This document shows, in pieces, positions 1 to 51,299 of a stretch of 51,299 bases of DNA (position 1 is the stretch's first letter; each line of letters starts with the position of its first letter). The stretch comes from Oscillospiraceae bacterium (lineage in GTDB: Bacteria; Bacillota; Clostridia; Oscillospirales; Ruminococcaceae). Location: assembly GCA_017547525.1 (NCBI GenBank), contig JAFYPL010000031.1, positions 1 through 51,299 of the forward strand, in the 5' to 3' direction. A program made the position numbers and the translations under genes. The notes beneath the pieces were generated by a model that searched no databases, was not told the origin of the DNA, and saw only the letters and a list, made by a program, of their open reading frames with translations.

Positions 1-13
1 AAGGAGGTGGAAT

Positions 14-1576
14 ATGAAAGCGGTAATATATGCTCGTTATTCTTCTGATAATCAAAGAGAAGAATCTATAGAAGGGCAGTTAAGAGAATGCACAGCATAT
101 GCAGAGAAAAATGGTTTTACAGTATTAAGACATTATATAGACCGTGCCTTTTCTGCTAAAACAGATAATCGTCCTGAATTTCAAAATATGATAAAAGATA
201 GTAACAAGAAACTGTTTGATGTAGTTATCGTATGGAAACTGGATAGATTTTCAAGAAACAGATATGACAGTGCAAGGTATAAAGCAGCACTTAAGAAAAA
301 TGGCGTGAAAGTAATATCTGCTACCGAAGTTATATCAACTGGTGCAGAAGGCATAATTCTTGAATCTGTCCTAGAAGGATATGCTGAATATTATTCTGCA
401 GATTTATCTGAAAAGGTAATCAGAGGTATGACCGAGAATGCTTTGAAATGTAAATATAATGGTGGACATGTACCGACTGGATACATTGTAGATAATGAGC
501 AACATTTTCAAATTGATGTAACTACAGCTCCTTTTGTATTAGAAGCTTTTCAGCGTTATGATAAGGGCGAAAATATAACAAGTATAGCAAAATGGCTAAA
601 TTCTCAAGGAATTGTTAATAAAACTGGAGGAGAATTCAGTTATGAAAGTGTTAAAAGAATGCTGAAAAACCGTAGGTACATTGGAGAATTTAAATTCAGG
701 GAAACGATTATCGCTGATGGTATTCCACCTATTGTTCCCAAAGACTTATTCGATAATGTACAAATTAAACTACATAAAAACTATAAGGCTGCAGCAAGAG
801 GGAAGGCGACAGAAGAATTTTTGTTTACAACAAAAATATTTTGTAGTTATTGCGGTGAGTACCTGTGCGGAGAAAGTGGAAAAAGTCATACCGGACAAAT
901 ATTGAAATATTACAAATGTGCAAGTAATAAAAAAGGCCGAAAGAAATGTCCAAGCAAGACTTTGAGAAAGGAGTGGTTAGAAAATATCATTTTAGATGAA
1001 ATATCAAAAATAATCGAAACTGATAGTATGATAGAGGCTGTAGCATCTATGGTAATGTACATACAATCTCAGGAAAACAGCAAAATCCCTTTGCTAGAGC
1101 GTCAACTTAAAGAAGTGGATAAATCTATTAATAATTTGCTTGACGCTATTCAGATGGGGATATTTACCAAATCTACAAAGACACGTCTAGATGACCTGGA
1201 AAAGTCTAAAGAAGAACTGGAGGTTCTTATACAGAATGAGAGTTTGTTAAATAAAAGATTGAGTTATCAACAGGTGGTAGACTGGTTGCTGAAATTTAGA
1301 AATATAGGTATCAATAATGAAGAAAGCAAAAAAGCTTTGATTAATATTTTTGTTAATTCAATTTATGTATATAATGAAAAAATCATTATTAATATCAATT
1401 ATTGCGATTACAGTATGTCTGTAGAATTATCTGATGTACAGAACATGAAAACAGATATACCTATACATTTAGGCGTAATCGATTCGAAAATTGTACAAAT
1501 AGGTGAGGGATTTGCTTTTGTTATAGACTATATCTATCCTAATTTTAATAGTAAGAAGGGAAAGCAGAGAGCGTGA
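14..1576 (+). CDS. Large serine recombinase (site-specific integrase/resolvase family)
   Basis: A 520-residue large serine recombinase that would integrate or excise a mobile element by cutting att sites. The N-terminal resolvase domain (about 1-150) begins with ARYSS, placing the nucleophile at Ser10, and carries the WKLDRFSRNR motif. A recombinase domain follows (about 155-260), then a zinc ribbon (CSYCGEYLC, later YYKC and KKCP, about 277-317) and a coiled-coil stretch (about 345-410). The start is fixed by AAGGAGGTGG just upstream at the window edge. The stop codon lies in the loop of its own terminator. The gene is AT-rich like the rest of the island. Its last 79 codons are duplicated near 7350-7585. 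Confidence 0.95.
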   Translation: MKAVIYARYSSDNQREESIEGQLRECTAYAEKNGFTVLRHYIDRAFSAKTDNRPEFQNMIKDSNKKLFDVVIVWKLDRFSRNRYDSARYKAALKKNGVKVISATEVISTGAEGIILESVLEGYAEYYSADLSEKVIRGMTENALKCKYNGGHVPTGYIVDNEQHFQIDVTTAPFVLEAFQRYDKGENITSIAKWLNSQGIVNKTGGEFSYESVKRMLKNRRYIGEFKFRETIIADGIPPIVPKDLFDNVQIKLHKNYKAAARGKATEEFLFTTKIFCSYCGEYLCGESGKSHTGQILKYYKCASNKKGRKKCPSKTLRKEWLENIILDEISKIIETDSMIEAVASMVMYIQSQENSKIPLLERQLKEVDKSINNLLDAIQMGIFTKSTKTRLDDLEKSKEELEVLIQNESLLNKRLSYQQVVDWLLKFRNIGINNEESKKALINIFVNSIYVYNEKIIININYCDYSMSVELSDVQNMKTDIPIHLGVIDSKIVQIGEGFAFVIDYIYPNFNSKKGKQRA

Positions 1577-1590
1577 GCTCTCTGCTTTTT
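1563..1590 (+). terminator. Rho-independent terminator of the recombinase gene
   Basis: A perfect 10-bp stem, AGCAGAGAGC (1563-1572) and GCTCTCTGCT (1577-1586), with a GTGA loop and a T run. The recombinase TGA stop sits in the loop. Confidence 0.85.
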
Positions 1591-1616
1591 TCGTGAGAAA
1601 TAGTTTTGATATTTTA

Positions 1617-1674
1617 GTTTGTAATAATACAAAATAGTCAGTTTATGACATTTTGTATGCATTTCATTACAAAC
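1617..1674. repeat. Nested inverted repeat just downstream of the recombinase
   Basis: Outer arms GTTTGTAAT (1617-1625) and ATTACAAAC (1666-1674) enclose ATACAAAAT (1627-1635) and ATTTTGTAT (1650-1658). Inside those are GTCA (1637-1640) and TGAC (1646-1649). The inner 13 bp pair with one bulged base. There is no T run, so a simple terminator is unlikely. It could be a recombinase site, an operator or a structured RNA; the function is unknown. The rest of the gene-free stretch 1590-1800 is plain AT-rich sequence. Confidence 0.6.
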
Positions 1675-1819
1675 AAGTAGATTTAATTTGCTAATATAGT
1701 TTAATATGAACAACAGAACATATTATTTATAAGGATTATACTCAAAATTTATTTTTTGTAATAAAATTATTATACTTATTATGAATTGTGTCTAAAAATT
1801 TGTGAGTTAGGGAGACTTT

Positions 1820-2205
1820 GTGTTAAAAGAAATGTTTTCACAGCTGGACGTTCAAGTTGATCTAATAGCTGCTGTAATACAATCATAACGAACATCAGCT
1901 CTATGTACATTTCTAATGGGGCAAATAGTACTCAAGTTGAATTGCAATGAATTGAAGCTGTACGTGAAATGAAACGTACTTACTATAATTATTTAACAGA
2001 ACTTTTAACTAAAAAACTAATGTATACAAATAGGCCGAATTCTATAGAAAAAGTTAAAGCAGAAATGAAATTTTTAGAAGTAGCTGATTCACAGTTAAAG
2101 CGACAACTTAAAATAACAAAATTGAGTAATTCAATTGATATCATAGATAATATGTTTGAAGAATACAAAGCTTTTTCTGCTTTTGGAAAATGGTTAATTG
2201 AATAA
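1820..2205 (+). pseudogene. Broken small gene (unrecognised)
   Basis: No family recognised. A GTG-started frame at 1820 with a weak GGGAGA site encodes VLKEMFSQLDVQVDLIAAVI and then a stop at about 1888. In another frame, codons ending in GANSTQVELQ reach a TGA near 1950, after which the same frame continues as IEAVREMKRTYYNYL into the open stretch 1969-2205 (78 residues from ATG 1969, ending FGKWLIE). The pieces read like one helical protein broken by a frameshift and a stop. Alternatively the 78-residue part is expressed from ATG 1969, but I see no convincing ribosome site there. It lies just upstream of the radical SAM gene. Confidence 0.45.
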
Positions 2206-2256
2206 TTTGCTGAGTATAAAAAGCGAAAGAGATAATACATATTGCGAGGTGATTTA

Positions 2257-3546
2257 ATGAAATTTGGAAAATATACCAACTTATTTATTTCTAATGAGTT
2301 TCTTTTGATACATAATACTTTAGAAAATAAATTATTCAGAACCAGTGATGATAAACTTAAGGCTGTCTTGGAAGAGATATATTATGATAATAAGGGAATA
2401 GAATCTATAAGTAATAATAAAGATTTTGCAGATGTTATAGAAAGCTTGAAAGACGGTTTATTCATCATTGATGATGATTACAATGAAACAAACATTGCGA
2501 ATTTAAGATTTAGTGAGAGAGCAATAACAAACAAAACATTAGGGTTAACCATTTTGCCAACAAGGCAATGCAATTTTAGATGTCCATATTGTTATGAGGA
2601 ACATGAAAATAGAGTAATGGCAGATCATATGTATGATGATATATTACAGTTTATAAATGATTATGTAAAAAAGAATGGAACACAATTAGTTAATATATCA
2701 TGGTTTGGTGGCGAGCCGATGCTTGAATATGAGAATATTTGTAAGTTTATGGAGAAATTGCGAGATACACTTGTCTCGGATGTTTTGCTTACAGGTTCAA
2801 TGACTACTAATGGATACTTACTAACAAGTGAAAGATTTGAAAAATTGTTATCATACAATGTTAGGCATTATCAGATTACAGTTGATGGCCCAAAAGAATT
2901 TCATGATTCTACCAGATTTTTGGCAGGCGGAAAAGGGACATGGGATGTAATAATGGCTAATCTTTTTGCCATCAAGCGCAACAAATCCAACTTTGAAATT
3001 GTCATAAGAACAAATATTTCTCCAGAGTTAGTAGAACATTTGGAGGAATGGTATAGGTATTTATCTAATAATTTCATTAATGATAAAAGATTCCAGTTCC
3101 ATCCAGAAGCTATACGAGATCTTGGTGGTGCTGATAATTCGTTGCTAAATAACGATATCAGCCTTTACAAAAAAATTTCAGAATTCAATATAAATCTCGG
3201 TATAGATGTTAAAAAAACATATAATTTTTACTCACCGTTTAGTATGATTTGTTATGCATCCGATAGAAATGCTTTTGTTATTGATTATGATGGAAAAATA
3301 AAAAAATGCTCAGTAGCATTGGATAATGATTACAATACAGTAGGACAGATTAGGAATAAAAATGCTAGATTTAATGAAGAAAAGTTATCATGGTGGACCT
3401 CTTATCCTTTAAAGGAAAAATGTTATGACTGTAAGATTTTTCCGCTATGTTACGGAAGAAAATGTCCAAATGGTTATTGTAATGAGGAATATTGTGATGA
3501 ACTTTTTGAAATATATAAATCTAAAATCTTAACAACTATTCTATGA
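2257..3546 (+). CDS. Radical SAM/SPASM peptide maturase
   Basis: A 429-residue radical SAM enzyme expected to modify the Cys-rich peptide encoded immediately downstream. The N-terminal ~95 residues resemble the recognition region usual in peptide-modifying members. The cluster motif CNFRCPYC (Cys105, Cys109, Cys112) binds the SAM-cleaving 4Fe-4S cluster. The C-terminal SPASM region has many cysteines (KKCSVAL, CYDCKIFPLC, GRKCP, GYCNEEYC) for auxiliary clusters. The start is ATG 2257 because GAGGTG lies 6 nt upstream; an upstream TTG at 2242 has no such site. The stop nearly abuts the peptide gene's ribosome site, so the two are probably co-translated. Thioether formation (sactipeptide or ranthipeptide type) is an inference. 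Confidence 0.9.
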   Translation: MKFGKYTNLFISNEFLLIHNTLENKLFRTSDDKLKAVLEEIYYDNKGIESISNNKDFADVIESLKDGLFIIDDDYNETNIANLRFSERAITNKTLGLTILPTRQCNFRCPYCYEEHENRVMADHMYDDILQFINDYVKKNGTQLVNISWFGGEPMLEYENICKFMEKLRDTLVSDVLLTGSMTTNGYLLTSERFEKLLSYNVRHYQITVDGPKEFHDSTRFLAGGKGTWDVIMANLFAIKRNKSNFEIVIRTNISPELVEHLEEWYRYLSNNFINDKRFQFHPEAIRDLGGADNSLLNNDISLYKKISEFNINLGIDVKKTYNFYSPFSMICYASDRNAFVIDYDGKIKKCSVALDNDYNTVGQIRNKNARFNEEKLSWWTSYPLKEKCYDCKIFPLCYGRKCPNGYCNEEYCDELFEIYKSKILTTIL

Positions 3547-3560
3547 AAGGAGGAATATTA

Positions 3561-3782
3561 ATGAGTTACGAAATTTTGTCTTTAGATCAAGGTGGTGCTA
3601 CACCTTTGTCTGATGTAGGTTGCGTTAATTTTATTTGCGACATTATTGATGTCGTTTGTGTACCTGATTTAATTTGTGGATGTAATGGATTGTGTGGCTG
3701 TCCAACTCCCCAAAATCCACGGTGTGACGCAATAGGTGGTGGCTGTGCTACCAGTATAGGTGGTGATAGGCCAAACAGATGA
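3561..3782 (+). CDS. Nine-cysteine RiPP precursor peptide (candidate)
   Basis: A 73-residue peptide, the likely substrate of the radical SAM enzyme upstream. Cysteines are at 21, 26, 33, 39, 41, 45, 47, 55 and 62; the first 20 residues (MSYEILSLDQGGATPLSDVG) have none and may be the leader. The Cys-rich part has close pairs (CGC, CGC) and Gly-rich turns, and ends in a charged tail, GGDRPNR. AAAGGAGG overlaps the maturase stop and sits 7-8 nt before ATG 3561, which decides this start over ATG 3543. The stop overlaps the next start as ATGA. I do not recognise a named precursor family. Modification type and biological activity are unknown. Confidence 0.8.
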   Translation: MSYEILSLDQGGATPLSDVGCVNFICDIIDVVCVPDLICGCNGLCGCPTPQNPRCDAIGGGCATSIGGDRPNR

Positions 3783-5272
3783 AAAATATGGTAAAGAAGA
3801 TTTGTAAATTTAGCGTATTATTTATTATAGCCGTAACTATAGTATATAAGGGGATAACTATCATCTTAAGTAACCGGGGTAGAGATGCTACCCCGGTTGC
3901 TAGGGCTTTTTCTCTTTCACAGATTTATAATGAAGTTAATAAAATGTCCAGCAGTGATGTTTTATTTAACAGTGAAGTGGATTTTGATGATGAATACCAA
4001 AAACACTTTGAAATGGCATATAATGCAAAAGATGAATACGAGTATTATATGGTTTTAAATAGTTTTATGGCACTTTTAAACGATGGGCACACAATGGTAA
4101 GACCAAATTTTTCGCCAAGTATAATCGGAAATTCTGGTTTGCATATAGCTTATATAGATGATGAATATTACATAGTTGGATCTAAAGACCAAACTGTAGC
4201 ACCATTATTTTCTAAAATAGAAAAAATTAATGGAATACCTATAAATAGATATATTGCAACTAAAATAGAACAGTATATAGGCGTAAAGACTCCACTACGA
4301 AGAGAATATATGATTTCTAGGTTTTTATCCCAGGGAAAACAAGGAGAAACTGTGCAGTATACAATACGTACCCCTTCTGGAGAAGAGAAAGATGTAAGTT
4401 GCATATATCTTAATATTTCAGAAAGCCAAAGCGTTTTTATTGATATTTTGCCAGTGCAGAAAATGGAATATAAGTCTTCTAATTTTATAGCTTCTTATGT
4501 TAGGAATGATGAAAACACTATTCTGTATCTAAATATTTTAACTTTTCGGGAGGAAAATAAAAATTTTTTACATGAATATTATAATTATATTGTTCCTCTA
4601 ATAGATAAGGTAGATGGCGTAATAATGGACGTACGATTCAATGGTGGAGGAAACTCTTTAAATGGGACAATATTACTATCTCCATTTATTGAATATTCAA
4701 AATTAACCGGGGCTAACGGATGCGATGTGTTTTACAGAGTATCCTCTCCAGCCATAGAGTTACCTATGTATCTGTACAGAAATGTAAATGGAGCAAAGAA
4801 TTTATATAATAAAGAGTTTATAGGTTTAATAAAGGATAAAAAATCCTTTTCTATAAAAGAAGATAAGTTATATCCAGCCCTTGGGGTGGATTACAATATA
4901 TATAATGAGGATTATTTAGGTGATAATATTTACTTACCAATGGAAAGAGTGGATAAAATTGATAAACCTCTTACAGTATTGACAAACTACTTTTCTGGCT
5001 CTGCTGTTGATACTTTTGCAGATTTATGTAAAGAGCTTGGGGTAACAACTATAGGTACAAACACTGGAGGTTTTACAACGAATTGTTATAGTATGAAACT
5101 TGATACCGGATATTCTGTACAGTTTTCTACAGGAATACCATACTCTCATGATGGGCACTCTATACAAAATTATGGTATAAAACCTGATATATTCATTGAT
5201 TATAATATTCAAGATTTAATGAATGGAGAAGATTCATATATCAATATGGCTTTAGACTTTCTTAAAAGATGA
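3779..5272 (+). CDS. Membrane-anchored S41-family peptidase
   Basis: A 497-residue serine peptidase of the S41 tail-specific family. A Lys-rich start and hydrophobic segment (about 10-30) suggest a membrane anchor with the catalytic part outside. The motif LLNDGHTMV places a His near residue 104. RFNGGGNS is the family's oxyanion-region motif, and NYFSGSAVDTF carries the candidate nucleophile Ser408. The Ser-Lys dyad motif of CtpA-type enzymes (a Lys after GxxTxG) is absent, so the tricorn-like S41B mechanism fits better. The start overlaps the peptide stop (ATGA), indicating translational coupling. Most likely it trims the exported peptide, though immunity or regulation are possible. Confidence 0.85.
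   Translation: MKNMVKKICKFSVLFIIAVTIVYKGITIILSNRGRDATPVARAFSLSQIYNEVNKMSSSDVLFNSEVDFDDEYQKHFEMAYNAKDEYEYYMVLNSFMALLNDGHTMVRPNFSPSIIGNSGLHIAYIDDEYYIVGSKDQTVAPLFSKIEKINGIPINRYIATKIEQYIGVKTPLRREYMISRFLSQGKQGETVQYTIRTPSGEEKDVSCIYLNISESQSVFIDILPVQKMEYKSSNFIASYVRNDENTILYLNILTFREENKNFLHEYYNYIVPLIDKVDGVIMDVRFNGGGNSLNGTILLSPFIEYSKLTGANGCDVFYRVSSPAIELPMYLYRNVNGAKNLYNKEFIGLIKDKKSFSIKEDKLYPALGVDYNIYNEDYLGDNIYLPMERVDKIDKPLTVLTNYFSGSAVDTFADLCKELGVTTIGTNTGGFTTNCYSMKLDTGYSVQFSTGIPYSHDGHSIQNYGIKPDIFIDYNIQDLMNGEDSYINMALDFLKR
3872..3917 (+). promoter_or_regulatory. GC-rich stem-loop inside the 5' end of the peptidase gene
   Basis: Arms AACCGGGGTA (3872-3881) and TACCCCGGTT (3889-3898) pair perfectly over 10 bp with a 7-nt loop. 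A T-rich stretch follows (3907-3917, 8 nt after the stem). It stands out in AT-rich DNA, about 90 nt after the precursor stop. It could lower expression of downstream genes relative to the peptide, or protect the peptide mRNA's 3' end. The distance to the T run makes full termination uncertain. Confidence 0.5.
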
Positions 5273-5326
5273 ACATAATATATTTTTGGATTAACTTTAA
5301 TAATATTTTTTAACTTTATTGTATAG

Positions 5327-5348
5327 TTGATATTTCTCTAAATATCAA
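5327..5348 (+). promoter_or_regulatory. Small stem-loop between peptidase and ABC exporter genes
   Basis: TTGATATTT (5327-5335) and AAATATCAA (5340-5348) form a 9-bp stem with a 4-nt loop in the 130-nt gap. It is AT-only apart from two G-C pairs and lacks a T run, so it is a weak terminator at best. Confidence 0.3.
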
Positions 5349-5402
5349 GGGTAGCTATAGCATAATAAATCGTCACGTATGTATAGGCAAAAGGTTCTCA
5401 AC

Positions 5403-7109
5403 ATGATTAATATAGTAAAAAATAATATTAATATTTTAAAAAAAATATATAAATTCAACAAATCCTATGTCATAGCATCGCTTTTCTTTTCTATGATAGG
5501 TAGCTTTTCACCACTGCTTTCAGCTCTCCTACTTAAGAATGCCTTGAATTTTTTCAGCTCCACAATAAGCTATAAATTGTTCCTAACAATGCTTACCATT
5601 TATACGATTTATACAATATTGATTTTTATTGCCTCTGCCTATTTAAACAATTTATTTTATCCAAAATCCGTCCAGAAAATTTATACTGCGGTTAATTATG
5701 AAATATATAAAAAAGTTGCCGAGTGCAGGATAGATCTTTATAACAATACAGATTTTTTAAACGAGTATAACCGCGCTATAAGCAATATTCAACATTATAC
5801 ATATGGAGTTATTAACTCCTTTTCTAAACTGTTGTCAGGTGGAACAACAATAATTTCAATGGCAACATTGTTAGCTTTAATAGATCCAATTTTAATACCT
5901 ATCGCTTTGGCTTTAGCGTTGTTGAATTTTACATTTAATAAAAAATTTACAGAAATAGATTATAATGCCGGCAAAGAAAAAGCATCATCGTATAGAAAGC
6001 AAAATTATATATCTAGACTATTTTATTTAAAAAGTTATGCTAAAGAAATGAGGAAAATCAATTTAAAAAATAAACTTTTAGATATTTATGATGATACAAA
6101 TCATGAATTGTTAAACAATATTGAGGTGTATGGAAAAAGAAAAAATATAATTTCAATCATAAAAGGGAGTTTTCAGTTAATAGCTAATCTTTTAACCTTG
6201 TTGTACTTATTTTTTGAAATGATTAATAATGTAATTTCATCTGGAGATTTTGCTGTCGGTTATAGTAGCAATAACCAACTATCGGCTGCAATAACTTCAC
6301 TTATGGAAACAGGAATTGATTTTTATAAAAATAGTCTTTATATTGATGAAATTAATTCATTTATGAATAAAATTTCCTTTTCAGAGCAAGAACCCTTAAA
6401 AACTGAATATTTTGAATCATTACACCTTATCGATGTTAGTTACAAATATTCTAATACTGATAAGTATGTAATTAAAAATGTGAATCTTACTATAAATAAA
6501 GGTGAAAAAATAGCCCTTGTTGGGTTTAATGGGTCTGGAAAGAGTACTTTAATAAATATCCTTGCAGGTTTATATAATCCTACTTCAGGACAAGTATTAC
6601 TAAACAATGTACCAATAGAAAAATATTCAAAACAATCGCTAAACAAAATTATCGGTATTTTATTCCAGGATTTTAATGTTTATAATATCTCTATATTAGA
6701 AAACATCTTATTAGGGCAACATTCAAGTTCAGTTGAAGAAAATGCGGATCAACAAACAATAATTGAAATAAAGGCTCTGATGGAGAAATTTAATTTTGGA
6801 ACTTCAGATTATATAGATGAAATTATCTACAGAAAATATGGTAATGAGGTGCATAGCGATGGCATAGAATTGTCTGGAGGACAAAAACAAAAAATAGCCT
6901 TGCTACGAACATTATACAGCAAATGCCCTTTAATTCTTCTAGATGAACCACTAAGTTCCCAAGACACTTTTTCCCAAAGTAAATATATCGATAAAATAAT
7001 AGAAACTATGCCGGACTCCACTTTGTTATTTATCACCCATCATTTATCTGATATATCAAAAATGGATAAAGTTTATAGCATCGAAAATGGAGAAGTCATG
7101 CCAAAATAG
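5403..7109 (+). CDS. ABC transporter, fused permease and ATPase (probable peptide exporter)
   Basis: A 568-residue half-transporter with an N-terminal membrane domain (about 15-310) and a C-terminal ATPase. The ATPase shows Walker A GFNGSGKST, Q-loop LFQDF, signature LSGGQKQK, Walker B LILLDEP and H-loop THHLS. There is no C39 peptidase domain, so leader removal must be done elsewhere, plausibly by the S41 peptidase just upstream. ATG 5403 is chosen because AAAAGG lies 8 nt before it; ATG 5379 has no ribosome site. It is the last gene of the operon and is followed by a strong hairpin. Peptide export is inferred from context; self-protection is also possible. Confidence 0.88.
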   Translation: MINIVKNNINILKKIYKFNKSYVIASLFFSMIGSFSPLLSALLLKNALNFFSSTISYKLFLTMLTIYTIYTILIFIASAYLNNLFYPKSVQKIYTAVNYEIYKKVAECRIDLYNNTDFLNEYNRAISNIQHYTYGVINSFSKLLSGGTTIISMATLLALIDPILIPIALALALLNFTFNKKFTEIDYNAGKEKASSYRKQNYISRLFYLKSYAKEMRKINLKNKLLDIYDDTNHELLNNIEVYGKRKNIISIIKGSFQLIANLLTLLYLFFEMINNVISSGDFAVGYSSNNQLSAAITSLMETGIDFYKNSLYIDEINSFMNKISFSEQEPLKTEYFESLHLIDVSYKYSNTDKYVIKNVNLTINKGEKIALVGFNGSGKSTLINILAGLYNPTSGQVLLNNVPIEKYSKQSLNKIIGILFQDFNVYNISILENILLGQHSSSVEENADQQTIIEIKALMEKFNFGTSDYIDEIIYRKYGNEVHSDGIELSGGQKQKIALLRTLYSKCPLILLDEPLSSQDTFSQSKYIDKIIETMPDSTLLFITHHLSDISKMDKVYSIENGEVMPK

Positions 7110-7244
7110 AGATTCACTTCTCTTTGATTTTTCCGTAGTCAAGTATAAATTTAGATGCGTCTTCTAATATAACAAAAGAACGATAAATTTTATCAACTCG
7201 ACTAATACTTATCTGTCGTTATCCGATTTGATATGGTCTATTGC

Positions 7245-7288
7245 AATAATGAAACTTTCGAATACTGTTCGTTTCATTATTTGTTTTT
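7245..7288 (+). terminator. Probable terminator of the RiPP-like operon
   Basis: AATAATGAAAC (7245-7255) and GTTTCATTATT (7271-7281) form an 11-bp stem, with a possible inner CGAA/TTCG pairing in the loop. A GTTTTTG stretch follows. It lies about 135 nt after the ABC gene. Confidence 0.6.
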
Positions 7289-7345
7289 GTGATAACTAAA
7301 ACTATTATATAGATCCCAATTTGTAAAGCAAACAATTTTTGATCT

Positions 7346-7585
7346 TTAATTAATATTTTTGTTAATTCAATCTATGTATATAATGAAAAAATCATTATTA
7401 ATATTAATTATTGCGATTACAGTATGTCTGTAGAATTATCTGATGTTCAGAATATGAAAACGGATATACCTATACATTTAGGTGTAACCGATTCGAAAAT
7501 TGTACAAATAGGTGATGGATTTGCTTTTGCAATAGACTACATATATCCCAATTTTAATAGTAAGAAGGAAAAGCAGAGAGCGTAA
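7346..7585 (+). pseudogene. 3'-terminal remnant of a second serine recombinase gene
   Basis: Seventy-nine open codons with no start, closely matching the last 79 codons of the recombinase that ends at 1576 (only scattered differences; LGVTDSKIVQ versus LGVIDSKIVQ). Both DNA copies also share the following stem AGCAGAGAGC/GCTCTCTGCT, but here the T run is replaced by TTTAAAA. Similarity begins abruptly near 7346-7350, so the rest of the gene was deleted or never arrived. Together the copies form ~240-bp direct repeats around the peptide operon. In the gap 7110-7709 the only other notable items are the upstream hairpin and a promoter near 7644. Confidence 0.85.
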
Positions 7586-7643
7586 GCTCTCTGCTTTAAA
7601 ATACAATTCATAACATAATACCAGCACTTCGTGACATACAGTG

Positions 7644-7672
7644 TTGAAATGAATATATATTTGTAATAAAAT
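7644..7672 (+). promoter_or_regulatory. Promoter for the receiver/kinase pair
   Basis: -35 TTGAAA (7644-7649), 17-bp spacer, -10 TAAAAT (7667-7672), about 40 nt before the start codon at 7710. Confidence 0.5.
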
Positions 7673-7709
7673 GTAATTTATGAAGAAGTATATTTTAGGG
7701 GGAAAATAG

Positions 7710-8399
7710 ATGAAGTTATCATTTATGCATTTTATAACTAACACTATTAGTGATTTATCTGAATATGTTGTTTTGGAACACAAGTACAATATGGTTGAAC
7801 TTAGAAAAAGAGTAAATATTCTTGTTATAGATGACAATGATTTTTTTGAGTTGGATTTTTTGAGACATAATGGTTATCAAATTACCCATAAAAAAGATAT
7901 TGATAGTATCAAAGATGTTGAACCGTATGAAATAATTATGTGTGATATAGGTGGAGTAGGGAAAAATTTAGGGTATGAATTAGAAGGAGCTACTATTATT
8001 AAAGAAATAAAAGCTAGTTATCCTATTAAGCAAATAATAGCTTATTCCTCTAATACTTATAATGCTGACTATAATAAATATTTTTCTATAGCCGATGATG
8101 TAGTCACTAAAGATATAAGTATTGATGATTGGATGAGCATTCTTGATAATAATATTAGGATTTCTATTAATCCTATATTTGTATGGGAAAAAATAAGAAG
8201 TTATTATTTGGAACACAATGTGTCTACACTAACAATTGCAAAAATAGAAGATAAATATGTAAAAGCGATAAAGAAAAAAGATTATTCTATATTAATAGGA
8301 TCGATTAAAGAAAATGAGTTTGATGTAAAATCAATATTAATGGATTTTACAACATCACTTTGTGCAAAATTAATCCTCGGAAAATTTGGAGGGGTATAA
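7710..8399 (+). CDS. Response-regulator-like receiver protein with an unknown C-terminal region
   Basis: A 229-residue protein. After ~35 residues a receiver fold begins with NILVIDDNDFF (acidic pocket). The predicted phospho-acceptor is Asp79 in IIMCDIGGVG; a Ser in IIAYSS and a Lys in VVTKDIS fit the switch positions. The C-terminal ~85 residues are helical and match no DNA-binding domain I know, so the output is unclear. The start has AGGGGGAAAATAG before it. The stop lies within the ribosome-site region of the kinase gene, so the two are coupled. The placement next to a recombinase remnant suggests accessory cargo. It could regulate the nearby peptide operon or act in defence; neither is shown. 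Confidence 0.7.
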   Translation: MKLSFMHFITNTISDLSEYVVLEHKYNMVELRKRVNILVIDDNDFFELDFLRHNGYQITHKKDIDSIKDVEPYEIIMCDIGGVGKNLGYELEGATIIKEIKASYPIKQIIAYSSNTYNADYNKYFSIADDVVTKDISIDDWMSILDNNIRISINPIFVWEKIRSYYLEHNVSTLTIAKIEDKYVKAIKKKDYSILIGSIKENEFDVKSILMDFTTSLCAKLILGKFGGV

Positions 8400-8400
8400 C

Positions 8401-9480
8401 ATGGCATTATTACCGATGTACATAGATGATAAACTTGAAGATGGTACTTTGATAAAATTACTTCCTTTTTGTAAAAGTAATTGTGAAAGAACTAGATGCA
8501 AAGAATATTACAAAAGTATAAATGAGTGTTCAAATGGTATATATGTTTGTCCATATGGCTTGAATTCGTATATAAGCAATAATGGGAAAAATAGAGTTAT
8601 TTTTACTGGGATAAAAATTAGAAATAAATATGATAAAAAGAAAGCGAAAGCAACAGAAAGTCAACAGTATGTATATAATCCTGTCATTAATGAAAATGAT
8701 TGCTTTGAGTTCGGACGAGATTATTTAAAAAATATTGAAATTGTAAATGAATCTAAGAATAAGATGCAAGCTATAGATGAGCTGCTGCACGAAACAAGGT
8801 CATTAAATAGACGCATAAGGACATCAATAGATTTGTTATGGGAAAAAGAAGAAGAAGAATATGATGATGCGGAATTGTTACAGATAATTAAAAATGCACA
8901 TATATCTAGTTACATGATTTCAAGTAGATTTTCATATTTTGACTATACTTTAAACCCTGATAGATTTATAGGAAGACCGTATAAGCATAATGTTTTTAAG
9001 AAATTTGATAAAATGAGAAAACTCCTTAAAGACTATATGAGGAAAAATGTCTGGATTACTTTGAATTCATCACAACAAATAGATTTTCAATACTTGATAT
9101 TACCAACTTTTGAGATTTTATTGTTTATTCTATTAGAAAATGCAATAAAATATTCACCTAATGGACAACCTGTGAATGTGGATTTCAATATGAAAGGGGA
9201 ACATTTAGAAGTTATAATCTCTTCTATGGGCCCTTATAATAATGAAAATGAGATTCTTAAATTGTGTGAAAAAGGATTCAGGGGAGAAAATGCAAAGGCG
9301 TTAGAAAAATCAGGGCAAGGCTTTGGTTTGAGTTTTGCAAAAGAAATATGTGCAACTCATGGTATAGACATATCATTTAATAGCATATACTCGCATAAAG
9401 ATCATGGTATAAAATATGGCAAATTTAATGTAATGTTACATTTCGAGAAAAAAGAGCAAGGTGAAGATAGTTATTTGTAA
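8401..9480 (+). CDS. Cytosolic sensor histidine kinase with Cys-rich N-terminus
   Basis: A 359-residue kinase with no membrane segment. The N-terminal ~55 residues hold clustered cysteines (FCKSNCERTRC, NECSNGIYVCPYG) that could bind metal or an Fe-S cluster. The H-box is DELLHETRSLNRR (His130). The C-terminal HATPase domain has N-box LLENAIKYSP and G-box SGQGFGLSFAKEI. It starts at ATG 8401, preceded by GGAGGGG. It follows the receiver gene with almost no gap, so it is the likely partner. A Cys cluster in place of a transmembrane sensor suggests sensing of redox state, metal or an intracellular ligand (inference). Confidence 0.82.
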   Translation: MALLPMYIDDKLEDGTLIKLLPFCKSNCERTRCKEYYKSINECSNGIYVCPYGLNSYISNNGKNRVIFTGIKIRNKYDKKKAKATESQQYVYNPVINENDCFEFGRDYLKNIEIVNESKNKMQAIDELLHETRSLNRRIRTSIDLLWEKEEEEYDDAELLQIIKNAHISSYMISSRFSYFDYTLNPDRFIGRPYKHNVFKKFDKMRKLLKDYMRKNVWITLNSSQQIDFQYLILPTFEILLFILLENAIKYSPNGQPVNVDFNMKGEHLEVIISSMGPYNNENEILKLCEKGFRGENAKALEKSGQGFGLSFAKEICATHGIDISFNSIYSHKDHGIKYGKFNVMLHFEKKEQGEDSYL

Positions 9481-9509
9481 TTATTACTGGAACATTAATA
9501 ACCATATTA

Positions 9510-9544
9510 TCAGGTTCGAATATAGAAACGCTAACTGCACCAGA
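9510..9544. repeat. 35-bp direct repeat, copy 1
   Basis: First of three near-identical copies, beginning ATCAGGTTCGAATA and ending GCTAACTGCACCAG, here with ATATAG for ATACAG. Read on the minus strand it encodes GAVSVSIFEPD. It marks the boundary after the terminator of the toxin-less barstar module. It lies 30 bp past the histidine kinase stop. Confidence 0.85.
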
Positions 9545-9582
9545 AGCCCCTGTAATTGAACTTTACAGGGGCTTCTTTTTCA
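9544..9582. terminator. Terminator between the kinase gene and barstar copy A
   Basis: GAAGCCCCTGTAA (9544-9556) pairs with TTACAGGGGCTTC (9564 onward), followed by a T run on the plus strand. It would stop rightward transcripts from the kinase gene. The convergent barstar transcript also meets it, but without a clear T tail. Confidence 0.7.
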
Positions 9583-9585
9583 TTG

Positions 9586-9924
9586 TTATGAAATATACGT
9601 AAAAAATACGTTACTGTTTTCTTTCTGAATATCTTCAAAAATTTCCAGCATAGGTTTGCAATAATCTTGGTACTCTTCGGTCATGGAATAAAAATTATGT
9701 ATTTCTACAATATAATTTTTTCCTCTACAATAAAAAGTACTTCTAGCCAAATCCCAGAAAGCATCCCAGTTCATACCACAGAATAATGGCAATCCAAATT
9801 TATCAATCAGCATTTTGTGAATATCATACCATCCATCGCATTTTGAAAAATCTAAAATTATTGGATTTTCAGGAATATCTCTATATGCCAGTTCTTCCTG
9901 TGTATATTTTTTTCTTTCAATCAT
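9586..9924 (-). CDS. Barstar-family immunity protein, copy A (orphan)
   Basis: A 112-residue barstar-like RNase inhibitor, which would bind and block a barnase-type toxin in the cytoplasm. Family-like features are ILDFSKCDGWYDIHKMLIDKF followed shortly by GMNWDAFWD, the region that plugs the nuclease active site in barstar. It starts at ATG 9924 after AAGGAGAAATTATA. It is highly similar to copy B at 10120-10458. Unlike copy B it has no toxin gene upstream, only a ~30-bp scrap of one (9937-9970), so it is an orphan immunity gene. Differences from copy B concentrate around FCGMNWDAFWDLARSTFYCR, so inhibitor specificity may have drifted. Confidence 0.9.
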   Translation of the reverse strand: MIERKKYTQEELAYRDIPENPIILDFSKCDGWYDIHKMLIDKFGLPLFCGMNWDAFWDLARSTFYCRGKNYIVEIHNFYSMTEEYQDYCKPMLEIFEDIQKENSNVFFTYIS

Positions 9925-9936
9925 TATAATTTCTCC

Positions 9937-9970
9937 TTATGCTATTTCTACAAAAGTCTTATAATGGTCA
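9937..9970 (-). pseudogene. Residual 3' end of a deleted barnase gene
   Basis: On the minus strand these bases encode DHYKTFVEIA and a stop, matching the barnase C-terminus DHYKTFVEIV of the intact copy at 10471-10977. At GGTCA|ATTGTAAA the sequence jumps to what lies upstream of the intact toxin gene (ATTGTAAA near 11025). Roughly 540 bp, almost the whole toxin, was therefore removed. Confidence 0.75.
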
Positions 9971-10045
9971 ATTGTAAAAGTTGAAACCAGGGATTTCATC
10001 CCATCTTTTCCCATATTTTAACAAATTATATGTAGTTAGTAAATA

Positions 10046-10080
10046 ATCAGGTTCGAATACAGAAACGCTAACTGCACCAG
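10046..10080. repeat. 35-bp direct repeat, copy 2
   Basis: Same 35 bp as copy 3 (11103-11137). Similarity extends leftward about 60 bp through CCCATATTTTAACAAATTAT, also seen near 11070. On the minus strand the extended repeat reads GAVSVSVFEPD and continues open to a stop at 9968. Confidence 0.9.
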
Positions 10081-10085
10081 CAAAA

Positions 10086-10115
10086 AGCAGACCTTTTGTA
10101 AGGTCTGCTTTTTTG
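10086..10115. terminator. Bidirectional terminator after barstar copy B
   Basis: AGCAGACCTT (10086-10095) and AAGGTCTGCT (10100-10109) form a 10-bp stem with a 4-nt loop. A-rich sequence on the left and a T run on the right allow termination from both sides. Confidence 0.8.
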
Positions 10116-10119
10116 TGTA

Positions 10120-10458
10120 TTATGAAATATATGCAAAAAATACATTGCTGTTTTCTTTTTGAATATCTTCAAAAATATTTAGCATAGGTTTACAGTAATC
10201 CTGGTATTCTTCGGTCATAGAATAAAAATTATGTATTTCTATAAAATAATTTTCTTCCCTGCCGTCAAAAGTATCTTCGCCAAAATCTCTGAATGCACTC
10301 CAGTTCATACCAGTTGCAACAGGTAATCCAAATTTATCAATCAGCATTTTAAATATATCATACCATCCGCTACATTTTGAAAAATCTAAAATTATTGGAT
10401 TTTCAGGAATATCTCTATATGCCAGTTCTTCCTGTGTATATTTTTTTCTTTCAATCAT
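10120..10458 (-). CDS. Barstar-family immunity protein, copy B
   Basis: A 112-residue barstar-like inhibitor, the cognate immunity of the barnase-type toxin encoded immediately upstream on the same strand (12-nt gap). The family core is ILDFSKCSGWYDIFKMLIDKF and GMNWSAFRDFGEDTF. It starts at ATG 10458 with AAGGAG upstream, overlapping the toxin gene's end. The first and last thirds are almost identical to copy A; the middle, which carries the nuclease-contacting region, differs most. Confidence 0.92.
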   Translation of the reverse strand: MIERKKYTQEELAYRDIPENPIILDFSKCSGWYDIFKMLIDKFGLPVATGMNWSAFRDFGEDTFDGREENYFIEIHNFYSMTEEYQDYCKPMLNIFEDIQKENSNVFFAYIS

Positions 10459-10470
10459 TATAATTTCTCC

Positions 10471-10977
10471 TTATACTATTTCTACAAAAGTTTTATAATG
10501 GTCATAGGTTACGAATATCAAGCCATCATTTGAAAAAAGAATTCTATCATTACCTCTATAGCCTTTTTCGTAATTTATATCAGCTTCATACCATATTCTT
10601 CCTGCTGTATCAGGCAGGTGACCATCTTCGTTCCTATATATACCTTTGGTTAACATTTTACCAGGAGCTACTTTATCCAGGTTACCCTTATATCTTATCC
10701 AACCTAACTGTTTTGCTTCGGTCTTTGTAATATAGTAATCCGGTAATTCATCATAGCGTTTCAGCCACCAATCTGCACCGTCTTTGCCTTCCTTTGTAGC
10801 TTTGCCTGCCATTATTGCCTGCATCCATACAATAATACACCTGCAACGTTCGTGCAGTCTATGGTCAGTTTGTGGCACTTCGTCTCTATGAAATATTTTG
10901 CCGTGATTATCTTTGCATGGCTTACATCTTCGGTTGTCTGGAATACTTATCCAATGCTTATAATTTTTACTTTGCAA
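10471..10977 (-). CDS. Barnase-type ribonuclease toxin with phage-head-like N-terminus
   Basis: A 168-residue protein. The C-terminal ~105 residues match barnase: LPDYYITKTEAKQLGW, KGNLDKVAPGK, then the active site WYEADINY (general base Glu), GYRGNDRILFS (Arg residues) and YDHYKTF (catalytic His). All catalytic positions are present, so it should cleave RNA. The N-terminal ~55 residues carry RCKPCKDNHGKIF and LHERCRC, the Cys/His motif typical of SPP1 gp7/Mu gpF-type head proteins and of pretoxin regions. The start is TTG 10977, set by AAAGGAG 7 nt upstream. No signal peptide is seen. Barstar follows 12 nt downstream. Whether it is secreted, phage-borne or a stranded toxin tip is unknown. 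Confidence 0.92.
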   Translation of the reverse strand: MQSKNYKHWISIPDNRRCKPCKDNHGKIFHRDEVPQTDHRLHERCRCIIVWMQAIMAGKATKEGKDGADWWLKRYDELPDYYITKTEAKQLGWIRYKGNLDKVAPGKMLTKGIYRNEDGHLPDTAGRIWYEADINYEKGYRGNDRILFSNDGLIFVTYDHYKTFVEIV

Positions 10978-11102
10978 TTAAAAACTCCTTTCGTTATTCA
11001 AAAATCTGATAACGTTATCAGTTTTAATTGTAAAGCAGTAAATACGGGATATCATCCCATCTTTTTCCCATATTTTAACAAATTATATATAGTTAGTAAA
11101 TA

Positions 11103-11137
11103 ATCAGGTTCGAATACAGAAACGCTAACTGCACCAG
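11103..11137. repeat. 35-bp direct repeat, copy 3
   Basis: Third copy, with the same extended left-hand homology (CCCATATTTTAACAAATTAT) as copy 2. On the minus strand it reads GAVSVSVFEPD and then a frame broken by one extra A in the GGGAAAAAG run. It lies upstream of the intact toxin gene. Confidence 0.9.
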
Positions 11138-11142
11138 AAAAG

Positions 11143-11172
11143 GCAGACCTTATGGTCTGCTGTTTCTTTTTA
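11143..11172. terminator. Terminator of a vanished third barstar module
   Basis: GCAGACC (11143-11149) and GGTCTGC (11154-11160) with A-rich and T-rich flanks. It is homologous to the hairpin at 10086-10109. Confidence 0.6.
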
Positions 11173-11195
11173 CTATGAAATATATTTAAAAATAT
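11173..11195 (-). pseudogene. Stub of a third barstar gene
   Basis: The minus strand ends YIS-stop, like both barstar copies, in the same place relative to the adjacent hairpin. Similarity is lost within about 25 bp. This is probably the right-hand edge of the accessory region; core-like sequence starts just after. Confidence 0.5.
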
Positions 11196-11256
11196 AGCAT
11201 AAGCAATTGTTTTATGTTATGATTATTGTAAATGAACCACGAAAAGGAGAATTACC

Positions 11257-12252
11257 ATGGCACCTGAAAAAATTATTTTAGACGTTGATACTGGCTCTGA
11301 TGATGCGGTTGCTATTATATGCGCGGCACTTTCCAGTAAAATTGAACTTCATTCCATTTGTACCGTATGGGGCAACAGACCACTTGACCAGACAACTGAA
11401 AATACTCTGCGCGTTGTAGATATGCTGGGTATCGGTGATAAAGTAAAAGTTTATCCTGGCTGCGAAACATCTATGGTTGCTACACTGCTGGCAAACCGTC
11501 ATGCAGGTTACGGCGGCCAGAGAAAAAGTGTTAACGGCGGCGAAGAAAAAAGTATGCATCAGGAAACTATTGATGAGCTGCCTCCAGCACACACTCTGCC
11601 ACAGGACAAACGTGCTGTTATGCATTATGTAGACACTATTATGAATGGTGAAGACGGTGAATTTACACTGGTGCCAGTTGGTCCGCTTACAAACGTTGCT
11701 ATGGCTTTGCGTGTTGAACCACGTATTGCAAAGAAAATCAAACAGATTGTTCTTATGGGTGGTGGTTGCAGAAGAAGTAACTCCACAGCAGCCGCAGAAT
11801 TTAACATCTGGGGCGATCCTGAAGCCGCACAGATTGTATTTACATGCGGTGCAAAGGTTACAGTTGTTCCACTGGATGCAACACAGAATGCCTGCATCAA
11901 CAGTGATGAAGTTAATGAACTTTATAAACTGGGTACACCTGCCGCAACATGTGTTGCTGACATGATTAAACACCGTATTGAAGCATATAGCTATCTCCAG
12001 CCTATGGACAGACTGGATAGTGCTCCTGTACACGATGCTCTTACTGTGTGTTATCTTATTCAGCCTGATGTTCTGGAACAGGTTAAACTGGTAAGATGTG
12101 ACGTTGATATTTCTGGTGGTATTGCCGACGGCCAGACTATTGTTGACCCGCGTGCATACACAGACCTGCCTAAAAATGTAAACTTTGCATTCTTCGCAAA
12201 CAGAGATAAATTCTCTGACCTGCTGTTTAAAATTCTGCGTGGCGAAGGATGA
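11257..12252 (+). CDS. Ribonucleoside hydrolase (IunH/URH family)
   Basis: A 331-residue nucleoside hydrolase that cleaves the N-glycosidic bond of purine or pyrimidine ribonucleosides, releasing base and ribose for salvage. The N-terminal DVDTGSDDA motif binds the catalytic calcium. LVPVGPLTNVAMAL and IVLMGGG are family blocks, and HDALTV near the C-terminus supplies the conserved His-Asp. The length is typical. The start is ATG 11257 with AAAGGAGAA upstream. It is monocistronic: accessory DNA precedes it and a strong terminator follows. Base preference cannot be told from sequence. Confidence 0.93.
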   Translation: MAPEKIILDVDTGSDDAVAIICAALSSKIELHSICTVWGNRPLDQTTENTLRVVDMLGIGDKVKVYPGCETSMVATLLANRHAGYGGQRKSVNGGEEKSMHQETIDELPPAHTLPQDKRAVMHYVDTIMNGEDGEFTLVPVGPLTNVAMALRVEPRIAKKIKQIVLMGGGCRRSNSTAAAEFNIWGDPEAAQIVFTCGAKVTVVPLDATQNACINSDEVNELYKLGTPAATCVADMIKHRIEAYSYLQPMDRLDSAPVHDALTVCYLIQPDVLEQVKLVRCDVDISGGIADGQTIVDPRAYTDLPKNVNFAFFANRDKFSDLLFKILRGEG

Positions 12253-12264
12253 TAATATATAATA

Positions 12265-12297
12265 AAAAGTCATTCCTGTGAAAGGAATGACTTTTTT
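12265..12297 (+). terminator. Terminator of the nucleoside hydrolase gene
   Basis: AAAAAGTCATTCCT and AGGAATGACTTTTTT form a long stem around a short loop, with flanking A and T runs. Confidence 0.9.
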
Positions 12298-12409
12298 GAC
12301 GCAGGATATTATTGAAATAAAAATTAATAAATATTTTAAATTTTTACAATATTTACACAATAAATATGATATAATAATTACACAAGATATATCTTCCGGA
12401 GGTGTTTTT

Positions 12410-12937
12410 ATGGAACGTTACGAAAGACTACTTACCGCAGCTCAACAGGGGGATGCACAGGCGCAGTACGAAATTGCCTATATGCATTATTACGGCAAAG
12501 ATGCTGAAAAAGACAGAGTGAAAGCACTGTACTGGTATCAGCAGGCGGCCAGACAGGGTAATGCACAGGCCCGGTATGAAACAGCGTCCATGTACTTCAG
12601 AGGTAAAGGTACAGAAATGGATAAACTGGAGGCACTGCACTGGTACGTAACTGCCGCGCAGCTGGGCAGCACACAGGCCCGGAGCGAACTGGGGAATATG
12701 TATCATTACGGTGATATCAGAGTAGACCCAGAGAGAGCACTGCACTGGTATCAGAAAGCCGCTGACCGGGGCGACGCCAGCGCACGGTATGAACTGGGAC
12801 AGATGTATTACAGCGGTGATGGTGTGAAAATTGACAGAATAAAAGCACTGCATTGGTATAAAAAAGCGGCTGAACGGGGAGATGCCCGGGCGCAGGAAAA
12901 AGTGGACCGACTGTCCACAGGATATGTTTATAAATAA
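12410..12937 (+). CDS. Sel1-repeat (SLR) protein
   Basis: A 175-residue protein built almost entirely of about four Sel1-like repeats of ~36 residues. Each has the pattern G-A-ARYELG-MY--G-------A--WY-KAA, as in GNAQARYETASMYFRGKG and GDASARYELGQMYYSGDG. Such repeats form alpha-helical superhelices that bind other proteins. There is no signal peptide or membrane segment, so it is cytosolic. ATG 12410 follows CCGGAGGTG; an in-frame extension to 12278 would run through the preceding terminator and is rejected. Partner and function are unknown. Confidence 0.88.
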   Translation: MERYERLLTAAQQGDAQAQYEIAYMHYYGKDAEKDRVKALYWYQQAARQGNAQARYETASMYFRGKGTEMDKLEALHWYVTAAQLGSTQARSELGNMYHYGDIRVDPERALHWYQKAADRGDASARYELGQMYYSGDGVKIDRIKALHWYKKAAERGDARAQEKVDRLSTGYVYK

Positions 12938-12941
12938 AGAA

Positions 12942-12985
12942 TACCCCCGTACCATGATGGTACGGGGGTAAAGTTTTGATTATTT
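12942..12985. terminator. Terminator between convergent genes
   Basis: TACCCCCGTACC (12942-12953) and GGTACGGGGGTA (12959-12970), a 12-bp stem with a 5-nt loop. T-rich sequence follows on the plus strand. It serves the Sel1 gene and perhaps the convergent membrane-protein operon. Confidence 0.85.
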
Positions 12986-13276
12986 TTTTTCCAGACCTGC
13001 TTCGGCCAAGCGTTTACGGCTTTTTTTGTATTCAACTACTACAAAGATAAGGTCGAATACAATAACAAACATCATGATTGTTTTCATTGCGAAAACAAAC
13101 TCAGGCACCTGTGCCCATGGGATGTTGTCACCAATTTTAACTATGTTGAAAAACAGACCGATGCTTGTACCGGTGCCTTCCATAGGACCTTCCAGCAGGA
13201 CAGACAGTCTGTCTATTTCAAAAACCAGCGCTACTACCAGTGTGTTGAGCGCAGCAAATACAGCTTTCATCTCCAA
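12980..13276 (-). CDS. Small membrane protein, function unknown
   Basis: A 98-residue protein not assigned to a family. Hydrophobic stretches lie near the N-terminus (AALNTLVVALVFEI) and near 65-85 (IMMFVIVFDLIFVVV), followed by a basic tail, KKSRKRLAEAGLEKK. It is the second gene of a two-gene minus-strand operon, 8 nt after the DUF1622 gene, so it probably works with that protein in the membrane. The start ATG has GGAGATG-type sequence upstream. Confidence 0.7.
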   Translation of the reverse strand: MEMKAVFAALNTLVVALVFEIDRLSVLLEGPMEGTGTSIGLFFNIVKIGDNIPWAQVPEFVFAMKTIMMFVIVFDLIFVVVEYKKSRKRLAEAGLEKK

Positions 13277-13284
13277 AACCTCTT

Positions 13285-13674
13285 CTATTCAATATGTGTA
13301 TGATTTTTTCCGGCGTGTTGTTCGATTTCCTGCTCTTCGTTTTTGATTTCCCAGTGAATCAGGAATGTGAGCGCGGCACGCAGTATGATGATAGCACCAA
13401 CCTGCATGATTTCGGACATATCTCTCACTACAACAGTACGCAGAATTTCGCCACCCAGTTTGAATGACAGTGCCATTGCCAGACCTTCAGCCAGGCGCAG
13501 GCGGGTAGCCGGGTCTTTTTTCATCCATCCGATAAAGGATTTTACAGCGGTGTAAACAATAACTATCAGACCCATGAACTCCAGTGTAATTACGAAAAAG
13601 TTTACCATTACACTGAGCCATTCATGTAACAGTTCATTTACAGGCCATGATGAGGATAAAACAGGAATAAACAT
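13285..13674 (-). CDS. DUF1622 family membrane protein
   Basis: A 129-residue membrane protein with three hydrophobic segments. Its central motif, RLRLAEGLAMALSFKLGGEI, followed by LRTVVVRDMSEI and LTFLIHWEI, is characteristic of DUF1622. The role is unknown; members are often considered membrane-stress or transport accessories, but no activity is established. GGAGG stands before the start. The downstream small membrane protein is almost certainly co-transcribed. Confidence 0.85.
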   Translation of the reverse strand: MFIPVLSSSWPVNELLHEWLSVMVNFFVITLEFMGLIVIVYTAVKSFIGWMKKDPATRLRLAEGLAMALSFKLGGEILRTVVVRDMSEIMQVGAIIILRAALTFLIHWEIKNEEQEIEQHAGKNHTHIE

Positions 13675-13880
13675 AAACCAACCTCCGAAAATATATTCTT
13701 ATTCTATAATTTTTCAGTCGATATGTAAAGGGAAATATTTACAAAGCCGCCATAATGTAAAGAAAAGGGGATAATAAGTCTGTATAAAGTAAAGAAAATC
13801 CGTAAAGTGATGAAATATGAAAATTTTTATGAATGAAACTTCAGTCAGGTTTTGTAACGAAACAGTGGTATGGATAAAAT

Positions 13881-13914
13881 AAAAGACTGCAGTATATTTT
13901 TACTGCAGTCTTTT
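13881..13914. terminator. Perfect 14-bp inverted repeat in an intergenic region
   Basis: AAAAGACTGCAGTA (13881-13894) and TACTGCAGTCTTTT (13901-13914) with a 6-nt loop. It looks like a bidirectional terminator, but no gene ends nearby on the plus strand. It may back up the tRNA terminator on the minus strand or end a small RNA starting within 13690-13880, where I see no ORF. Confidence 0.6.
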
Positions 13915-13932
13915 GATTTACAAAAAATAAAA

Positions 13933-13954
13933 AGCACAGTCTTTCGACTGTGCT
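13933..13954 (-). terminator. Terminator of tRNA-Gln
   Basis: AGCACAGTC (13933-13941) and GACTGTGCT (13946-13954) with a 4-nt loop. On the minus strand a T-rich tail follows. It lies directly after the tRNA 3' CCA. Confidence 0.85.
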
Positions 13955-13955
13955 C

Positions 13956-14031
13956 TGGCTGGGGTACTAGGATTCGAACCTAGGGAATGTTGGAGTCAGA
14001 GTCCAATGCCTTACCGCTTGGCGATACCCCA
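13956..14031 (-). tRNA. tRNA-Gln (anticodon CUG)
   Basis: A 76-nt cloverleaf read on the minus strand. The acceptor is TGGGGTA pairing with TACCCCA, the D-arm region CGCCAAGCGGTAAGGC, the anticodon stem TTGGA/TCCAA around CTCTGAC (anticodon CTG), and the T-arm CTAGG-TTCGAAT-CCTAG. The CCA end is encoded. The 5' GGGGTATCGCCAAGCGG is typical of bacterial tRNA-Gln. It is followed by its own terminator. Confidence 0.97.
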
Positions 14032-14109
14032 TTACTTGGTGCTCAATTATAATACCACAGCCAGATATGAATGTCAACACTTTTTTTGAAAAAATTTCAA
14101 ATTTTTTTA

Positions 14110-14466
14110 TTATTTATTTTTTAGCTTTTCAGACCATTCTTTTTCTTTAAAACCGACCAGTACAAAGTCATCGCCTATAAGCAAAGGCCTTTTTACCAGC
14201 ATGCCGTCGCTGGACAGCAGTGCCAGTTTTTCGCCATCAGACATATCAGGGAGACGGTCTTTAAGTTTGAGATCTTTATACAGCAATCCGCTTGTGTTGA
14301 AAAATTTTTTCATTTCCAGACCACTGGCTTCATGCCATGTGGCCAGTTCGTCGATTTTAGGGTTGTTCAGTTTTATATCTCTGAAATCATATTCAACACC
14401 GTTTTCGTCCAGCCAAGCTTTGGCTTTGGCGCAGGTGCTGCATTTAGGGTAGCAGATAAACAGCAT
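14110..14466 (-). CDS. ArsC/Spx/MgsR-like thioredoxin-fold protein
   Basis: A 118-residue protein of the ArsC-like thioredoxin superfamily. YPKCSTCAKAKAWL gives a CxxC near the N-terminus, DFRDIK follows, and LLSSDGMLVKRPLLIGDD is the family's conserved RP-containing C-terminal block. It may be a glutaredoxin-like reductase (YffB/arsenate reductase type) or an Spx-like RNA polymerase-binding regulator; sequence alone does not decide. ATG 14466 is chosen because CCGGAGG precedes it; longer starts run into the promoter region. It is monocistronic, divergent from the PfkB gene. Confidence 0.85.
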   Translation of the reverse strand: MLFICYPKCSTCAKAKAWLDENGVEYDFRDIKLNNPKIDELATWHEASGLEMKKFFNTSGLLYKDLKLKDRLPDMSDGEKLALLSSDGMLVKRPLLIGDDFVLVGFKEKEWSEKLKNK

Positions 14467-14540
14467 AGTATTACCTCCGGTTAAATTTGTCTTAATATTA
14501 TCACAGACCCATATGGTGGTCAATATTGTCATATTTGCTA

Positions 14541-14570
14541 TTGTGAAACTGACAGGCTATTTGATATAAT
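14541..14570 (+). promoter_or_regulatory. Promoter of the PfkB-family kinase gene
   Basis: -35 TTGTGA (14541-14546), 18-bp spacer, -10 TATAAT (14565-14570), 39 bp before ATG 14610. Confidence 0.6.
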
Positions 14571-14609
14571 ATAACCATCTTTTACTAATTGTTGTATTCA
14601 GAGGGGATT

Positions 14610-15509
14610 ATGAAAAAAATACTGATTATAGGCTCAACAGTTGTTGATATGATTATCAATGTTGACCATCTGCCTACCACAAAAGCAGATATACACATTT
14701 CCAGTCAGACAGCATCTATGGGTGGATGTGCATATAATGTATCTGACACAGTGCGCAATTTTGGTACTCCAAATATCCTTTTTTCACCGGTAGGTACAGG
14801 GGTATACGGTGATTTTGTCCGCAATGGTCTTGCGAAGAAAGGTCTTGTCAGTCCTATTCCACCGGTAGACGGAGATAATGGCTGTTGCTACTGTTTTGTT
14901 GAAGAAAGCGGAGAAAGAACTTTTGTAGCTTATCATGGCGTGGAATATCACTTTAAGCCTGAATGGCTGGATGCTATCGATGTGAACGATATTCATAGTG
15001 TATATATCTGTGGTCTGGAGATAGAAGAAGCCACAGGCGAAACCATAGTTGAGTGGCTGGAAAAAAATCCACAGTTGCCGCTTTTCTTTGCGCCAGGGCC
15101 AAGAATTATGAAAATCAGTCCGGAATTGCTGGAACGCCTGTTCAAACTGCATCCGATAATGCATCTCAATGACGATGAAATTGCTGAATATACAGGCACA
15201 AAAGACCTGGGAGACGCTATGGCATTATTGCAGGCACTTACCGGTAATACAGTTATTGTTACTATGGGCGATCAGGGTGCGGTATGGATGGAATCCGGTG
15301 AAATTTACCATATACCTGCAGTGGAAGTGGACAACGTAGTCGACACTATAGGTGCAGGCGACAGTCATATAGGTGCTATTATGTCTGCGCTTTACGCCGG
15401 TATGGATATGGCACATGCTATAGCCATGGCAAATATGGTGGCGGCAAAAGTGGTGTGCGTAAAAGGCGCTTTACTGACAAAAGAAGAGTTTAATACAGTT
15501 TTTGAATAA
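14610..15509 (+). CDS. PfkB-family carbohydrate/nucleoside kinase
   Basis: A 299-residue ribokinase-superfamily kinase, ATP-dependent phosphorylation of a sugar or nucleoside. The N-terminal [10 protein letters not shown] and [12 protein letters not shown] correspond to the substrate-binding start (the usual GG-x-x-N pattern). [14 protein letters not shown] near the C-terminus holds the catalytic Asp and anion hole. ATG 14610 follows AGGGGATT. The acetyltransferase gene starts 23 nt downstream, so the two likely form an operon ending at the 16092 terminator. The nearby nucleoside hydrolase makes a nucleoside or ribose substrate attractive, but this is inference. Confidence 0.88.
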
Positions 15510-15532
15510 TTAAAATCAGTGGAGGATATCTT

Positions 15533-16081
15533 ATGGAAAACAGGTTTTTGGGTGGATATACACGGGGATGGTTTGATTCAATTGTAAAAAGCCGTGACCT
15601 TATATATCAGTACAACAACAGTCATCCTACAGAACTGCGCAAAAGATATGAAATACTTAAGGAACTTCTGGGCCAGTGCCACGAAGATACACTTATAGAG
15701 CCTCCTTTCCGTTGTGATGAAGGTAAAAATGTTTTTATAGGCAAACATTTTTATGCAAATTACAATCTGGTAATTCTGGACCATGAAAAAATCACCATCG
15801 GTAACAATGTAATGCTGGGGCCTAATGTGGTACTTACCAGCGCTACACATAATGTAGATTACCGTATCCGTAATAAAGACGACGATATGGATATAATGGG
15901 CGCACCTATAGTTATAGAGGATTATGTGTGGATAGGCGCGAATGTTACGGTTATGCCGGGTGTTACAATAGGTAAACACAGCGTTGTGGCTGCAGGTAGT
16001 GTAGTTACAAAAGACGTGCCACCAGATGTTATAGTGGGGGGTGCTCCTGCGAAAATTATCAAAAAACTAGATATTGAATAA
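15533..16081 (+). CDS. Hexapeptide-repeat sugar O-acetyltransferase (maltose/galactoside type)
   Basis: A 182-residue acetyl-CoA-dependent O-acetyltransferase of the LacA/Maa/NodL group. The N-terminal ~60 residues form the helical cap, followed by left-handed beta-helix repeats such as [15 protein letters not shown] and [16 protein letters not shown]. The catalytic His lies in [10 protein letters not shown]. The C-terminal [20 protein letters not shown] is a family signature. GGAGGATATCTT stands before ATG 15533. It is the second gene after the PfkB-family kinase. The acceptor sugar is not predictable. Confidence 0.9.
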
Positions 16082-16091
16082 CATATACTGA

Positions 16092-16128
16092 CACCGTGAA
16101 TTTCTTTGGAAATTCACGGTGCTTTTTT
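16092..16128 (+). terminator. Terminator of the kinase-acetyltransferase operon
   Basis: CACCGTGAATTTC (16092-16104) and GAAATTCACGGTG (16109-16121), a perfect 13-bp stem, then a CTTTTTTG tail. Confidence 0.95.
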
Positions 16129-16207
16129 GTATTTTTGCAGCATTATTTTTTACCTGCAGGGATGAAAAATTTACCATTTTTGCCTTGTGAAAATTAGTGA
16201 TTTTAAG

Positions 16208-16236
16208 TTGCATTTAAGGATAGTATGATGTATAAT
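16208..16236 (+). promoter_or_regulatory. Promoter of the division/cell-wall (dcw) cluster
   Basis: -35 TTGCAT (16208-16213), 17-bp spacer, consensus -10 TATAAT (16231-16236), directly upstream of the GTG repeat array and 96 bp from mraZ. Confidence 0.75.
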
Positions 16237-16246
16237 ATTAGCAACA

Positions 16247-16296
16247 GTGGGGAAAAGTGTCCATTTGTGAGAAAAAGTGGTAAAAAGTGGGCAATT
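16247..16296 (+). promoter_or_regulatory. Five-repeat MraZ-type operator
   Basis: Five 10-bp units start with GTG at 16247, 16257, 16267, 16277 and 16287: GTGGGGAAAA, GTGTCCATTT, GTGAGAAAAA, GTGGTAAAAA, GTGGGCAATT. MraZ is known to bind TGGG-type repeats spaced by one helical turn in front of its own gene, so this is very probably its autoregulatory site. The array sits just after the -10 element, where bound protein would block initiation. Confidence 0.85.
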
Positions 16297-16331
16297 TCTT
16301 AATGATTTTTACGGAAAGGTGGCGTTGATAT

Positions 16332-16751
16332 ATGTTAATGGGCAGATTCGATTATACAGTCGATTCCAAAAGCCGTGTCAATTTCCCGCCAAAATTCCGT
16401 AATGAAATGGGCGACGTGCTCTACGTGACAAAATGGTTTGACAAATGTCTGGTTGCTTACGGTCAGGAACAGTGGGACAAGCTGGACAGCCGTTTTGAAG
16501 ATATGCCTACAGTACAGGCCAAAGATATGTTGCGTGTACTTTATGGTAATGCTGTTGAACTGGTACCGGACAAGCAGGGCAGAATACTGTTGCCACAGTA
16601 TCTGAAAGACCATGCTGGTATCACTAAAGACATAGTTGTAGTAGGCGCCAGAAGTTACGCTGAAATCTGGGATAAAGAGGCTTACGAAGAACATCAGAGA
16701 AATACAGACTTTGCTGCAATTGAGCAGAAGCTGATAGATATGGAGTTTTAG
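16332..16751 (+). CDS. mraZ: Transcriptional regulator MraZ
   Basis: A 139-residue MraZ with two AbrB-like SpoVT/MraZ half-domains. The first is DYTVDSKSRVNFPPKFR, the second ELVPDKQGRILLPQYL, each with the conserved D-x-x-x-R-hydrophobic-P pattern. It forms ring oligomers that bind repeats upstream of its own gene and repress the dcw cluster. AAGGTGG precedes ATG 16332. rsmH begins 3 nt after its stop. The five phased repeats upstream support autoregulation. Confidence 0.97.
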   Translation: MLMGRFDYTVDSKSRVNFPPKFRNEMGDVLYVTKWFDKCLVAYGQEQWDKLDSRFEDMPTVQAKDMLRVLYGNAVELVPDKQGRILLPQYLKDHAGITKDIVVVGARSYAEIWDKEAYEEHQRNTDFAAIEQKLIDMEF

Positions 16752-16754
16752 GTT

Positions 16755-17681
16755 ATGAGCGAATTCAGTCACAAACCGATAATGCTGATGCAGTGCATCG
16801 ACGGACTGGCCATCAGACCTGACGGTATATATGTGGATGGTACCTGTGGTGGTGCCGGCCACTCAAAAGAAATAGCAAAAAGAATTACAGATGGTATGCT
16901 GTATGGTCTGGATCAGGACCCTGATGCAGTGGCTGTGGCCTCATCAAGACTGCGGGGTCTGCCTGCAAAAGTATTACATACCAATTTCCGTAACGCACGT
17001 ACAGCACTGGCTAAAGAAGGCGTGGAAAAAATCGATGGCGTCCTGCTGGACCTTGGTGTTTCCAGTTATCAGCTGGATACAGCCGAAAGAGGATTTTCTT
17101 ACAATGCTGACGCATATCTGGATATGCGCATGAGCAAAGAAGGTCCGACCGCTGCAGATCTGGTGAATACACTCTCACTGCAGGAAATCACAGATATTTT
17201 AAGAGATTATGGCGAAGAAAAATTTGCTTATCAGATAGCGAAAAAAATAATCGCTTATAGAGAAAATCAGCCTATTACAACTACTATGCAGCTGTCAGAA
17301 ATAGTAAACAGCGCATATCCGGCGGCTGAAAGAAGAAAGAGCAAAAACCCATCACGTAAAACATTCCAGGCACTGCGTATAGCAGTAAATGATGAACTGG
17401 GAGCTCTGAAAGATGCACTGGAAGACCTGTTTGATATGCTGAATCCGGGCGGCAGAATGTGTATTATCACATTCCATTCTCTGGAAGACAGAATAGTTAA
17501 ACAGTATTTTAAACAGCTGGCAGTAAAATGCACATGCCCTAAAGAATTTCCGGTATGTGTATGTGGCGGTAAAGCCAAGGCAGAGCTGGTGACAAATAAA
17601 CCGCTGGTGGCAGACCGGGAAGAACAGGAAGAAAACCGCCGCAGCCGCTCAGCTAAATTGAGAATTGTTGAGAAATTGTAG
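16755..17681 (+). CDS. rsmH: 16S rRNA (cytosine1402-N4)-methyltransferase RsmH
   Basis: A 308-residue RsmH (MraW), which methylates N4 of C1402 in 16S rRNA using SAM. HKPIMLMQCIDGL begins the fold, VDGTCGGAGHSKEI is the SAM-binding loop, and DGVLLDLGVSSYQLD and FSYNADAYLDMRM are family signatures. A C-terminal Cys-rich segment (CTCPKEFPVCVCGGK) is common in the family. It is the second dcw gene, 3 nt after mraZ. Length and order are canonical. Confidence 0.97.
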   Translation: MSEFSHKPIMLMQCIDGLAIRPDGIYVDGTCGGAGHSKEIAKRITDGMLYGLDQDPDAVAVASSRLRGLPAKVLHTNFRNARTALAKEGVEKIDGVLLDLGVSSYQLDTAERGFSYNADAYLDMRMSKEGPTAADLVNTLSLQEITDILRDYGEEKFAYQIAKKIIAYRENQPITTTMQLSEIVNSAYPAAERRKSKNPSRKTFQALRIAVNDELGALKDALEDLFDMLNPGGRMCIITFHSLEDRIVKQYFKQLAVKCTCPKEFPVCVCGGKAKAELVTNKPLVADREEQEENRRSRSAKLRIVEKL

Positions 17682-17707
17682 GAATATAAAAAAAGGGGAG
17701 TTAAGAT

Positions 17708-18181
17708 ATGGACAGACAGAATGTGGCTTATGACCTGTCATTCTATGAAACAGAACAGGAAAGACACATAGCCAGAAAAGAGAAAAAACAGAGTGCTGTT
17801 ATCAATGCACAGGCTAAATTCTCTCTGGGCAAAAGAATATTGAATATATTCAGCATGGCTGTTATGCTGGCACTGGTTATTGCTGTAGTTGCTACAAATG
17901 CGTCTATTACTGCTTACTCCACAAAGATAGCTGACGAACAGGCAGCCATTGTACAGCTGGAAAGTGAAAAATCCTACCTGGAATTTACTCTGGAAAGCCG
18001 TATGTCTCTGAATGAAATTGAAAACTATGCTATCAATACACTGGGCATGGTAAAAATGGATGCAACACAGAAGAAATATGTGGAACTGGAAAGCGAAAAC
18101 AAAATCGTAGTCAGCGATAACTCTGTAACAGAGAAACTGGGCGAGGCAATACAACCTATATTGTCATATTTGTTGCCTTAA
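17708..18181 (+). CDS. ftsL: FtsL-like division protein
   Basis: A 157-residue bitopic membrane protein. A basic cytoplasmic region (about 1-48) precedes one membrane segment (about 50-72, MAVMLALVIAVVATNASITA) and a short coiled coil (IADEQAAIVQLESEKSYLEF). Similarity to FtsL is weak, as is usual for this fast-evolving protein, but position between rsmH and the class B PBP, size and topology agree. It would pair with DivIC/FtsB and FtsQ at the septum. GGGGAGTTAAGAT precedes ATG 17708. Confidence 0.85.
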   Translation: MDRQNVAYDLSFYETEQERHIARKEKKQSAVINAQAKFSLGKRILNIFSMAVMLALVIAVVATNASITAYSTKIADEQAAIVQLESEKSYLEFTLESRMSLNEIENYAINTLGMVKMDATQKKYVELESENKIVVSDNSVTEKLGEAIQPILSYLLP

Positions 18182-18281
18182 AAAAATAGAATTTAGTAGA
18201 ATACAGGCGGAGAGTGCAGACAAATACGTGTTTGTTATTCTTCGCCTATATCAATAATAAAGCTGACTGAAAGAGAAACAA

Positions 18282-20501
18282 ATGGCTAATAATAGAAAAA
18301 ATCAGTCTCATGTAACAAATGCAATGCGCAAAAAAACCTTGATTGTGGTGGTGCTTGCCTGTCTTTGCTTTGCTGCTGTGGCTGCCAACATGTTCAGGAT
18401 ACAGATACTGAACTATGAAAAATACAAAACCCGCGCTACACAGATACAGTTGCGTGAAACCGAACTGTCTGCAAAACGAGGTACCATATATGATTCAAAC
18501 ATGAAAGTACTGGCGCAGACTGCCACAGTATGGACTATTTTTGTGTCTCCTGCCGAAAGTAAAGAAGCACAGCACCAGACTATAGCACAGGGCCTGTCCA
18601 GAATACTGGAAGTGGATGAACAGACCATACTCAATAAACTGCAACGTACATCTAGCTATTATGAAATAGTAAAACAAAAAGTGGATAAACCGCTGGCTGA
18701 TGAAGTTATACGGTTCTGTAAAGAAAATAAACTCTCTGGCGTAAACATTGTGGAAGACTATAAGCGCTACTACCCATATGGTGAGTTTGCTGCTACAATA
18801 CTTGGCTTCTGTGGCAGTGATAATCAGGGGCTTGCCGGTCTTGAAAGTTATTACGATGAAGAACTCACAGGCGAGAATGGTCGTGTTATAGCGGCTAAAA
18901 ACGGCTGGGGCGAAGATATGGGCTATGGTAATGAAGTTATCAGTGAGACACGTAACGGCTATAGTCTTGTAACTACCATAGATGAAACTGTACAGCATTA
19001 TCTGGAAAAACATCTGGCGCTTAATGCCGAAAAACATGGCGCTCTGGAAGGTGCGGCGGGTATCGTAATGAATGTGAAAACAGGGGCAATTCTGGCCATG
19101 GCCAATTACCCTGCCTATGACCCTAATGAACCTTATGCACTGGTTGATGAAGAACTGTACAACAGTATCATGGCCATTACAGATGATGCTGAAAGAAATC
19201 AGGCAATGAGCCGGGCCCGCCAGAAACAGTGGAGAAACAAAGCTGTAAACGATTTGTATGAACCGGGCTCTGTATTTAAAGTTATTACTGCTTCTGCAGC
19301 TATTGATGCCGGTACAGAAACACTGTACTCCACATTCAATTGCACTGGCGCAGTACAGATAGAAAACCGAATCATGAAATGTTCCCAGACATGGGGTCAT
19401 GGTCATGAAACTTTTTCACAGGCACTGATAAATTCCTGTAACCCTGCCTTTATTGATATAGGTACCACAATGGGTAAAGATACTTTCTTTGACTATTTCT
19501 ACTCATTTGGTATGGCAGAAAAAACAGGTATTGACCTGCCTGGTGAACAGAACAGTCTGCATTATACTGCAGAAACACATACAGCAGTTACTCTGGCCAG
19601 TTCCGCTTTCGGTCAGTCAAATAAAGTAACTCCTATACAGATGATTACAGCCATAGCAGCTGCAGTAAACGGCGGAAACCTGGTAACACCGCATCTGGTG
19701 TCAAAAATGCTGGACGATGATGGCAACGTGGTAAAGGATATGACTCCTGAAATCCGTCGTCAGGTTATCAGTGAAGAGACCAGTAAAACTATAAGAAATA
19801 TTCTTAAAGAAAACGTAGATACAAGCGCACACAGAGCTTACGTGGCAGGTTACCGTGTAGGCGGTAAATCCGGTACATCACAGAAACTGGATACACCACA
19901 GGATGATGACTACATAGCATCATTTGTGGGCGTGGCACCTTGTGATGACCCTGAAATCGCAGTACTTATTCTGTTTGATACACCTACAGGTGCAGACGGC
20001 TACTACGGCGGTATCCTTGCAGGTCCTGTAGTAGGTGCACTCATGGGTGAAATACTGCCATACCTTGGTGTGGAACAGGTATTCAGCGCAGAAGAACGGA
20101 AACTGGTTACTGTTACAACACCTTCAATAACAGGTTACCATATTACAGATGCAGCGGTTAAACTGCAGCAGTCCGGATTGTCAATCAAGACAGTAGGCAA
20201 CGGGGATACAGTAATTTCCCAGTACCCCGCTTACGGTCAGAAAATAACAACTGGCAGCACGATTATAGCATATACCGAACAGGGCGAAGCCACTATGGTC
20301 ACAGTACCTGATCTGCGTGATAAATCACCGCAGTCAGTAAATAGCACTTTGAGCGCTATGGGGCTGAATATAACCGAACAGGGCGCATACAGCGGTACTA
20401 ACGGTGTAAGAGTACAGTCACAAAGCCCGAATGCCGGTGACAAAGTACCTATGGGCAGTACAATTACAATAACTTATTACGATCCTACTTATGTAGAGTA
20501 A
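18282..20501 (+). CDS. Class B penicillin-binding protein with two PASTA domains (SpoVD/PBP2x type)
   Basis: A 739-residue peptidoglycan DD-transpeptidase. An N-terminal membrane anchor (about 18-40) and a PBP dimerisation domain are followed by the transpeptidase domain. The active site shows SxxK in YEPGSVFKV (Ser330), SxN in INSCNPAF and KSG in GGKSGTSQ (Lys529). Two PASTA domains at the C-terminus begin near TVTTPSITGYH and MVTVPDLRDK. It is the septal or spore-cortex transpeptidase partner of the FtsW-type polymerase encoded downstream. The ribosome site GAAAGAGAAAC is weak. The 100-bp gap after ftsL holds an imperfect hairpin (about 18203-18250) without a T run. Confidence 0.95.
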   Translation: MANNRKNQSHVTNAMRKKTLIVVVLACLCFAAVAANMFRIQILNYEKYKTRATQIQLRETELSAKRGTIYDSNMKVLAQTATVWTIFVSPAESKEAQHQTIAQGLSRILEVDEQTILNKLQRTSSYYEIVKQKVDKPLADEVIRFCKENKLSGVNIVEDYKRYYPYGEFAATILGFCGSDNQGLAGLESYYDEELTGENGRVIAAKNGWGEDMGYGNEVISETRNGYSLVTTIDETVQHYLEKHLALNAEKHGALEGAAGIVMNVKTGAILAMANYPAYDPNEPYALVDEELYNSIMAITDDAERNQAMSRARQKQWRNKAVNDLYEPGSVFKVITASAAIDAGTETLYSTFNCTGAVQIENRIMKCSQTWGHGHETFSQALINSCNPAFIDIGTTMGKDTFFDYFYSFGMAEKTGIDLPGEQNSLHYTAETHTAVTLASSAFGQSNKVTPIQMITAIAAAVNGGNLVTPHLVSKMLDDDGNVVKDMTPEIRRQVISEETSKTIRNILKENVDTSAHRAYVAGYRVGGKSGTSQKLDTPQDDDYIASFVGVAPCDDPEIAVLILFDTPTGADGYYGGILAGPVVGALMGEILPYLGVEQVFSAEERKLVTVTTPSITGYHITDAAVKLQQSGLSIKTVGNGDTVISQYPAYGQKITTGSTIIAYTEQGEATMVTVPDLRDKSPQSVNSTLSAMGLNITEQGAYSGTNGVRVQSQSPNAGDKVPMGSTITITYYDPTYVE

Positions 20502-20512
20502 ACGGAGGACAG

Positions 20513-21958
20513 ATGAACATACAGTCATTATTGAAAAATATTGAATATACAGGAACTGTAAAAGATTTTGATACAGATTTTGTAACTGATGACTCACGCA
20601 AAGTGCGTCCTGGCTGTGTGTTCGTTTGCAGCCGAGGTTTAACATTTGATGGTCATACTTTTGCAGAAAAAGCGCTGGAAATAGGTGCAAAACTGGTTGT
20701 CTGTGAAAAAGATATGGGTCTTGAGGACCAGATTATAGTAAAAAACAGCCGCCAGACATATTCATTGCTATGCGCCAACCTTTTTGACAATCCTTCACGA
20801 AAAATGAAGATGATAGGTATAACAGGCACAAACGGCAAAACCACATCGGCTTTTCTTATAAAAGACCTGCTGGAACAGTTGGGTAAAAAAGTGGGTCTGA
20901 TGGGTACAGTGCAGAATATGATTGACCAGCAGATTATACCTGCAAAATTTACCACTCCACAGCCTTATGAGCTGAATGCACTGCTGAGTCAGATGTATAA
21001 ATCAGGCTGCGAATATGTGGTTATGGAAGTATCCAGTCAGGCGTTGGTACAAAACAGACTTTATGGTATACAGTATGATGTGGCGGTATTTACTAACCTG
21101 ACACAGGATCATCTGGATTATCATAAAACAATGGAAAATTACTTTGATGCCAAATGCCTTCTGTTTGAAAACAGCAGAAATATCATTGTTAACAGTGATG
21201 ATGATTATGGTAAAATCGTGGCAAAAAGATATGCCCACAAAAATGTGGTTACTTTCTCTGCCAGAAATGATGAGGCAGATTATACTGCGAAAAACATATC
21301 CTTTACACAGAACAGCGTTAAATTCCTGATGGTGGGTAAAGGCAGTATAAACCGTGTAAACTTCCCTATGCCTGGTGAATATTCAGTGCACAACGCTATG
21401 GGTGCTGCGCTGGCAGCGGCTGCGCTGGATTTCACAGATGAACAGGTGGCAAAAGCACTGGGTAATGTAAAAGGTGTAAAAGGCAGATGCGAAATACTGG
21501 TAAAAGAGCCTTTTACAGTTATCTGTGACTATGCTCATACTGCTGACGGTCTGGAAAATATACTTTCCAGCCTGAGACCTTTTGTAAAAAACAGAATGAT
21601 TGTTCTCTTCGGTTGTGCCGGTGAAAGGGATGCTGTTAAACGTATACCTATGGCAGAAGCAGTGGGCAAGTATGCGGATTATGTGGTTATCACCAGTGAT
21701 AACCCACGCAAAGAAGACCCACAGTCTATAATAGACAGTGTGAAAGGGTATTTCGATGAAAAAAATATCCCTTACACAGCTGAAGTAGACCGAAGAAAGG
21801 CTATAAATATTGCTCTGAATATGTTACAATATAATGAAACCCTGATTTTATGCGGTAAAGGCCATGAAGACTATCAGGTGCTGAATGGTGTTACAGTTTA
21901 TCTGGATGAGCATGAAATCGTGGCAAAATTTATGGACAAATACAACAGAGGAAAATAA
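20513..21958 (+). CDS. murE: UDP-MurNAc-tripeptide ligase MurE (meso-diaminopimelate-adding)
   Basis: A 481-residue Mur ligase adding the third residue to UDP-MurNAc-L-Ala-D-Glu. The ATP-binding loop is GITGTNGKTT. The amino-acid selectivity motif is DNPRKEDP, the DNPR form that recognises meso-diaminopimelate rather than lysine. Thus the peptidoglycan is expected to be A1-gamma (mDAP). CGGAGGACAG precedes ATG 20513, 11 nt after the PBP gene. murF follows at 5 nt. Confidence 0.96.
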   Translation: MNIQSLLKNIEYTGTVKDFDTDFVTDDSRKVRPGCVFVCSRGLTFDGHTFAEKALEIGAKLVVCEKDMGLEDQIIVKNSRQTYSLLCANLFDNPSRKMKMIGITGTNGKTTSAFLIKDLLEQLGKKVGLMGTVQNMIDQQIIPAKFTTPQPYELNALLSQMYKSGCEYVVMEVSSQALVQNRLYGIQYDVAVFTNLTQDHLDYHKTMENYFDAKCLLFENSRNIIVNSDDDYGKIVAKRYAHKNVVTFSARNDEADYTAKNISFTQNSVKFLMVGKGSINRVNFPMPGEYSVHNAMGAALAAAALDFTDEQVAKALGNVKGVKGRCEILVKEPFTVICDYAHTADGLENILSSLRPFVKNRMIVLFGCAGERDAVKRIPMAEAVGKYADYVVITSDNPRKEDPQSIIDSVKGYFDEKNIPYTAEVDRRKAINIALNMLQYNETLILCGKGHEDYQVLNGVTVYLDEHEIVAKFMDKYNRGK

Positions 21959-21963
21959 GTATT

Positions 21964-23310
21964 ATGAGACCTGTTTTACTTTCACAACTTGTTAAAGGTA
22001 TCTGTGTACCACAGACAGATTGTTATATAGAACATATTACATCCGATTCACGCACAGCCTGCGAAAACAGTGTTTTTCTGGCTATCCGCGGTGAAAGGGT
22101 AAACGGTGAAAACTACGCCAAAGGTGCAGTAGAAAAAGGCACATGTATGGTTATCACAGAAAATCATATAGATGATATACCTGACCATATGCAGGCGGTA
22201 GTTCCAAATATACTTGATGCCAGCATTCAGATGGGTGCAAATGTAAGGGAAACATTTGATATAGATGTTATCGGTGTTACCGGTAGTATGGGTAAAACAA
22301 CTACAAAAGATTTTATTTATACAGCTATTTCACCTTTTGCTCCTACAGTAAGAACAGAAGGCAACCGGAACAATGAACTGGGTATGCCTAAAACAATATA
22401 TACATTCACCCGGCAGGACAGATTTGCTGTACTGGAAATGGGTATGGAAGCGCTGGGAGATATTCACAAACTGTCTATGGCAGCAAAACCAAAAGCGGCA
22501 GTTATCAGCTGTATCGGTATTTCTCATCTGGAAAGACTGGGCAGCAGGGAAAATATTCTCAAAGCAAAACTGGAAATGTGCGACGGTATGCCGGCCGAAG
22601 GTGTACTGGTGCTGAATGGTGACGATGATTATCTGCCACATGCACAGATTACAAATCCTGCAAATGTAGTTTATTTTGCTATAAACAACACCGATGCTGA
22701 TGTTACTGCAAAAAACATCAGACAGGAAAGAACAACTACATATTTCACTATATGCGATAAAGTGCATGGTGAAATTGACTGCAAAATTCCTGCAGTAGGT
22801 AACCATAATGTAATGAATGCCCTGTCTGCCTACACTCTGGTAAGCCGTCTGGGATTTGACGCACGTCAGACCGCAGAAAATCTTGCAGGCTATGTGCCAT
22901 CAGGTATGAGACAGAAATTCGTGGAAAAAGATGGTGTGATGTTTGTGGAAGACTGCTACAATGCTGCACCGGACTCGATGAAAGCTGCGGTTGATACAGT
23001 GAAAAGCATATCAGAAGGCAGAACAATTGCTGTATTCGGCGATATGCTGGAACTGGGCAGTGACGAAGACGCATTGCACTATGGTGTAGGTCAGTATGCC
23101 AGAGAAAAAGGCATTGATTTCATGTGGACATTTGGACGCAGAGCAAAACACATCTGTGCAGGTTTCGGTGATGGTGCGCTGAACTTTGACACCAAACAGG
23201 AACTGGGCGAATACATTATCGCAAACCTCAAAGAAGGCGATACAATAGTATTCAAAGCCAGCCACAGCATGCGGTTTGAAGATATCATAGAACAGGTATA
23301 TAAAAAATAG
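21964..23310 (+). CDS. murF: UDP-MurNAc-pentapeptide synthetase MurF
   Basis: A 448-residue Mur ligase that adds D-Ala-D-Ala to the UDP-MurNAc-tripeptide. Visible motifs are the N-terminal ITSDSRTACENSVFLAI, the ATP loop GVTGSMGKTTTKD, EGNRNNELGMPKT, and the late FVEDCYNAAPDSMKAAV and VFGDMLELG, all typical of MurF. GAGGAAAATAAG upstream overlaps the murE stop. It precedes mraY by 8 nt. Confidence 0.96.
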   Translation: MRPVLLSQLVKGICVPQTDCYIEHITSDSRTACENSVFLAIRGERVNGENYAKGAVEKGTCMVITENHIDDIPDHMQAVVPNILDASIQMGANVRETFDIDVIGVTGSMGKTTTKDFIYTAISPFAPTVRTEGNRNNELGMPKTIYTFTRQDRFAVLEMGMEALGDIHKLSMAAKPKAAVISCIGISHLERLGSRENILKAKLEMCDGMPAEGVLVLNGDDDYLPHAQITNPANVVYFAINNTDADVTAKNIRQERTTTYFTICDKVHGEIDCKIPAVGNHNVMNALSAYTLVSRLGFDARQTAENLAGYVPSGMRQKFVEKDGVMFVEDCYNAAPDSMKAAVDTVKSISEGRTIAVFGDMLELGSDEDALHYGVGQYAREKGIDFMWTFGRRAKHICAGFGDGALNFDTKQELGEYIIANLKEGDTIVFKASHSMRFEDIIEQVYKK

Positions 23311-23318
23311 GAGCAATT

Positions 23319-24326
23319 ATGATAAGGATTTCATTTTTAATAGCAGGAGTTTTAGCTTTTCTTATAACTGCTGTAAGCGGTTTTGTACTTATACCATGGC
23401 TGAAAAGACTTAAATTCGGCCAGACAATCAAAGAAATAGGTCCTACATGGCATCAGAATAAACAGGGTACACCTACGATGGGCGGACTTATGTTCTATCT
23501 GGGTAGCCTTATAGGTATCTGTGCAGGCTTGTCAGTAATGATGAAGGAACTGCAGACAATATCCGGTGTGGTATATACAAATCACATTATCAGCCTGTGC
23601 ATCAGTATGGCTACAGCGCTGGGTTTTGGTTTTATCGGTTTTGTTGATGACTATATCAAAGTGGTTAAAAAACGTAACCTTGGTCTTAAAGCTGCATACA
23701 AAGTATTCGGTCAGATTTTTGTTACAGCAGCTTTCCTTTATGGTCAGTACTACATTGGCCATATTTCTACATATATCCAGATTCCTCTGCTGAACGTAGG
23801 TTTTGAGCTGGGCTACTGGTACTATGTAATAGCATTTCTGGGTATAATCTTTATGGTTAACGCAGTTAACCTCACAGACGGTATTGATGGTCTGTGTTCA
23901 TCTGTAAGCTTTGTGGTAGCGCTTGGTTTTATGTTTATTTCTGCAGCTTACGGATATTATACAAATGCACTGTTCAGCATAGCTGTAGCAGGTGCGTGTG
24001 CAGGTTTCCTCGCATGGAATTTCTATCCTGCAAAAGTATTCATGGGCGATACAGGCAGCATGTTCCTTGGCGGCGCGGTAGTTGCCATGGCATGGGCTGT
24101 TAACCGTCCTGAACTGCTTCTCTTTATGGGTGTTATCTACACCTGTGAAGCAATGAGTGTGGTTATTCAGGTATTGTACTTCAAAGCTACACACGGCAAA
24201 AGAATTTTCAAAATGAGCCCTATTCACCACCATTATGAAATGTCCGGCTGGAGCGAAGTAAAAATCGTTTCTGTTTTCAGCGTTGTGCGGGCAATTTTCG
24301 TAGTACTGGGCTGCATGGGATTCTGA
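23319..24326 (+). CDS. mraY: Phospho-MurNAc-pentapeptide transferase MraY
   Basis: A 335-residue integral membrane enzyme transferring phospho-MurNAc-pentapeptide to undecaprenyl phosphate, making lipid I. About ten membrane segments are visible. GFVDDYIKV holds the Asp pair, NLTDGIDGL is the nucleotide-site motif, and MSPIHHHYEM is the His-rich loop. The length fits. In most bacteria murD follows; here ftsW follows directly after ~30 nt. Confidence 0.96.
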   Translation: MIRISFLIAGVLAFLITAVSGFVLIPWLKRLKFGQTIKEIGPTWHQNKQGTPTMGGLMFYLGSLIGICAGLSVMMKELQTISGVVYTNHIISLCISMATALGFGFIGFVDDYIKVVKKRNLGLKAAYKVFGQIFVTAAFLYGQYYIGHISTYIQIPLLNVGFELGYWYYVIAFLGIIFMVNAVNLTDGIDGLCSSVSFVVALGFMFISAAYGYYTNALFSIAVAGACAGFLAWNFYPAKVFMGDTGSMFLGGAVVAMAWAVNRPELLLFMGVIYTCEAMSVVIQVLYFKATHGKRIFKMSPIHHHYEMSGWSEVKIVSVFSVVRAIFVVLGCMGF

Positions 24327-24355
24327 TCTATAAATATTGAAATGAGGTTTTGACT

Positions 24356-25543
24356 TTGGCGGGTAATGCAAAAGAAAAAACAAAATTTAATATAAAACAG
24401 AAACTGGGCAGATTTATCCGCTTTACCGAAAAAGGCACTCACATTGACCTGCCGCTGCTGCTGATAACTTTTGTGTTGCTGGCATTTGGTCTGGTTATGC
24501 TTTACTCAGCCAGCTATGTTGTAGGTATATACAAGTTTAAAGGGGACAGTCTGCACTATATAAAGGACCAGGTGGTTTTTGCAGTGTTTGGAACAGGTGT
24601 TATGTTTTTTGCCTCAAAGGTGGATTATCACATCCTACGCCGTTATGCACTTACATTGCTTATTGTTGTTTATGCTTTTCTTGGCCTGGCTCTTGTCATG
24701 CCTGAATACAATGGCTGTCATCGTTGGATTACCATTCCTGGTGTTATCACTTTCCAGCCTTCTGAATTTGCAAAATTTGCAGTAATATTGCTGTTTGCCA
24801 GCATGATAGACCGGCACTATGACAAAATGAAAACCTTTAAATATGGTGTTATGCCGTTTATCGTCATACTTGGTACCATTGCTGGTCTGTTGTTTCTGGA
24901 ACCGCATCTGTCAGCCATTGTTATCACCTGCGGTGTAGGTGTAATAATGATGTTTATCGGTGGTACGGATGTTAAATGGTTTTTTGCCGGCGCTGGTATA
25001 GTTGTGTTATCTGCAATAGCTGCTGCAATTATGATGCCGGAAAAAGTGGCGCATGTTATGCCTCGTATTGAAGCATGGCTCAATCCTGAAGCTGATACAA
25101 CCGACACTGGTTATCAGACCTATCAGAGTATATTGGCCATAGGTTCCGGCGGCCTTTTCGGATTGGGGCTGGGTAACGGCAGACAGAAGCATCTGCATCT
25201 GCCAGAACCACAGAACGACTTTATATTCGCAGTAGTATGTGAAGAACTGGGCTTTATCGGTGGTATGATGGTTATCATACTTTTCATTATGCTTTTTATC
25301 CGTGGTATTTATATCGCCACAAGAGCAAAAGATAAATTTGGCGCGATGCTGGCAATAGGCATTATTACGCAGATTGCCCTGCAGGCGTTTCTTAACGTAG
25401 GGGTTGCTACCGGTACCCTGCCAAATACTGGTATTTCTCTTCCGTTCTTTTCCGAAGGCGGTACATCACTGGTAGTGCTTATGGCCGAAATGGGCGTGGT
25501 ACTGTCGGTTTCAAGATATGCTAATTTAGATAAAGGTGATTAA
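24356..25543 (+). CDS. ftsW: FtsW/SpoVE-type peptidoglycan polymerase
   Basis: A ~395-residue SEDS-family glycosyltransferase that polymerises lipid II at the septum with the class B PBP. It has about ten membrane segments. ITFVLLAFGLVMLYSASY begins the first segment, PSEFAKFAVILLFA is a family block, and AIGSGGLFGLGLGNGRQKHL and PEPQNDFIFAVVCEELGFIG carry the conserved external loop. There is no ATG near the start; TTG 24356 is preferred because TGAGG lies 8 nt upstream (TTG 24350 is too close). It overlaps murG's ribosome site. Confidence 0.92.
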   Translation: MAGNAKEKTKFNIKQKLGRFIRFTEKGTHIDLPLLLITFVLLAFGLVMLYSASYVVGIYKFKGDSLHYIKDQVVFAVFGTGVMFFASKVDYHILRRYALTLLIVVYAFLGLALVMPEYNGCHRWITIPGVITFQPSEFAKFAVILLFASMIDRHYDKMKTFKYGVMPFIVILGTIAGLLFLEPHLSAIVITCGVGVIMMFIGGTDVKWFFAGAGIVVLSAIAAAIMMPEKVAHVMPRIEAWLNPEADTTDTGYQTYQSILAIGSGGLFGLGLGNGRQKHLHLPEPQNDFIFAVVCEELGFIGGMMVIILFIMLFIRGIYIATRAKDKFGAMLAIGIITQIALQAFLNVGVATGTLPNTGISLPFFSEGGTSLVVLMAEMGVVLSVSRYANLDKGD

Positions 25544-25544
25544 T

Positions 25545-26651
25545 ATGAAAGTAATAATTGCTGCAGGTGGCACAGCTGGTCACATCAACCCTGGTCTGGC
25601 AATTGCACAGCATATAAAAACAAAACATCCTGATGCAGAAATTATGTTTGTAGGCCGTAAATCCGGCATGGAATACGGTCTTGTGACAAAAGCTGGTTAT
25701 TCTTTTGCACATATGGAAGTAACCGGTTTTCAGCGCAGACTTAATCTGAACAATATAAAAAGAAACCTTATAACAGTTAAAAATCTGATGACAGCCAGTG
25801 CGAAAGCAAAAAAAATCATCAAAGATTTTGGTCCTGACCTTGTTATAGGTACAGGCGGCTATGTATGCGGCCCTATCGTATTACAGGCTGCAAAAATGGG
25901 CATAAAAACAGCTATTCACGAACAGAATGCTTTCCCGGGTGTAACCAATAAACTGCTGTCCAAATCTGTGGACTATGTATTTATAGCTACAGAAAAAGCA
26001 GCAAAATATATGGCACATCCTGAAAAATGTATCCTTTGCGGTAACCCTGTAAGAGAAGAAGTACAGGCTGTGGATGTGGCAGAAAGCCGCAGACGGCTGG
26101 GAGTGGAAGGCAAAACGGTATTACTGTCATTTGGCGGTTCACTGGGCGCTATGGCTGTAAACAATGCCATGAAAAATCTGGTCGTACATAACCGTGATCG
26201 TAAAGACGTGGTACATTATCACGTGGTAGGTCGTTATGATGAAGGCGAGTTTGAAGCTTTCCTCAAAGAAAACAATATAGAACAGTCAGAAAATCTGCAG
26301 GTGTTCGAGTACCTGTATGATATTCCTAAATATATGGCTGCGGCAGATATTATCATCAGCCGTTGTGGTGCTCTTACCATTGCGGAAATCGCATGTATCG
26401 GTAAAGCATCCATACTTATACCATCTCCAAATGTGGCGGAAAATCACCAATTCCATAACGGTAAGGTCCTGTCCGACATAGGTGCCGCCATTCTCATAGA
26501 AGAAAAAGATCTGAATAAAGAATCCATAACTGAAGCTTTCGATGCGCTGTACAGCGATAAAACCCGTACAGAACAGATGGGCCAGACTGCAAAAACAGTG
26601 TGGCGGGCTGATTGTCTGGATATCATTTACTCTAATCTTTTTTCTGAATAA
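25545..26651 (+). CDS. murG: UDP-GlcNAc:lipid I N-acetylglucosaminyltransferase MurG
   Basis: A 368-residue GT28 enzyme that converts lipid I to lipid II at the inner membrane face. AAGGTAGHINPGLAIA is the N-terminal Gly-rich lipid-I-binding loop, GTGGYVCGPIV and HEQNAFPG follow, and the C-terminal domain has FGGSLGAMAVN, SRCGALTIAEI and PNVAENHQ. ATG 25545 lies one base after the ftsW stop, with AAAGGTGAT as ribosome site. Confidence 0.97.
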   Translation: MKVIIAAGGTAGHINPGLAIAQHIKTKHPDAEIMFVGRKSGMEYGLVTKAGYSFAHMEVTGFQRRLNLNNIKRNLITVKNLMTASAKAKKIIKDFGPDLVIGTGGYVCGPIVLQAAKMGIKTAIHEQNAFPGVTNKLLSKSVDYVFIATEKAAKYMAHPEKCILCGNPVREEVQAVDVAESRRRLGVEGKTVLLSFGGSLGAMAVNNAMKNLVVHNRDRKDVVHYHVVGRYDEGEFEAFLKENNIEQSENLQVFEYLYDIPKYMAAADIIISRCGALTIAEIACIGKASILIPSPNVAENHQFHNGKVLSDIGAAILIEEKDLNKESITEAFDALYSDKTRTEQMGQTAKTVWRADCLDIIYSNLFSE

Positions 26652-26665
26652 ACAGGACGGATATT

Positions 26666-27577
26666 TTGGATAAAAAACAGACACCAAGAAAACGAAATCA
26701 TTACACACATGCACAAAAGACGGGCGCAAAGCGGCCGTCTGATGCTGTTTACAGTGCTAATGGTAAATTTATACAGTATCCTGGCACACAGTCTGCGGCG
26801 ACCACTGCGAGAAAGAGAAATCTCAAACGCCCTCAGACTCGGGAAGAAATGCAACGAAAAAGCAGAAAAACAATACGACGGCAGCGTAACCGCTATCGCC
26901 TGGTGACCTTTTTTCTGGTAACTATCCTTCTGGCAATATGTCTGTTCATATCTCTGAAAGTACTGTTTATAGTTCACAGTGTTGAATCTGTAGGCAGTGA
27001 AAGATATGACCGGGAAGAAATAGTTGCTTTCTGTGCAATCCCTATGGAAGAAAATATTTTTTCCATAGACACGGAGGCTTTGGAAACTGCATTATATGAA
27101 AACTTTACTTATGTGGAAAACGCGAAAGTACAGCGCAAACTTCCAGATAAAATTCTAATTACAGTTACTGACAGTATACCTACTTACTATTCAGAAAATC
27201 TGGATGGTTTACTTTCTACATACACCATCTACTCACAGAATTTCAAAAAGCTTACAGTACAGGCGGCTGCACCAAATGGCCTTATGGGGCTGGATTGTGA
27301 TTTATCAGATGAATCTATACACCGGATTATCAATCAGATGATAGATATTCTTGATAAAAACGGGTATGCCGGTGTAACTGGTCTGCAGGTGAAGTCTTCC
27401 AGCGATATCAACGTAATATATGACGGCAGAATCACTGTAAAGGCGGGCACTATGCTGTATATTGAGTATAAAATGAAGATGGCATTCCATGTAATAAACA
27501 GTGAACTTTCTGCTACGGACAAAGGTGTTATAGATTGCACTCAGGCAGGCAGCGCTGTTTTCAAACCACAGTACTGA
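26666..27577 (+). CDS. ftsQ: FtsQ/DivIB division protein
   Basis: A 303-residue bitopic protein. A long Lys/Arg-rich cytoplasmic part (1-75) precedes one membrane segment (about 80-102, FFLVTILLAICLFISLKVL) and a POTRA domain starting near VHSVESVGSERYDREEI. The region YVENAKVQRKLPDKILITV is the usual POTRA end. It scaffolds FtsL/FtsB at the septum. The start is TTG 26666 after AGGACGG. Position between murG and ftsZ supports the call. Confidence 0.88.
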   Translation: MDKKQTPRKRNHYTHAQKTGAKRPSDAVYSANGKFIQYPGTQSAATTARKRNLKRPQTREEMQRKSRKTIRRQRNRYRLVTFFLVTILLAICLFISLKVLFIVHSVESVGSERYDREEIVAFCAIPMEENIFSIDTEALETALYENFTYVENAKVQRKLPDKILITVTDSIPTYYSENLDGLLSTYTIYSQNFKKLTVQAAAPNGLMGLDCDLSDESIHRIINQMIDILDKNGYAGVTGLQVKSSSDINVIYDGRITVKAGTMLYIEYKMKMAFHVINSELSATDKGVIDCTQAGSAVFKPQY

Positions 27578-27614
27578 CATTATATTTATGGCGTCAAATA
27601 CTGCTAAAAAATGA

Positions 27615-27643
27615 TTGAAATAGAAATTGAAATTTGTTATGAT
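27615..27643 (+). promoter_or_regulatory. Internal promoter for ftsZ
   Basis: -35 TTGAAA (27615-27620), 17-bp spacer, -10 TATGAT (27638-27643), overlapping an alternative TATAAT at 27644. It gives an ~85-nt leader before ATG 27737. Confidence 0.5.
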
Positions 27644-27663
27644 ATAATAAATATAGTATATTA

Positions 27664-27694
27664 AAATAGGGGTAGGTATACCCTTATCCTATTT
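27664..27694 (+). promoter_or_regulatory. Hairpin in the ftsZ leader
   Basis: AAATAGG (27664-27670) and CCTATTT (27688-27694) enclose GGGTA/TACCC, making a two-part stem just before ftsZ. It may tune translation or end upstream transcripts; the T content after it is modest. Confidence 0.4.
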
Positions 27695-27736
27695 GTATTT
27701 TATATAGTAAATAACCGAATGTGGAGGAATATAAAA

Positions 27737-28873
27737 ATGAGCTTTTACCTGGATGAAGAAATGCGGAATATCACCAATATCAAAGTTATCGGTGTTGGCG
27801 GCGGTGGCTGTAACGCAGTAAACAGAATGATCGTTTCAGGCCTCAAAGGCGTTGAATTTATAGCAATGAATACAGATGCACAGGCTCTGCTGGCATCTAA
27901 AGCAACTCATAAAGTACAGCTGGGCGCTAAACTGACTAAAGGTCGTGGCGCAGGTGCAGACCCAGATATCGGTCAGCGTGCAGCAGAAGAAAGCCGTGAT
28001 GAAATTGCAGCAGCACTGAAAGGCTGCCAGATGGTATTTATCACAGCTGGTATGGGCGGCGGCACAGGTACAGGTGCGGCACCTATCGTAGCTGAAGTAG
28101 CAAAAGAACAGGGTATCCTGACAGTTGGTATTGTTACAAAACCATTTACATTTGAAGGCAAAAGAAAAATGACTACAGCTCTCAACGGTATTTCTAACCT
28201 GCTGAGAAACGTGGACAGCCTTATTGTTGTACCTAATGAAAGACTGAAATATGTGACAGAAGAAAAAATCACTATGATCAACGCTTTCGAAATCGCTGAC
28301 AGCGTGCTGAAACAGGGTGTTGAATCCGTTTCCGAACTGATCAATGACCACGCATTCATGAACCTTGACTTTGCGGACATCCGTACAGTTATGAAAGATG
28401 CAGGCTATGCACATATGGGCGTAGGTCAGGCAACAGGTGAAAACAAAGCAAGCGAAGCTGCACAGAGAGCTATCGAATCCCCACTGCTGGAAACATCTAT
28501 CGACCAGGCACGTGGTGTTATCCTGTCATTTATCTCCTCACCAGATATCGCTCTGGATGAAGTAGATGAAGCAGCATCTATGGTTACAAGCTCAGCTGAC
28601 CCTGATGCAAACGTTATCTGGGGTATCTCTTTCGATACAAACATGGTGGATACAATGAAAGTTACTGTTGTTGCTACAGGTTTTGATGCGCCTGCAGTTA
28701 CACAGCCACCAAAAGAAAAATCTGTTATCAATACAAGGGAAGAAATGGGCCTGAAAAAAGAAGATAACTGGTTTGACAGAAACGATAACAAAGGTCTTAT
28801 GAGCAATGAAGAAGACGATAAATATCTTGATGATGTTATCGCCATACTCAAGAAAAACAGTGGCAGATTTTAA
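27737..28873 (+). CDS. ftsZ: Cell division GTPase FtsZ
   Basis: A 378-residue tubulin-like GTPase that forms the Z-ring. GVGGGGCNAVNRMI binds nucleotide, GGGTGTGAAPIVAEVAKE is the tubulin signature, and VDSLIVVPNERL and NLDFADIRTVM are family blocks. The C-terminal linker is short and the end reads YLDDVIAILKKNSGRF. The conserved tail peptide (D-I-P-x-F-L-R) seems altered, with Ile where Pro is usual. ATG 27737 follows TGGAGGAATAT. No ftsA lies upstream; the gene has its own promoter region. Confidence 0.97.
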   Translation: MSFYLDEEMRNITNIKVIGVGGGGCNAVNRMIVSGLKGVEFIAMNTDAQALLASKATHKVQLGAKLTKGRGAGADPDIGQRAAEESRDEIAAALKGCQMVFITAGMGGGTGTGAAPIVAEVAKEQGILTVGIVTKPFTFEGKRKMTTALNGISNLLRNVDSLIVVPNERLKYVTEEKITMINAFEIADSVLKQGVESVSELINDHAFMNLDFADIRTVMKDAGYAHMGVGQATGENKASEAAQRAIESPLLETSIDQARGVILSFISSPDIALDEVDEAASMVTSSADPDANVIWGISFDTNMVDTMKVTVVATGFDAPAVTQPPKEKSVINTREEMGLKKEDNWFDRNDNKGLMSNEEDDKYLDDVIAILKKNSGRF

Positions 28874-28907
28874 TTAATAATTTAATACAGATATAGGAGG
28901 AAAGTCT

Positions 28908-29681
28908 ATGGCAGTTCTCGATACGGAAAAAATGTACCATATAGCATTATCTAAGGAAGATATTGAAGGTGCGAAGTATGCAATTATACCAGGTGACCCT
29001 GGTCGTGTGCCTAAAATAGCGGCTTTTCTCCAGAATTCCCGCCAGTTGGCATATAACAGGGAATATAACAGTTATATAGGCGAATTGAATGGTGAAAAAG
29101 TACTGTGTGTTTCTACTGGTATCGGTGGTCCGTCTGCATCTATCTGTGTGGAAGAGTTGCATCAGCTGGGTGTGGAAAACTTTATACGTGTAGGTACTTG
29201 CGGTGGCATGGATATGAAAGTGCTGCCTGGTGACAATATTGTTGTTACAGGCGCTATCAGAATGGAAGGCACCAGCAAAGAGTACCTGCCTATAGAATTC
29301 CCTGCAGTTGCCGATTTGGATATCACAGTGGCACTTCGTGATGCGGCCAGAAAACTGGGACTTAACTATCACACAGGCGTAGTACAGTGTAAAGACAGCT
29401 TTTACGGTCAGCACTCACCATCCCGTATGCCAGTATCATATGAACTGGAAAACAAATGGCAGGCATGGCTTCGTGGTGGCTGTCTGGGCAGTGAAATGGA
29501 ATCTGCAGCGCTGTTTACAGTGTGTGCCGCTCTTGGTGTAAAAGCCGGTGCCGTAATGTACTGTGTATGGAATCAGGAACGTGCAAGTGCCGGATTTGTC
29601 GAAGAAAAACAGCATGACACCGAAGCTGCTATCAGAATAGCTATTGAAGCGCTGAAAACTCTTATAGGCGAAAAAAAGTAA
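28908..29681 (+). CDS. udp: Uridine phosphorylase
   Basis: A 257-residue nucleoside phosphorylase of the NP-I family, cleaving uridine with phosphate to uracil and ribose-1-phosphate. AIIPGDPGRVPKIA is the phosphate-binding start, STGIGGPSASICVEEL follows, CKDSFYGQHSPSRMPV is characteristic of uridine phosphorylase, and GSEMESAALF binds the ribose. TAGGAGGAAAG precedes ATG 28908. It sits 34 bp after ftsZ and may read through from it. Confidence 0.93.
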   Translation: MAVLDTEKMYHIALSKEDIEGAKYAIIPGDPGRVPKIAAFLQNSRQLAYNREYNSYIGELNGEKVLCVSTGIGGPSASICVEELHQLGVENFIRVGTCGGMDMKVLPGDNIVVTGAIRMEGTSKEYLPIEFPAVADLDITVALRDAARKLGLNYHTGVVQCKDSFYGQHSPSRMPVSYELENKWQAWLRGGCLGSEMESAALFTVCAALGVKAGAVMYCVWNQERASAGFVEEKQHDTEAAIRIAIEALKTLIGEKK

Positions 29682-29722
29682 TAATAAATGTAAGGTAAAA
29701 GAGATATTCTCAAGAGGAAATC

Positions 29723-30520
29723 ATGGAAAACGTATTATTCAGACAGACTCTGCGTGGTTTTGACCGTCAGCAGGTGCTGGAATATATAGATAATCTGTCT
29801 GCACAGATGTCACAGCAGGCAGAAGACTATACAAATATTCAGAAAGATCTGGAGGCTGAAATTCAGTCTCTGTCGTTGCGGCTGTCTGAAAATAAAGGCA
29901 ATCTGGATATTTCTCAGGAACTTTCTGCAAAACTTCAGACAGAACTGGATGAAATTAAACAGAATAACTTTGAACTGAAAAGACAGATAAATACATATCG
30001 CAATATTATTCAGGAAAAAGACAGGGAAATCTCTGAGATAAAAATCAATTATGGGCAGTTATCTGAACATAACGACCAGCTGGAAACAGAAAATGCACAG
30101 TGGAAAGCCAGACAGGATGAAATTGCAGCCTGCATGGTAGAAGCAAATTTACGTGCAAAACAGATTATAAATCAGGCTACAGCTGAAGCACATCAGAAGA
30201 AGGCAGAGTTTGATGCAAATGCCGCGGATCTCATGGGTAAAGTGGCCGATGTAAAGGGTGAAATTTCCCGTCTGGAACGGCAGCTGGAAGATTCTTTTGC
30301 AAAACTGACTGACGCTATGGAAAAAATGGATAAAGCCAGCACTGTAATCGAAGCGCAGGTGAAAGAATATCGTACAGAAGTATCCAAAATGGATGATTTT
30401 CCACCTGTTACTTATCGGGAAACATACCCAACAGAAAAAATAGTAAAAGCTAAAGCATTACCAAAGAAAACACTGACAGACAGTGTTCTTGATACAATAT
30501 CAAAACTTCTGGAAAAATAA
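29723..30520 (+). CDS. DivIVA-domain coiled-coil protein
   Basis: A 265-residue protein with a DivIVA-like N-terminus (FRQTLRGFDRQQVLEYIDNL, where the RG-F-D pattern matches the family's membrane-binding end) and long coiled coils over about 25-220. The C-terminal ~40 residues are Lys/Pro-rich. It probably localises at septa or poles and organises division or cell-wall partners; the position just after ftsZ fits. No membrane segment. GAGGAAATC precedes ATG 29723. It could also be a GpsB-like paralogue, but it is longer than those. Confidence 0.82.
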   Translation: MENVLFRQTLRGFDRQQVLEYIDNLSAQMSQQAEDYTNIQKDLEAEIQSLSLRLSENKGNLDISQELSAKLQTELDEIKQNNFELKRQINTYRNIIQEKDREISEIKINYGQLSEHNDQLETENAQWKARQDEIAACMVEANLRAKQIINQATAEAHQKKAEFDANAADLMGKVADVKGEISRLERQLEDSFAKLTDAMEKMDKASTVIEAQVKEYRTEVSKMDDFPPVTYRETYPTEKIVKAKALPKKTLTDSVLDTISKLLEK

Positions 30521-30531
30521 GGAGAAATACC

Positions 30532-30843
30532 ATGACTATTGAAATTACAAAAGAAAACTTTGAAGAAGTTGTCCTTAAAAATGAACTCCCTGTACTGGTA
30601 GACTTCTGGGCTACATGGTGTGGTCCTTGCAAAATGATTGGTCCACTGGTTGAACAGCTTAGCGAAGAAATGGCTGGTAAAGCTGTTTTCGGCAAAGTAA
30701 ATGTAGACAAACAGCCAGAACTGGCAATGCAGTTCCAGGTTATGAGTATCCCAACTCTTCTGGTATTTAAAAACGGTGAAGTAGCAAATAAACGCATCGG
30801 CTTTATGCCAAAAGAAAAAATTGCTGAAATGCTGGCAGAATAA
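30532..30843 (+). CDS. trxA: Thioredoxin
   Basis: A 103-residue thioredoxin, a cytoplasmic disulfide reductase. The active site is FWATWCGPCKM, followed by VNVDKQPELAMQFQVMSIPT with the cis-Pro in SIPT and a typical LVFKNGE strand. AAGGAGAAATACC precedes ATG 30532, 11 nt after the DivIVA-like gene; the two are probably co-transcribed. A strong terminator follows. Confidence 0.96.
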   Translation: MTIEITKENFEEVVLKNELPVLVDFWATWCGPCKMIGPLVEQLSEEMAGKAVFGKVNVDKQPELAMQFQVMSIPTLLVFKNGEVANKRIGFMPKEKIAEMLAE

Positions 30844-30854
30844 TTAAAAAATGT

Positions 30855-30885
30855 AAACCGCTGTGATTTTCCACAGCGGTTTTTA
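30855..30885 (+). terminator. Terminator after trxA
   Basis: AAACCGCTGTG (30855-30865) and CACAGCGGTTT (30872-30882), an 11-bp stem followed by T residues. Confidence 0.92.
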
Positions 30886-30951
30886 TATAAGTGCAGACTT
30901 TAGTTACTGTCATATTCAATAAGTATAGTCTGTACTGTATGATCGAATTAC

Positions 30952-31053
30952 TTATTTGGATTTTTTATTTTCCTGCTGATTTTTCTGATTCTGCTGACGA
31001 TTTTCCTGTTTGTTCTGCTGATTTGTGTTTTTTCTGTTGTTTTCTTTTGCCAT
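30952..31053 (-). CDS. 33-residue Asn/Gln/Lys-rich small protein
   Basis: A tiny ORF starting MAKENNRKNTNQQNK and ending QQENKKSK, made almost only of N, Q, K, E and R. It has an excellent ribosome site (AAAGGAG, 7 nt before ATG 31053), a strong argument that it is real. Strongly hydrophilic and basic, it is likely disordered or nucleic-acid-binding; small spore-associated proteins can look like this, but I cannot assign it. It stands alone between the trxA terminator and the divergent yebC gene. The rest of 30886-31227 holds only the yebC promoter. Confidence 0.6.
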   Translation of the reverse strand: MAKENNRKNTNQQNKQENRQQNQKNQQENKKSK

Positions 31054-31135
31054 AGATATCATCTCCTTTCAGAATTAGTATAATCACATCGCTATCTTTT
31101 ATTCACCGGTAAAATTTGTCTTTGGTATACTGTAC

Positions 31136-31164
31136 TTGCAAATATACTAAAAGTATGATAAAAT
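31136..31164 (+). promoter_or_regulatory. Promoter of the YebC-family gene
   Basis: -35 TTGCAA (31136-31141), 17-bp spacer containing ATACTAAAAGTAT, -10 TAAAAT (31159-31164). Confidence 0.55.
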
Positions 31165-31227
31165 AAAATGTGGTTAAAATTTACATGATTTATTTTAAAA
31201 TAAATATATGATTATAGGAGAATTTGT

Positions 31228-31971
31228 ATGTCAGGACATTCAAAATGGAGCACCATCAAAAGAAAAAAAGGTGCTAACGATGCTGCAAGAGCAAAAGTAT
31301 TTACAAAACTGGCAAGAGAAATTTCTGTTGCCGTAAAAGAAGGCGGCGCTGACCCAAACAACAACGCACGTCTGCGTGACCTGCTGGCTAAAGGCCGTGC
31401 TGCAAACGTTCCACAGGATAACCTGCTGAGAGCTATTAAAAAAGCAGGCGACAACGATAAAGAAAACTATGAATCCATCACATACGAAGGTTACGGCAAT
31501 GGCGGTATCGCTGTTATCGTAGAATGTCTGTCTGACAACCGTAACCGTACAGCTTCCAACGTTCGCCACTACTTCGATAAATTCGGCGGTAACCTGGGTA
31601 CAACAGGCTGCGTTTCCTTTATGTTTGAAAATAAAGGTGTTATCGTAGTTGAACAGGAAGAATACGATGAAGAAAAAGTGCTGGAAGACTGCTTTGAAGC
31701 CGGTGCAGCTGATGTTTCTTTCGAAGATGAAGGCATCATCGAAATCACAACAGAAGTTTCTGACCTGTCCAGTGTTGCAGACGCTCTGGAAGGCATGGGT
31801 TACGTGCTGAAACAGCGCGAAGCTGCTATGGTACCAAACAACTACACAAGAATCGACGACCCAGACACACTGAAAAAACTGGCTCTCCTCTTCGACAACC
31901 TTGAAGAAGATGACGACGTGCAGAACGTATGGCATAACCTTGAAAACGGCGAAGATATGCCAGAACTTTAA
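31228..31971 (+). CDS. YebC/PmpR-family protein
   Basis: A 247-residue YebC-family protein. MSGHSKWSTIKRKKGANDAARAKVFTK is reduced here to its core: SGHSKWSTIKRKKGA at the start, then KGRAANVPQDNLLRAIKKA, YEGYGNGGIAVIVECL and FDKFGGNLGTTGCVSFMF. The family is annotated as transcriptional regulators, and some members help ribosomes through proline-rich stretches. This genome encodes Thr-Pro-rich proteins such as the one at 32205. AGGAGAATTTGT precedes ATG 31228. Monocistronic. Confidence 0.94.
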   Translation: MSGHSKWSTIKRKKGANDAARAKVFTKLAREISVAVKEGGADPNNNARLRDLLAKGRAANVPQDNLLRAIKKAGDNDKENYESITYEGYGNGGIAVIVECLSDNRNRTASNVRHYFDKFGGNLGTTGCVSFMFENKGVIVVEQEEYDEEKVLEDCFEAGAADVSFEDEGIIEITTEVSDLSSVADALEGMGYVLKQREAAMVPNNYTRIDDPDTLKKLALLFDNLEEDDDVQNVWHNLENGEDMPEL

Positions 31972-31983
31972 TTGATAATCTGA

Positions 31984-32025
31984 ATTGCTATTTTGTGTTT
32001 TTTATACAAAATAGCAATTTTTATT
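31984..32025 (+). terminator. Terminator of the yebC gene
   Basis: ATTGCTATTTTGT (31984-31996) and ACAAAATAGCAAT (32006-32018), a 13-bp stem, then TTTTTATTTT. Confidence 0.9.
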
Positions 32026-32054
32026 TTACAAACAGGCCGTGATTTGGGATACAC

Positions 32055-32083
32055 TTGAAACTTTTGTGCGTTTACAGTATAAT
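32055..32083 (+). promoter_or_regulatory. Promoter of the PASTA pseudokinase gene
   Basis: -35 TTGAAA (32055-32060), 17-bp spacer, -10 TATAAT (32078-32083). The ~115-nt leader holds a small stem, GGCTTTGC/GCAAGGCC, around 32154-32178. Confidence 0.65.
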
Positions 32084-32204
32084 TAATCAGTGGTAAGACA
32101 ATAATAGGCATAATTGTTTGAATTTTTAATATGATGTAATACATCATTTTTACGGCTTTGCCTCAGTGATGCAAGGCCATATTTGTATGGAAAGGAGGAA
32201 TATT

Positions 32205-33983
32205 ATGACTGAAGATAGAATCTGTCATTTCTGTGGTGGCCCGTTGACTGAAGAAGAAATGTGCCAGTGGTGCGGATTTACTGCACAGGCTAAAAATCAA
32301 CTGGATGGTACACTGCCTTATGGTACACACCTGGATATTTACAGAATAGGCGATGTGATTGATGTGGATGGCGAAAGCACATCTTATATGGCTTATGATA
32401 CCGTATCACAGCGAAAAGTTATAATCAAAGAATTCCTTCCTGTTTCCATGGTGGCACCACGTGAAGGAAACAATGTAAAAGTACAGCAGGGCAAAGAAGT
32501 ACTGTTCAAGAATCTGATGATGGACTTTACTGACCTGTACAACACCCTGTCTACAGTTGATAATAAATCTTTGCAGAAAGTGCACAAAGTATTTCATGAT
32601 AACGGTACAGCTTATGTTGTGCTGGAAATCATAAAAGGTGACAGTTTTGCACAGCATCTCATAAAGCGTGGCAAACCATATACTTTCAAAGAAGCCAGAT
32701 GGTTGTTTCAGGATTTGTTTGTTCTTATGAAACAGCTGGAAAAAGTGAATATTTCCCACGGCGGCATCAGCGATGAAACTGTAATCATCACTGCGGAAAA
32801 CACTGTTGTGCTTACAGATTTTGCAATACGGGACCTGCGTGTGAAAAACGAGCATATAGTGTATAAACTCTATGACGGTTTTTCTGCACCGGAACAGTAT
32901 ATAGTTAACCGGTTCCCTGGATTTTACAGTGATATTTATTCTGTAGCGGCCCTTTTCTATAATGCTGTTACAGGAAAAACATATACCGAAGACTGCCTGA
33001 ACGCCAAAGATGCATCACGCAGTTTTCCAAAATATGCCTTGACTGCATTACAGCAGGCTACAAAATCAAACTGGCAGGACAGAATAGATAATATAGAAGA
33101 TTTTGTTCTGATACTGGATGACAAAGCTGAACTGGAAAAACCACGGCCATCGGTAAAAACTAAAAAAGAAACTAAACCAGTAATAGATAAAAAGTACGTT
33201 CCGTATATTGCTATAGGTGCAATACTGATTATGTTCCTGATAGCGGTATTTTCATTAAATCCGGGTGGTGGACGGACTTCCACACCACAGGAAAACAGTA
33301 TCGTTGCATCACGGCCATTGACTGTACCGAATCTGGTGGGTAAAACATATAGCGATATTATGCAGGATGAAGAACTGAACAAGTATTTCTTCTTTAATAT
33401 CCGCGAAGAATTCAGCAGTAAGTATCAGCCAGGTCAGGTTATTTCCCACCAGCCTGCCGCTGGTAGCCCGGCAAATGAAGGCGTGTTGATATACCTTACC
33501 ATCAGCAAAGGCGAAAAAACTGTAACTGTACCTGATGGTCTGACAGGTCTGACTCTGGAACAGGCAAAGGCTATTCTGGATAATCTGGGAATAAGATATG
33601 TGGTACTGGAAAAAGTGCAGACCGCACAGTATCCTCATAATACAGTGCAGGGGACTGACAGGCTGCCGGGTTCGCAGATAAATCCGGTGAAAGAACAGAT
33701 GACGCTGTATGTATCGGACAATACACCGCTTCATACACCTAAACCATCTGCCACACCGACCCCAACGCCAACTCCTACCCCTACACCAACACCAACTCCT
33801 ACGCCGACACCTACTCCGGAACCAACTCCTACTCCTACGCCTACTCCTGTACCAACCCCTACACCTGAACCTACACCAGATGTACCGGTACAGACACAGC
33901 CGGAAGAAACCCCACATCCTACACCGGAATCTGCACCGGAAACCACGCCATCAGCAGGGGATGTGGATAATGAGGAAATATAG
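32205..33983 (+). CDS. PASTA membrane protein with zinc ribbon and degenerate Ser/Thr kinase domain
   Basis: A 592-residue protein. Residues 1-25 hold a zinc ribbon ([14 protein letters not shown]). Residues ~40-315 resemble a PknB-type kinase: the ATP-binding Lys is kept (KVIIKEF, about Lys75), but HRD is replaced by HGG (His185) and the following Lys and Asn are lost. DFG reads DFA (Asp205). It is thus probably a pseudokinase. A membrane segment follows (about 332-351), then two PASTA domains (about 371-505) and a long Thr-Pro repeat tail (about 508-560) outside the cell. It may sense peptidoglycan and scaffold rather than phosphorylate. ATG 32205 follows GGAAAGGAGG. Confidence 0.85.
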
Positions 33984-33994
33984 TATGAATCAGG

Positions 33995-34026
33995 ACACCC
34001 TGTCGTTTTGACGGGGTGTTTTCTTA
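33995..34026 (+). terminator. Terminator of the PASTA pseudokinase gene
   Basis: ACACCCTGTC (33995-34004) and GACGGGGTGT (34010-34019), one wobble pair, then TTTTCTT. Confidence 0.85.
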
Positions 34027-34071
34027 TGTATAAATACATTTTTTGCCATACTGTTTAACTTTATAAAGTAT

Positions 34072-34100
34072 TTGACTTTTTTGAAGAGAGAGTGTAAACT
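34072..34100 (+). promoter_or_regulatory. Promoter of the small lipoprotein gene
   Basis: -35 TTGACT (34072-34077), 17-bp spacer, -10 TAAACT (34095-34100), 37 bp before ATG 34137. Confidence 0.55.
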
Positions 34101-34136
34101 ATTGTCATTATGTTTTAAAATCAGGAGATTAAATAT

Positions 34137-34532
34137 ATGAAGAAAATTATTGCACTTTGCCTGGCTGTTATTATGATGTTTTCCATGACAGCATGTTCCT
34201 CACTGTCAGAAGAAGAAAAAGCTTTTACAGGTCTGTGGAATGCTACTTACGTAGAAATGGACGGCACACTGGAAAGAGTGCCTAACGCCTACTGTGCACT
34301 GGAAGTAAAGGAAGATAAAACAGCAACGATATCTGTAATAGGTGAAAATGGTGAAGTTATGCCAGAAAACCTGACATGGGTATATGTGGAAACAAGTGAA
34401 GGTGGTCTGTACGTTTATGAAATGACCAATTCTGTAGGCGGTATAATCCCTGCTGCATACAGTGTAGCAGATGAAAAACTGGTTCTTCTCACAGCAGAAA
34501 ACGCCAGCATACTTTTTGAAAAAATCAACTAA
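34137..34532 (+). CDS. Small lipoprotein, function unknown
   Basis: A 131-residue secreted lipoprotein. The signal peptide MKKIIALCLAVIMMFSMTAC ends at the lipobox Cys20. The mature part (~110 residues) looks like a small beta-rich domain (FTGLWNATYVEMDGT, LTWVYVETSEGGLYVYEM), similar in feel to lipocalin-like or copper-resistance-like lipoproteins, but no family can be named. It has its own promoter and terminator and is followed by a second, larger lipoprotein gene. Confidence 0.8.
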   Translation: MKKIIALCLAVIMMFSMTACSSLSEEEKAFTGLWNATYVEMDGTLERVPNAYCALEVKEDKTATISVIGENGEVMPENLTWVYVETSEGGLYVYEMTNSVGGIIPAAYSVADEKLVLLTAENASILFEKIN

Positions 34533-34537
34533 AATTT

Positions 34538-34566
34538 AAGACCGGTGTTTAGCCGGTCTTTTTATT
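34538..34566 (+). terminator. Terminator of the small lipoprotein gene
   Basis: AAGACCGG (34538-34545) and CCGGTCTT (34553-34560), then a TTTATTT tail. Confidence 0.85.
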
Positions 34567-34636
34567 TGTGATAATTCTGTTATATTTATTGTTTTGCTGC
34601 AAAAAAATGGTAAAATATTCTCAAAGGGGTGATTTC

Positions 34637-36133
34637 ATGAAGAAACTGCTTTCAGTTATACTTGTTTTTATAATGCTGTTTTTGGTAGGTTGTGCCGAAG
34701 AACAGGACAGCAAATTACAGTTGTGCGGTATGGATATCAGCCAGTGGGCACAGGAAAGCGAAAATGGTTTTATTTTTACTGCAGGTAAATCCTATGTAGG
34801 ACGTGATACTGAATATACTGGTGAAGACAGATATTTATGGTGCCATTCTGACCAGGGAAGCTATTCTTTAAAAACTATATCAGAATTTTTCAATGGTATT
34901 GAATGGGGCGAAACTGTGCCTTTTGACCGGGAAGATATAAAGGATGAGTTGTATTATTACGTGGCGGGCATAAGAGGGCTGGATGAAATAGACACCCGTG
35001 CTGGAATATTTGTTTGGTTTTATGATAACTTTACCCGTGCTGTGGCAGTACGCGGCGATTTACATAGTTTAAAGGCAAATGTAGCGGGCACAGCTTTTAT
35101 TGTAAATAACCCGGATTATGTAAAACAGTTTTTTGTGGATAAAGATATCTACCTTTCAGAAAACACCATTATCTGCGGTAAAGAAATTGCACCGTGGATA
35201 GTGAACAGCCAGATGGATAACAATGAATTCAAATGGCCGATTGCTGTTACATTTGTAAATAACAAAACTGTGGCAGGCCATAAATACCTGAATGGCGACT
35301 GGAAAAGGATATATACAGATAAAAAAGATGTATTGAAAGCCTTTACCCTTATAGAAACCGAAAGCCAGCCGGTGCCTTATGACTATACCGCCGATGAATA
35401 CTGCTGGTATGTGACATTATTGGCTACACCAGAAGAATACGAAGAAGTGGAAGCTACGCAATTTACTTTCTGCATTTCTGCAGATTTTGAATATATAGGG
35501 CTGATAGAGGACAGTGTAAACCTTGATGGTCTATACTACCCTCATGGCGCATGGAAAATAAAAAATCCACGGCAGGTGAAGGAAGCTTTTGAAAAAGGCG
35601 GAGTGATAATGGCACCTATGGCAGACCGTTCACAGATTACCGGTGCTGACGGCCCATGTGGTGTGGATATTTCATTCTGGCTGGAAGAATACGGCAAAGC
35701 CCCTGGCATTGTAAACGCCAGAATGCATCTGGCAACAGTTATGAATAATAATGTAGTGTATGAAAATGATACCAGAACTGTGGGTGGTAAAGGTAAATCT
35801 GTGGTGGGCGGCAATATCAAAAAGCATCTGCCGGCCTTGGAAAATTTTAAAACCACAGACAGCGTACCATACGATTTTTCATACCTGACAAAAGATGACT
35901 ATGTTTATTTTATGGATTTCTACCTGATGGAAAATACCAGACAGGCAAGACCGGATGCTCCGGCAGACATTACTTTTATGTTCTTTGGGGACTTTAAATA
36001 TGTGGTGGTAAGCGATAAACCGCAAAGCGTAGGAAGCTCTGGTGAAAGATACATAGTGTCTGATATTTATACTGTTTCAAACCCGGACGAAATAAGACGG
36101 TGCTTTGAACAGCAGGAAATTTATATGGGATAA
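34637..36133 (+). CDS. Lipoprotein with three tandem ~150-residue repeats
   Basis: A 498-residue lipoprotein. A signal peptide ends at the lipobox FLVGC. The mature protein is made of three related units, beginning LCGMDISQWAQE, ICGKEIAPWIVN and PCGVDISFWLEE. Each later has a short D-(Y/F)-x3-Y/W-type strand region and ends before the next unit with an N-P-x-x-(V/I)-(K/R) pattern (NNPDYVKQFF, KNPRQVKEAF, SNPDEIRRCF). No known fold is recognised. It is probably surface-exposed and ligand- or wall-binding. ATG 34637 follows AAAGGGGTGATTTC. Confidence 0.8.
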   Translation: MKKLLSVILVFIMLFLVGCAEEQDSKLQLCGMDISQWAQESENGFIFTAGKSYVGRDTEYTGEDRYLWCHSDQGSYSLKTISEFFNGIEWGETVPFDREDIKDELYYYVAGIRGLDEIDTRAGIFVWFYDNFTRAVAVRGDLHSLKANVAGTAFIVNNPDYVKQFFVDKDIYLSENTIICGKEIAPWIVNSQMDNNEFKWPIAVTFVNNKTVAGHKYLNGDWKRIYTDKKDVLKAFTLIETESQPVPYDYTADEYCWYVTLLATPEEYEEVEATQFTFCISADFEYIGLIEDSVNLDGLYYPHGAWKIKNPRQVKEAFEKGGVIMAPMADRSQITGADGPCGVDISFWLEEYGKAPGIVNARMHLATVMNNNVVYENDTRTVGGKGKSVVGGNIKKHLPALENFKTTDSVPYDFSYLTKDDYVYFMDFYLMENTRQARPDAPADITFMFFGDFKYVVVSDKPQSVGSSGERYIVSDIYTVSNPDEIRRCFEQQEIYMG

Positions 36134-36136
36134 AAT

Positions 36137-36165
36137 AAAAGACCGCTTATGCGGTCTTTTTTATT
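36137..36165. terminator. Bidirectional terminator
   Basis: AAAAGACCGC (36137-36146) and GCGGTCTTTT (36151-36160), a 10-bp stem with a TTAT loop, between the convergent lipoprotein and kinase genes. Confidence 0.92.
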
Positions 36166-36655
36166 TGTATATATCTGATTTTATATATTCTGCAGTTTCT
36201 AAAGGAGTCATGCTGTCGTTGTATATTTTTATGGTGTTCATATCATTAAAACGAGGTATGCGCCGCAGGCTGTTTTCAAAGTTTCGACCATCCTGTGCGG
36301 TATCATTTGTTACTCGTTTTTTAAGTGTTTCTTCATCGCAGGTTATGGTGTAGCGGTGCATATTGCAGTTTGTTGTATCAAGTCGGGATACAATGCTTTC
36401 ATATATGGTTTCGTAGTCCATAACCCAGCTGAAAATAATATTTTCATACTGGCTACAATGGATAAAGTTATTCAGCATATGGCAGATATTATCCGTAACC
36501 ATAGTTTTTGTTTCATCATTAACGGTAAAAGGGCTGGCCATCCAGCACCAGTCGCCATCCAGCCATACGCTGTCATCTAATATGTTGTTTAGTTGTTTTG
36601 ATGTAGTGCTTTTTCCTACACCCATGGTGCCGTTTATAAAAATCAGATTTTTCAT
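36161..36655 (-). CDS. P-loop nucleotide/small-molecule kinase-like protein
   Basis: A 164-residue P-loop protein. LIFINGTMGVGKSTTSKQL is a Walker A near the N-terminus, VWLDGDWCW places an acidic substrate-side motif, and DEETLKKRVTND resembles the lid-region arginines of small kinases. The fold matches shikimate/gluconate-kinase-like proteins, but the substrate is unknown. There is no neighbour operon: a terminator lies downstream and the M28 peptidase gene upstream on the same strand is 86 bp away. GGGAGATAATGT precedes ATG 36655. Confidence 0.75.
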   Translation of the reverse strand: MKNLIFINGTMGVGKSTTSKQLNNILDDSVWLDGDWCWMASPFTVNDETKTMVTDNICHMLNNFIHCSQYENIIFSWVMDYETIYESIVSRLDTTNCNMHRYTITCDEETLKKRVTNDTAQDGRNFENSLRRIPRFNDMNTIKIYNDSMTPLETAEYIKSDIYK

Positions 36656-36740
36656 ACATTATCTCCCGGAATTTATATATTTAATTATAAAGCGCAATAA
36701 TAAAAAGGCAAGGTGTAAACCTTGCCTTTTATCATTTAAA

Positions 36741-38015
36741 TTATTTTTTCAGCTCTGCCAGCTGTTTTTTGAACAGATAGTTGTCTACTTTTTCTACCAT
36801 TTCTGGTGGTACAACTTTTTCTACAGGGAATACTACAGAGTTAATCATTTCTTCAGAGTAACCCAGAACAAATTTTGTTGTTCTTTCCAGAACATCTGCA
36901 CTCAGCCAGTCGATTACGTCATGGCGGTTGTGGATAAATGCACCACCAAATGCCATACCGAAACGAACAAAGCTGGTGGATGGTACACCCTTGTCAGCAA
37001 ATGGAATACCGTCAGAAGAGTAGATATCCTGTTTAGCTTCACATGCAAAACCATTGCGTTTCATAAATGAGTCACAGTAGGATGTAGCTTCTTTTGTAGC
37101 CAGTACCAGTGCTGTGTCACCACCGATAACACTGCCACCTACGTCTACGTTAATCATGTACAGGTGGTTTTTCAGTTCATCTTCATGTGCTTTAACCCAT
37201 GCTTTGGAACCCAGCAGGCCCATTTCTTCACTGCCGTACCAGTTGAATACCAGTGTTCTCTTTGGTGGATTTTCTACAAAGTGACGCAGAATTTCCATAT
37301 TGATTACGCTACCTGCGCCATTGTCATAAACACCTGTTGAGAATTCTACAGAGTCATAGTGTGCGCCGTAGGAAATTACTTCTTCAGGTTTTTCTGTACC
37401 TTTCACAGTTACGCTTACGTTATGGCTTGTACGTGTGATTGGTGTGTTGATAACTGTCAGTTTTACTTCTTCAGCGCCGTTTTTAACCATTTCAAAAGCA
37501 TCAGTTGTTCTGATGTTAGCCGCAGGCATATTGCCAAATGCTCTCATGGAGTCGCGCAGTGTTCTTGTGAACAGGTCGGAATCTTCTTCTGTTTCCAGCA
37601 TTGTACCGCTCATGGATATAAAACCAACAGCACCGGATTTCAGGATTTTTCTGTACAGGTCCAGTCTTACAAAACCATTTACCAGAATAATTTTGCCTTT
37701 TGCAGCAGCCATATCAGCTTCTGTCATGTTTTCAGCATAGTAGAATGGAGCAACAATACCTTCTTCAGGTGTGTTTTCACACAGTTTATATGCTGTTACT
37801 GTGTATTTTTTATTGTATGGTTTCAGTACTTCTAGTTCAGCTTTTACCTGAACAGCATCTTCGATTTCGAATGGTTCCATAACAGGTTCCAGGTCCATAG
37901 ATTTGATTTCATCCATCAGAATATGAGCTGCTTTTAGTTCTTCTTCTGTACCACCCATACGTACAAAACCCATTTTGTTCAGCAGTTCAAATTCTCTTTT
38001 GCCACAAATTTTCAT
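36741..38015 (-). CDS. M28-family metallopeptidase with PA insert
   Basis: A 424-residue zinc aminopeptidase-type hydrolase. Metal ligands are apparent in SYGAHYDSVEF (His, Asp), VYDNGAGSV (bridging Asp), WYGSEEMGLLGS (catalytic Glu pair), INVDVGG and HNRHDVIDW (His). A PA-like insert lies about 110-190. There is no signal peptide, so it is probably cytoplasmic. AAAGGACGAAAAC precedes ATG 38015. It is transcribed alone. Substrate (peptide or aminoacyl compound) unknown. In the 310-bp gap to the next gene I see only promoter-like sequence. Confidence 0.9.
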   Translation of the reverse strand: MKICGKREFELLNKMGFVRMGGTEEELKAAHILMDEIKSMDLEPVMEPFEIEDAVQVKAELEVLKPYNKKYTVTAYKLCENTPEEGIVAPFYYAENMTEADMAAAKGKIILVNGFVRLDLYRKILKSGAVGFISMSGTMLETEEDSDLFTRTLRDSMRAFGNMPAANIRTTDAFEMVKNGAEEVKLTVINTPITRTSHNVSVTVKGTEKPEEVISYGAHYDSVEFSTGVYDNGAGSVINMEILRHFVENPPKRTLVFNWYGSEEMGLLGSKAWVKAHEDELKNHLYMINVDVGGSVIGGDTALVLATKEATSYCDSFMKRNGFACEAKQDIYSSDGIPFADKGVPSTSFVRFGMAFGGAFIHNRHDVIDWLSADVLERTTKFVLGYSEEMINSVVFPVEKVVPPEMVEKVDNYLFKKQLAELKK

Positions 38016-38261
38016 TGTTTTCGTCCTTTCTTTGTGAAATTTGTTTTATATCATGATTTTAACATATATCTGTCCTTTTGTCACATACAAATATTGCTTA
38101 TGGACCGGATATATACATGAGAAACGGGCAAAAAATCTGTGTTCATATCAATAATAGGATGCTTTCTGTTATGGTATCGTGGCAATAATTACATATCGTT
38201 TCAGTATATAGTTTTTAAAATGATAAAATGTTAATAAAAGATAAATAAAATGGCTAAATGA

Positions 38262-38290
38262 TTGATTATTTGTGTAAAATGTTGTAAAAT
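38262..38290 (+). promoter_or_regulatory. Promoter of the polysaccharide gene pair
   Basis: -35 TTGATT (38262-38267), 17-bp spacer, -10 TAAAAT (38285-38290), about 36 bp before ATG 38326. The -10 region includes two GTAAAAT units 12 bp apart. Confidence 0.55.
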
Positions 38291-38325
38291 TATACAGATA
38301 ACATTATCGTGTTCAGGAGGCTTTT

Positions 38326-40197
38326 ATGCCTAAATATATAAATAAATTTGTTACAAAATACCGCAGACTGATATTGTTCCTTCTGGACTTTTTCATAGTA
38401 TGCGGGGCATATCTTTTTACATGGATGCTTATCAGCGGTCGTGCTGACAGGGATGCATATCTGTCATTGATGATATCCAGTTGTTTCTTGTTTGTAGCCT
38501 GTTATTCCATTGTGTTTGTAGCTACGGGCATGTATGACAGCCTATGGCGTTATGCAGAGATAGTGGAATTTTTCCGATGTGCTGCATCCAGCGTGATAGC
38601 GATTATAGCCTTTATTATAATTACACTGATTATTTATCAGGAAAGGCGTATACCTCGTTCGGTTTATGGTCTGTCTGCTGCATTCGCATCATCGCTTACA
38701 TTGTATTTCCGACTTACCTACAGGATGTACCGAAATACTAAAATATCCATCACTGGTAAAAAGCGCCGCAGAGTATTGCTGGTAGGTGCAGGGGACGCAG
38801 CATCCACATTCCTGCATGAGCATCATAGAAACCCTATCCAGGAAATGAGCGTTATCTGTGCGGTTGATGATGATAAAAACAAACAGGGACGTAGTATTAC
38901 AGGTGTGGAAATTCTGGGTACAACCAAAGATATCCCAGAATTGGTAGCTACATGTCAGATAGATACAATTCTTATCTGCATACCTACACTGGACAGTGAA
39001 AACAGACGTAGAATTATCGATATCTGTGCACAGACACCATGTAATGTGAAAATCCTGCCGGATATTGTGAAGATTATCGCTGAAGGCAAAGACTTTGCAT
39101 CCAGCATTACTGATATCAAAGTAGAAGACCTGCTGGGTCGCGATCCGGTTATTCTGGCTGATGAAGCTATTAAACTGGTTAAGGATAAGGTTGTATTTGT
39201 TACAGGCGGTGGCGGTTCAATTGGTAGCGAACTGTGCCGTCAGATAGCAGCTATCGGGCCTAAGAAACTGGTTATTATCGATATTTACGAAAACTCTGCT
39301 TATTCTATTCAGCAGGAATTGAAAAGAAAATATAATGGTAACCTTAATCTGGAAGTTCGTATAGCATCCGTTCGTGATACAAAGAAAATGGATGACCTTT
39401 TCCGGGAATTCCTGCCAAATATAGTGTTCCATGCTGCTGCGCATAAACATGTTCCTCTTATGGAGGATGCCCCTGAAGAAGCAGTTAAGAACAATGTTTT
39501 CGGTACCTATAACTGTGCCCTGTGTGCAGAAAAATATGGCGCAGAAAAATTTGTGCTTATTTCCACAGACAAAGCTGTAAACCCTACAAACGTTATGGGT
39601 ACTACAAAACGTATCTGTGAAATGATTGTTCAGAATATAGCACAGAGTAGTGATGGCAGTACAATTTTTGCAGCTGTTCGTTTCGGTAATGTACTTGGCT
39701 CCAATGGTTCAGTAGTGCCTCTGTTCAAAGATCAGTTGGCAGAAGGTGGCCCTCTTACAGTAACACATCCGGAAGTGGTGCGCTATTTCATGACTATTCC
39801 GGAGGCTGTAAGTCTGGTGCTGGAAGCCGGTGCTATCAGTGATAAGAGCGGTGAGATATTTGTACTGGATATGGGTAACCCTGTAAAAATCCTGACACTG
39901 GCTGAAAACCTTATCAAACTTTCTGGTATGATACCGTATAAGGATATTGATATTGTGTTTACAGGTCTGCGTCCAGGCGAAAAAATGTACGAAGAACTAT
40001 TGCAGGACGAAGAAGGCGTAAGAAAAACTGAAAACAGTAAAATCTTTATCGGTTCACCGCTGAAGATGGATGCAGACAGATTCTTTACCGATCTGCTGGA
40101 ACTTAAAGGTTATGCCTATGAAAATGACCGAGAAAACCTGATGCAGAAATTACAGGTTATGGTTCCAACATTCAAACACGAAAAGTTTAATTATTGA
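38326..40197 (+). CDS. CapD/PglF-type nucleoside-diphosphate-sugar dehydratase
   Basis: A 623-residue membrane protein. Four hydrophobic segments (about 12-115) precede a cytoplasmic CoA-binding-like domain (RRRVLLVGAGDAASTFL, about 145) and a short-chain-dehydrogenase domain with NAD motif VFVTGGGGSIGSELCRQ (about 290). VFHAAAHKHVPLMEDAP and LISTDKAVNPTNVMGTTKR carry family residues; the usual catalytic Tyr is replaced by Met in the NVMGTTKR region, as known in long PglF/CapD 4,6-dehydratases. It probably makes a UDP-4-keto-6-deoxy-HexNAc for surface glycans. The sugar transferase follows in the operon. AGGAGG precedes ATG 38326. Confidence 0.92.
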   Translation: MPKYINKFVTKYRRLILFLLDFFIVCGAYLFTWMLISGRADRDAYLSLMISSCFLFVACYSIVFVATGMYDSLWRYAEIVEFFRCAASSVIAIIAFIIITLIIYQERRIPRSVYGLSAAFASSLTLYFRLTYRMYRNTKISITGKKRRRVLLVGAGDAASTFLHEHHRNPIQEMSVICAVDDDKNKQGRSITGVEILGTTKDIPELVATCQIDTILICIPTLDSENRRRIIDICAQTPCNVKILPDIVKIIAEGKDFASSITDIKVEDLLGRDPVILADEAIKLVKDKVVFVTGGGGSIGSELCRQIAAIGPKKLVIIDIYENSAYSIQQELKRKYNGNLNLEVRIASVRDTKKMDDLFREFLPNIVFHAAAHKHVPLMEDAPEEAVKNNVFGTYNCALCAEKYGAEKFVLISTDKAVNPTNVMGTTKRICEMIVQNIAQSSDGSTIFAAVRFGNVLGSNGSVVPLFKDQLAEGGPLTVTHPEVVRYFMTIPEAVSLVLEAGAISDKSGEIFVLDMGNPVKILTLAENLIKLSGMIPYKDIDIVFTGLRPGEKMYEELLQDEEGVRKTENSKIFIGSPLKMDADRFFTDLLELKGYAYENDRENLMQKLQVMVPTFKHEKFNY

Positions 40198-40211
40198 TTT
40201 AAAGTATAACT

Positions 40212-40802
40212 ATGTATAAGAATTATTTCAAAAGAATTATTGATATAGTGCTGTCTTTTATAGGTATGGTGGTTCTTTCACCGGTACTGCTGATTATAGC
40301 TGTGCTTATAAAGCTGGATTCCAAAGGTCCGGTGCTGTTTAAACAGAAACGTATAGCGAAAAATAAAAAGCATTTCAATATACTGAAATTCCGTACAATG
40401 TATGCAGATGTACCTAAAGATGTGCCTACACATCTGCTGGCAGACCCTGCAAGCAAGATTACAAAGATTGGCCGTTTCCTGCGCAAATCCAGCTTGGATG
40501 AACTGCCACAGATATGGAATATTCTGGTAGGTGAAATGAGTATTATCGGCCCACGCCCAGCACTGTGGAATCAGTTTGACCTGATAGAAGAGAGAGACAA
40601 ATATGGGGCTAATGACGTACGCCCTGGTCTTACAGGTCTGGCACAGATTATGGGCAGAGATGAACTGCCTATAGATGTGAAAGCGAAGTATGATGGTGAA
40701 TATGCGCAGAACATTACATTTGCAAATGATGTAAAAATCTTTTTTGGCACTATCACCAGCGTGCTTGGTGCCAAAGGTGTAAAAGAAGGCAAACAGGAAT
40801 AG
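40212..40802 (+). CDS. Undecaprenyl-phosphate sugar phosphotransferase (PglC/EpsL-like)
   Basis: A 196-residue monotopic phosphoglycosyl transferase that loads the first sugar phosphate on undecaprenyl phosphate. The N-terminal hydrophobic re-entrant helix is followed by KGPVLFKQKRIAKNKK, FNILKFRTMY, LRKSSLDELPQIWNIL (catalytic Asp-Glu) and MSIIGPRPAL. This short form lacks the extra N-terminal domains of WcaJ. It starts 14 nt after the dehydratase gene, which likely supplies its UDP-sugar. The rest of the glycan pathway is not in this window. Confidence 0.92.
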   Translation: MYKNYFKRIIDIVLSFIGMVVLSPVLLIIAVLIKLDSKGPVLFKQKRIAKNKKHFNILKFRTMYADVPKDVPTHLLADPASKITKIGRFLRKSSLDELPQIWNILVGEMSIIGPRPALWNQFDLIEERDKYGANDVRPGLTGLAQIMGRDELPIDVKAKYDGEYAQNITFANDVKIFFGTITSVLGAKGVKEGKQE

Positions 40803-40803
40803 T

Positions 40804-40837
40804 AAAAAAGGACAAGATTCTAACATCTTGTCCTTTT
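40804..40837. terminator. Terminator after the sugar transferase gene
   Basis: AAAAGGACAAGAT pairs with ATCTTGTCCTTTT (40825-40837) in a long A/T-flanked stem. Confidence 0.9.
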
Positions 40838-40859
40838 AATTTATATAATAGAAAAAACA

Positions 40860-40884
40860 AAAGCCGTGGTAAAACCACGGCTTT
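40860..40884 (-). terminator. Terminator of the rpsF-ssb-rpsR operon
   Basis: AAAGCCGTGGT (40860-40870) and ACCACGGCTTT (40874-40884), an 11-bp stem 14 bp after the rpsR stop on the minus strand. Confidence 0.88.
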
Positions 40885-40898
40885 AAATTTAACTAAAA

Positions 40899-41156
40899 TT
40901 AGTTGTTTGTGTATGGCAGGAGTGCAACGTGACGAGCTCTTTTGATAGCTGTTGTCAGTTCTCTCTGGTGCTGAGCACATGTGCCTGTTACACGTCTTGG
41001 AACGATTTTGCCTCTTTCAGTGATATATTTTCTGAGTTTAGCTACATCTTTGTAATCGATTGCTTCAGCTTTGTCTACACAGAAGCTGCAAACTTTTTTA
41101 CGGCTTGTGCGTCTTACAGGACGGCCGCCTTTAAATTCTCTTTCATTTCTTTCCAT
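40899..41156 (-). CDS. rpsR: Ribosomal protein bS18
   Basis: An 85-residue bS18 of the small ribosomal subunit platform. [11 protein letters not shown] plus a later TCAQHQREL give a Cys/His zinc-binding (C+) form. [26 protein letters not shown] is reduced here to its core, [14 protein letters not shown], a family signature. Last gene of the rpsF-ssb-rpsR operon. AAAGGAGAATTTC precedes ATG 41156. Confidence 0.98.
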
Positions 41157-41179
41157 GATTGAAATTCTCCTTTCTTAAA

Positions 41180-41656
41180 CTAAAACGGTAAGTCTCCATC
41201 ATCTGCTGCCAGTGCGGAGAAGCCATCCAAATCTCCTGTGGAGAAGGAAGTGGCTGTGAAATTGTTTTCTGTCTGTCTTGGACCTGACTGAGCATAAGAG
41301 TTCTGAGCGAAACCTGTGGAAGCGCCCTGTACAGAACCTTTGCTTTCAGCAAAATAAGCGTTGTTGATGATAACTTCGAAAGCAGTGCGGTTTTTACCTG
41401 TGTCTCTGTCCTGGTATGATCTTGTCTGAATAGAACCATTCAGGCCGATCATGTTGCCTTTTTTGAAATATCTTGCGATAAATTCAGCTGTCTGGCGCCA
41501 TGCTACACAGTTGATAAAATCTGCCTGTCTTTCACCGTTTGCACCGGAAAAAGCGCGGTTAACTGCAACTGAAAAGCTACATACGCTTGTACCGTTTGGT
41601 GTCTGACGAAGTTCAGGGTCGGCAGTAAGTCTGCCCATTAAACAAACAACATTCAT
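41180..41656 (-). CDS. ssb: Single-stranded DNA-binding protein
   Basis: A 158-residue SSB. An N-terminal OB fold (MNVVCLMGRLTADPELR, FINCVAWRQTAEFIARYFKK, NGSIQTRSYQDRDTGKNR) is followed by a flexible linker and the acidic tip DDGDLPF that recruits replication and repair partners. It lies between rpsF and rpsR, the standard operon order. AAAGGATTTGTAAA precedes ATG 41656. Confidence 0.98.
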   Translation of the reverse strand: MNVVCLMGRLTADPELRQTPNGTSVCSFSVAVNRAFSGANGERQADFINCVAWRQTAEFIARYFKKGNMIGLNGSIQTRSYQDRDTGKNRTAFEVIINNAYFAESKGSVQGASTGFAQNSYAQSGPRQTENNFTATSFSTGDLDGFSALAADDGDLPF

Positions 41657-41674
41657 TTTACAAATCCTTTCAAA

Positions 41675-41953
41675 TTACAGAGCGATGATCATTGTGCGCA
41701 GAAGACCTTCTGTGATCTTGAACACACGATCAAGTTCTGCAGGGAAAGCAGATTCGCTTTCGAAAGTAAACAGAACATAATAACCTTCTGTTTCTTTGTT
41801 GATCATGTAAGCAAGTTTTCTTTTGCCCCATTCGTCAACAGAAACCATTGTACCGTTAGCTGAGATAAGGTTTGAGAATTTTTCAACAAGACCTTTAATA
41901 GCTTCTTCATCCTGTTTTGTGCTGATTACAACCATTGATTCGTATTTCTGCAT
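41675..41953 (-). CDS. rpsF: Ribosomal protein bS6
   Basis: A 92-residue bS6 that pairs with bS18 on the 30S platform. MQKYESMVVISTKQDEEAI at the start and WGKRKLAYMINKETEGYYVL in the middle are diagnostic. CAAGGAGGTAAATAACA precedes ATG 41953. First gene of the operon, with a structured leader upstream. Confidence 0.97.
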   Translation of the reverse strand: MQKYESMVVISTKQDEEAIKGLVEKFSNLISANGTMVSVDEWGKRKLAYMINKETEGYYVLFTFESESAFPAELDRVFKITEGLLRTMIIAL

Positions 41954-41981
41954 TGTTATTTACCTCCTTGTGGACTTTAAG

Positions 41982-42023
41982 GCCCTGCCTTGTGCAGGGC
42001 AAGGACGCTGTGCACTACACAGC
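41982..42023 (-). promoter_or_regulatory. Structured leader of rpsF (possible S6:S18 autoregulatory RNA)
   Basis: Two hairpins in the ~70-nt leader: GCTGTG/CACAGC at 42007-42023 and GCCCTGC/GCAGGGC at 41982-42000. An S6:S18-binding RNA is known at this position in many bacteria; whether these stems are that motif is not settled by eye. Confidence 0.45.
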
Positions 42024-42030
42024 AAAAATT

Positions 42031-42059
42031 ATTATATCAATAAATCCCCTTTTCGTCAA
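42031..42059 (-). promoter_or_regulatory. Promoter of the rpsF operon
   Basis: On the minus strand: -35 TTGACG (42054-42059), 17-bp spacer, -10 TATAAT (42031-42036). Confidence 0.8.
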
Positions 42060-42098
42060 GAGGATTATTGTATAAATCATAGATTTTTTGGCCTGAAT

Positions 42099-42965
42099 TT
42101 AGATGTTTTTTACAAATTCTTTCAGGTAGTTTATGAAATCTTCACCGATTTCAGGATGTTTGATGGCCTGTTCTACATTGGCTATCATCACACCCAATTT
42201 ATTGCCCATATCGTAGCGTTTACCTTCGAAATCGACTGCGTTCATCTTGCCTTCTCTGGCCATTACGGCCATGGCATCTGTCAGCTGAATTTCGCCACCA
42301 GCACCTGGCTTTGTGTTTTCCAGAATAGGGTAGATATCGGGTGTCAGCAGGCATCTGCCCAGTACAGAGTACAGTGAGAATTCCTGACCTTTTGCAGGTT
42401 TTTCAATCATATCAGTAACACTGTAGATATTATCGCGTATATTTTCAATTTTCAGAGAAGAGTATCTGGAGATAGCATCTTCGCTTACTTCTTTTATACA
42501 TACACAGGCTTTGCCGAATTCGTTATAAGCTTCAATCAGCTGAAGGGCTACAGGCTTTTCACCGAAAATAACATCATCAGGATACAGTACCATAAATGGT
42601 TCGTTGCCTGTAAATTCTTTGGCACAAAGAATTGCATGACCCAGACCTTTTGCTTCCTTCTGGCGCAGATAATATACATTTGCCAGTTCACTTATACCCT
42701 GAATCTGCTGCAGTGCATCTTCTTTACCTGGTTTGGACAGGGCTTTTTCCAGTTCAGGACTTTTATCGAAATGATTTTCGATTGTTTCCTTACCGCGGGA
42801 AGTGATGATGAGGATATCAGTAATACCACTTTTTACGCATTCTTCCACTATGTACTGGATGCTTGGTTTATCAACTATCGGCAGCATTTCTTTTGGTACT
42901 GCTTTTGTCATAGGCAATACGCGTGTGCCAAAACCGGCTGCCGGGATAACTGCTTTTCTTATCAT
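42099..42965 (-). CDS. galU: UTP-glucose-1-phosphate uridylyltransferase GalU
   Basis: A 288-residue nucleotidyltransferase producing UDP-glucose for glycans and glycolipids. KAVIPAAGFGTRVLPMTKAVPKEMLPI is represented here by its core, AAGFGTRVLPMTKAVPKEML; KPSIQYIVEE, GLGHAILCAKEF, YPDDVIFGEKP and FEGKRYDMGNKLG are typical. It is the second gene of an operon, 20 nt after the RING/zinc-ribbon membrane protein. CAGGAG precedes ATG 42965. Confidence 0.97.
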   Translation of the reverse strand: MIRKAVIPAAGFGTRVLPMTKAVPKEMLPIVDKPSIQYIVEECVKSGITDILIITSRGKETIENHFDKSPELEKALSKPGKEDALQQIQGISELANVYYLRQKEAKGLGHAILCAKEFTGNEPFMVLYPDDVIFGEKPVALQLIEAYNEFGKACVCIKEVSEDAISRYSSLKIENIRDNIYSVTDMIEKPAKGQEFSLYSVLGRCLLTPDIYPILENTKPGAGGEIQLTDAMAVMAREGKMNAVDFEGKRYDMGNKLGVMIANVEQAIKHPEIGEDFINYLKEFVKNI

Positions 42966-42985
42966 TTCAATACTCCTGTATATTA

Positions 42986-43894
42986 TTATGCCATCAGCAT
43001 TGTCATTATATAGAAAACAGCAAACATAGTTACTGCTAACATACCTATTTTGCTAGGGCCTGCTTGTTCCATAATTTTCTGGTAGTATACATTTCTGTCA
43101 CCATATGATTCTTCTTTCAGCTGCTTCAGTTTTTTTACTGTAGCTTTTCTGTACATAGGTATAGCCATGAAAGCCATAACAAAGCTTACTGCAAGCACAA
43201 TCATATGACATATGGATGCAACTGATTCGATACCAGGGAACATATAGGATTTACCCAGAACACCCAGTTCCACAGCCATTACTATGAAATACGGAATGTT
43301 CATCAAACCATTGAACGCTGCAGTTACAAGTGCAACTTTCCACATTTTTCTGAAAAGGAACCACAGTGGTGTAAAGAGGAATGCAGCACCGTTGAATGGT
43401 TTATATTTAGCATCTTTGTCCATTCTTCTGAATTTGTGGATGTAGTAGTGAGAGTTAGGTCCGATATAAGCAACCATATCTCTCACAGGTACGCCGTCGA
43501 TTTCACCAGCCAGTTCATTATTGATTCTTTCAAAATCAGCCTGTGAAATACTTACGCCCATCATGCCAGGAATACCAAATACCTGCACATTAGGCTGGCC
43601 GTTTTCTGGTTTTACAGCAGTAGCCATGCTCTGGCCACAATTTTCGCAGAACAGTGTACCTGCAGGCATAACTGCTTTGCAGTGAGGACATGTGAGTCTA
43701 TTTTGTTCAGGCTCTTTAACTATTGGCTGCCATTCAAAATCAGTATCGTGTTTGTCAGCGTTTACACAGTGACCTACCTGATGCCAGCACTCTCTGTGAT
43801 GAGGTGTACCACACTCAGGACATGTTACGATGTCACTGTTAATATCAAATGCTTTGCCACATACATCGCAAAGCTGATCGTTAAATTTATACAT
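42986..43894 (-). CDS. RING-finger-like/zinc-ribbon membrane protein (DUF2628-like)
   Basis: A 302-residue protein. The N-terminal RING-like zinc domain has LCDVCGKAF, TCPECGTPHHRECW and GHC. A zinc ribbon follows (CPHCKAVM, CENCGQSM, about residues 70-95). Three to four membrane segments lie in the C-terminal half (about 180-300), with FKYKPFNGAAFLFTPLWFLFRK-like residues before them, as in DUF2628 proteins. The first sensible start is ATG 43894 with GGGAGAAG upstream; a longer start at 43915 lacks this. Function unknown. Co-transcribed with galU. Confidence 0.8.
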   Translation of the reverse strand: MYKFNDQLCDVCGKAFDINSDIVTCPECGTPHHRECWHQVGHCVNADKHDTDFEWQPIVKEPEQNRLTCPHCKAVMPAGTLFCENCGQSMATAVKPENGQPNVQVFGIPGMMGVSISQADFERINNELAGEIDGVPVRDMVAYIGPNSHYYIHKFRRMDKDAKYKPFNGAAFLFTPLWFLFRKMWKVALVTAAFNGLMNIPYFIVMAVELGVLGKSYMFPGIESVASICHMIVLAVSFVMAFMAIPMYRKATVKKLKQLKEESYGDRNVYYQKIMEQAGPSKIGMLAVTMFAVFYIMTMLMA

Positions 43895-44051
43895 ATTCTT
43901 CTCCCATAAATGCAAAATGTTGCATTACCCTGTATTATATCATAAATTTAATATTTATGTAAAGTAATAAATCCTTTATTTTATAAAGTCTATTGCCTGA
44001 AGGATACATTTTTGTTATAATAAACTTTATGAGTGTAAATAGCATTAAATA

Positions 44052-44080
44052 TTGACTTTACACACTTACCGCTATATTAT
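44052..44080 (+). promoter_or_regulatory. Promoter of prfB
   Basis: -35 TTGACT (44052-44057), 17-bp spacer, -10 TATTAT (44075-44080). A second match lies upstream: TTGCCT (43993-43998), 17 bp, TATAAT (44016-44021). Between them GTGTAAA/TTTACAC forms a dyad. Confidence 0.55.
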
Positions 44081-44115
44081 ATTGTAATGTACAAATGTGA
44101 AAAATTGGGGTAAAT

Positions 44116-45240
44116 ATGATACTTATTGATGATTATAAGAAAATTTTAAACGATACAAGACCACAGATTACAGAACTGGAAAAAAGTACAGGCTATGAAA
44201 CTCTGTCCGGTCAGATAGAAGAACTGGAAATGCACACACAACAACCTGATTTCTGGAATGATCAGGAACGCTCTACAAAGATTTTTGCACAGCTGAAAGT
44301 GCTGAAAGACAAAAAAGGCGGTGTGGACGATATCAAAAACACACATTCTGACCTTGAAACAATGATTGAACTGTATGTAGAACTGGAAGACGAAGAAATG
44401 GAAGCAGAAATCGTTGCTACAGCTGCTGCACTTCAGGATAAAATTGAACAGCTGAGACTGACTACACTGCTGACAGGTGAATATGATGCAAATAATGCTA
44501 TCATCACACTTCATGCAGGTGCAGGCGGTACAGAAAGTCAGGACTGGTGCGAAATGCTGTTCAGAATGTACACACGTTACTGTACAAAAATGGGCTGGAA
44601 AACACAGACCATTGACTATCAGGAAGGCGATGAAGCTGGTATCAAATCTGTTTCATTCTCAATCGAAGGTAACAATGCATATGGCTTCCTGAAATCAGAA
44701 AACGGTGTTCATCGTCTGGTAAGAATTTCACCATTCGACTCTTCAGGACGCAGACATACATCTTTCTCTTCCTGTGAAGTTATGCCTGAAATCGAAAACG
44801 ATACAGATATTGTTATCCGTGAAGAAGATATCAAAATGGACGTTTATCGTGCGTCTGGTGCAGGTGGCCAGCATGTTAACAAAACATCATCTGCTGTACG
44901 TCTGACACATATTCCTACAGGTATTGTAGTAGCATGTCAGAATGAAAGAAGCCAGTTTCAGAACAAAGATATGTGTATGAAAATGCTGAAAGCTAAGCTG
45001 GCACAGATCAAAGAAAGAGAACATCTGGATAAAATCGAAGATATTAAAGGTGTACAGAAAGAAATCGCATGGGGCAGCCAGATCCGCAGCTATGTATTTA
45101 TGCCATATACATTGGTAAAAGACCATCGTACAGGACATGAAGACGGCCGTGTTGATATGGTTATGGATGGTGCTATCCAGGGCTTCCTGAATGCATACCT
45201 TTCAGCAGCAAGCAAAGGCGAACTGGAAAATAACGGTTAA
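44116..45240 (+). CDS. prfB: Peptide chain release factor 2
   Basis: A 374-residue RF2 that terminates translation at UGA and UAA. The SPF stop-codon motif is in VRISPFDSSGRR, and the GGQ peptidyl-hydrolysis motif is in SGAGGQHVNKT. The N-terminal helical domain (about 1-110) and overall length are complete in one frame, so the in-frame UGA frameshift site found near codon 25 of many prfB genes is absent. The start has only a weak TTGGGGTAAAT site. It is monocistronic. Confidence 0.97.
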   Translation: MILIDDYKKILNDTRPQITELEKSTGYETLSGQIEELEMHTQQPDFWNDQERSTKIFAQLKVLKDKKGGVDDIKNTHSDLETMIELYVELEDEEMEAEIVATAAALQDKIEQLRLTTLLTGEYDANNAIITLHAGAGGTESQDWCEMLFRMYTRYCTKMGWKTQTIDYQEGDEAGIKSVSFSIEGNNAYGFLKSENGVHRLVRISPFDSSGRRHTSFSSCEVMPEIENDTDIVIREEDIKMDVYRASGAGGQHVNKTSSAVRLTHIPTGIVVACQNERSQFQNKDMCMKMLKAKLAQIKEREHLDKIEDIKGVQKEIAWGSQIRSYVFMPYTLVKDHRTGHEDGRVDMVMDGAIQGFLNAYLSAASKGELENNG

Positions 45241-45408
45241 TTTAAATATTGAGGACAGGGTATTAACCCTGTCTTTTTTGTGTGTAATTTAAAATTATTT
45301 AACAGAAATTTCTCATTTATACTATTTTGAAATTTCCCAATATATGGTAGAATACAATTAAAAGATAGGATTTATATCCTGAACGAAAAAATATAAAGGA
45401 GTAACACT

Positions 45409-45894
45409 ATGGAACTGGAAAAAGTATTACTTTCACGTAAATCCTGCCGCGCTTACCTTGATAAAGCAGTAGAGGAAGAAAAACTGGAAAGGGTTATCAC
45501 TTCAGCATCACTGGCACCACTGGGCCTGCCAAAAATGTGTACACCTATGCTGACACTGGTTACAGATAAAGTAGCACTGGAAGAACTGGGCGGCGTTTAC
45601 GGCGCACCTGCACTGATTATTGTATCCTGCCCACCATCACCAGCGCCCGGTCTTGCTGACCAGAATGCTGCTTGTGTAGTGGAAATGATGTCTCTGGTAG
45701 CTACAGAAGAAGGTCTGGGTAACATTTATCTCTATGGCGCACCTATTACATTACAGCAGAAGGCAGAGCTGAAAGAAAAAATGGGTATTCCTGAAAACTT
45801 TACCCCTCTTGCAGCACTTGCTGTAGGCTACAGTACAGAAGATGTAGCAGTATGCAAAGAATTTGCACCAAAACTTGAACTGACAAAATTCTGA
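45409..45894 (+). CDS. Short nitroreductase-family protein
   Basis: A 161-residue flavoprotein-like protein. LLSRKSCRAYLDKAVEEEKL matches the nitroreductase start (R-S-x-R-x-(Y/F)), AALAVGYSTED matches the family's late (A/I)-(x)-(I/V)-G-Y block, and GAPALIIVSCPP and MMSLVATEEGLGNIYLYG lie between. It is at the short end of the family. It probably binds FMN; the substrate is unknown. AAAGGAGTAACACT precedes ATG 45409. Monocistronic with a strong terminator. Confidence 0.85.
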   Translation: MELEKVLLSRKSCRAYLDKAVEEEKLERVITSASLAPLGLPKMCTPMLTLVTDKVALEELGGVYGAPALIIVSCPPSPAPGLADQNAACVVEMMSLVATEEGLGNIYLYGAPITLQQKAELKEKMGIPENFTPLAALAVGYSTEDVAVCKEFAPKLELTKF

Positions 45895-45907
45895 TTATAA
45901 ACAAAAT

Positions 45908-45940
45908 AAAAACCGATGCTGAAAAGCATCGGTTTTTTTG
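45908..45940. terminator. Bidirectional terminator after the nitroreductase gene
   Basis: AAAAACCGATGCT (45908-45920) and AGCATCGGTTTTT (45925-45937), a 13-bp stem with a GAAA loop. It also serves the convergent ECF gene. Confidence 0.95.
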
Positions 45941-45945
45941 TGTGA

Positions 45946-46464
45946 TTATCTGTTTGAAGAAGCTTTTTCTGCCAGTAACAGAGTGTTTATCAGCGGCTGT
46001 ATCAGTATGCCACAGAAAAAGTTGCTGGTACCATGGACAAAGTCCCATGGCAGGCCGGCTACTATCCATGCAAGCATCTGTTTATAATTAAGCCCGAAAA
46101 TCAGCGCCTGTGCCGGAGCATACAGTGTGCCGTAGGCATAACCATGTAATGCACATACAATCATATATACCAAAGGTCGTACCTTGGCAGGTATATTGCG
46201 GGGTAGCAACATTACTACAGCCCACAATACTGTCCATAAATACAGGTATGGCAACCACCATGTAGCAAAACCTGAAAACAGGCCTGTTATAAATACAAAT
46301 ACATATATGGGGAACAGGGCTTTTTTTCTGTATACTACAGTAAGTGCGACTACAAACGTACCGAGCAAATGTACATTTGGCAAAAGCTCCATAATCATTT
46401 TGGACAGGTACATCACAGAGCCCAGCAGAGAAAAAACAGTTATTTCCTTTATAGTGAGCTTCAT
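45946..46464 (-). CDS. ECF transporter S component (probable cobalamin or related corrinoid)
   Basis: A 172-residue integral membrane protein with about six hydrophobic segments, the size and look of an energy-coupling-factor substrate-binding subunit (LLGSVMYLSKMIMELLPNVH, LLGTFVVALTVVYRKKALFP). The generic ECF ATPases and T protein must be encoded elsewhere. Its start overlaps the DUF4430 lipoprotein stop (TAATG), and a cobalamin riboswitch precedes both, so uptake of B12 or a B12-linked compound is inferred. QueT-like folds are similar, so substrate assignment rests on context. Confidence 0.8.
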   Translation of the reverse strand: MKLTIKEITVFSLLGSVMYLSKMIMELLPNVHLLGTFVVALTVVYRKKALFPIYVFVFITGLFSGFATWWLPYLYLWTVLWAVVMLLPRNIPAKVRPLVYMIVCALHGYAYGTLYAPAQALIFGLNYKQMLAWIVAGLPWDFVHGTSNFFCGILIQPLINTLLLAEKASSNR

Positions 46465-46922
46465 TATTTTTCTACTTTCAGAGCATAGGCAGAGCCAGTA
46501 ACAATATCTGTTGTATCTACACCACTCATTGCGTATTCACCGTCAATGTAGAATGCCCAGTATGTCTGGTCAACATTATAATCAGCAACTATACCATTTA
46601 CCTCTTTTATATAAAGGCCATAATCACCATCTTCACCAGCGATTATATTTACTTCCAGAAGTGCGGTGCCAACGATAGTCTGGTCTGTGTTTACTGTAAA
46701 GTTCTTTTCTTCACCTGTGCCATCTGTAACGCTGAGCGCGAATGTGGTATCACCATCACCTATAACATCACCGTCGTTATAAACTGTTGTGATAGTTGTT
46801 GATGTGGAATTTTCTTCCTGATTTGTCTGCTGGCCGCAGCCGATTGTAAACAGTGCCATAGCCACAATAAGCACAATACAAAAGACACGGGACAAAGCAG
46901 TTTTAAGCTGTTTTGTTTTCAT
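46464..46922 (-). CDS. DUF4430 (transcobalamin-like) lipoprotein
   Basis: A 152-residue secreted lipoprotein. The signal peptide ends at the lipobox LFTIGC. A Thr-rich linker (STSTTITTVYND) leads to a DUF4430-type domain: VIGDGDTTFALSVTD, VGTALLEVNIIAGEDGDYGL, IVADYNVDQTYWAFYIDGEY, MSGVDTTDIVTGSAYALK. This domain is related to the C-terminal domain of transcobalamin and intrinsic factor. It probably captures a corrinoid and hands it to the ECF S component. ATG 46922 follows AAAAGGAGAC. It is directly downstream of the cobalamin riboswitch. Confidence 0.85.
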   Translation of the reverse strand: MKTKQLKTALSRVFCIVLIVAMALFTIGCGQQTNQEENSTSTTITTVYNDGDVIGDGDTTFALSVTDGTGEEKNFTVNTDQTIVGTALLEVNIIAGEDGDYGLYIKEVNGIVADYNVDQTYWAFYIDGEYAMSGVDTTDIVTGSAYALKVEK

Positions 46923-46984
46923 GTTTTTTGTCTCCTTTTTATATTTTGTTTTTTCACTTTGACTGACCGGAACTCGCGGTATTT

Positions 46985-47150
46985 GCAAAGTATTCTGTCC
47001 GGATATTCCGGCTGGGTACTTTTTCTGCAGTCTTCTCAGCATAGCCAATGACCATTCCCTGTAGTGGCACAGGTAAGCAGAAAAAATAAATGTACCTTAC
47101 GGCGGCGGGCCCGCACAGGTTTTTCACCTGTTTCCCCGAACAGGTCTATT
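46985..47150 (-). ncRNA. Cobalamin riboswitch
   Basis: On the minus strand: GGGGAAACAGGTGAAAAACC, then TGCGGGCCCGCCGCCGTAAG, later GTGCCACTACAGGGAATGG and CTGAGAAGACTGCAG. These match, in order, the conserved GGTGAAA, GCGG-CCCGCC-x-CTGTAA, GCCACTG/GGGAA and AGAAGAC core blocks of adenosylcobalamin riboswitches. It lies 60-230 nt before the DUF4430 lipoprotein gene. A CCGGAATATCCGG hairpin downstream of the aptamer may be part of the expression platform. Boundaries are approximate. Confidence 0.85.
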
Positions 47151-47213
47151 CTATCACATAGCTGTGTTATATACAATACCACCATTGCCTTTACAAACAA
47201 TGGTGGTATAACT

Positions 47214-47450
47214 TTATTCTGATAACAGTTTTATTATGTTGTCGTAATTTTCTGGTTTATGTGGATACAGACAACCGGAGCAGTCTTTTATCTGTTTGCC
47301 GTTTGCGATTATATACTGTGGTGTGCCAGGACAATTTTCGTGCTGATATAAAGGACAGAAACAGAACAGACAATTTATATCACTGTCAACATTATGACAT
47401 GGATAATACTGACAATCCTTATTTTTGAAAAATTTGGAACAGTTTTCCAT
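47214..47450 (-). CDS. Cysteine-rich small metal-binding protein (PF04071-like)
   Basis: A 78-residue protein with about nine cysteines: MENCSKFF, NKDCQYYPCHN, INCLFCFCPLYQHENC and KDCSGCLYPH. The CxxCxCPLY pattern matches the Cys-rich small domain family, thought to bind metal. Such proteins are often found next to cobalamin or cofactor genes; here a cobalamin riboswitch lies just downstream but in a separate unit. The start ATG 47450 overlaps the stop of the D-aminoacyl-tRNA deacylase (TAATG), so the two are translationally coupled. Function unknown. Confidence 0.8.
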   Translation of the reverse strand: MENCSKFFKNKDCQYYPCHNVDSDINCLFCFCPLYQHENCPGTPQYIIANGKQIKDCSGCLYPHKPENYDNIIKLLSE

Positions 47451-48388
47451 TATTTCCACTCCAGTTCTTCAGGTGTGCGCAGTTTCTGATGTTTATAAAT
47501 AGGAATATTGTAGTGTGCCCCCAGTTTTCTTACCAGATCTTTATAACAGCCTTTCATTTTATCGTGGAAGAAAATGGCTTCTACGCCACCATATATATTA
47601 TCTATGCAATTACATGCTCTTTCAAATCCGGTTTCATCTTCATACTTACCGCTTACCAGCCACTGGTTGGCTATGATGTGAGTGATGCCAAAAGTTTCAT
47701 TATTACTCCACTGTGTGAAAACCGCCTGGGCAAAGTTTGGCTCAAAGTGAACACCGCCTACACAGAGCACGTTGTGTACTTTCATATTGTCATCGTTGAA
47801 AACGTGTGTCAGTGCACGTGCCAGTGCGCGGCATGCTGTATCATCATCCCAGCATTCCGGGCTGCTGCCTACTTCAATGTCTACCATAGGCACCGGAAAT
47901 TTTACCAGCAGGGAAGGGTCACCTTCGCCGCCGTGTACGCCGGACCAGTGAGTGGCTTCAGTTACCACACTGTATTCTTCCAGACCCATTTCCACACGGT
48001 TTCTTTCAAAAGCCAGCATAAGGTTTCGCATAAAGCGTGGTTTTGCTTTTCCGTAAATGCCGCTGTCAACATCACCCAGAGAGTGCACTGTCAGCACGTT
48101 GTCAGGTGCATTGGTGCCTTCGTGCCATGTAACCATAGCAGACATATCAAAATCAGAAAAATACTGGTTCATTTCCGGTAAAAATCTTTCATAATCACGG
48201 CAGATAGCTTTATCTGTAGGCACAAAATAATATTCGTGTGTGCCATCGTTGTATTTCATTACATCCTGTCCCTGAAAAACTATACCTGTGTTTTCAGTCA
48301 GAAAACCTTCGGTTTCCAGAATATCCCAGACACGGGCTGAAACATGCCCCCAGTTGTTTTTAGCATTTATAAAGTAAACAGCTTTCAT
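47450..48388 (-). CDS. DTD2/GEK1-type D-aminoacyl-tRNA deacylase
   Basis: A 312-residue protein of the archaeal/plant DTD2 (PF04414) family, which hydrolyses D-amino acids from mischarged tRNA. Motifs: VTEATHWSGVHG, VDIEVGSSPECWDDDTACRALARAL (the E-x-G-S-x-x-E-W family core), and CVGGVHFEPNFAQAVF (the conserved GG-H-x-x-P-x-F motif). All core motifs are present, so it is likely active. In Gram-positives the usual deacylase is the smaller, unrelated Dtd. GAGGGGAGTC precedes ATG 48388. It is coupled to the Cys-rich small protein. Confidence 0.85.
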   Translation of the reverse strand: MKAVYFINAKNNWGHVSARVWDILETEGFLTENTGIVFQGQDVMKYNDGTHEYYFVPTDKAICRDYERFLPEMNQYFSDFDMSAMVTWHEGTNAPDNVLTVHSLGDVDSGIYGKAKPRFMRNLMLAFERNRVEMGLEEYSVVTEATHWSGVHGGEGDPSLLVKFPVPMVDIEVGSSPECWDDDTACRALARALTHVFNDDNMKVHNVLCVGGVHFEPNFAQAVFTQWSNNETFGITHIIANQWLVSGKYEDETGFERACNCIDNIYGGVEAIFFHDKMKGCYKDLVRKLGAHYNIPIYKHQKLRTPEELEWK

Positions 48389-48463
48389 TTTGACTCCCCT
48401 CTGATAACATATAGATTAAATGTACAATAAAAAATGATATGTGTCAACTGACATAGTAAAAGA

Positions 48464-48490
48464 AAAAAGCACCTGTAAAAGGTGCTTTTT
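48464..48490 (-). terminator. Terminator after dnaC
   Basis: AAAAAGCACCT (48464-48474) and AGGTGCTTTTT (48480-48490), just beyond the dnaC stop. Confidence 0.9.
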
Positions 48491-48491
48491 G

Positions 48492-49463
48492 TTATCTGTT
48501 TTTCAGTATTCTTATATCGTCGCCCACAAAGAATAGTCTTTCGCAACTGCCCATAAGACGGGAAGATATTTTTTCGCCATATCTTTTCTGCAATGCGCTC
48601 TGTGATGCAAGATTTGTTGTATAGATACAAGGCTTGCCGTTTATCATTCTGGTGTTTACAATATTGTAAAATACACTGAGAGAAAAATTAGTCATGCTTT
48701 CTGCACCCAGGTCATCCAGAATAAACAGGTCACATTCCAGTATATCGCTGATTACGTCTTCATCAGTGTATCTGGCTTGTTCGATTTTGCTGAAAAGACT
48801 CTGTGCAGAGGCGTACATTACTACAAAACCTTTTTCCATACATACTTTTGCTATAGAGCAGGCCAGATGTGTCTTACCCAGACCGGCGTTGCCCAGCATC
48901 AGCAGGCTTTTATTGTTCAGTGAGAAATTGGCAGCGTATGCCTTGCAATAGTCAAAGATGGCTTTCATCTGGCTGTAAGGTACTACAGTAGCACCACTGG
49001 AAGTTTCCAGTGCTTTTTTAGGATAAAACTCCAGTCTGAACTGTTCAAATGAATTGTCAGGTGCAGGTGACAGCAGTGTCAGCATCTGCTGACGCTGTCT
49101 CGTTATTTCATCTTTCATACAGCGGCAGGCTTTGCCATTTACAATACCAGTGTCCTGACATACAGGGCAGTAATACTGCATAGCAAGATCATTTTCGCTG
49201 TATCCTGCTTCTTCCAGAATATTTGCACGTAAAGCAATCAACCGGTCCATTTTCCGGCGTAAAGCAGCGGCTTCCCGGGTGTTTTTGCTCAGTATAGCCA
49301 GTGTATGACCAGCACCAGTTTCAGTGATTTCATCATTGATCTGGCGTATCTGTGGTAATTTGCTCAATATCTCTTCCTGCTTGGCCAGATGTCTTGCTCT
49401 TGCAGCCAGACGTCTGGTTTCCAGTACAGAATAGGCGCTGTTGTAGCTGTCGCCTTTTGCCAT
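48492..49463 (-). CDS. DnaC/DnaI-type replicative helicase loader
   Basis: A 323-residue AAA+ ATPase that loads the replicative helicase. The N-terminal half has a Cys cluster (YYCPVCQDTGIVNGKACRC), the zinc-type helicase-binding region of DnaI-like proteins. The ATPase has Walker A MLGNAGLGKTHL, Walker B LFILDDLGAE and sensor-I-like YTTNL, ending with SRLMG for arginine function. It follows dnaD with a 2-nt gap, so the two act together in primosome assembly. Confidence 0.9.
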   Translation of the reverse strand: MAKGDSYNSAYSVLETRRLAARARHLAKQEEILSKLPQIRQINDEITETGAGHTLAILSKNTREAAALRRKMDRLIALRANILEEAGYSENDLAMQYYCPVCQDTGIVNGKACRCMKDEITRQRQQMLTLLSPAPDNSFEQFRLEFYPKKALETSSGATVVPYSQMKAIFDYCKAYAANFSLNNKSLLMLGNAGLGKTHLACSIAKVCMEKGFVVMYASAQSLFSKIEQARYTDEDVISDILECDLFILDDLGAESMTNFSLSVFYNIVNTRMINGKPCIYTTNLASQSALQKRYGEKISSRLMGSCERLFFVGDDIRILKNR

Positions 49464-49465
49464 GT

Positions 49466-50353
49466 TTATTCTCCTTTTTCAAATACAGGCACTATTGTCA
49501 TGCCTTTGAGAATCAGGTCATCATCCCGGTCGATGTTTCTTCCGGTTGTATGTGCCCGTACAAACTCTTCCTGTATGTCAGTCGGAGTTCTGTATTTTTT
49601 CTGTGACCATGATTTCAGTATACCATTACAGTATCTTATTGATGCATTAGGGCCGGCAGAAGAATATGCTGCTTCTATCATATCCGCAGACATATTCAGT
49701 CGTTCGCTCCATGCGTTTATCATGGTTTTTTCGCTGTTTGTCAGTTTGCTCTGTTCCAGTGCAAATATTTTGCACACTTTCCGGTACAGTGCTTCTCGTT
49801 TTTCCAGTGTCCGTATATATTCTTCAGCTTTCTCGGCTGAGGTTATGCCTTCTTTTTCATACAGATTCTGTATTACCCTTGCGGTGTAGGCGGGGCCTTT
49901 CTGTGCAGGTGCCAGATGCGTAGCCAATACCAGAATAACTTCGGCCGGGATATTTTCCTGTAAAAGCAGATTCAGGTATTTGTTTGTGCCTGTTTCGTTG
50001 ATTGCCTGACCGTATATTTTCTGCAGGTGGTTTACCAATACTTCCACCTCAGGGTTTTCCCGGGCGATATTCAGTATTTCCCGGCTGGAAAGCATCTTTT
50101 TCTTTTTAGGTTTTTCAGAAAAAGTTTCCTCACACAAAATCAAGCCTTTGTCTGTCCAGAACAAAAGGCTTGAATTAATTGCTGTCAGACTTATCTGCAG
50201 TTTATTGGAAATATCCTGCGGATTAATTTCACCTTTCTGCAGAACATAAAGTATGACTTTCAGGTCATTTTCGCGGGCACTGTACAAATTTTCGAAAACA
50301 ACTGCTGGCACATTAGGTCCGAGAACAGCTTGTTTCATCAGTTGAAATTTCAT
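49466..50353 (-). CDS. DnaD/DnaB-like replication initiation protein
   Basis: A 295-residue primosomal protein. The N-terminal ~110 residues look like a winged-helix domain (QISLTAINSSLLFWTDKGL). The C-terminal DnaD domain ends with YRTPTDIQEEFVRA. A second DnaD-like block lies near 165-215 (ARVIQNLYEKEGITSAEKAEEYIRTLE, here only its core). It probably remodels origin DNA for the DnaC loader encoded next. The small membrane protein gene 28 nt upstream may share the transcript. Confidence 0.88.
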   Translation of the reverse strand: MKFQLMKQAVLGPNVPAVVFENLYSARENDLKVILYVLQKGEINPQDISNKLQISLTAINSSLLFWTDKGLILCEETFSEKPKKKKMLSSREILNIARENPEVEVLVNHLQKIYGQAINETGTNKYLNLLLQENIPAEVILVLATHLAPAQKGPAYTARVIQNLYEKEGITSAEKAEEYIRTLEKREALYRKVCKIFALEQSKLTNSEKTMINAWSERLNMSADMIEAAYSSAGPNASIRYCNGILKSWSQKKYRTPTDIQEEFVRAHTTGRNIDRDDDLILKGMTIVPVFEKGE

Positions 50354-50381
50354 ACTGTGGTTTCCTTATTATATAATAGGA

Positions 50382-50708
50382 TTATTTAGAGTTTTTAGCA
50401 TTTCTTTTAGCTTCGATTTTCCGGCCGATGTTACCGCGTTCATAGAACAGGAACAGGAACAGGCAAACACAGAAACCGCTTGCTGCGAAAACTACAAATT
50501 TTGTTGTGTCGAATGTAGCAAAATCCATGTTGAAAATACCGCCGCCAGAGCCACAAACAGAGAATGTAATTATCAGGTATACAAGGTATGTAATCATAGC
50601 TCTGATATGGGATTTCAGATGGAAATTTTTTAGCAGGAAAGTTATGCATGCGCACCAGATTAAAGCATTTATTGGTCCAGCTATAACATACACGTGAAAC
50701 ATTGTCAT
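50382..50708 (-). CDS. Small membrane protein, function unknown
   Basis: A 108-residue protein with three hydrophobic segments (about 7-27, 38-56, 68-91) and a basic C-terminus (RKIEAKRNAKNSK), not assigned to a family. GGAGG lies 11 nt before ATG 50708; the second ATG, two codons later, would be farther. It precedes the dnaD-dnaC pair on the same strand. Confidence 0.75.
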   Translation of the reverse strand: MTMFHVYVIAGPINALIWCACITFLLKNFHLKSHIRAMITYLVYLIITFSVCGSGGGIFNMDFATFDTTKFVVFAASGFCVCLFLFLFYERGNIGRKIEAKRNAKNSK

Positions 50709-50880
50709 AATATAAAGATCCTCCGGATATATAAATATAATATCATTATCATTGATAAACCTGTAAACTATATTGTATAGTTTTTTTTACTTTATGTCAA
50801 TCAAAATAACATTTTAGATTGTGAATATTGTTTTCTGTAAAACATAGCGAAAAGTGATTAAATCACAGAAATATTGTGTT

Positions 50881-50909
50881 TTGAAAATAATTTTGATAAT
50901 ATCTATGCT
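50881..50909 (+). promoter_or_regulatory. Promoter of the TSCPD gene
   Basis: -35 TTGAAA (50881-50886), 17-bp spacer, -10 TATGCT (50904-50909), 41 bp before ATG 50950. Confidence 0.5.
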
Positions 50910-50949
50910 GGCAATATATTTATAATAAAAATTGAGGAGTTTTAATACT

Positions 50950-51231
50950 ATGGAATATACAAGAAGACACAGAGGCGTTTGCTCCAGAGCTTCCTACGTA
51001 GAGCTGGATGAAAACGGTGTAATCGTAAATGCAAAAATCATCGGTGGTTGCGACGGTAACACAAGAGGTCTGGCTCAGATCGTTACAGGTCTGCCAGCAG
51101 AATTCGTTATCAAAAAATGGAAAGGCACACCATGTATGTTCAGACCAACATCATGCCCTGACCAGTTTGCAACTACTATTGAAGAAGCACTGAAACAGCT
51201 GGAAGCTGAAAAAGCAGCTAAAGCAGAATAA
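50950..51231 (+). CDS. TSCPD-domain protein (TIGR03905-type)
   Basis: A 93-residue protein named for its conserved TSCPD motif, seen in MFRPTSCPDQFA. The Cys-containing GVCSRASY and GGCDGNTRGLAQ are also conserved, so it may bind metal. Related domains are found at the C-terminus of some ribonucleotide reductases, but the stand-alone role is unknown. ATG 50950 is preceded by GAGGAGTTTTAATACT; an earlier in-frame start at 50932 overlaps this site. It has its own terminator. Confidence 0.9.
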   Translation: MEYTRRHRGVCSRASYVELDENGVIVNAKIIGGCDGNTRGLAQIVTGLPAEFVIKKWKGTPCMFRPTSCPDQFATTIEEALKQLEAEKAAKAE

Positions 51232-51240
51232 TAAAGCCTA

Positions 51241-51268
51241 AGCAGCCCGGTATGGGCTGCTTTTACTA
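51241..51268 (+). terminator. Terminator after the TSCPD gene
   Basis: AGCAGCCC (51241-51248) and GGGCTGCT (51254-51261) with a 5-nt loop, then TTT. Confidence 0.9.
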
Positions 51269-51299
51269 TATATAGTGATATATAATATATATTATAATA

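Follow-up and report, generated by a model that had tools for sequence, protein, structure and literature searches.

The window analysed here, a stretch of 51,299 nucleotides from an Oscillospiraceae bacterium, raises the question of what an S41 peptidase does in an operon with the gene content of a RiPP pathway. The S41 family is not usually linked with the making of cross-linked Cys-rich peptides, hence the cassette is unusual. Four of four genes between positions 2257 and 7109 lie on the plus strand and encode a radical SAM/SPASM maturase, a nine-Cys peptide, the S41 peptidase and an ABC exporter. Our tentative answer, held at a little less than even confidence, is that a RiPP cassette lies in the window, on an island that looks mobile, and that the S41 peptidase cuts the peptide after export to yield the active form.

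The gene content of a RiPP-type operon, radical SAM enzyme plus Cys-rich peptide, was confirmed as originally predicted, and Cys-bearing small ORFs also follow sister maturases. The prediction of tight packing with coupled junctions held for two of the junctions: AAAGGAGG lies at 3546–3553, its first base being the last base of the maturase stop codon, with the peptide ATG 7 nt downstream, and ATGA (3779–3782) holds both the stop codon of the peptide gene and the start codon of the S41 gene. It did not hold for the ABC gene, which is uncoupled and follows the S41 gene after a gap of about 130 nt. The operon sits within an AT-rich island, at whose left edge a serine recombinase is encoded (14–1576, plus strand; PF00239, 110 bits; PF07508, 69.7 bits). 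The 3′ end of the recombinase gene and its terminator make up the left copy of a 254-nt repeat (1335–1588, plus strand), and the right copy (7344–7597, plus strand) is 94% identical to it; a search of the assembly found these two copies only. The cassette and its island are probably mobile. The original prediction had mentioned neither the island with its duplicated recombinase end nor a hairpin in the S41 gene nor the recurrence of the S41 pairing elsewhere. An Rfam search over positions 1–11500 gave nothing useful, and promoter-like sites were not above chance (36 found against 42.0 in shuffles).

Radical SAM/SPASM peptide maturases carry a CX3CX2C motif and seven SPASM Cys, and both are present in the window maturase (2257–3546, plus strand; 429 aa; PF04055 Radical_SAM, 67.4 bits). 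The predicted motif CNFRCPYC provides C105, C109 and C112, the predicted SPASM region C332, C351, C389, C392, C398, C403 and C413, and all ten are invariant in 30 aligned rows. Membership of a named maturase class was rejected, as had been anticipated, because all NCBIfam matches lie far under the curated cut-offs: Clo7bot TIGR04334 gave 170.5 bits (cut-off 600), CefB NF038107 147.4 (600), geopeptide TIGR04280 131.8 (400), PapB NF047865 113.9 (340), CcpM TIGR04068 102.3 (500) and SCIFF TIGR03974 65 (425). The best match, TIGR04463 (rSAM_vs_C_rich), resembles the window maturase over nearly its full length and its name implies a Cys-rich target, but with 173.9 bits against a cut-off of 525 the maturase is not a member by the curated rule. 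The Clo7bot system (maturase ctpM) likewise combines a radical SAM/SPASM maturase with Cys-rich peptides and an ABC exporter, in its case on Paraclostridium plasmids, but has many tandem short peptides upstream of its maturase as well as a DUF4097 protein, and has no S41 annotated in the stretches L167 and L168; its maturase falls in the other half of the tree, and a literature search on Clo7bot found nothing. Among solved proteins, the best relative of the maturase in a profile search is the thioether-forming enzyme CteB (5wgg, 4.8e-42). With regard to a possible N-terminal RRE fold, the profile matches CteB from position 42 and 8vpo from position 3. Compared with PapB and SCIFF, the maturase stays under the cut-offs and the window peptide has no regular CX3D repeats; by kinship with CteB (SCIFF), like PapB a ranthipeptide maturase, the likely product is a thioether, which in ranthipeptides and sactipeptides links Cys to the alpha carbon, or the beta or gamma carbon, of a neighbouring residue.

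The 73-residue peptide with nine Cys that had been predicted is encoded at 3561–3782 (plus strand), begins with the leader MSYEILSLDQGG and has its Cys at positions 21, 26, 33, 39, 41, 45, 47, 55 and 62. It matched none of the family models searched, its matches at E 0.07–0.7 were dismissed as relatives, and a phage search with it found nothing; a regular PapB-type CX3D repeat was ruled out on reading the sequence. In the clade of the window (support 99/93), the maturase adjoins a peptide in 8 of 8 members, and Cys-bearing small ORFs directly after sister maturases make a chance association unlikely for the window pair. The two closest maturase relatives, L059 and L138 (37–39% identity, clade support 99/96), both have a Cys-bearing peptide directly downstream; the L059 contig ends just past its peptide and that of L138 within the following gene, which is DUF3139-like (27.1 bits, cut-off 27.3) and not S41. 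Judged from sequence, the product is probably a Cys-rich, thioether-bridged RiPP on which the S41 peptidase acts after export, most likely a putative secreted antagonistic or signalling peptide.

The S41 peptidase (3779–5272, plus strand; 497 aa) scores 75.1 bits against PF03572 (cut-off 24), and its sequence starts with a hydrophobic stretch, in agreement with the predicted membrane anchor. Its putative catalytic pair, His104 and Ser408, is conserved in 90% or more of the 10 rows aligned, so that both the domain and the His and Ser expected of an S41 peptidase are present. It scores 44.2 bits against the classical C-terminal processing peptidase TIGR00225, under the cut-off of 218.6. The description as tricorn-like is fair, with tricorn 1k32 at E 5.6e-9, though the S41-type proteins 4l8k, 8vcb and 4ghn rank above it among solved proteins. 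A viral scan with the S41 alignment found nothing.

The ABC exporter (5403–7109, plus strand; PF00005, 113.3 bits) has 568 aa from its preferred start. ATG 5403 is preferred over 5379 (576 aa) because AAAAGG lies 8 nt upstream and because the alignment with the L059 exporter (575 columns, 30% identity) begins at window residue 13. As predicted, the exporter has no C39 domain and thus does not qualify as a peptidase-containing ABC exporter (PCAT). No C39 peptidase was found in the assembly either, although at 78.64% completeness the assembly may lack such a protein. A leader of the double-glycine type, with C39 as its protease, was rejected as a candidate, since the GG at 11–12 is not kept in the peptides of L138, L059 and L034 and no C39 was found.

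The overall order of radical SAM gene, Cys-rich peptide, S41 and ABC is common to three loci, namely the window, L034 (identical to L105) and L285. L034 has a 77-nt exact terminal overlap and is therefore a circular plasmid of 10,710 bp, mobilisable, with relaxase and MobC; it encodes a radical SAM enzyme, a 61-aa peptide with 7 Cys, two S41 peptidases and an ABC protein. L285, on a Clostridia chromosome, was hidden in short loci and recognised in wider stretches; it has a radical SAM gene, a 110-aa ORF, a 72-aa peptide with 12 Cys, an S41 gene (67 bits) whose product begins like a lipoprotein, and an ABC gene. In a tree of 52 chosen rows, a subset of the maturases fetched, a starred branch separates the window maturase from those of L034 and L285 (the latter as L174), and the window and plasmid S41 proteins share 19–22% identity (BLASTP E 0.03); the pairing was therefore made more than once, probably. 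These sequences suggest that S41 pairing with such maturases has been recruited repeatedly. Radical SAM and S41 neighbours also occur in Flavobacteriales and Elusimicrobia. The S41 partner, predicted to be unusual, accompanies 4 of the 140 distinct maturase genes for which 2 kb or more of downstream DNA was available, plus the plasmid; the partnership is rare but recurring, as counted with home-made models that later included the S41 proteins found and that more divergent S41 proteins would escape. A viral scan with the maturase alignment gave 80 loci; in 8 of them a home-made model scored a gene as maturase-like at 100 bits or more, and none of the 8 had a downstream S41; single-protein scans (the first genome-contig scan and two viral scans) found nothing. 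In the accessible part of an account of LanB-type gut clusters, an S41 family peptidase occurs in one RiPP-like cluster with a radical SAM/SPASM protein and is given no function; unlike the window, these clusters also encode a thiopeptide-type protein and a putative lanthionine dehydratase (PMC5410138). The accessible part of a 2023 review on RiPP leader proteases does not contain S41 as a whole word (PMC10885120).

The original prediction took the S41 enzyme for the likely processing protease, a role that stays putative, as the nisin resistance protein (NSR), a lantibiotic resistance protein, is also a membrane-anchored S41 and no S41 was found near sister C39-less exporters. In the DNA examined, home-made models found none in the sister operons L060, L061, L062, L142 and L172, so S41 is not obligatory for such peptides; the exporters of L060, L061, L062 and L172 have 529–607 aa and are thus too short for a C39 domain too. 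In L089 the S41, with Met in place of His, comes after a C39-type exporter, so that leader removal there would not need it. A distinct possibility, though well short of even, is that the same RiPP is made and the S41 peptidase is an outer-face self-immunity protease that would destroy returning mature peptide, the leader being cut by a housekeeping protease or kept. The S41 gene comes directly after the structural gene and even overlaps it, and this is a common position for immunity genes; it also fits that the models used detect no S41 in sister operons whose exporters are of the same type. The model for such a role is SaNSR, according to the accessible part of its description an S41 protease that is anchored by a membrane helix at its N-terminus, has His98 and Ser236 as its dyad and attacks a RiPP extracellularly, clipping the C-terminus of nisin (PMC4828448). 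The window protein shares the family, the N-terminal anchor and a His/Ser pair, and is weakly related to NSR as solved in 4y68 (E 0.0017; 1.8e-13 with the 10-row profile). However, several other solved S41-type proteins far outscore NSR, SaNSR has 320 aa against 497, and its motif TASSAEM is replaced by FSGSAVD, which sets the window protein apart from NSR (PMC4828448, accessible part). Moreover, SaNSR is a resistance gene of non-producers whereas the window S41 gene belongs to a biosynthetic operon, which would then be without a dedicated leader protease, and the two S41 genes on the plasmid are unexplained by immunity alone.

It is unlikely that the S41 is a general envelope protease or island passenger with no specific peptide role. 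S41 genes are common, with a second one elsewhere in the assembly and relatives L055 and L057 in stretches without a RiPP operon (none was seen in the short stretches of L056 and L058, and L054 is at a contig end), and the rarity of the pairing would fit; but the S41 gene begins within the last codons of the peptide gene, and a plasmid and a chromosome whose maturases are only distantly related show the order of peptide, S41 and ABC again. Least probable is a peptide that is not cross-linked, a Cys-rich metal-binding or disulfide peptide whose maturase acts elsewhere or modifies differently (e.g., epimerisation or a carbon-carbon bond), for although radical SAM/SPASM enzymes catalyse several reactions and this one stays under all named cut-offs, its adjacency to a peptide in all eight members of its clade and its likeness to CteB speak against it.

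If the S41 peptidase does trim the exported peptide, the maturase would bind the short leader, which starts in the EI[ILV] manner, and, with its radical SAM and SPASM auxiliary clusters, form thioethers between several of the nine Cys and residues next to them. The C39-less ABC protein would then export the modified peptide, and in the least certain step the outer-face S41 would trim it, replacing the C39 role of other exporters. Expression may be tuned by a hairpin in the S41 frame (3869–3901, plus strand), a putative attenuator 87 nt past the peptide stop. A comparable stem was absent from all 1000 shuffles and all 2000 synonymous redraws, with equal stability in 1 of the 2000 redraws, and the hairpin is far stronger than chance; it may favour peptide over protease, which would give much peptide transcript and lower expression of the genes further downstream. 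The broader claim, that S41 peptidases were recruited more than once for outer-face maturation of radical SAM Cys-rich RiPPs, replacing the exporter C39, with their level set by a hairpin, is possible but doubtful.

For RiPP pathways it is difficult to predict how the leader is removed and how the producer protects itself. If the S41 carries out maturation here, a protease family new to this task would be added, and the means by which some exporters manage without C39 would be explained; if its role is immunity, producers would carry an NSR-like safeguard inside the operon, which would help to predict which S41 genes protect against RiPPs. The gene order common to the three loci provides a search pattern.

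The four genes on the forward strand encode, in order, a radical SAM/SPASM maturase (rSAM; 2257-3546), a precursor peptide (3561-3782), an S41 peptidase (3779-5272) and an ABC exporter (5403-7109). The original prediction of a tightly packed set with two coupled junctions holds for the first three genes, as the last base of the rSAM stop codon is the first base of the peptide's Shine-Dalgarno sequence and the S41 start overlaps the peptide stop, but not for the exporter, which follows after a gap of about 130 nt. Upstream of the operon, a 78-aa open reading frame (1969-2205) matches no family model and has no relative outside its own genome among the fetched loci.

That the maturase would fall into no named class is borne out by NCBIfam, where every score lies far under its cut-off (TIGR04463 173.9 bits against 525, Clo7bot 170.5 against 600, CefB 147.4 against 600, geopeptide 131.8 against 400, PapB 113.9 against 340 and CcpM 102.3 against 500). 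Three radical SAM and seven SPASM-region cysteines are invariant in 30 aligned maturase rows, and the 30-row profile has CteB (5wgg, 4.8e-42) as its best solved relative and aligns with 8vpo almost from the profile start. Judging from this kinship, the maturase would cross-link the peptide. Counting its own genome, the maturase has matches in 16 of 247 family genomes at E 1e-20 or better, in 24 of 394 genomes of the order sample at 1e-30 and in 22 of 391 of the class sample at 1e-40. Its nearest neighbors in a tree built from 52 selected maturases are those of loci L138 (39% identity) and L059 (37%; support 99/96), and next to join are L060, L061, L062, L142 and L172 (support 99/93).

Directly behind all eight maturases of the 99/93 clade, window included, lie small Cys-bearing open reading frames with 2 to 13 cysteines each. 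Their products begin with MSYEILSLDQGG (window), MKQYEIISLDNLED (L138), MKFEIINNDFEA (L059), MEIIQAGLEP (L060), MDVKQRGIVEP (L062), MKIIRESFDQ (L061), MEVLREASAS (L142) and MEIVRNSCFN (L172); by eye these starts look alike, L062 least so, and since the leader pattern was taken from the first loci it is no independent test of the likeness. The sister precursors of L142 (2854-3048), L172 (862-1086) and L060 (9195-9326) have up to 13 cysteines, and GCGC runs in the L142 and L172 peptides are similar to CGCNGLCGC in the window peptide. Of these three, L060 and L172, whose downstream genes were read, have an ABC exporter downstream of the peptide. The window peptide matches no family model at E 1, and four sister peptides have no NCBIfam match at the strict limit of 1e-40.

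The window S41 protein matches PF03572 with 75.1 bits; against the model for classical C-terminal processing peptidases it scores 44.2, well short of the cut-off of 218.6. The solved structures nearest to it are 4l8k (7.3e-17), 8vcb (4.4e-14) and 4ghn (4.7e-9), compared with 5.6e-9 for tricorn (1k32) and 0.0017 for the nisin resistance protein (NSR). With a 10-row S41 profile, the list is headed by retinol binding protein 3 together with the same three S41-type proteins; tricorn moves down to 8.7e-7 and NSR up to 1.8e-13. H104 and S408 are conserved in at least 90% of the 10 rows; the S41 of locus L089 has Met at the His position. The Lys that marks the Ser-Lys type is not evident in the window S41 sequence. 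One further S41 is encoded elsewhere in the assembly (1.50 Mb in 43 contigs, the window being contig C26). No C39 peptidase, the domain with which other exporters remove leaders, was found in this 78.64% complete assembly; the same search was positive in 8 of 14 control genomes.

Of 140 distinct maturase genes followed by 2 kb or more of sequence (18 from the family, 68 from genome contigs, 47 from order and class and 7 from viral contigs, with a few repeats between sets), four (L285, L136, L128 and L095) have an S41 gene on the same strand that starts no more than 2.5 kb downstream; the pairing is rare in this non-random sample. In L089 the S41 gene comes 3.4 kb downstream, after a C39-type exporter, in L046 it is on the opposite strand, and in L117 a weak S41 match lies upstream. 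The loci L136 (2328-5224), L128 (381-3046) and L095 (3097-6699), from Flavobacteriales and Elusimicrobia, have a shorter radical SAM protein and then S41, separated by 21, 310 and 1057 nt, respectively; in the two Flavobacteriales loci small open reading frames immediately precede the pair.

A further case, outside the 140 because its linear contig has less than 2 kb downstream, is L034 (G018:C34, 10,787 bp), which is identical to CALWZC010000034.1 from an 'uncultured Anaerofilum sp.' MAG (L105). Because its ends overlap exactly by 77 nt, it is a circle of 10,710 bp, a plasmid encoding a relaxase and MobC. Its gene order is rSAM, a 61-aa peptide with 7 Cys, S41a (459 aa, read across the contig join), S41b (462 aa, PF03572 55.2 bits) and an ABC protein. 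In L285 (genome G648), rSAM is followed by a 110-aa open reading frame, a 72-aa peptide with 12 Cys, an S41 (67 bits) whose start resembles that of a lipoprotein, and an ABC protein. The L034 and L285 maturases (the latter as L174) belong to a starred group of four, which shares its half of the tree with the Clo7bot maturase; the window maturase sits in the opposite half, and the window and plasmid S41 proteins are 19-22% identical. We take the pairing to be recurrent across loci; one old origin followed by many losses is possible. In L286, whose maturase (L177) belongs to the same group of four, a 480-aa membrane protein that matches nothing in Pfam, a candidate stand-in for S41, lies between a 10-Cys peptide and the maturase (7129-8827). 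In another rSAM group, L029 (5552-9442) and L030 (5206-9314), which L031, L032 and L070 resemble by eye, the maturase adjoins a PP-binding carrier-protein-like gene, odd within a peptide pathway; these loci also encode ABC exporters, tiny peptides and a fusion of a subtilase (S8) with DUF1611.

Since the operon encodes no other protease, no C39 was found and the pairing recurs, the S41 could plausibly act in maturation of the peptide, a reading we hold tentatively. Somewhat more doubtful is a role as self-immunity protease, in favor of which stand the precedent of the membrane-anchored SaNSR (PMC4828448), the place of S41 immediately after the structural gene and the sister operons, in which the models detect no S41. 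PMC5410138 describes LanB-type clusters in which an S41 peptidase accompanies a radical SAM/SPASM protein (29 of 50 examined). The whole word S41 is absent from PMC10352776, on Bacteroidales RiPPs, and from the accessible parts of the leader-protease review PMC10885120; in PMC9413430, 'S41' is a figure number. Among the texts read from the open-licence library searched, none gives S41 a role in a radical SAM RiPP pathway.

A hairpin with a 14-pair stem lies at 3869-3901, 87 nt past the peptide stop and followed 5 nt 3' by five T. Because the peptide and S41 genes overlap, it falls inside the S41 coding sequence, after the part encoding the membrane anchor and before that for the catalytic domain. 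The uninterrupted Watson-Crick core counts 11 pairs, including 7 GC pairs; among 1000 dinucleotide shuffles of 2257-7109, none contained a stem this long or longer with 7 or more GC pairs, and two contained one of 9 or more pairs with 5 or more GC. When S41 codons 21-55 were redrawn synonymously 2000 times, one version was equally stable and none had a stem of the 11-pair kind. Of all stems with 9 or more pairs and 4 or more GC across the first 11 kb, this one alone falls within a listed gene. Folding, without shuffle control, also places a strong hairpin after the peptide gene of L034, L138 and L059, and none after that of L285 or L286 (4 of 6 loci positive, window included). Attenuators directly behind the precursor gene are ordinary in such operons, and the hairpin may be one.

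GC content is 27-32% across the first 11 kb and 39-44% from 11 kb onward (2-kb windows), where ordinary chromosomal-type genes start, including a cell-wall and division cluster recognized by eye. The same AT-rich island carries a response-regulator-like and histidine-kinase-like pair (7710-8399 and 8386-9480) matching the PADLOC candidate defense models PDC-M43A (67.5 bits) and PDC-M43B (61.5 bits). On the reverse strand (9586-10458 and 10471-10977), two similar small genes lie within 534-nt repeats; the first, the one scanned, matches Barstar (50.7 bits). With the adjoining gene, which encodes a ribonuclease domain (51.2 bits) and matches Phage_Mu_F weakly, they resemble a toxin tip accompanied by duplicate immunity genes. 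Left of the operon lies a serine recombinase gene (14-1576), whose 3' end and terminator (1335-1588) recur with 94% identity at 7344-7597, a 254-nt repeat found in these two places only in the whole assembly. The operon hence lies between two recombinase ends, a possible trace of the cassette's route of arrival. A search of 15 other genomes of the genus gave the peptide nothing convincing beyond two chance-level hits (E 0.16 and 0.29), and for the maturase the three other genus members listed in the family search likewise hold no convincing match. Taken together, the island features and the lack of such matches show that the operon is accessory in this organism, and it probably came in on an element.
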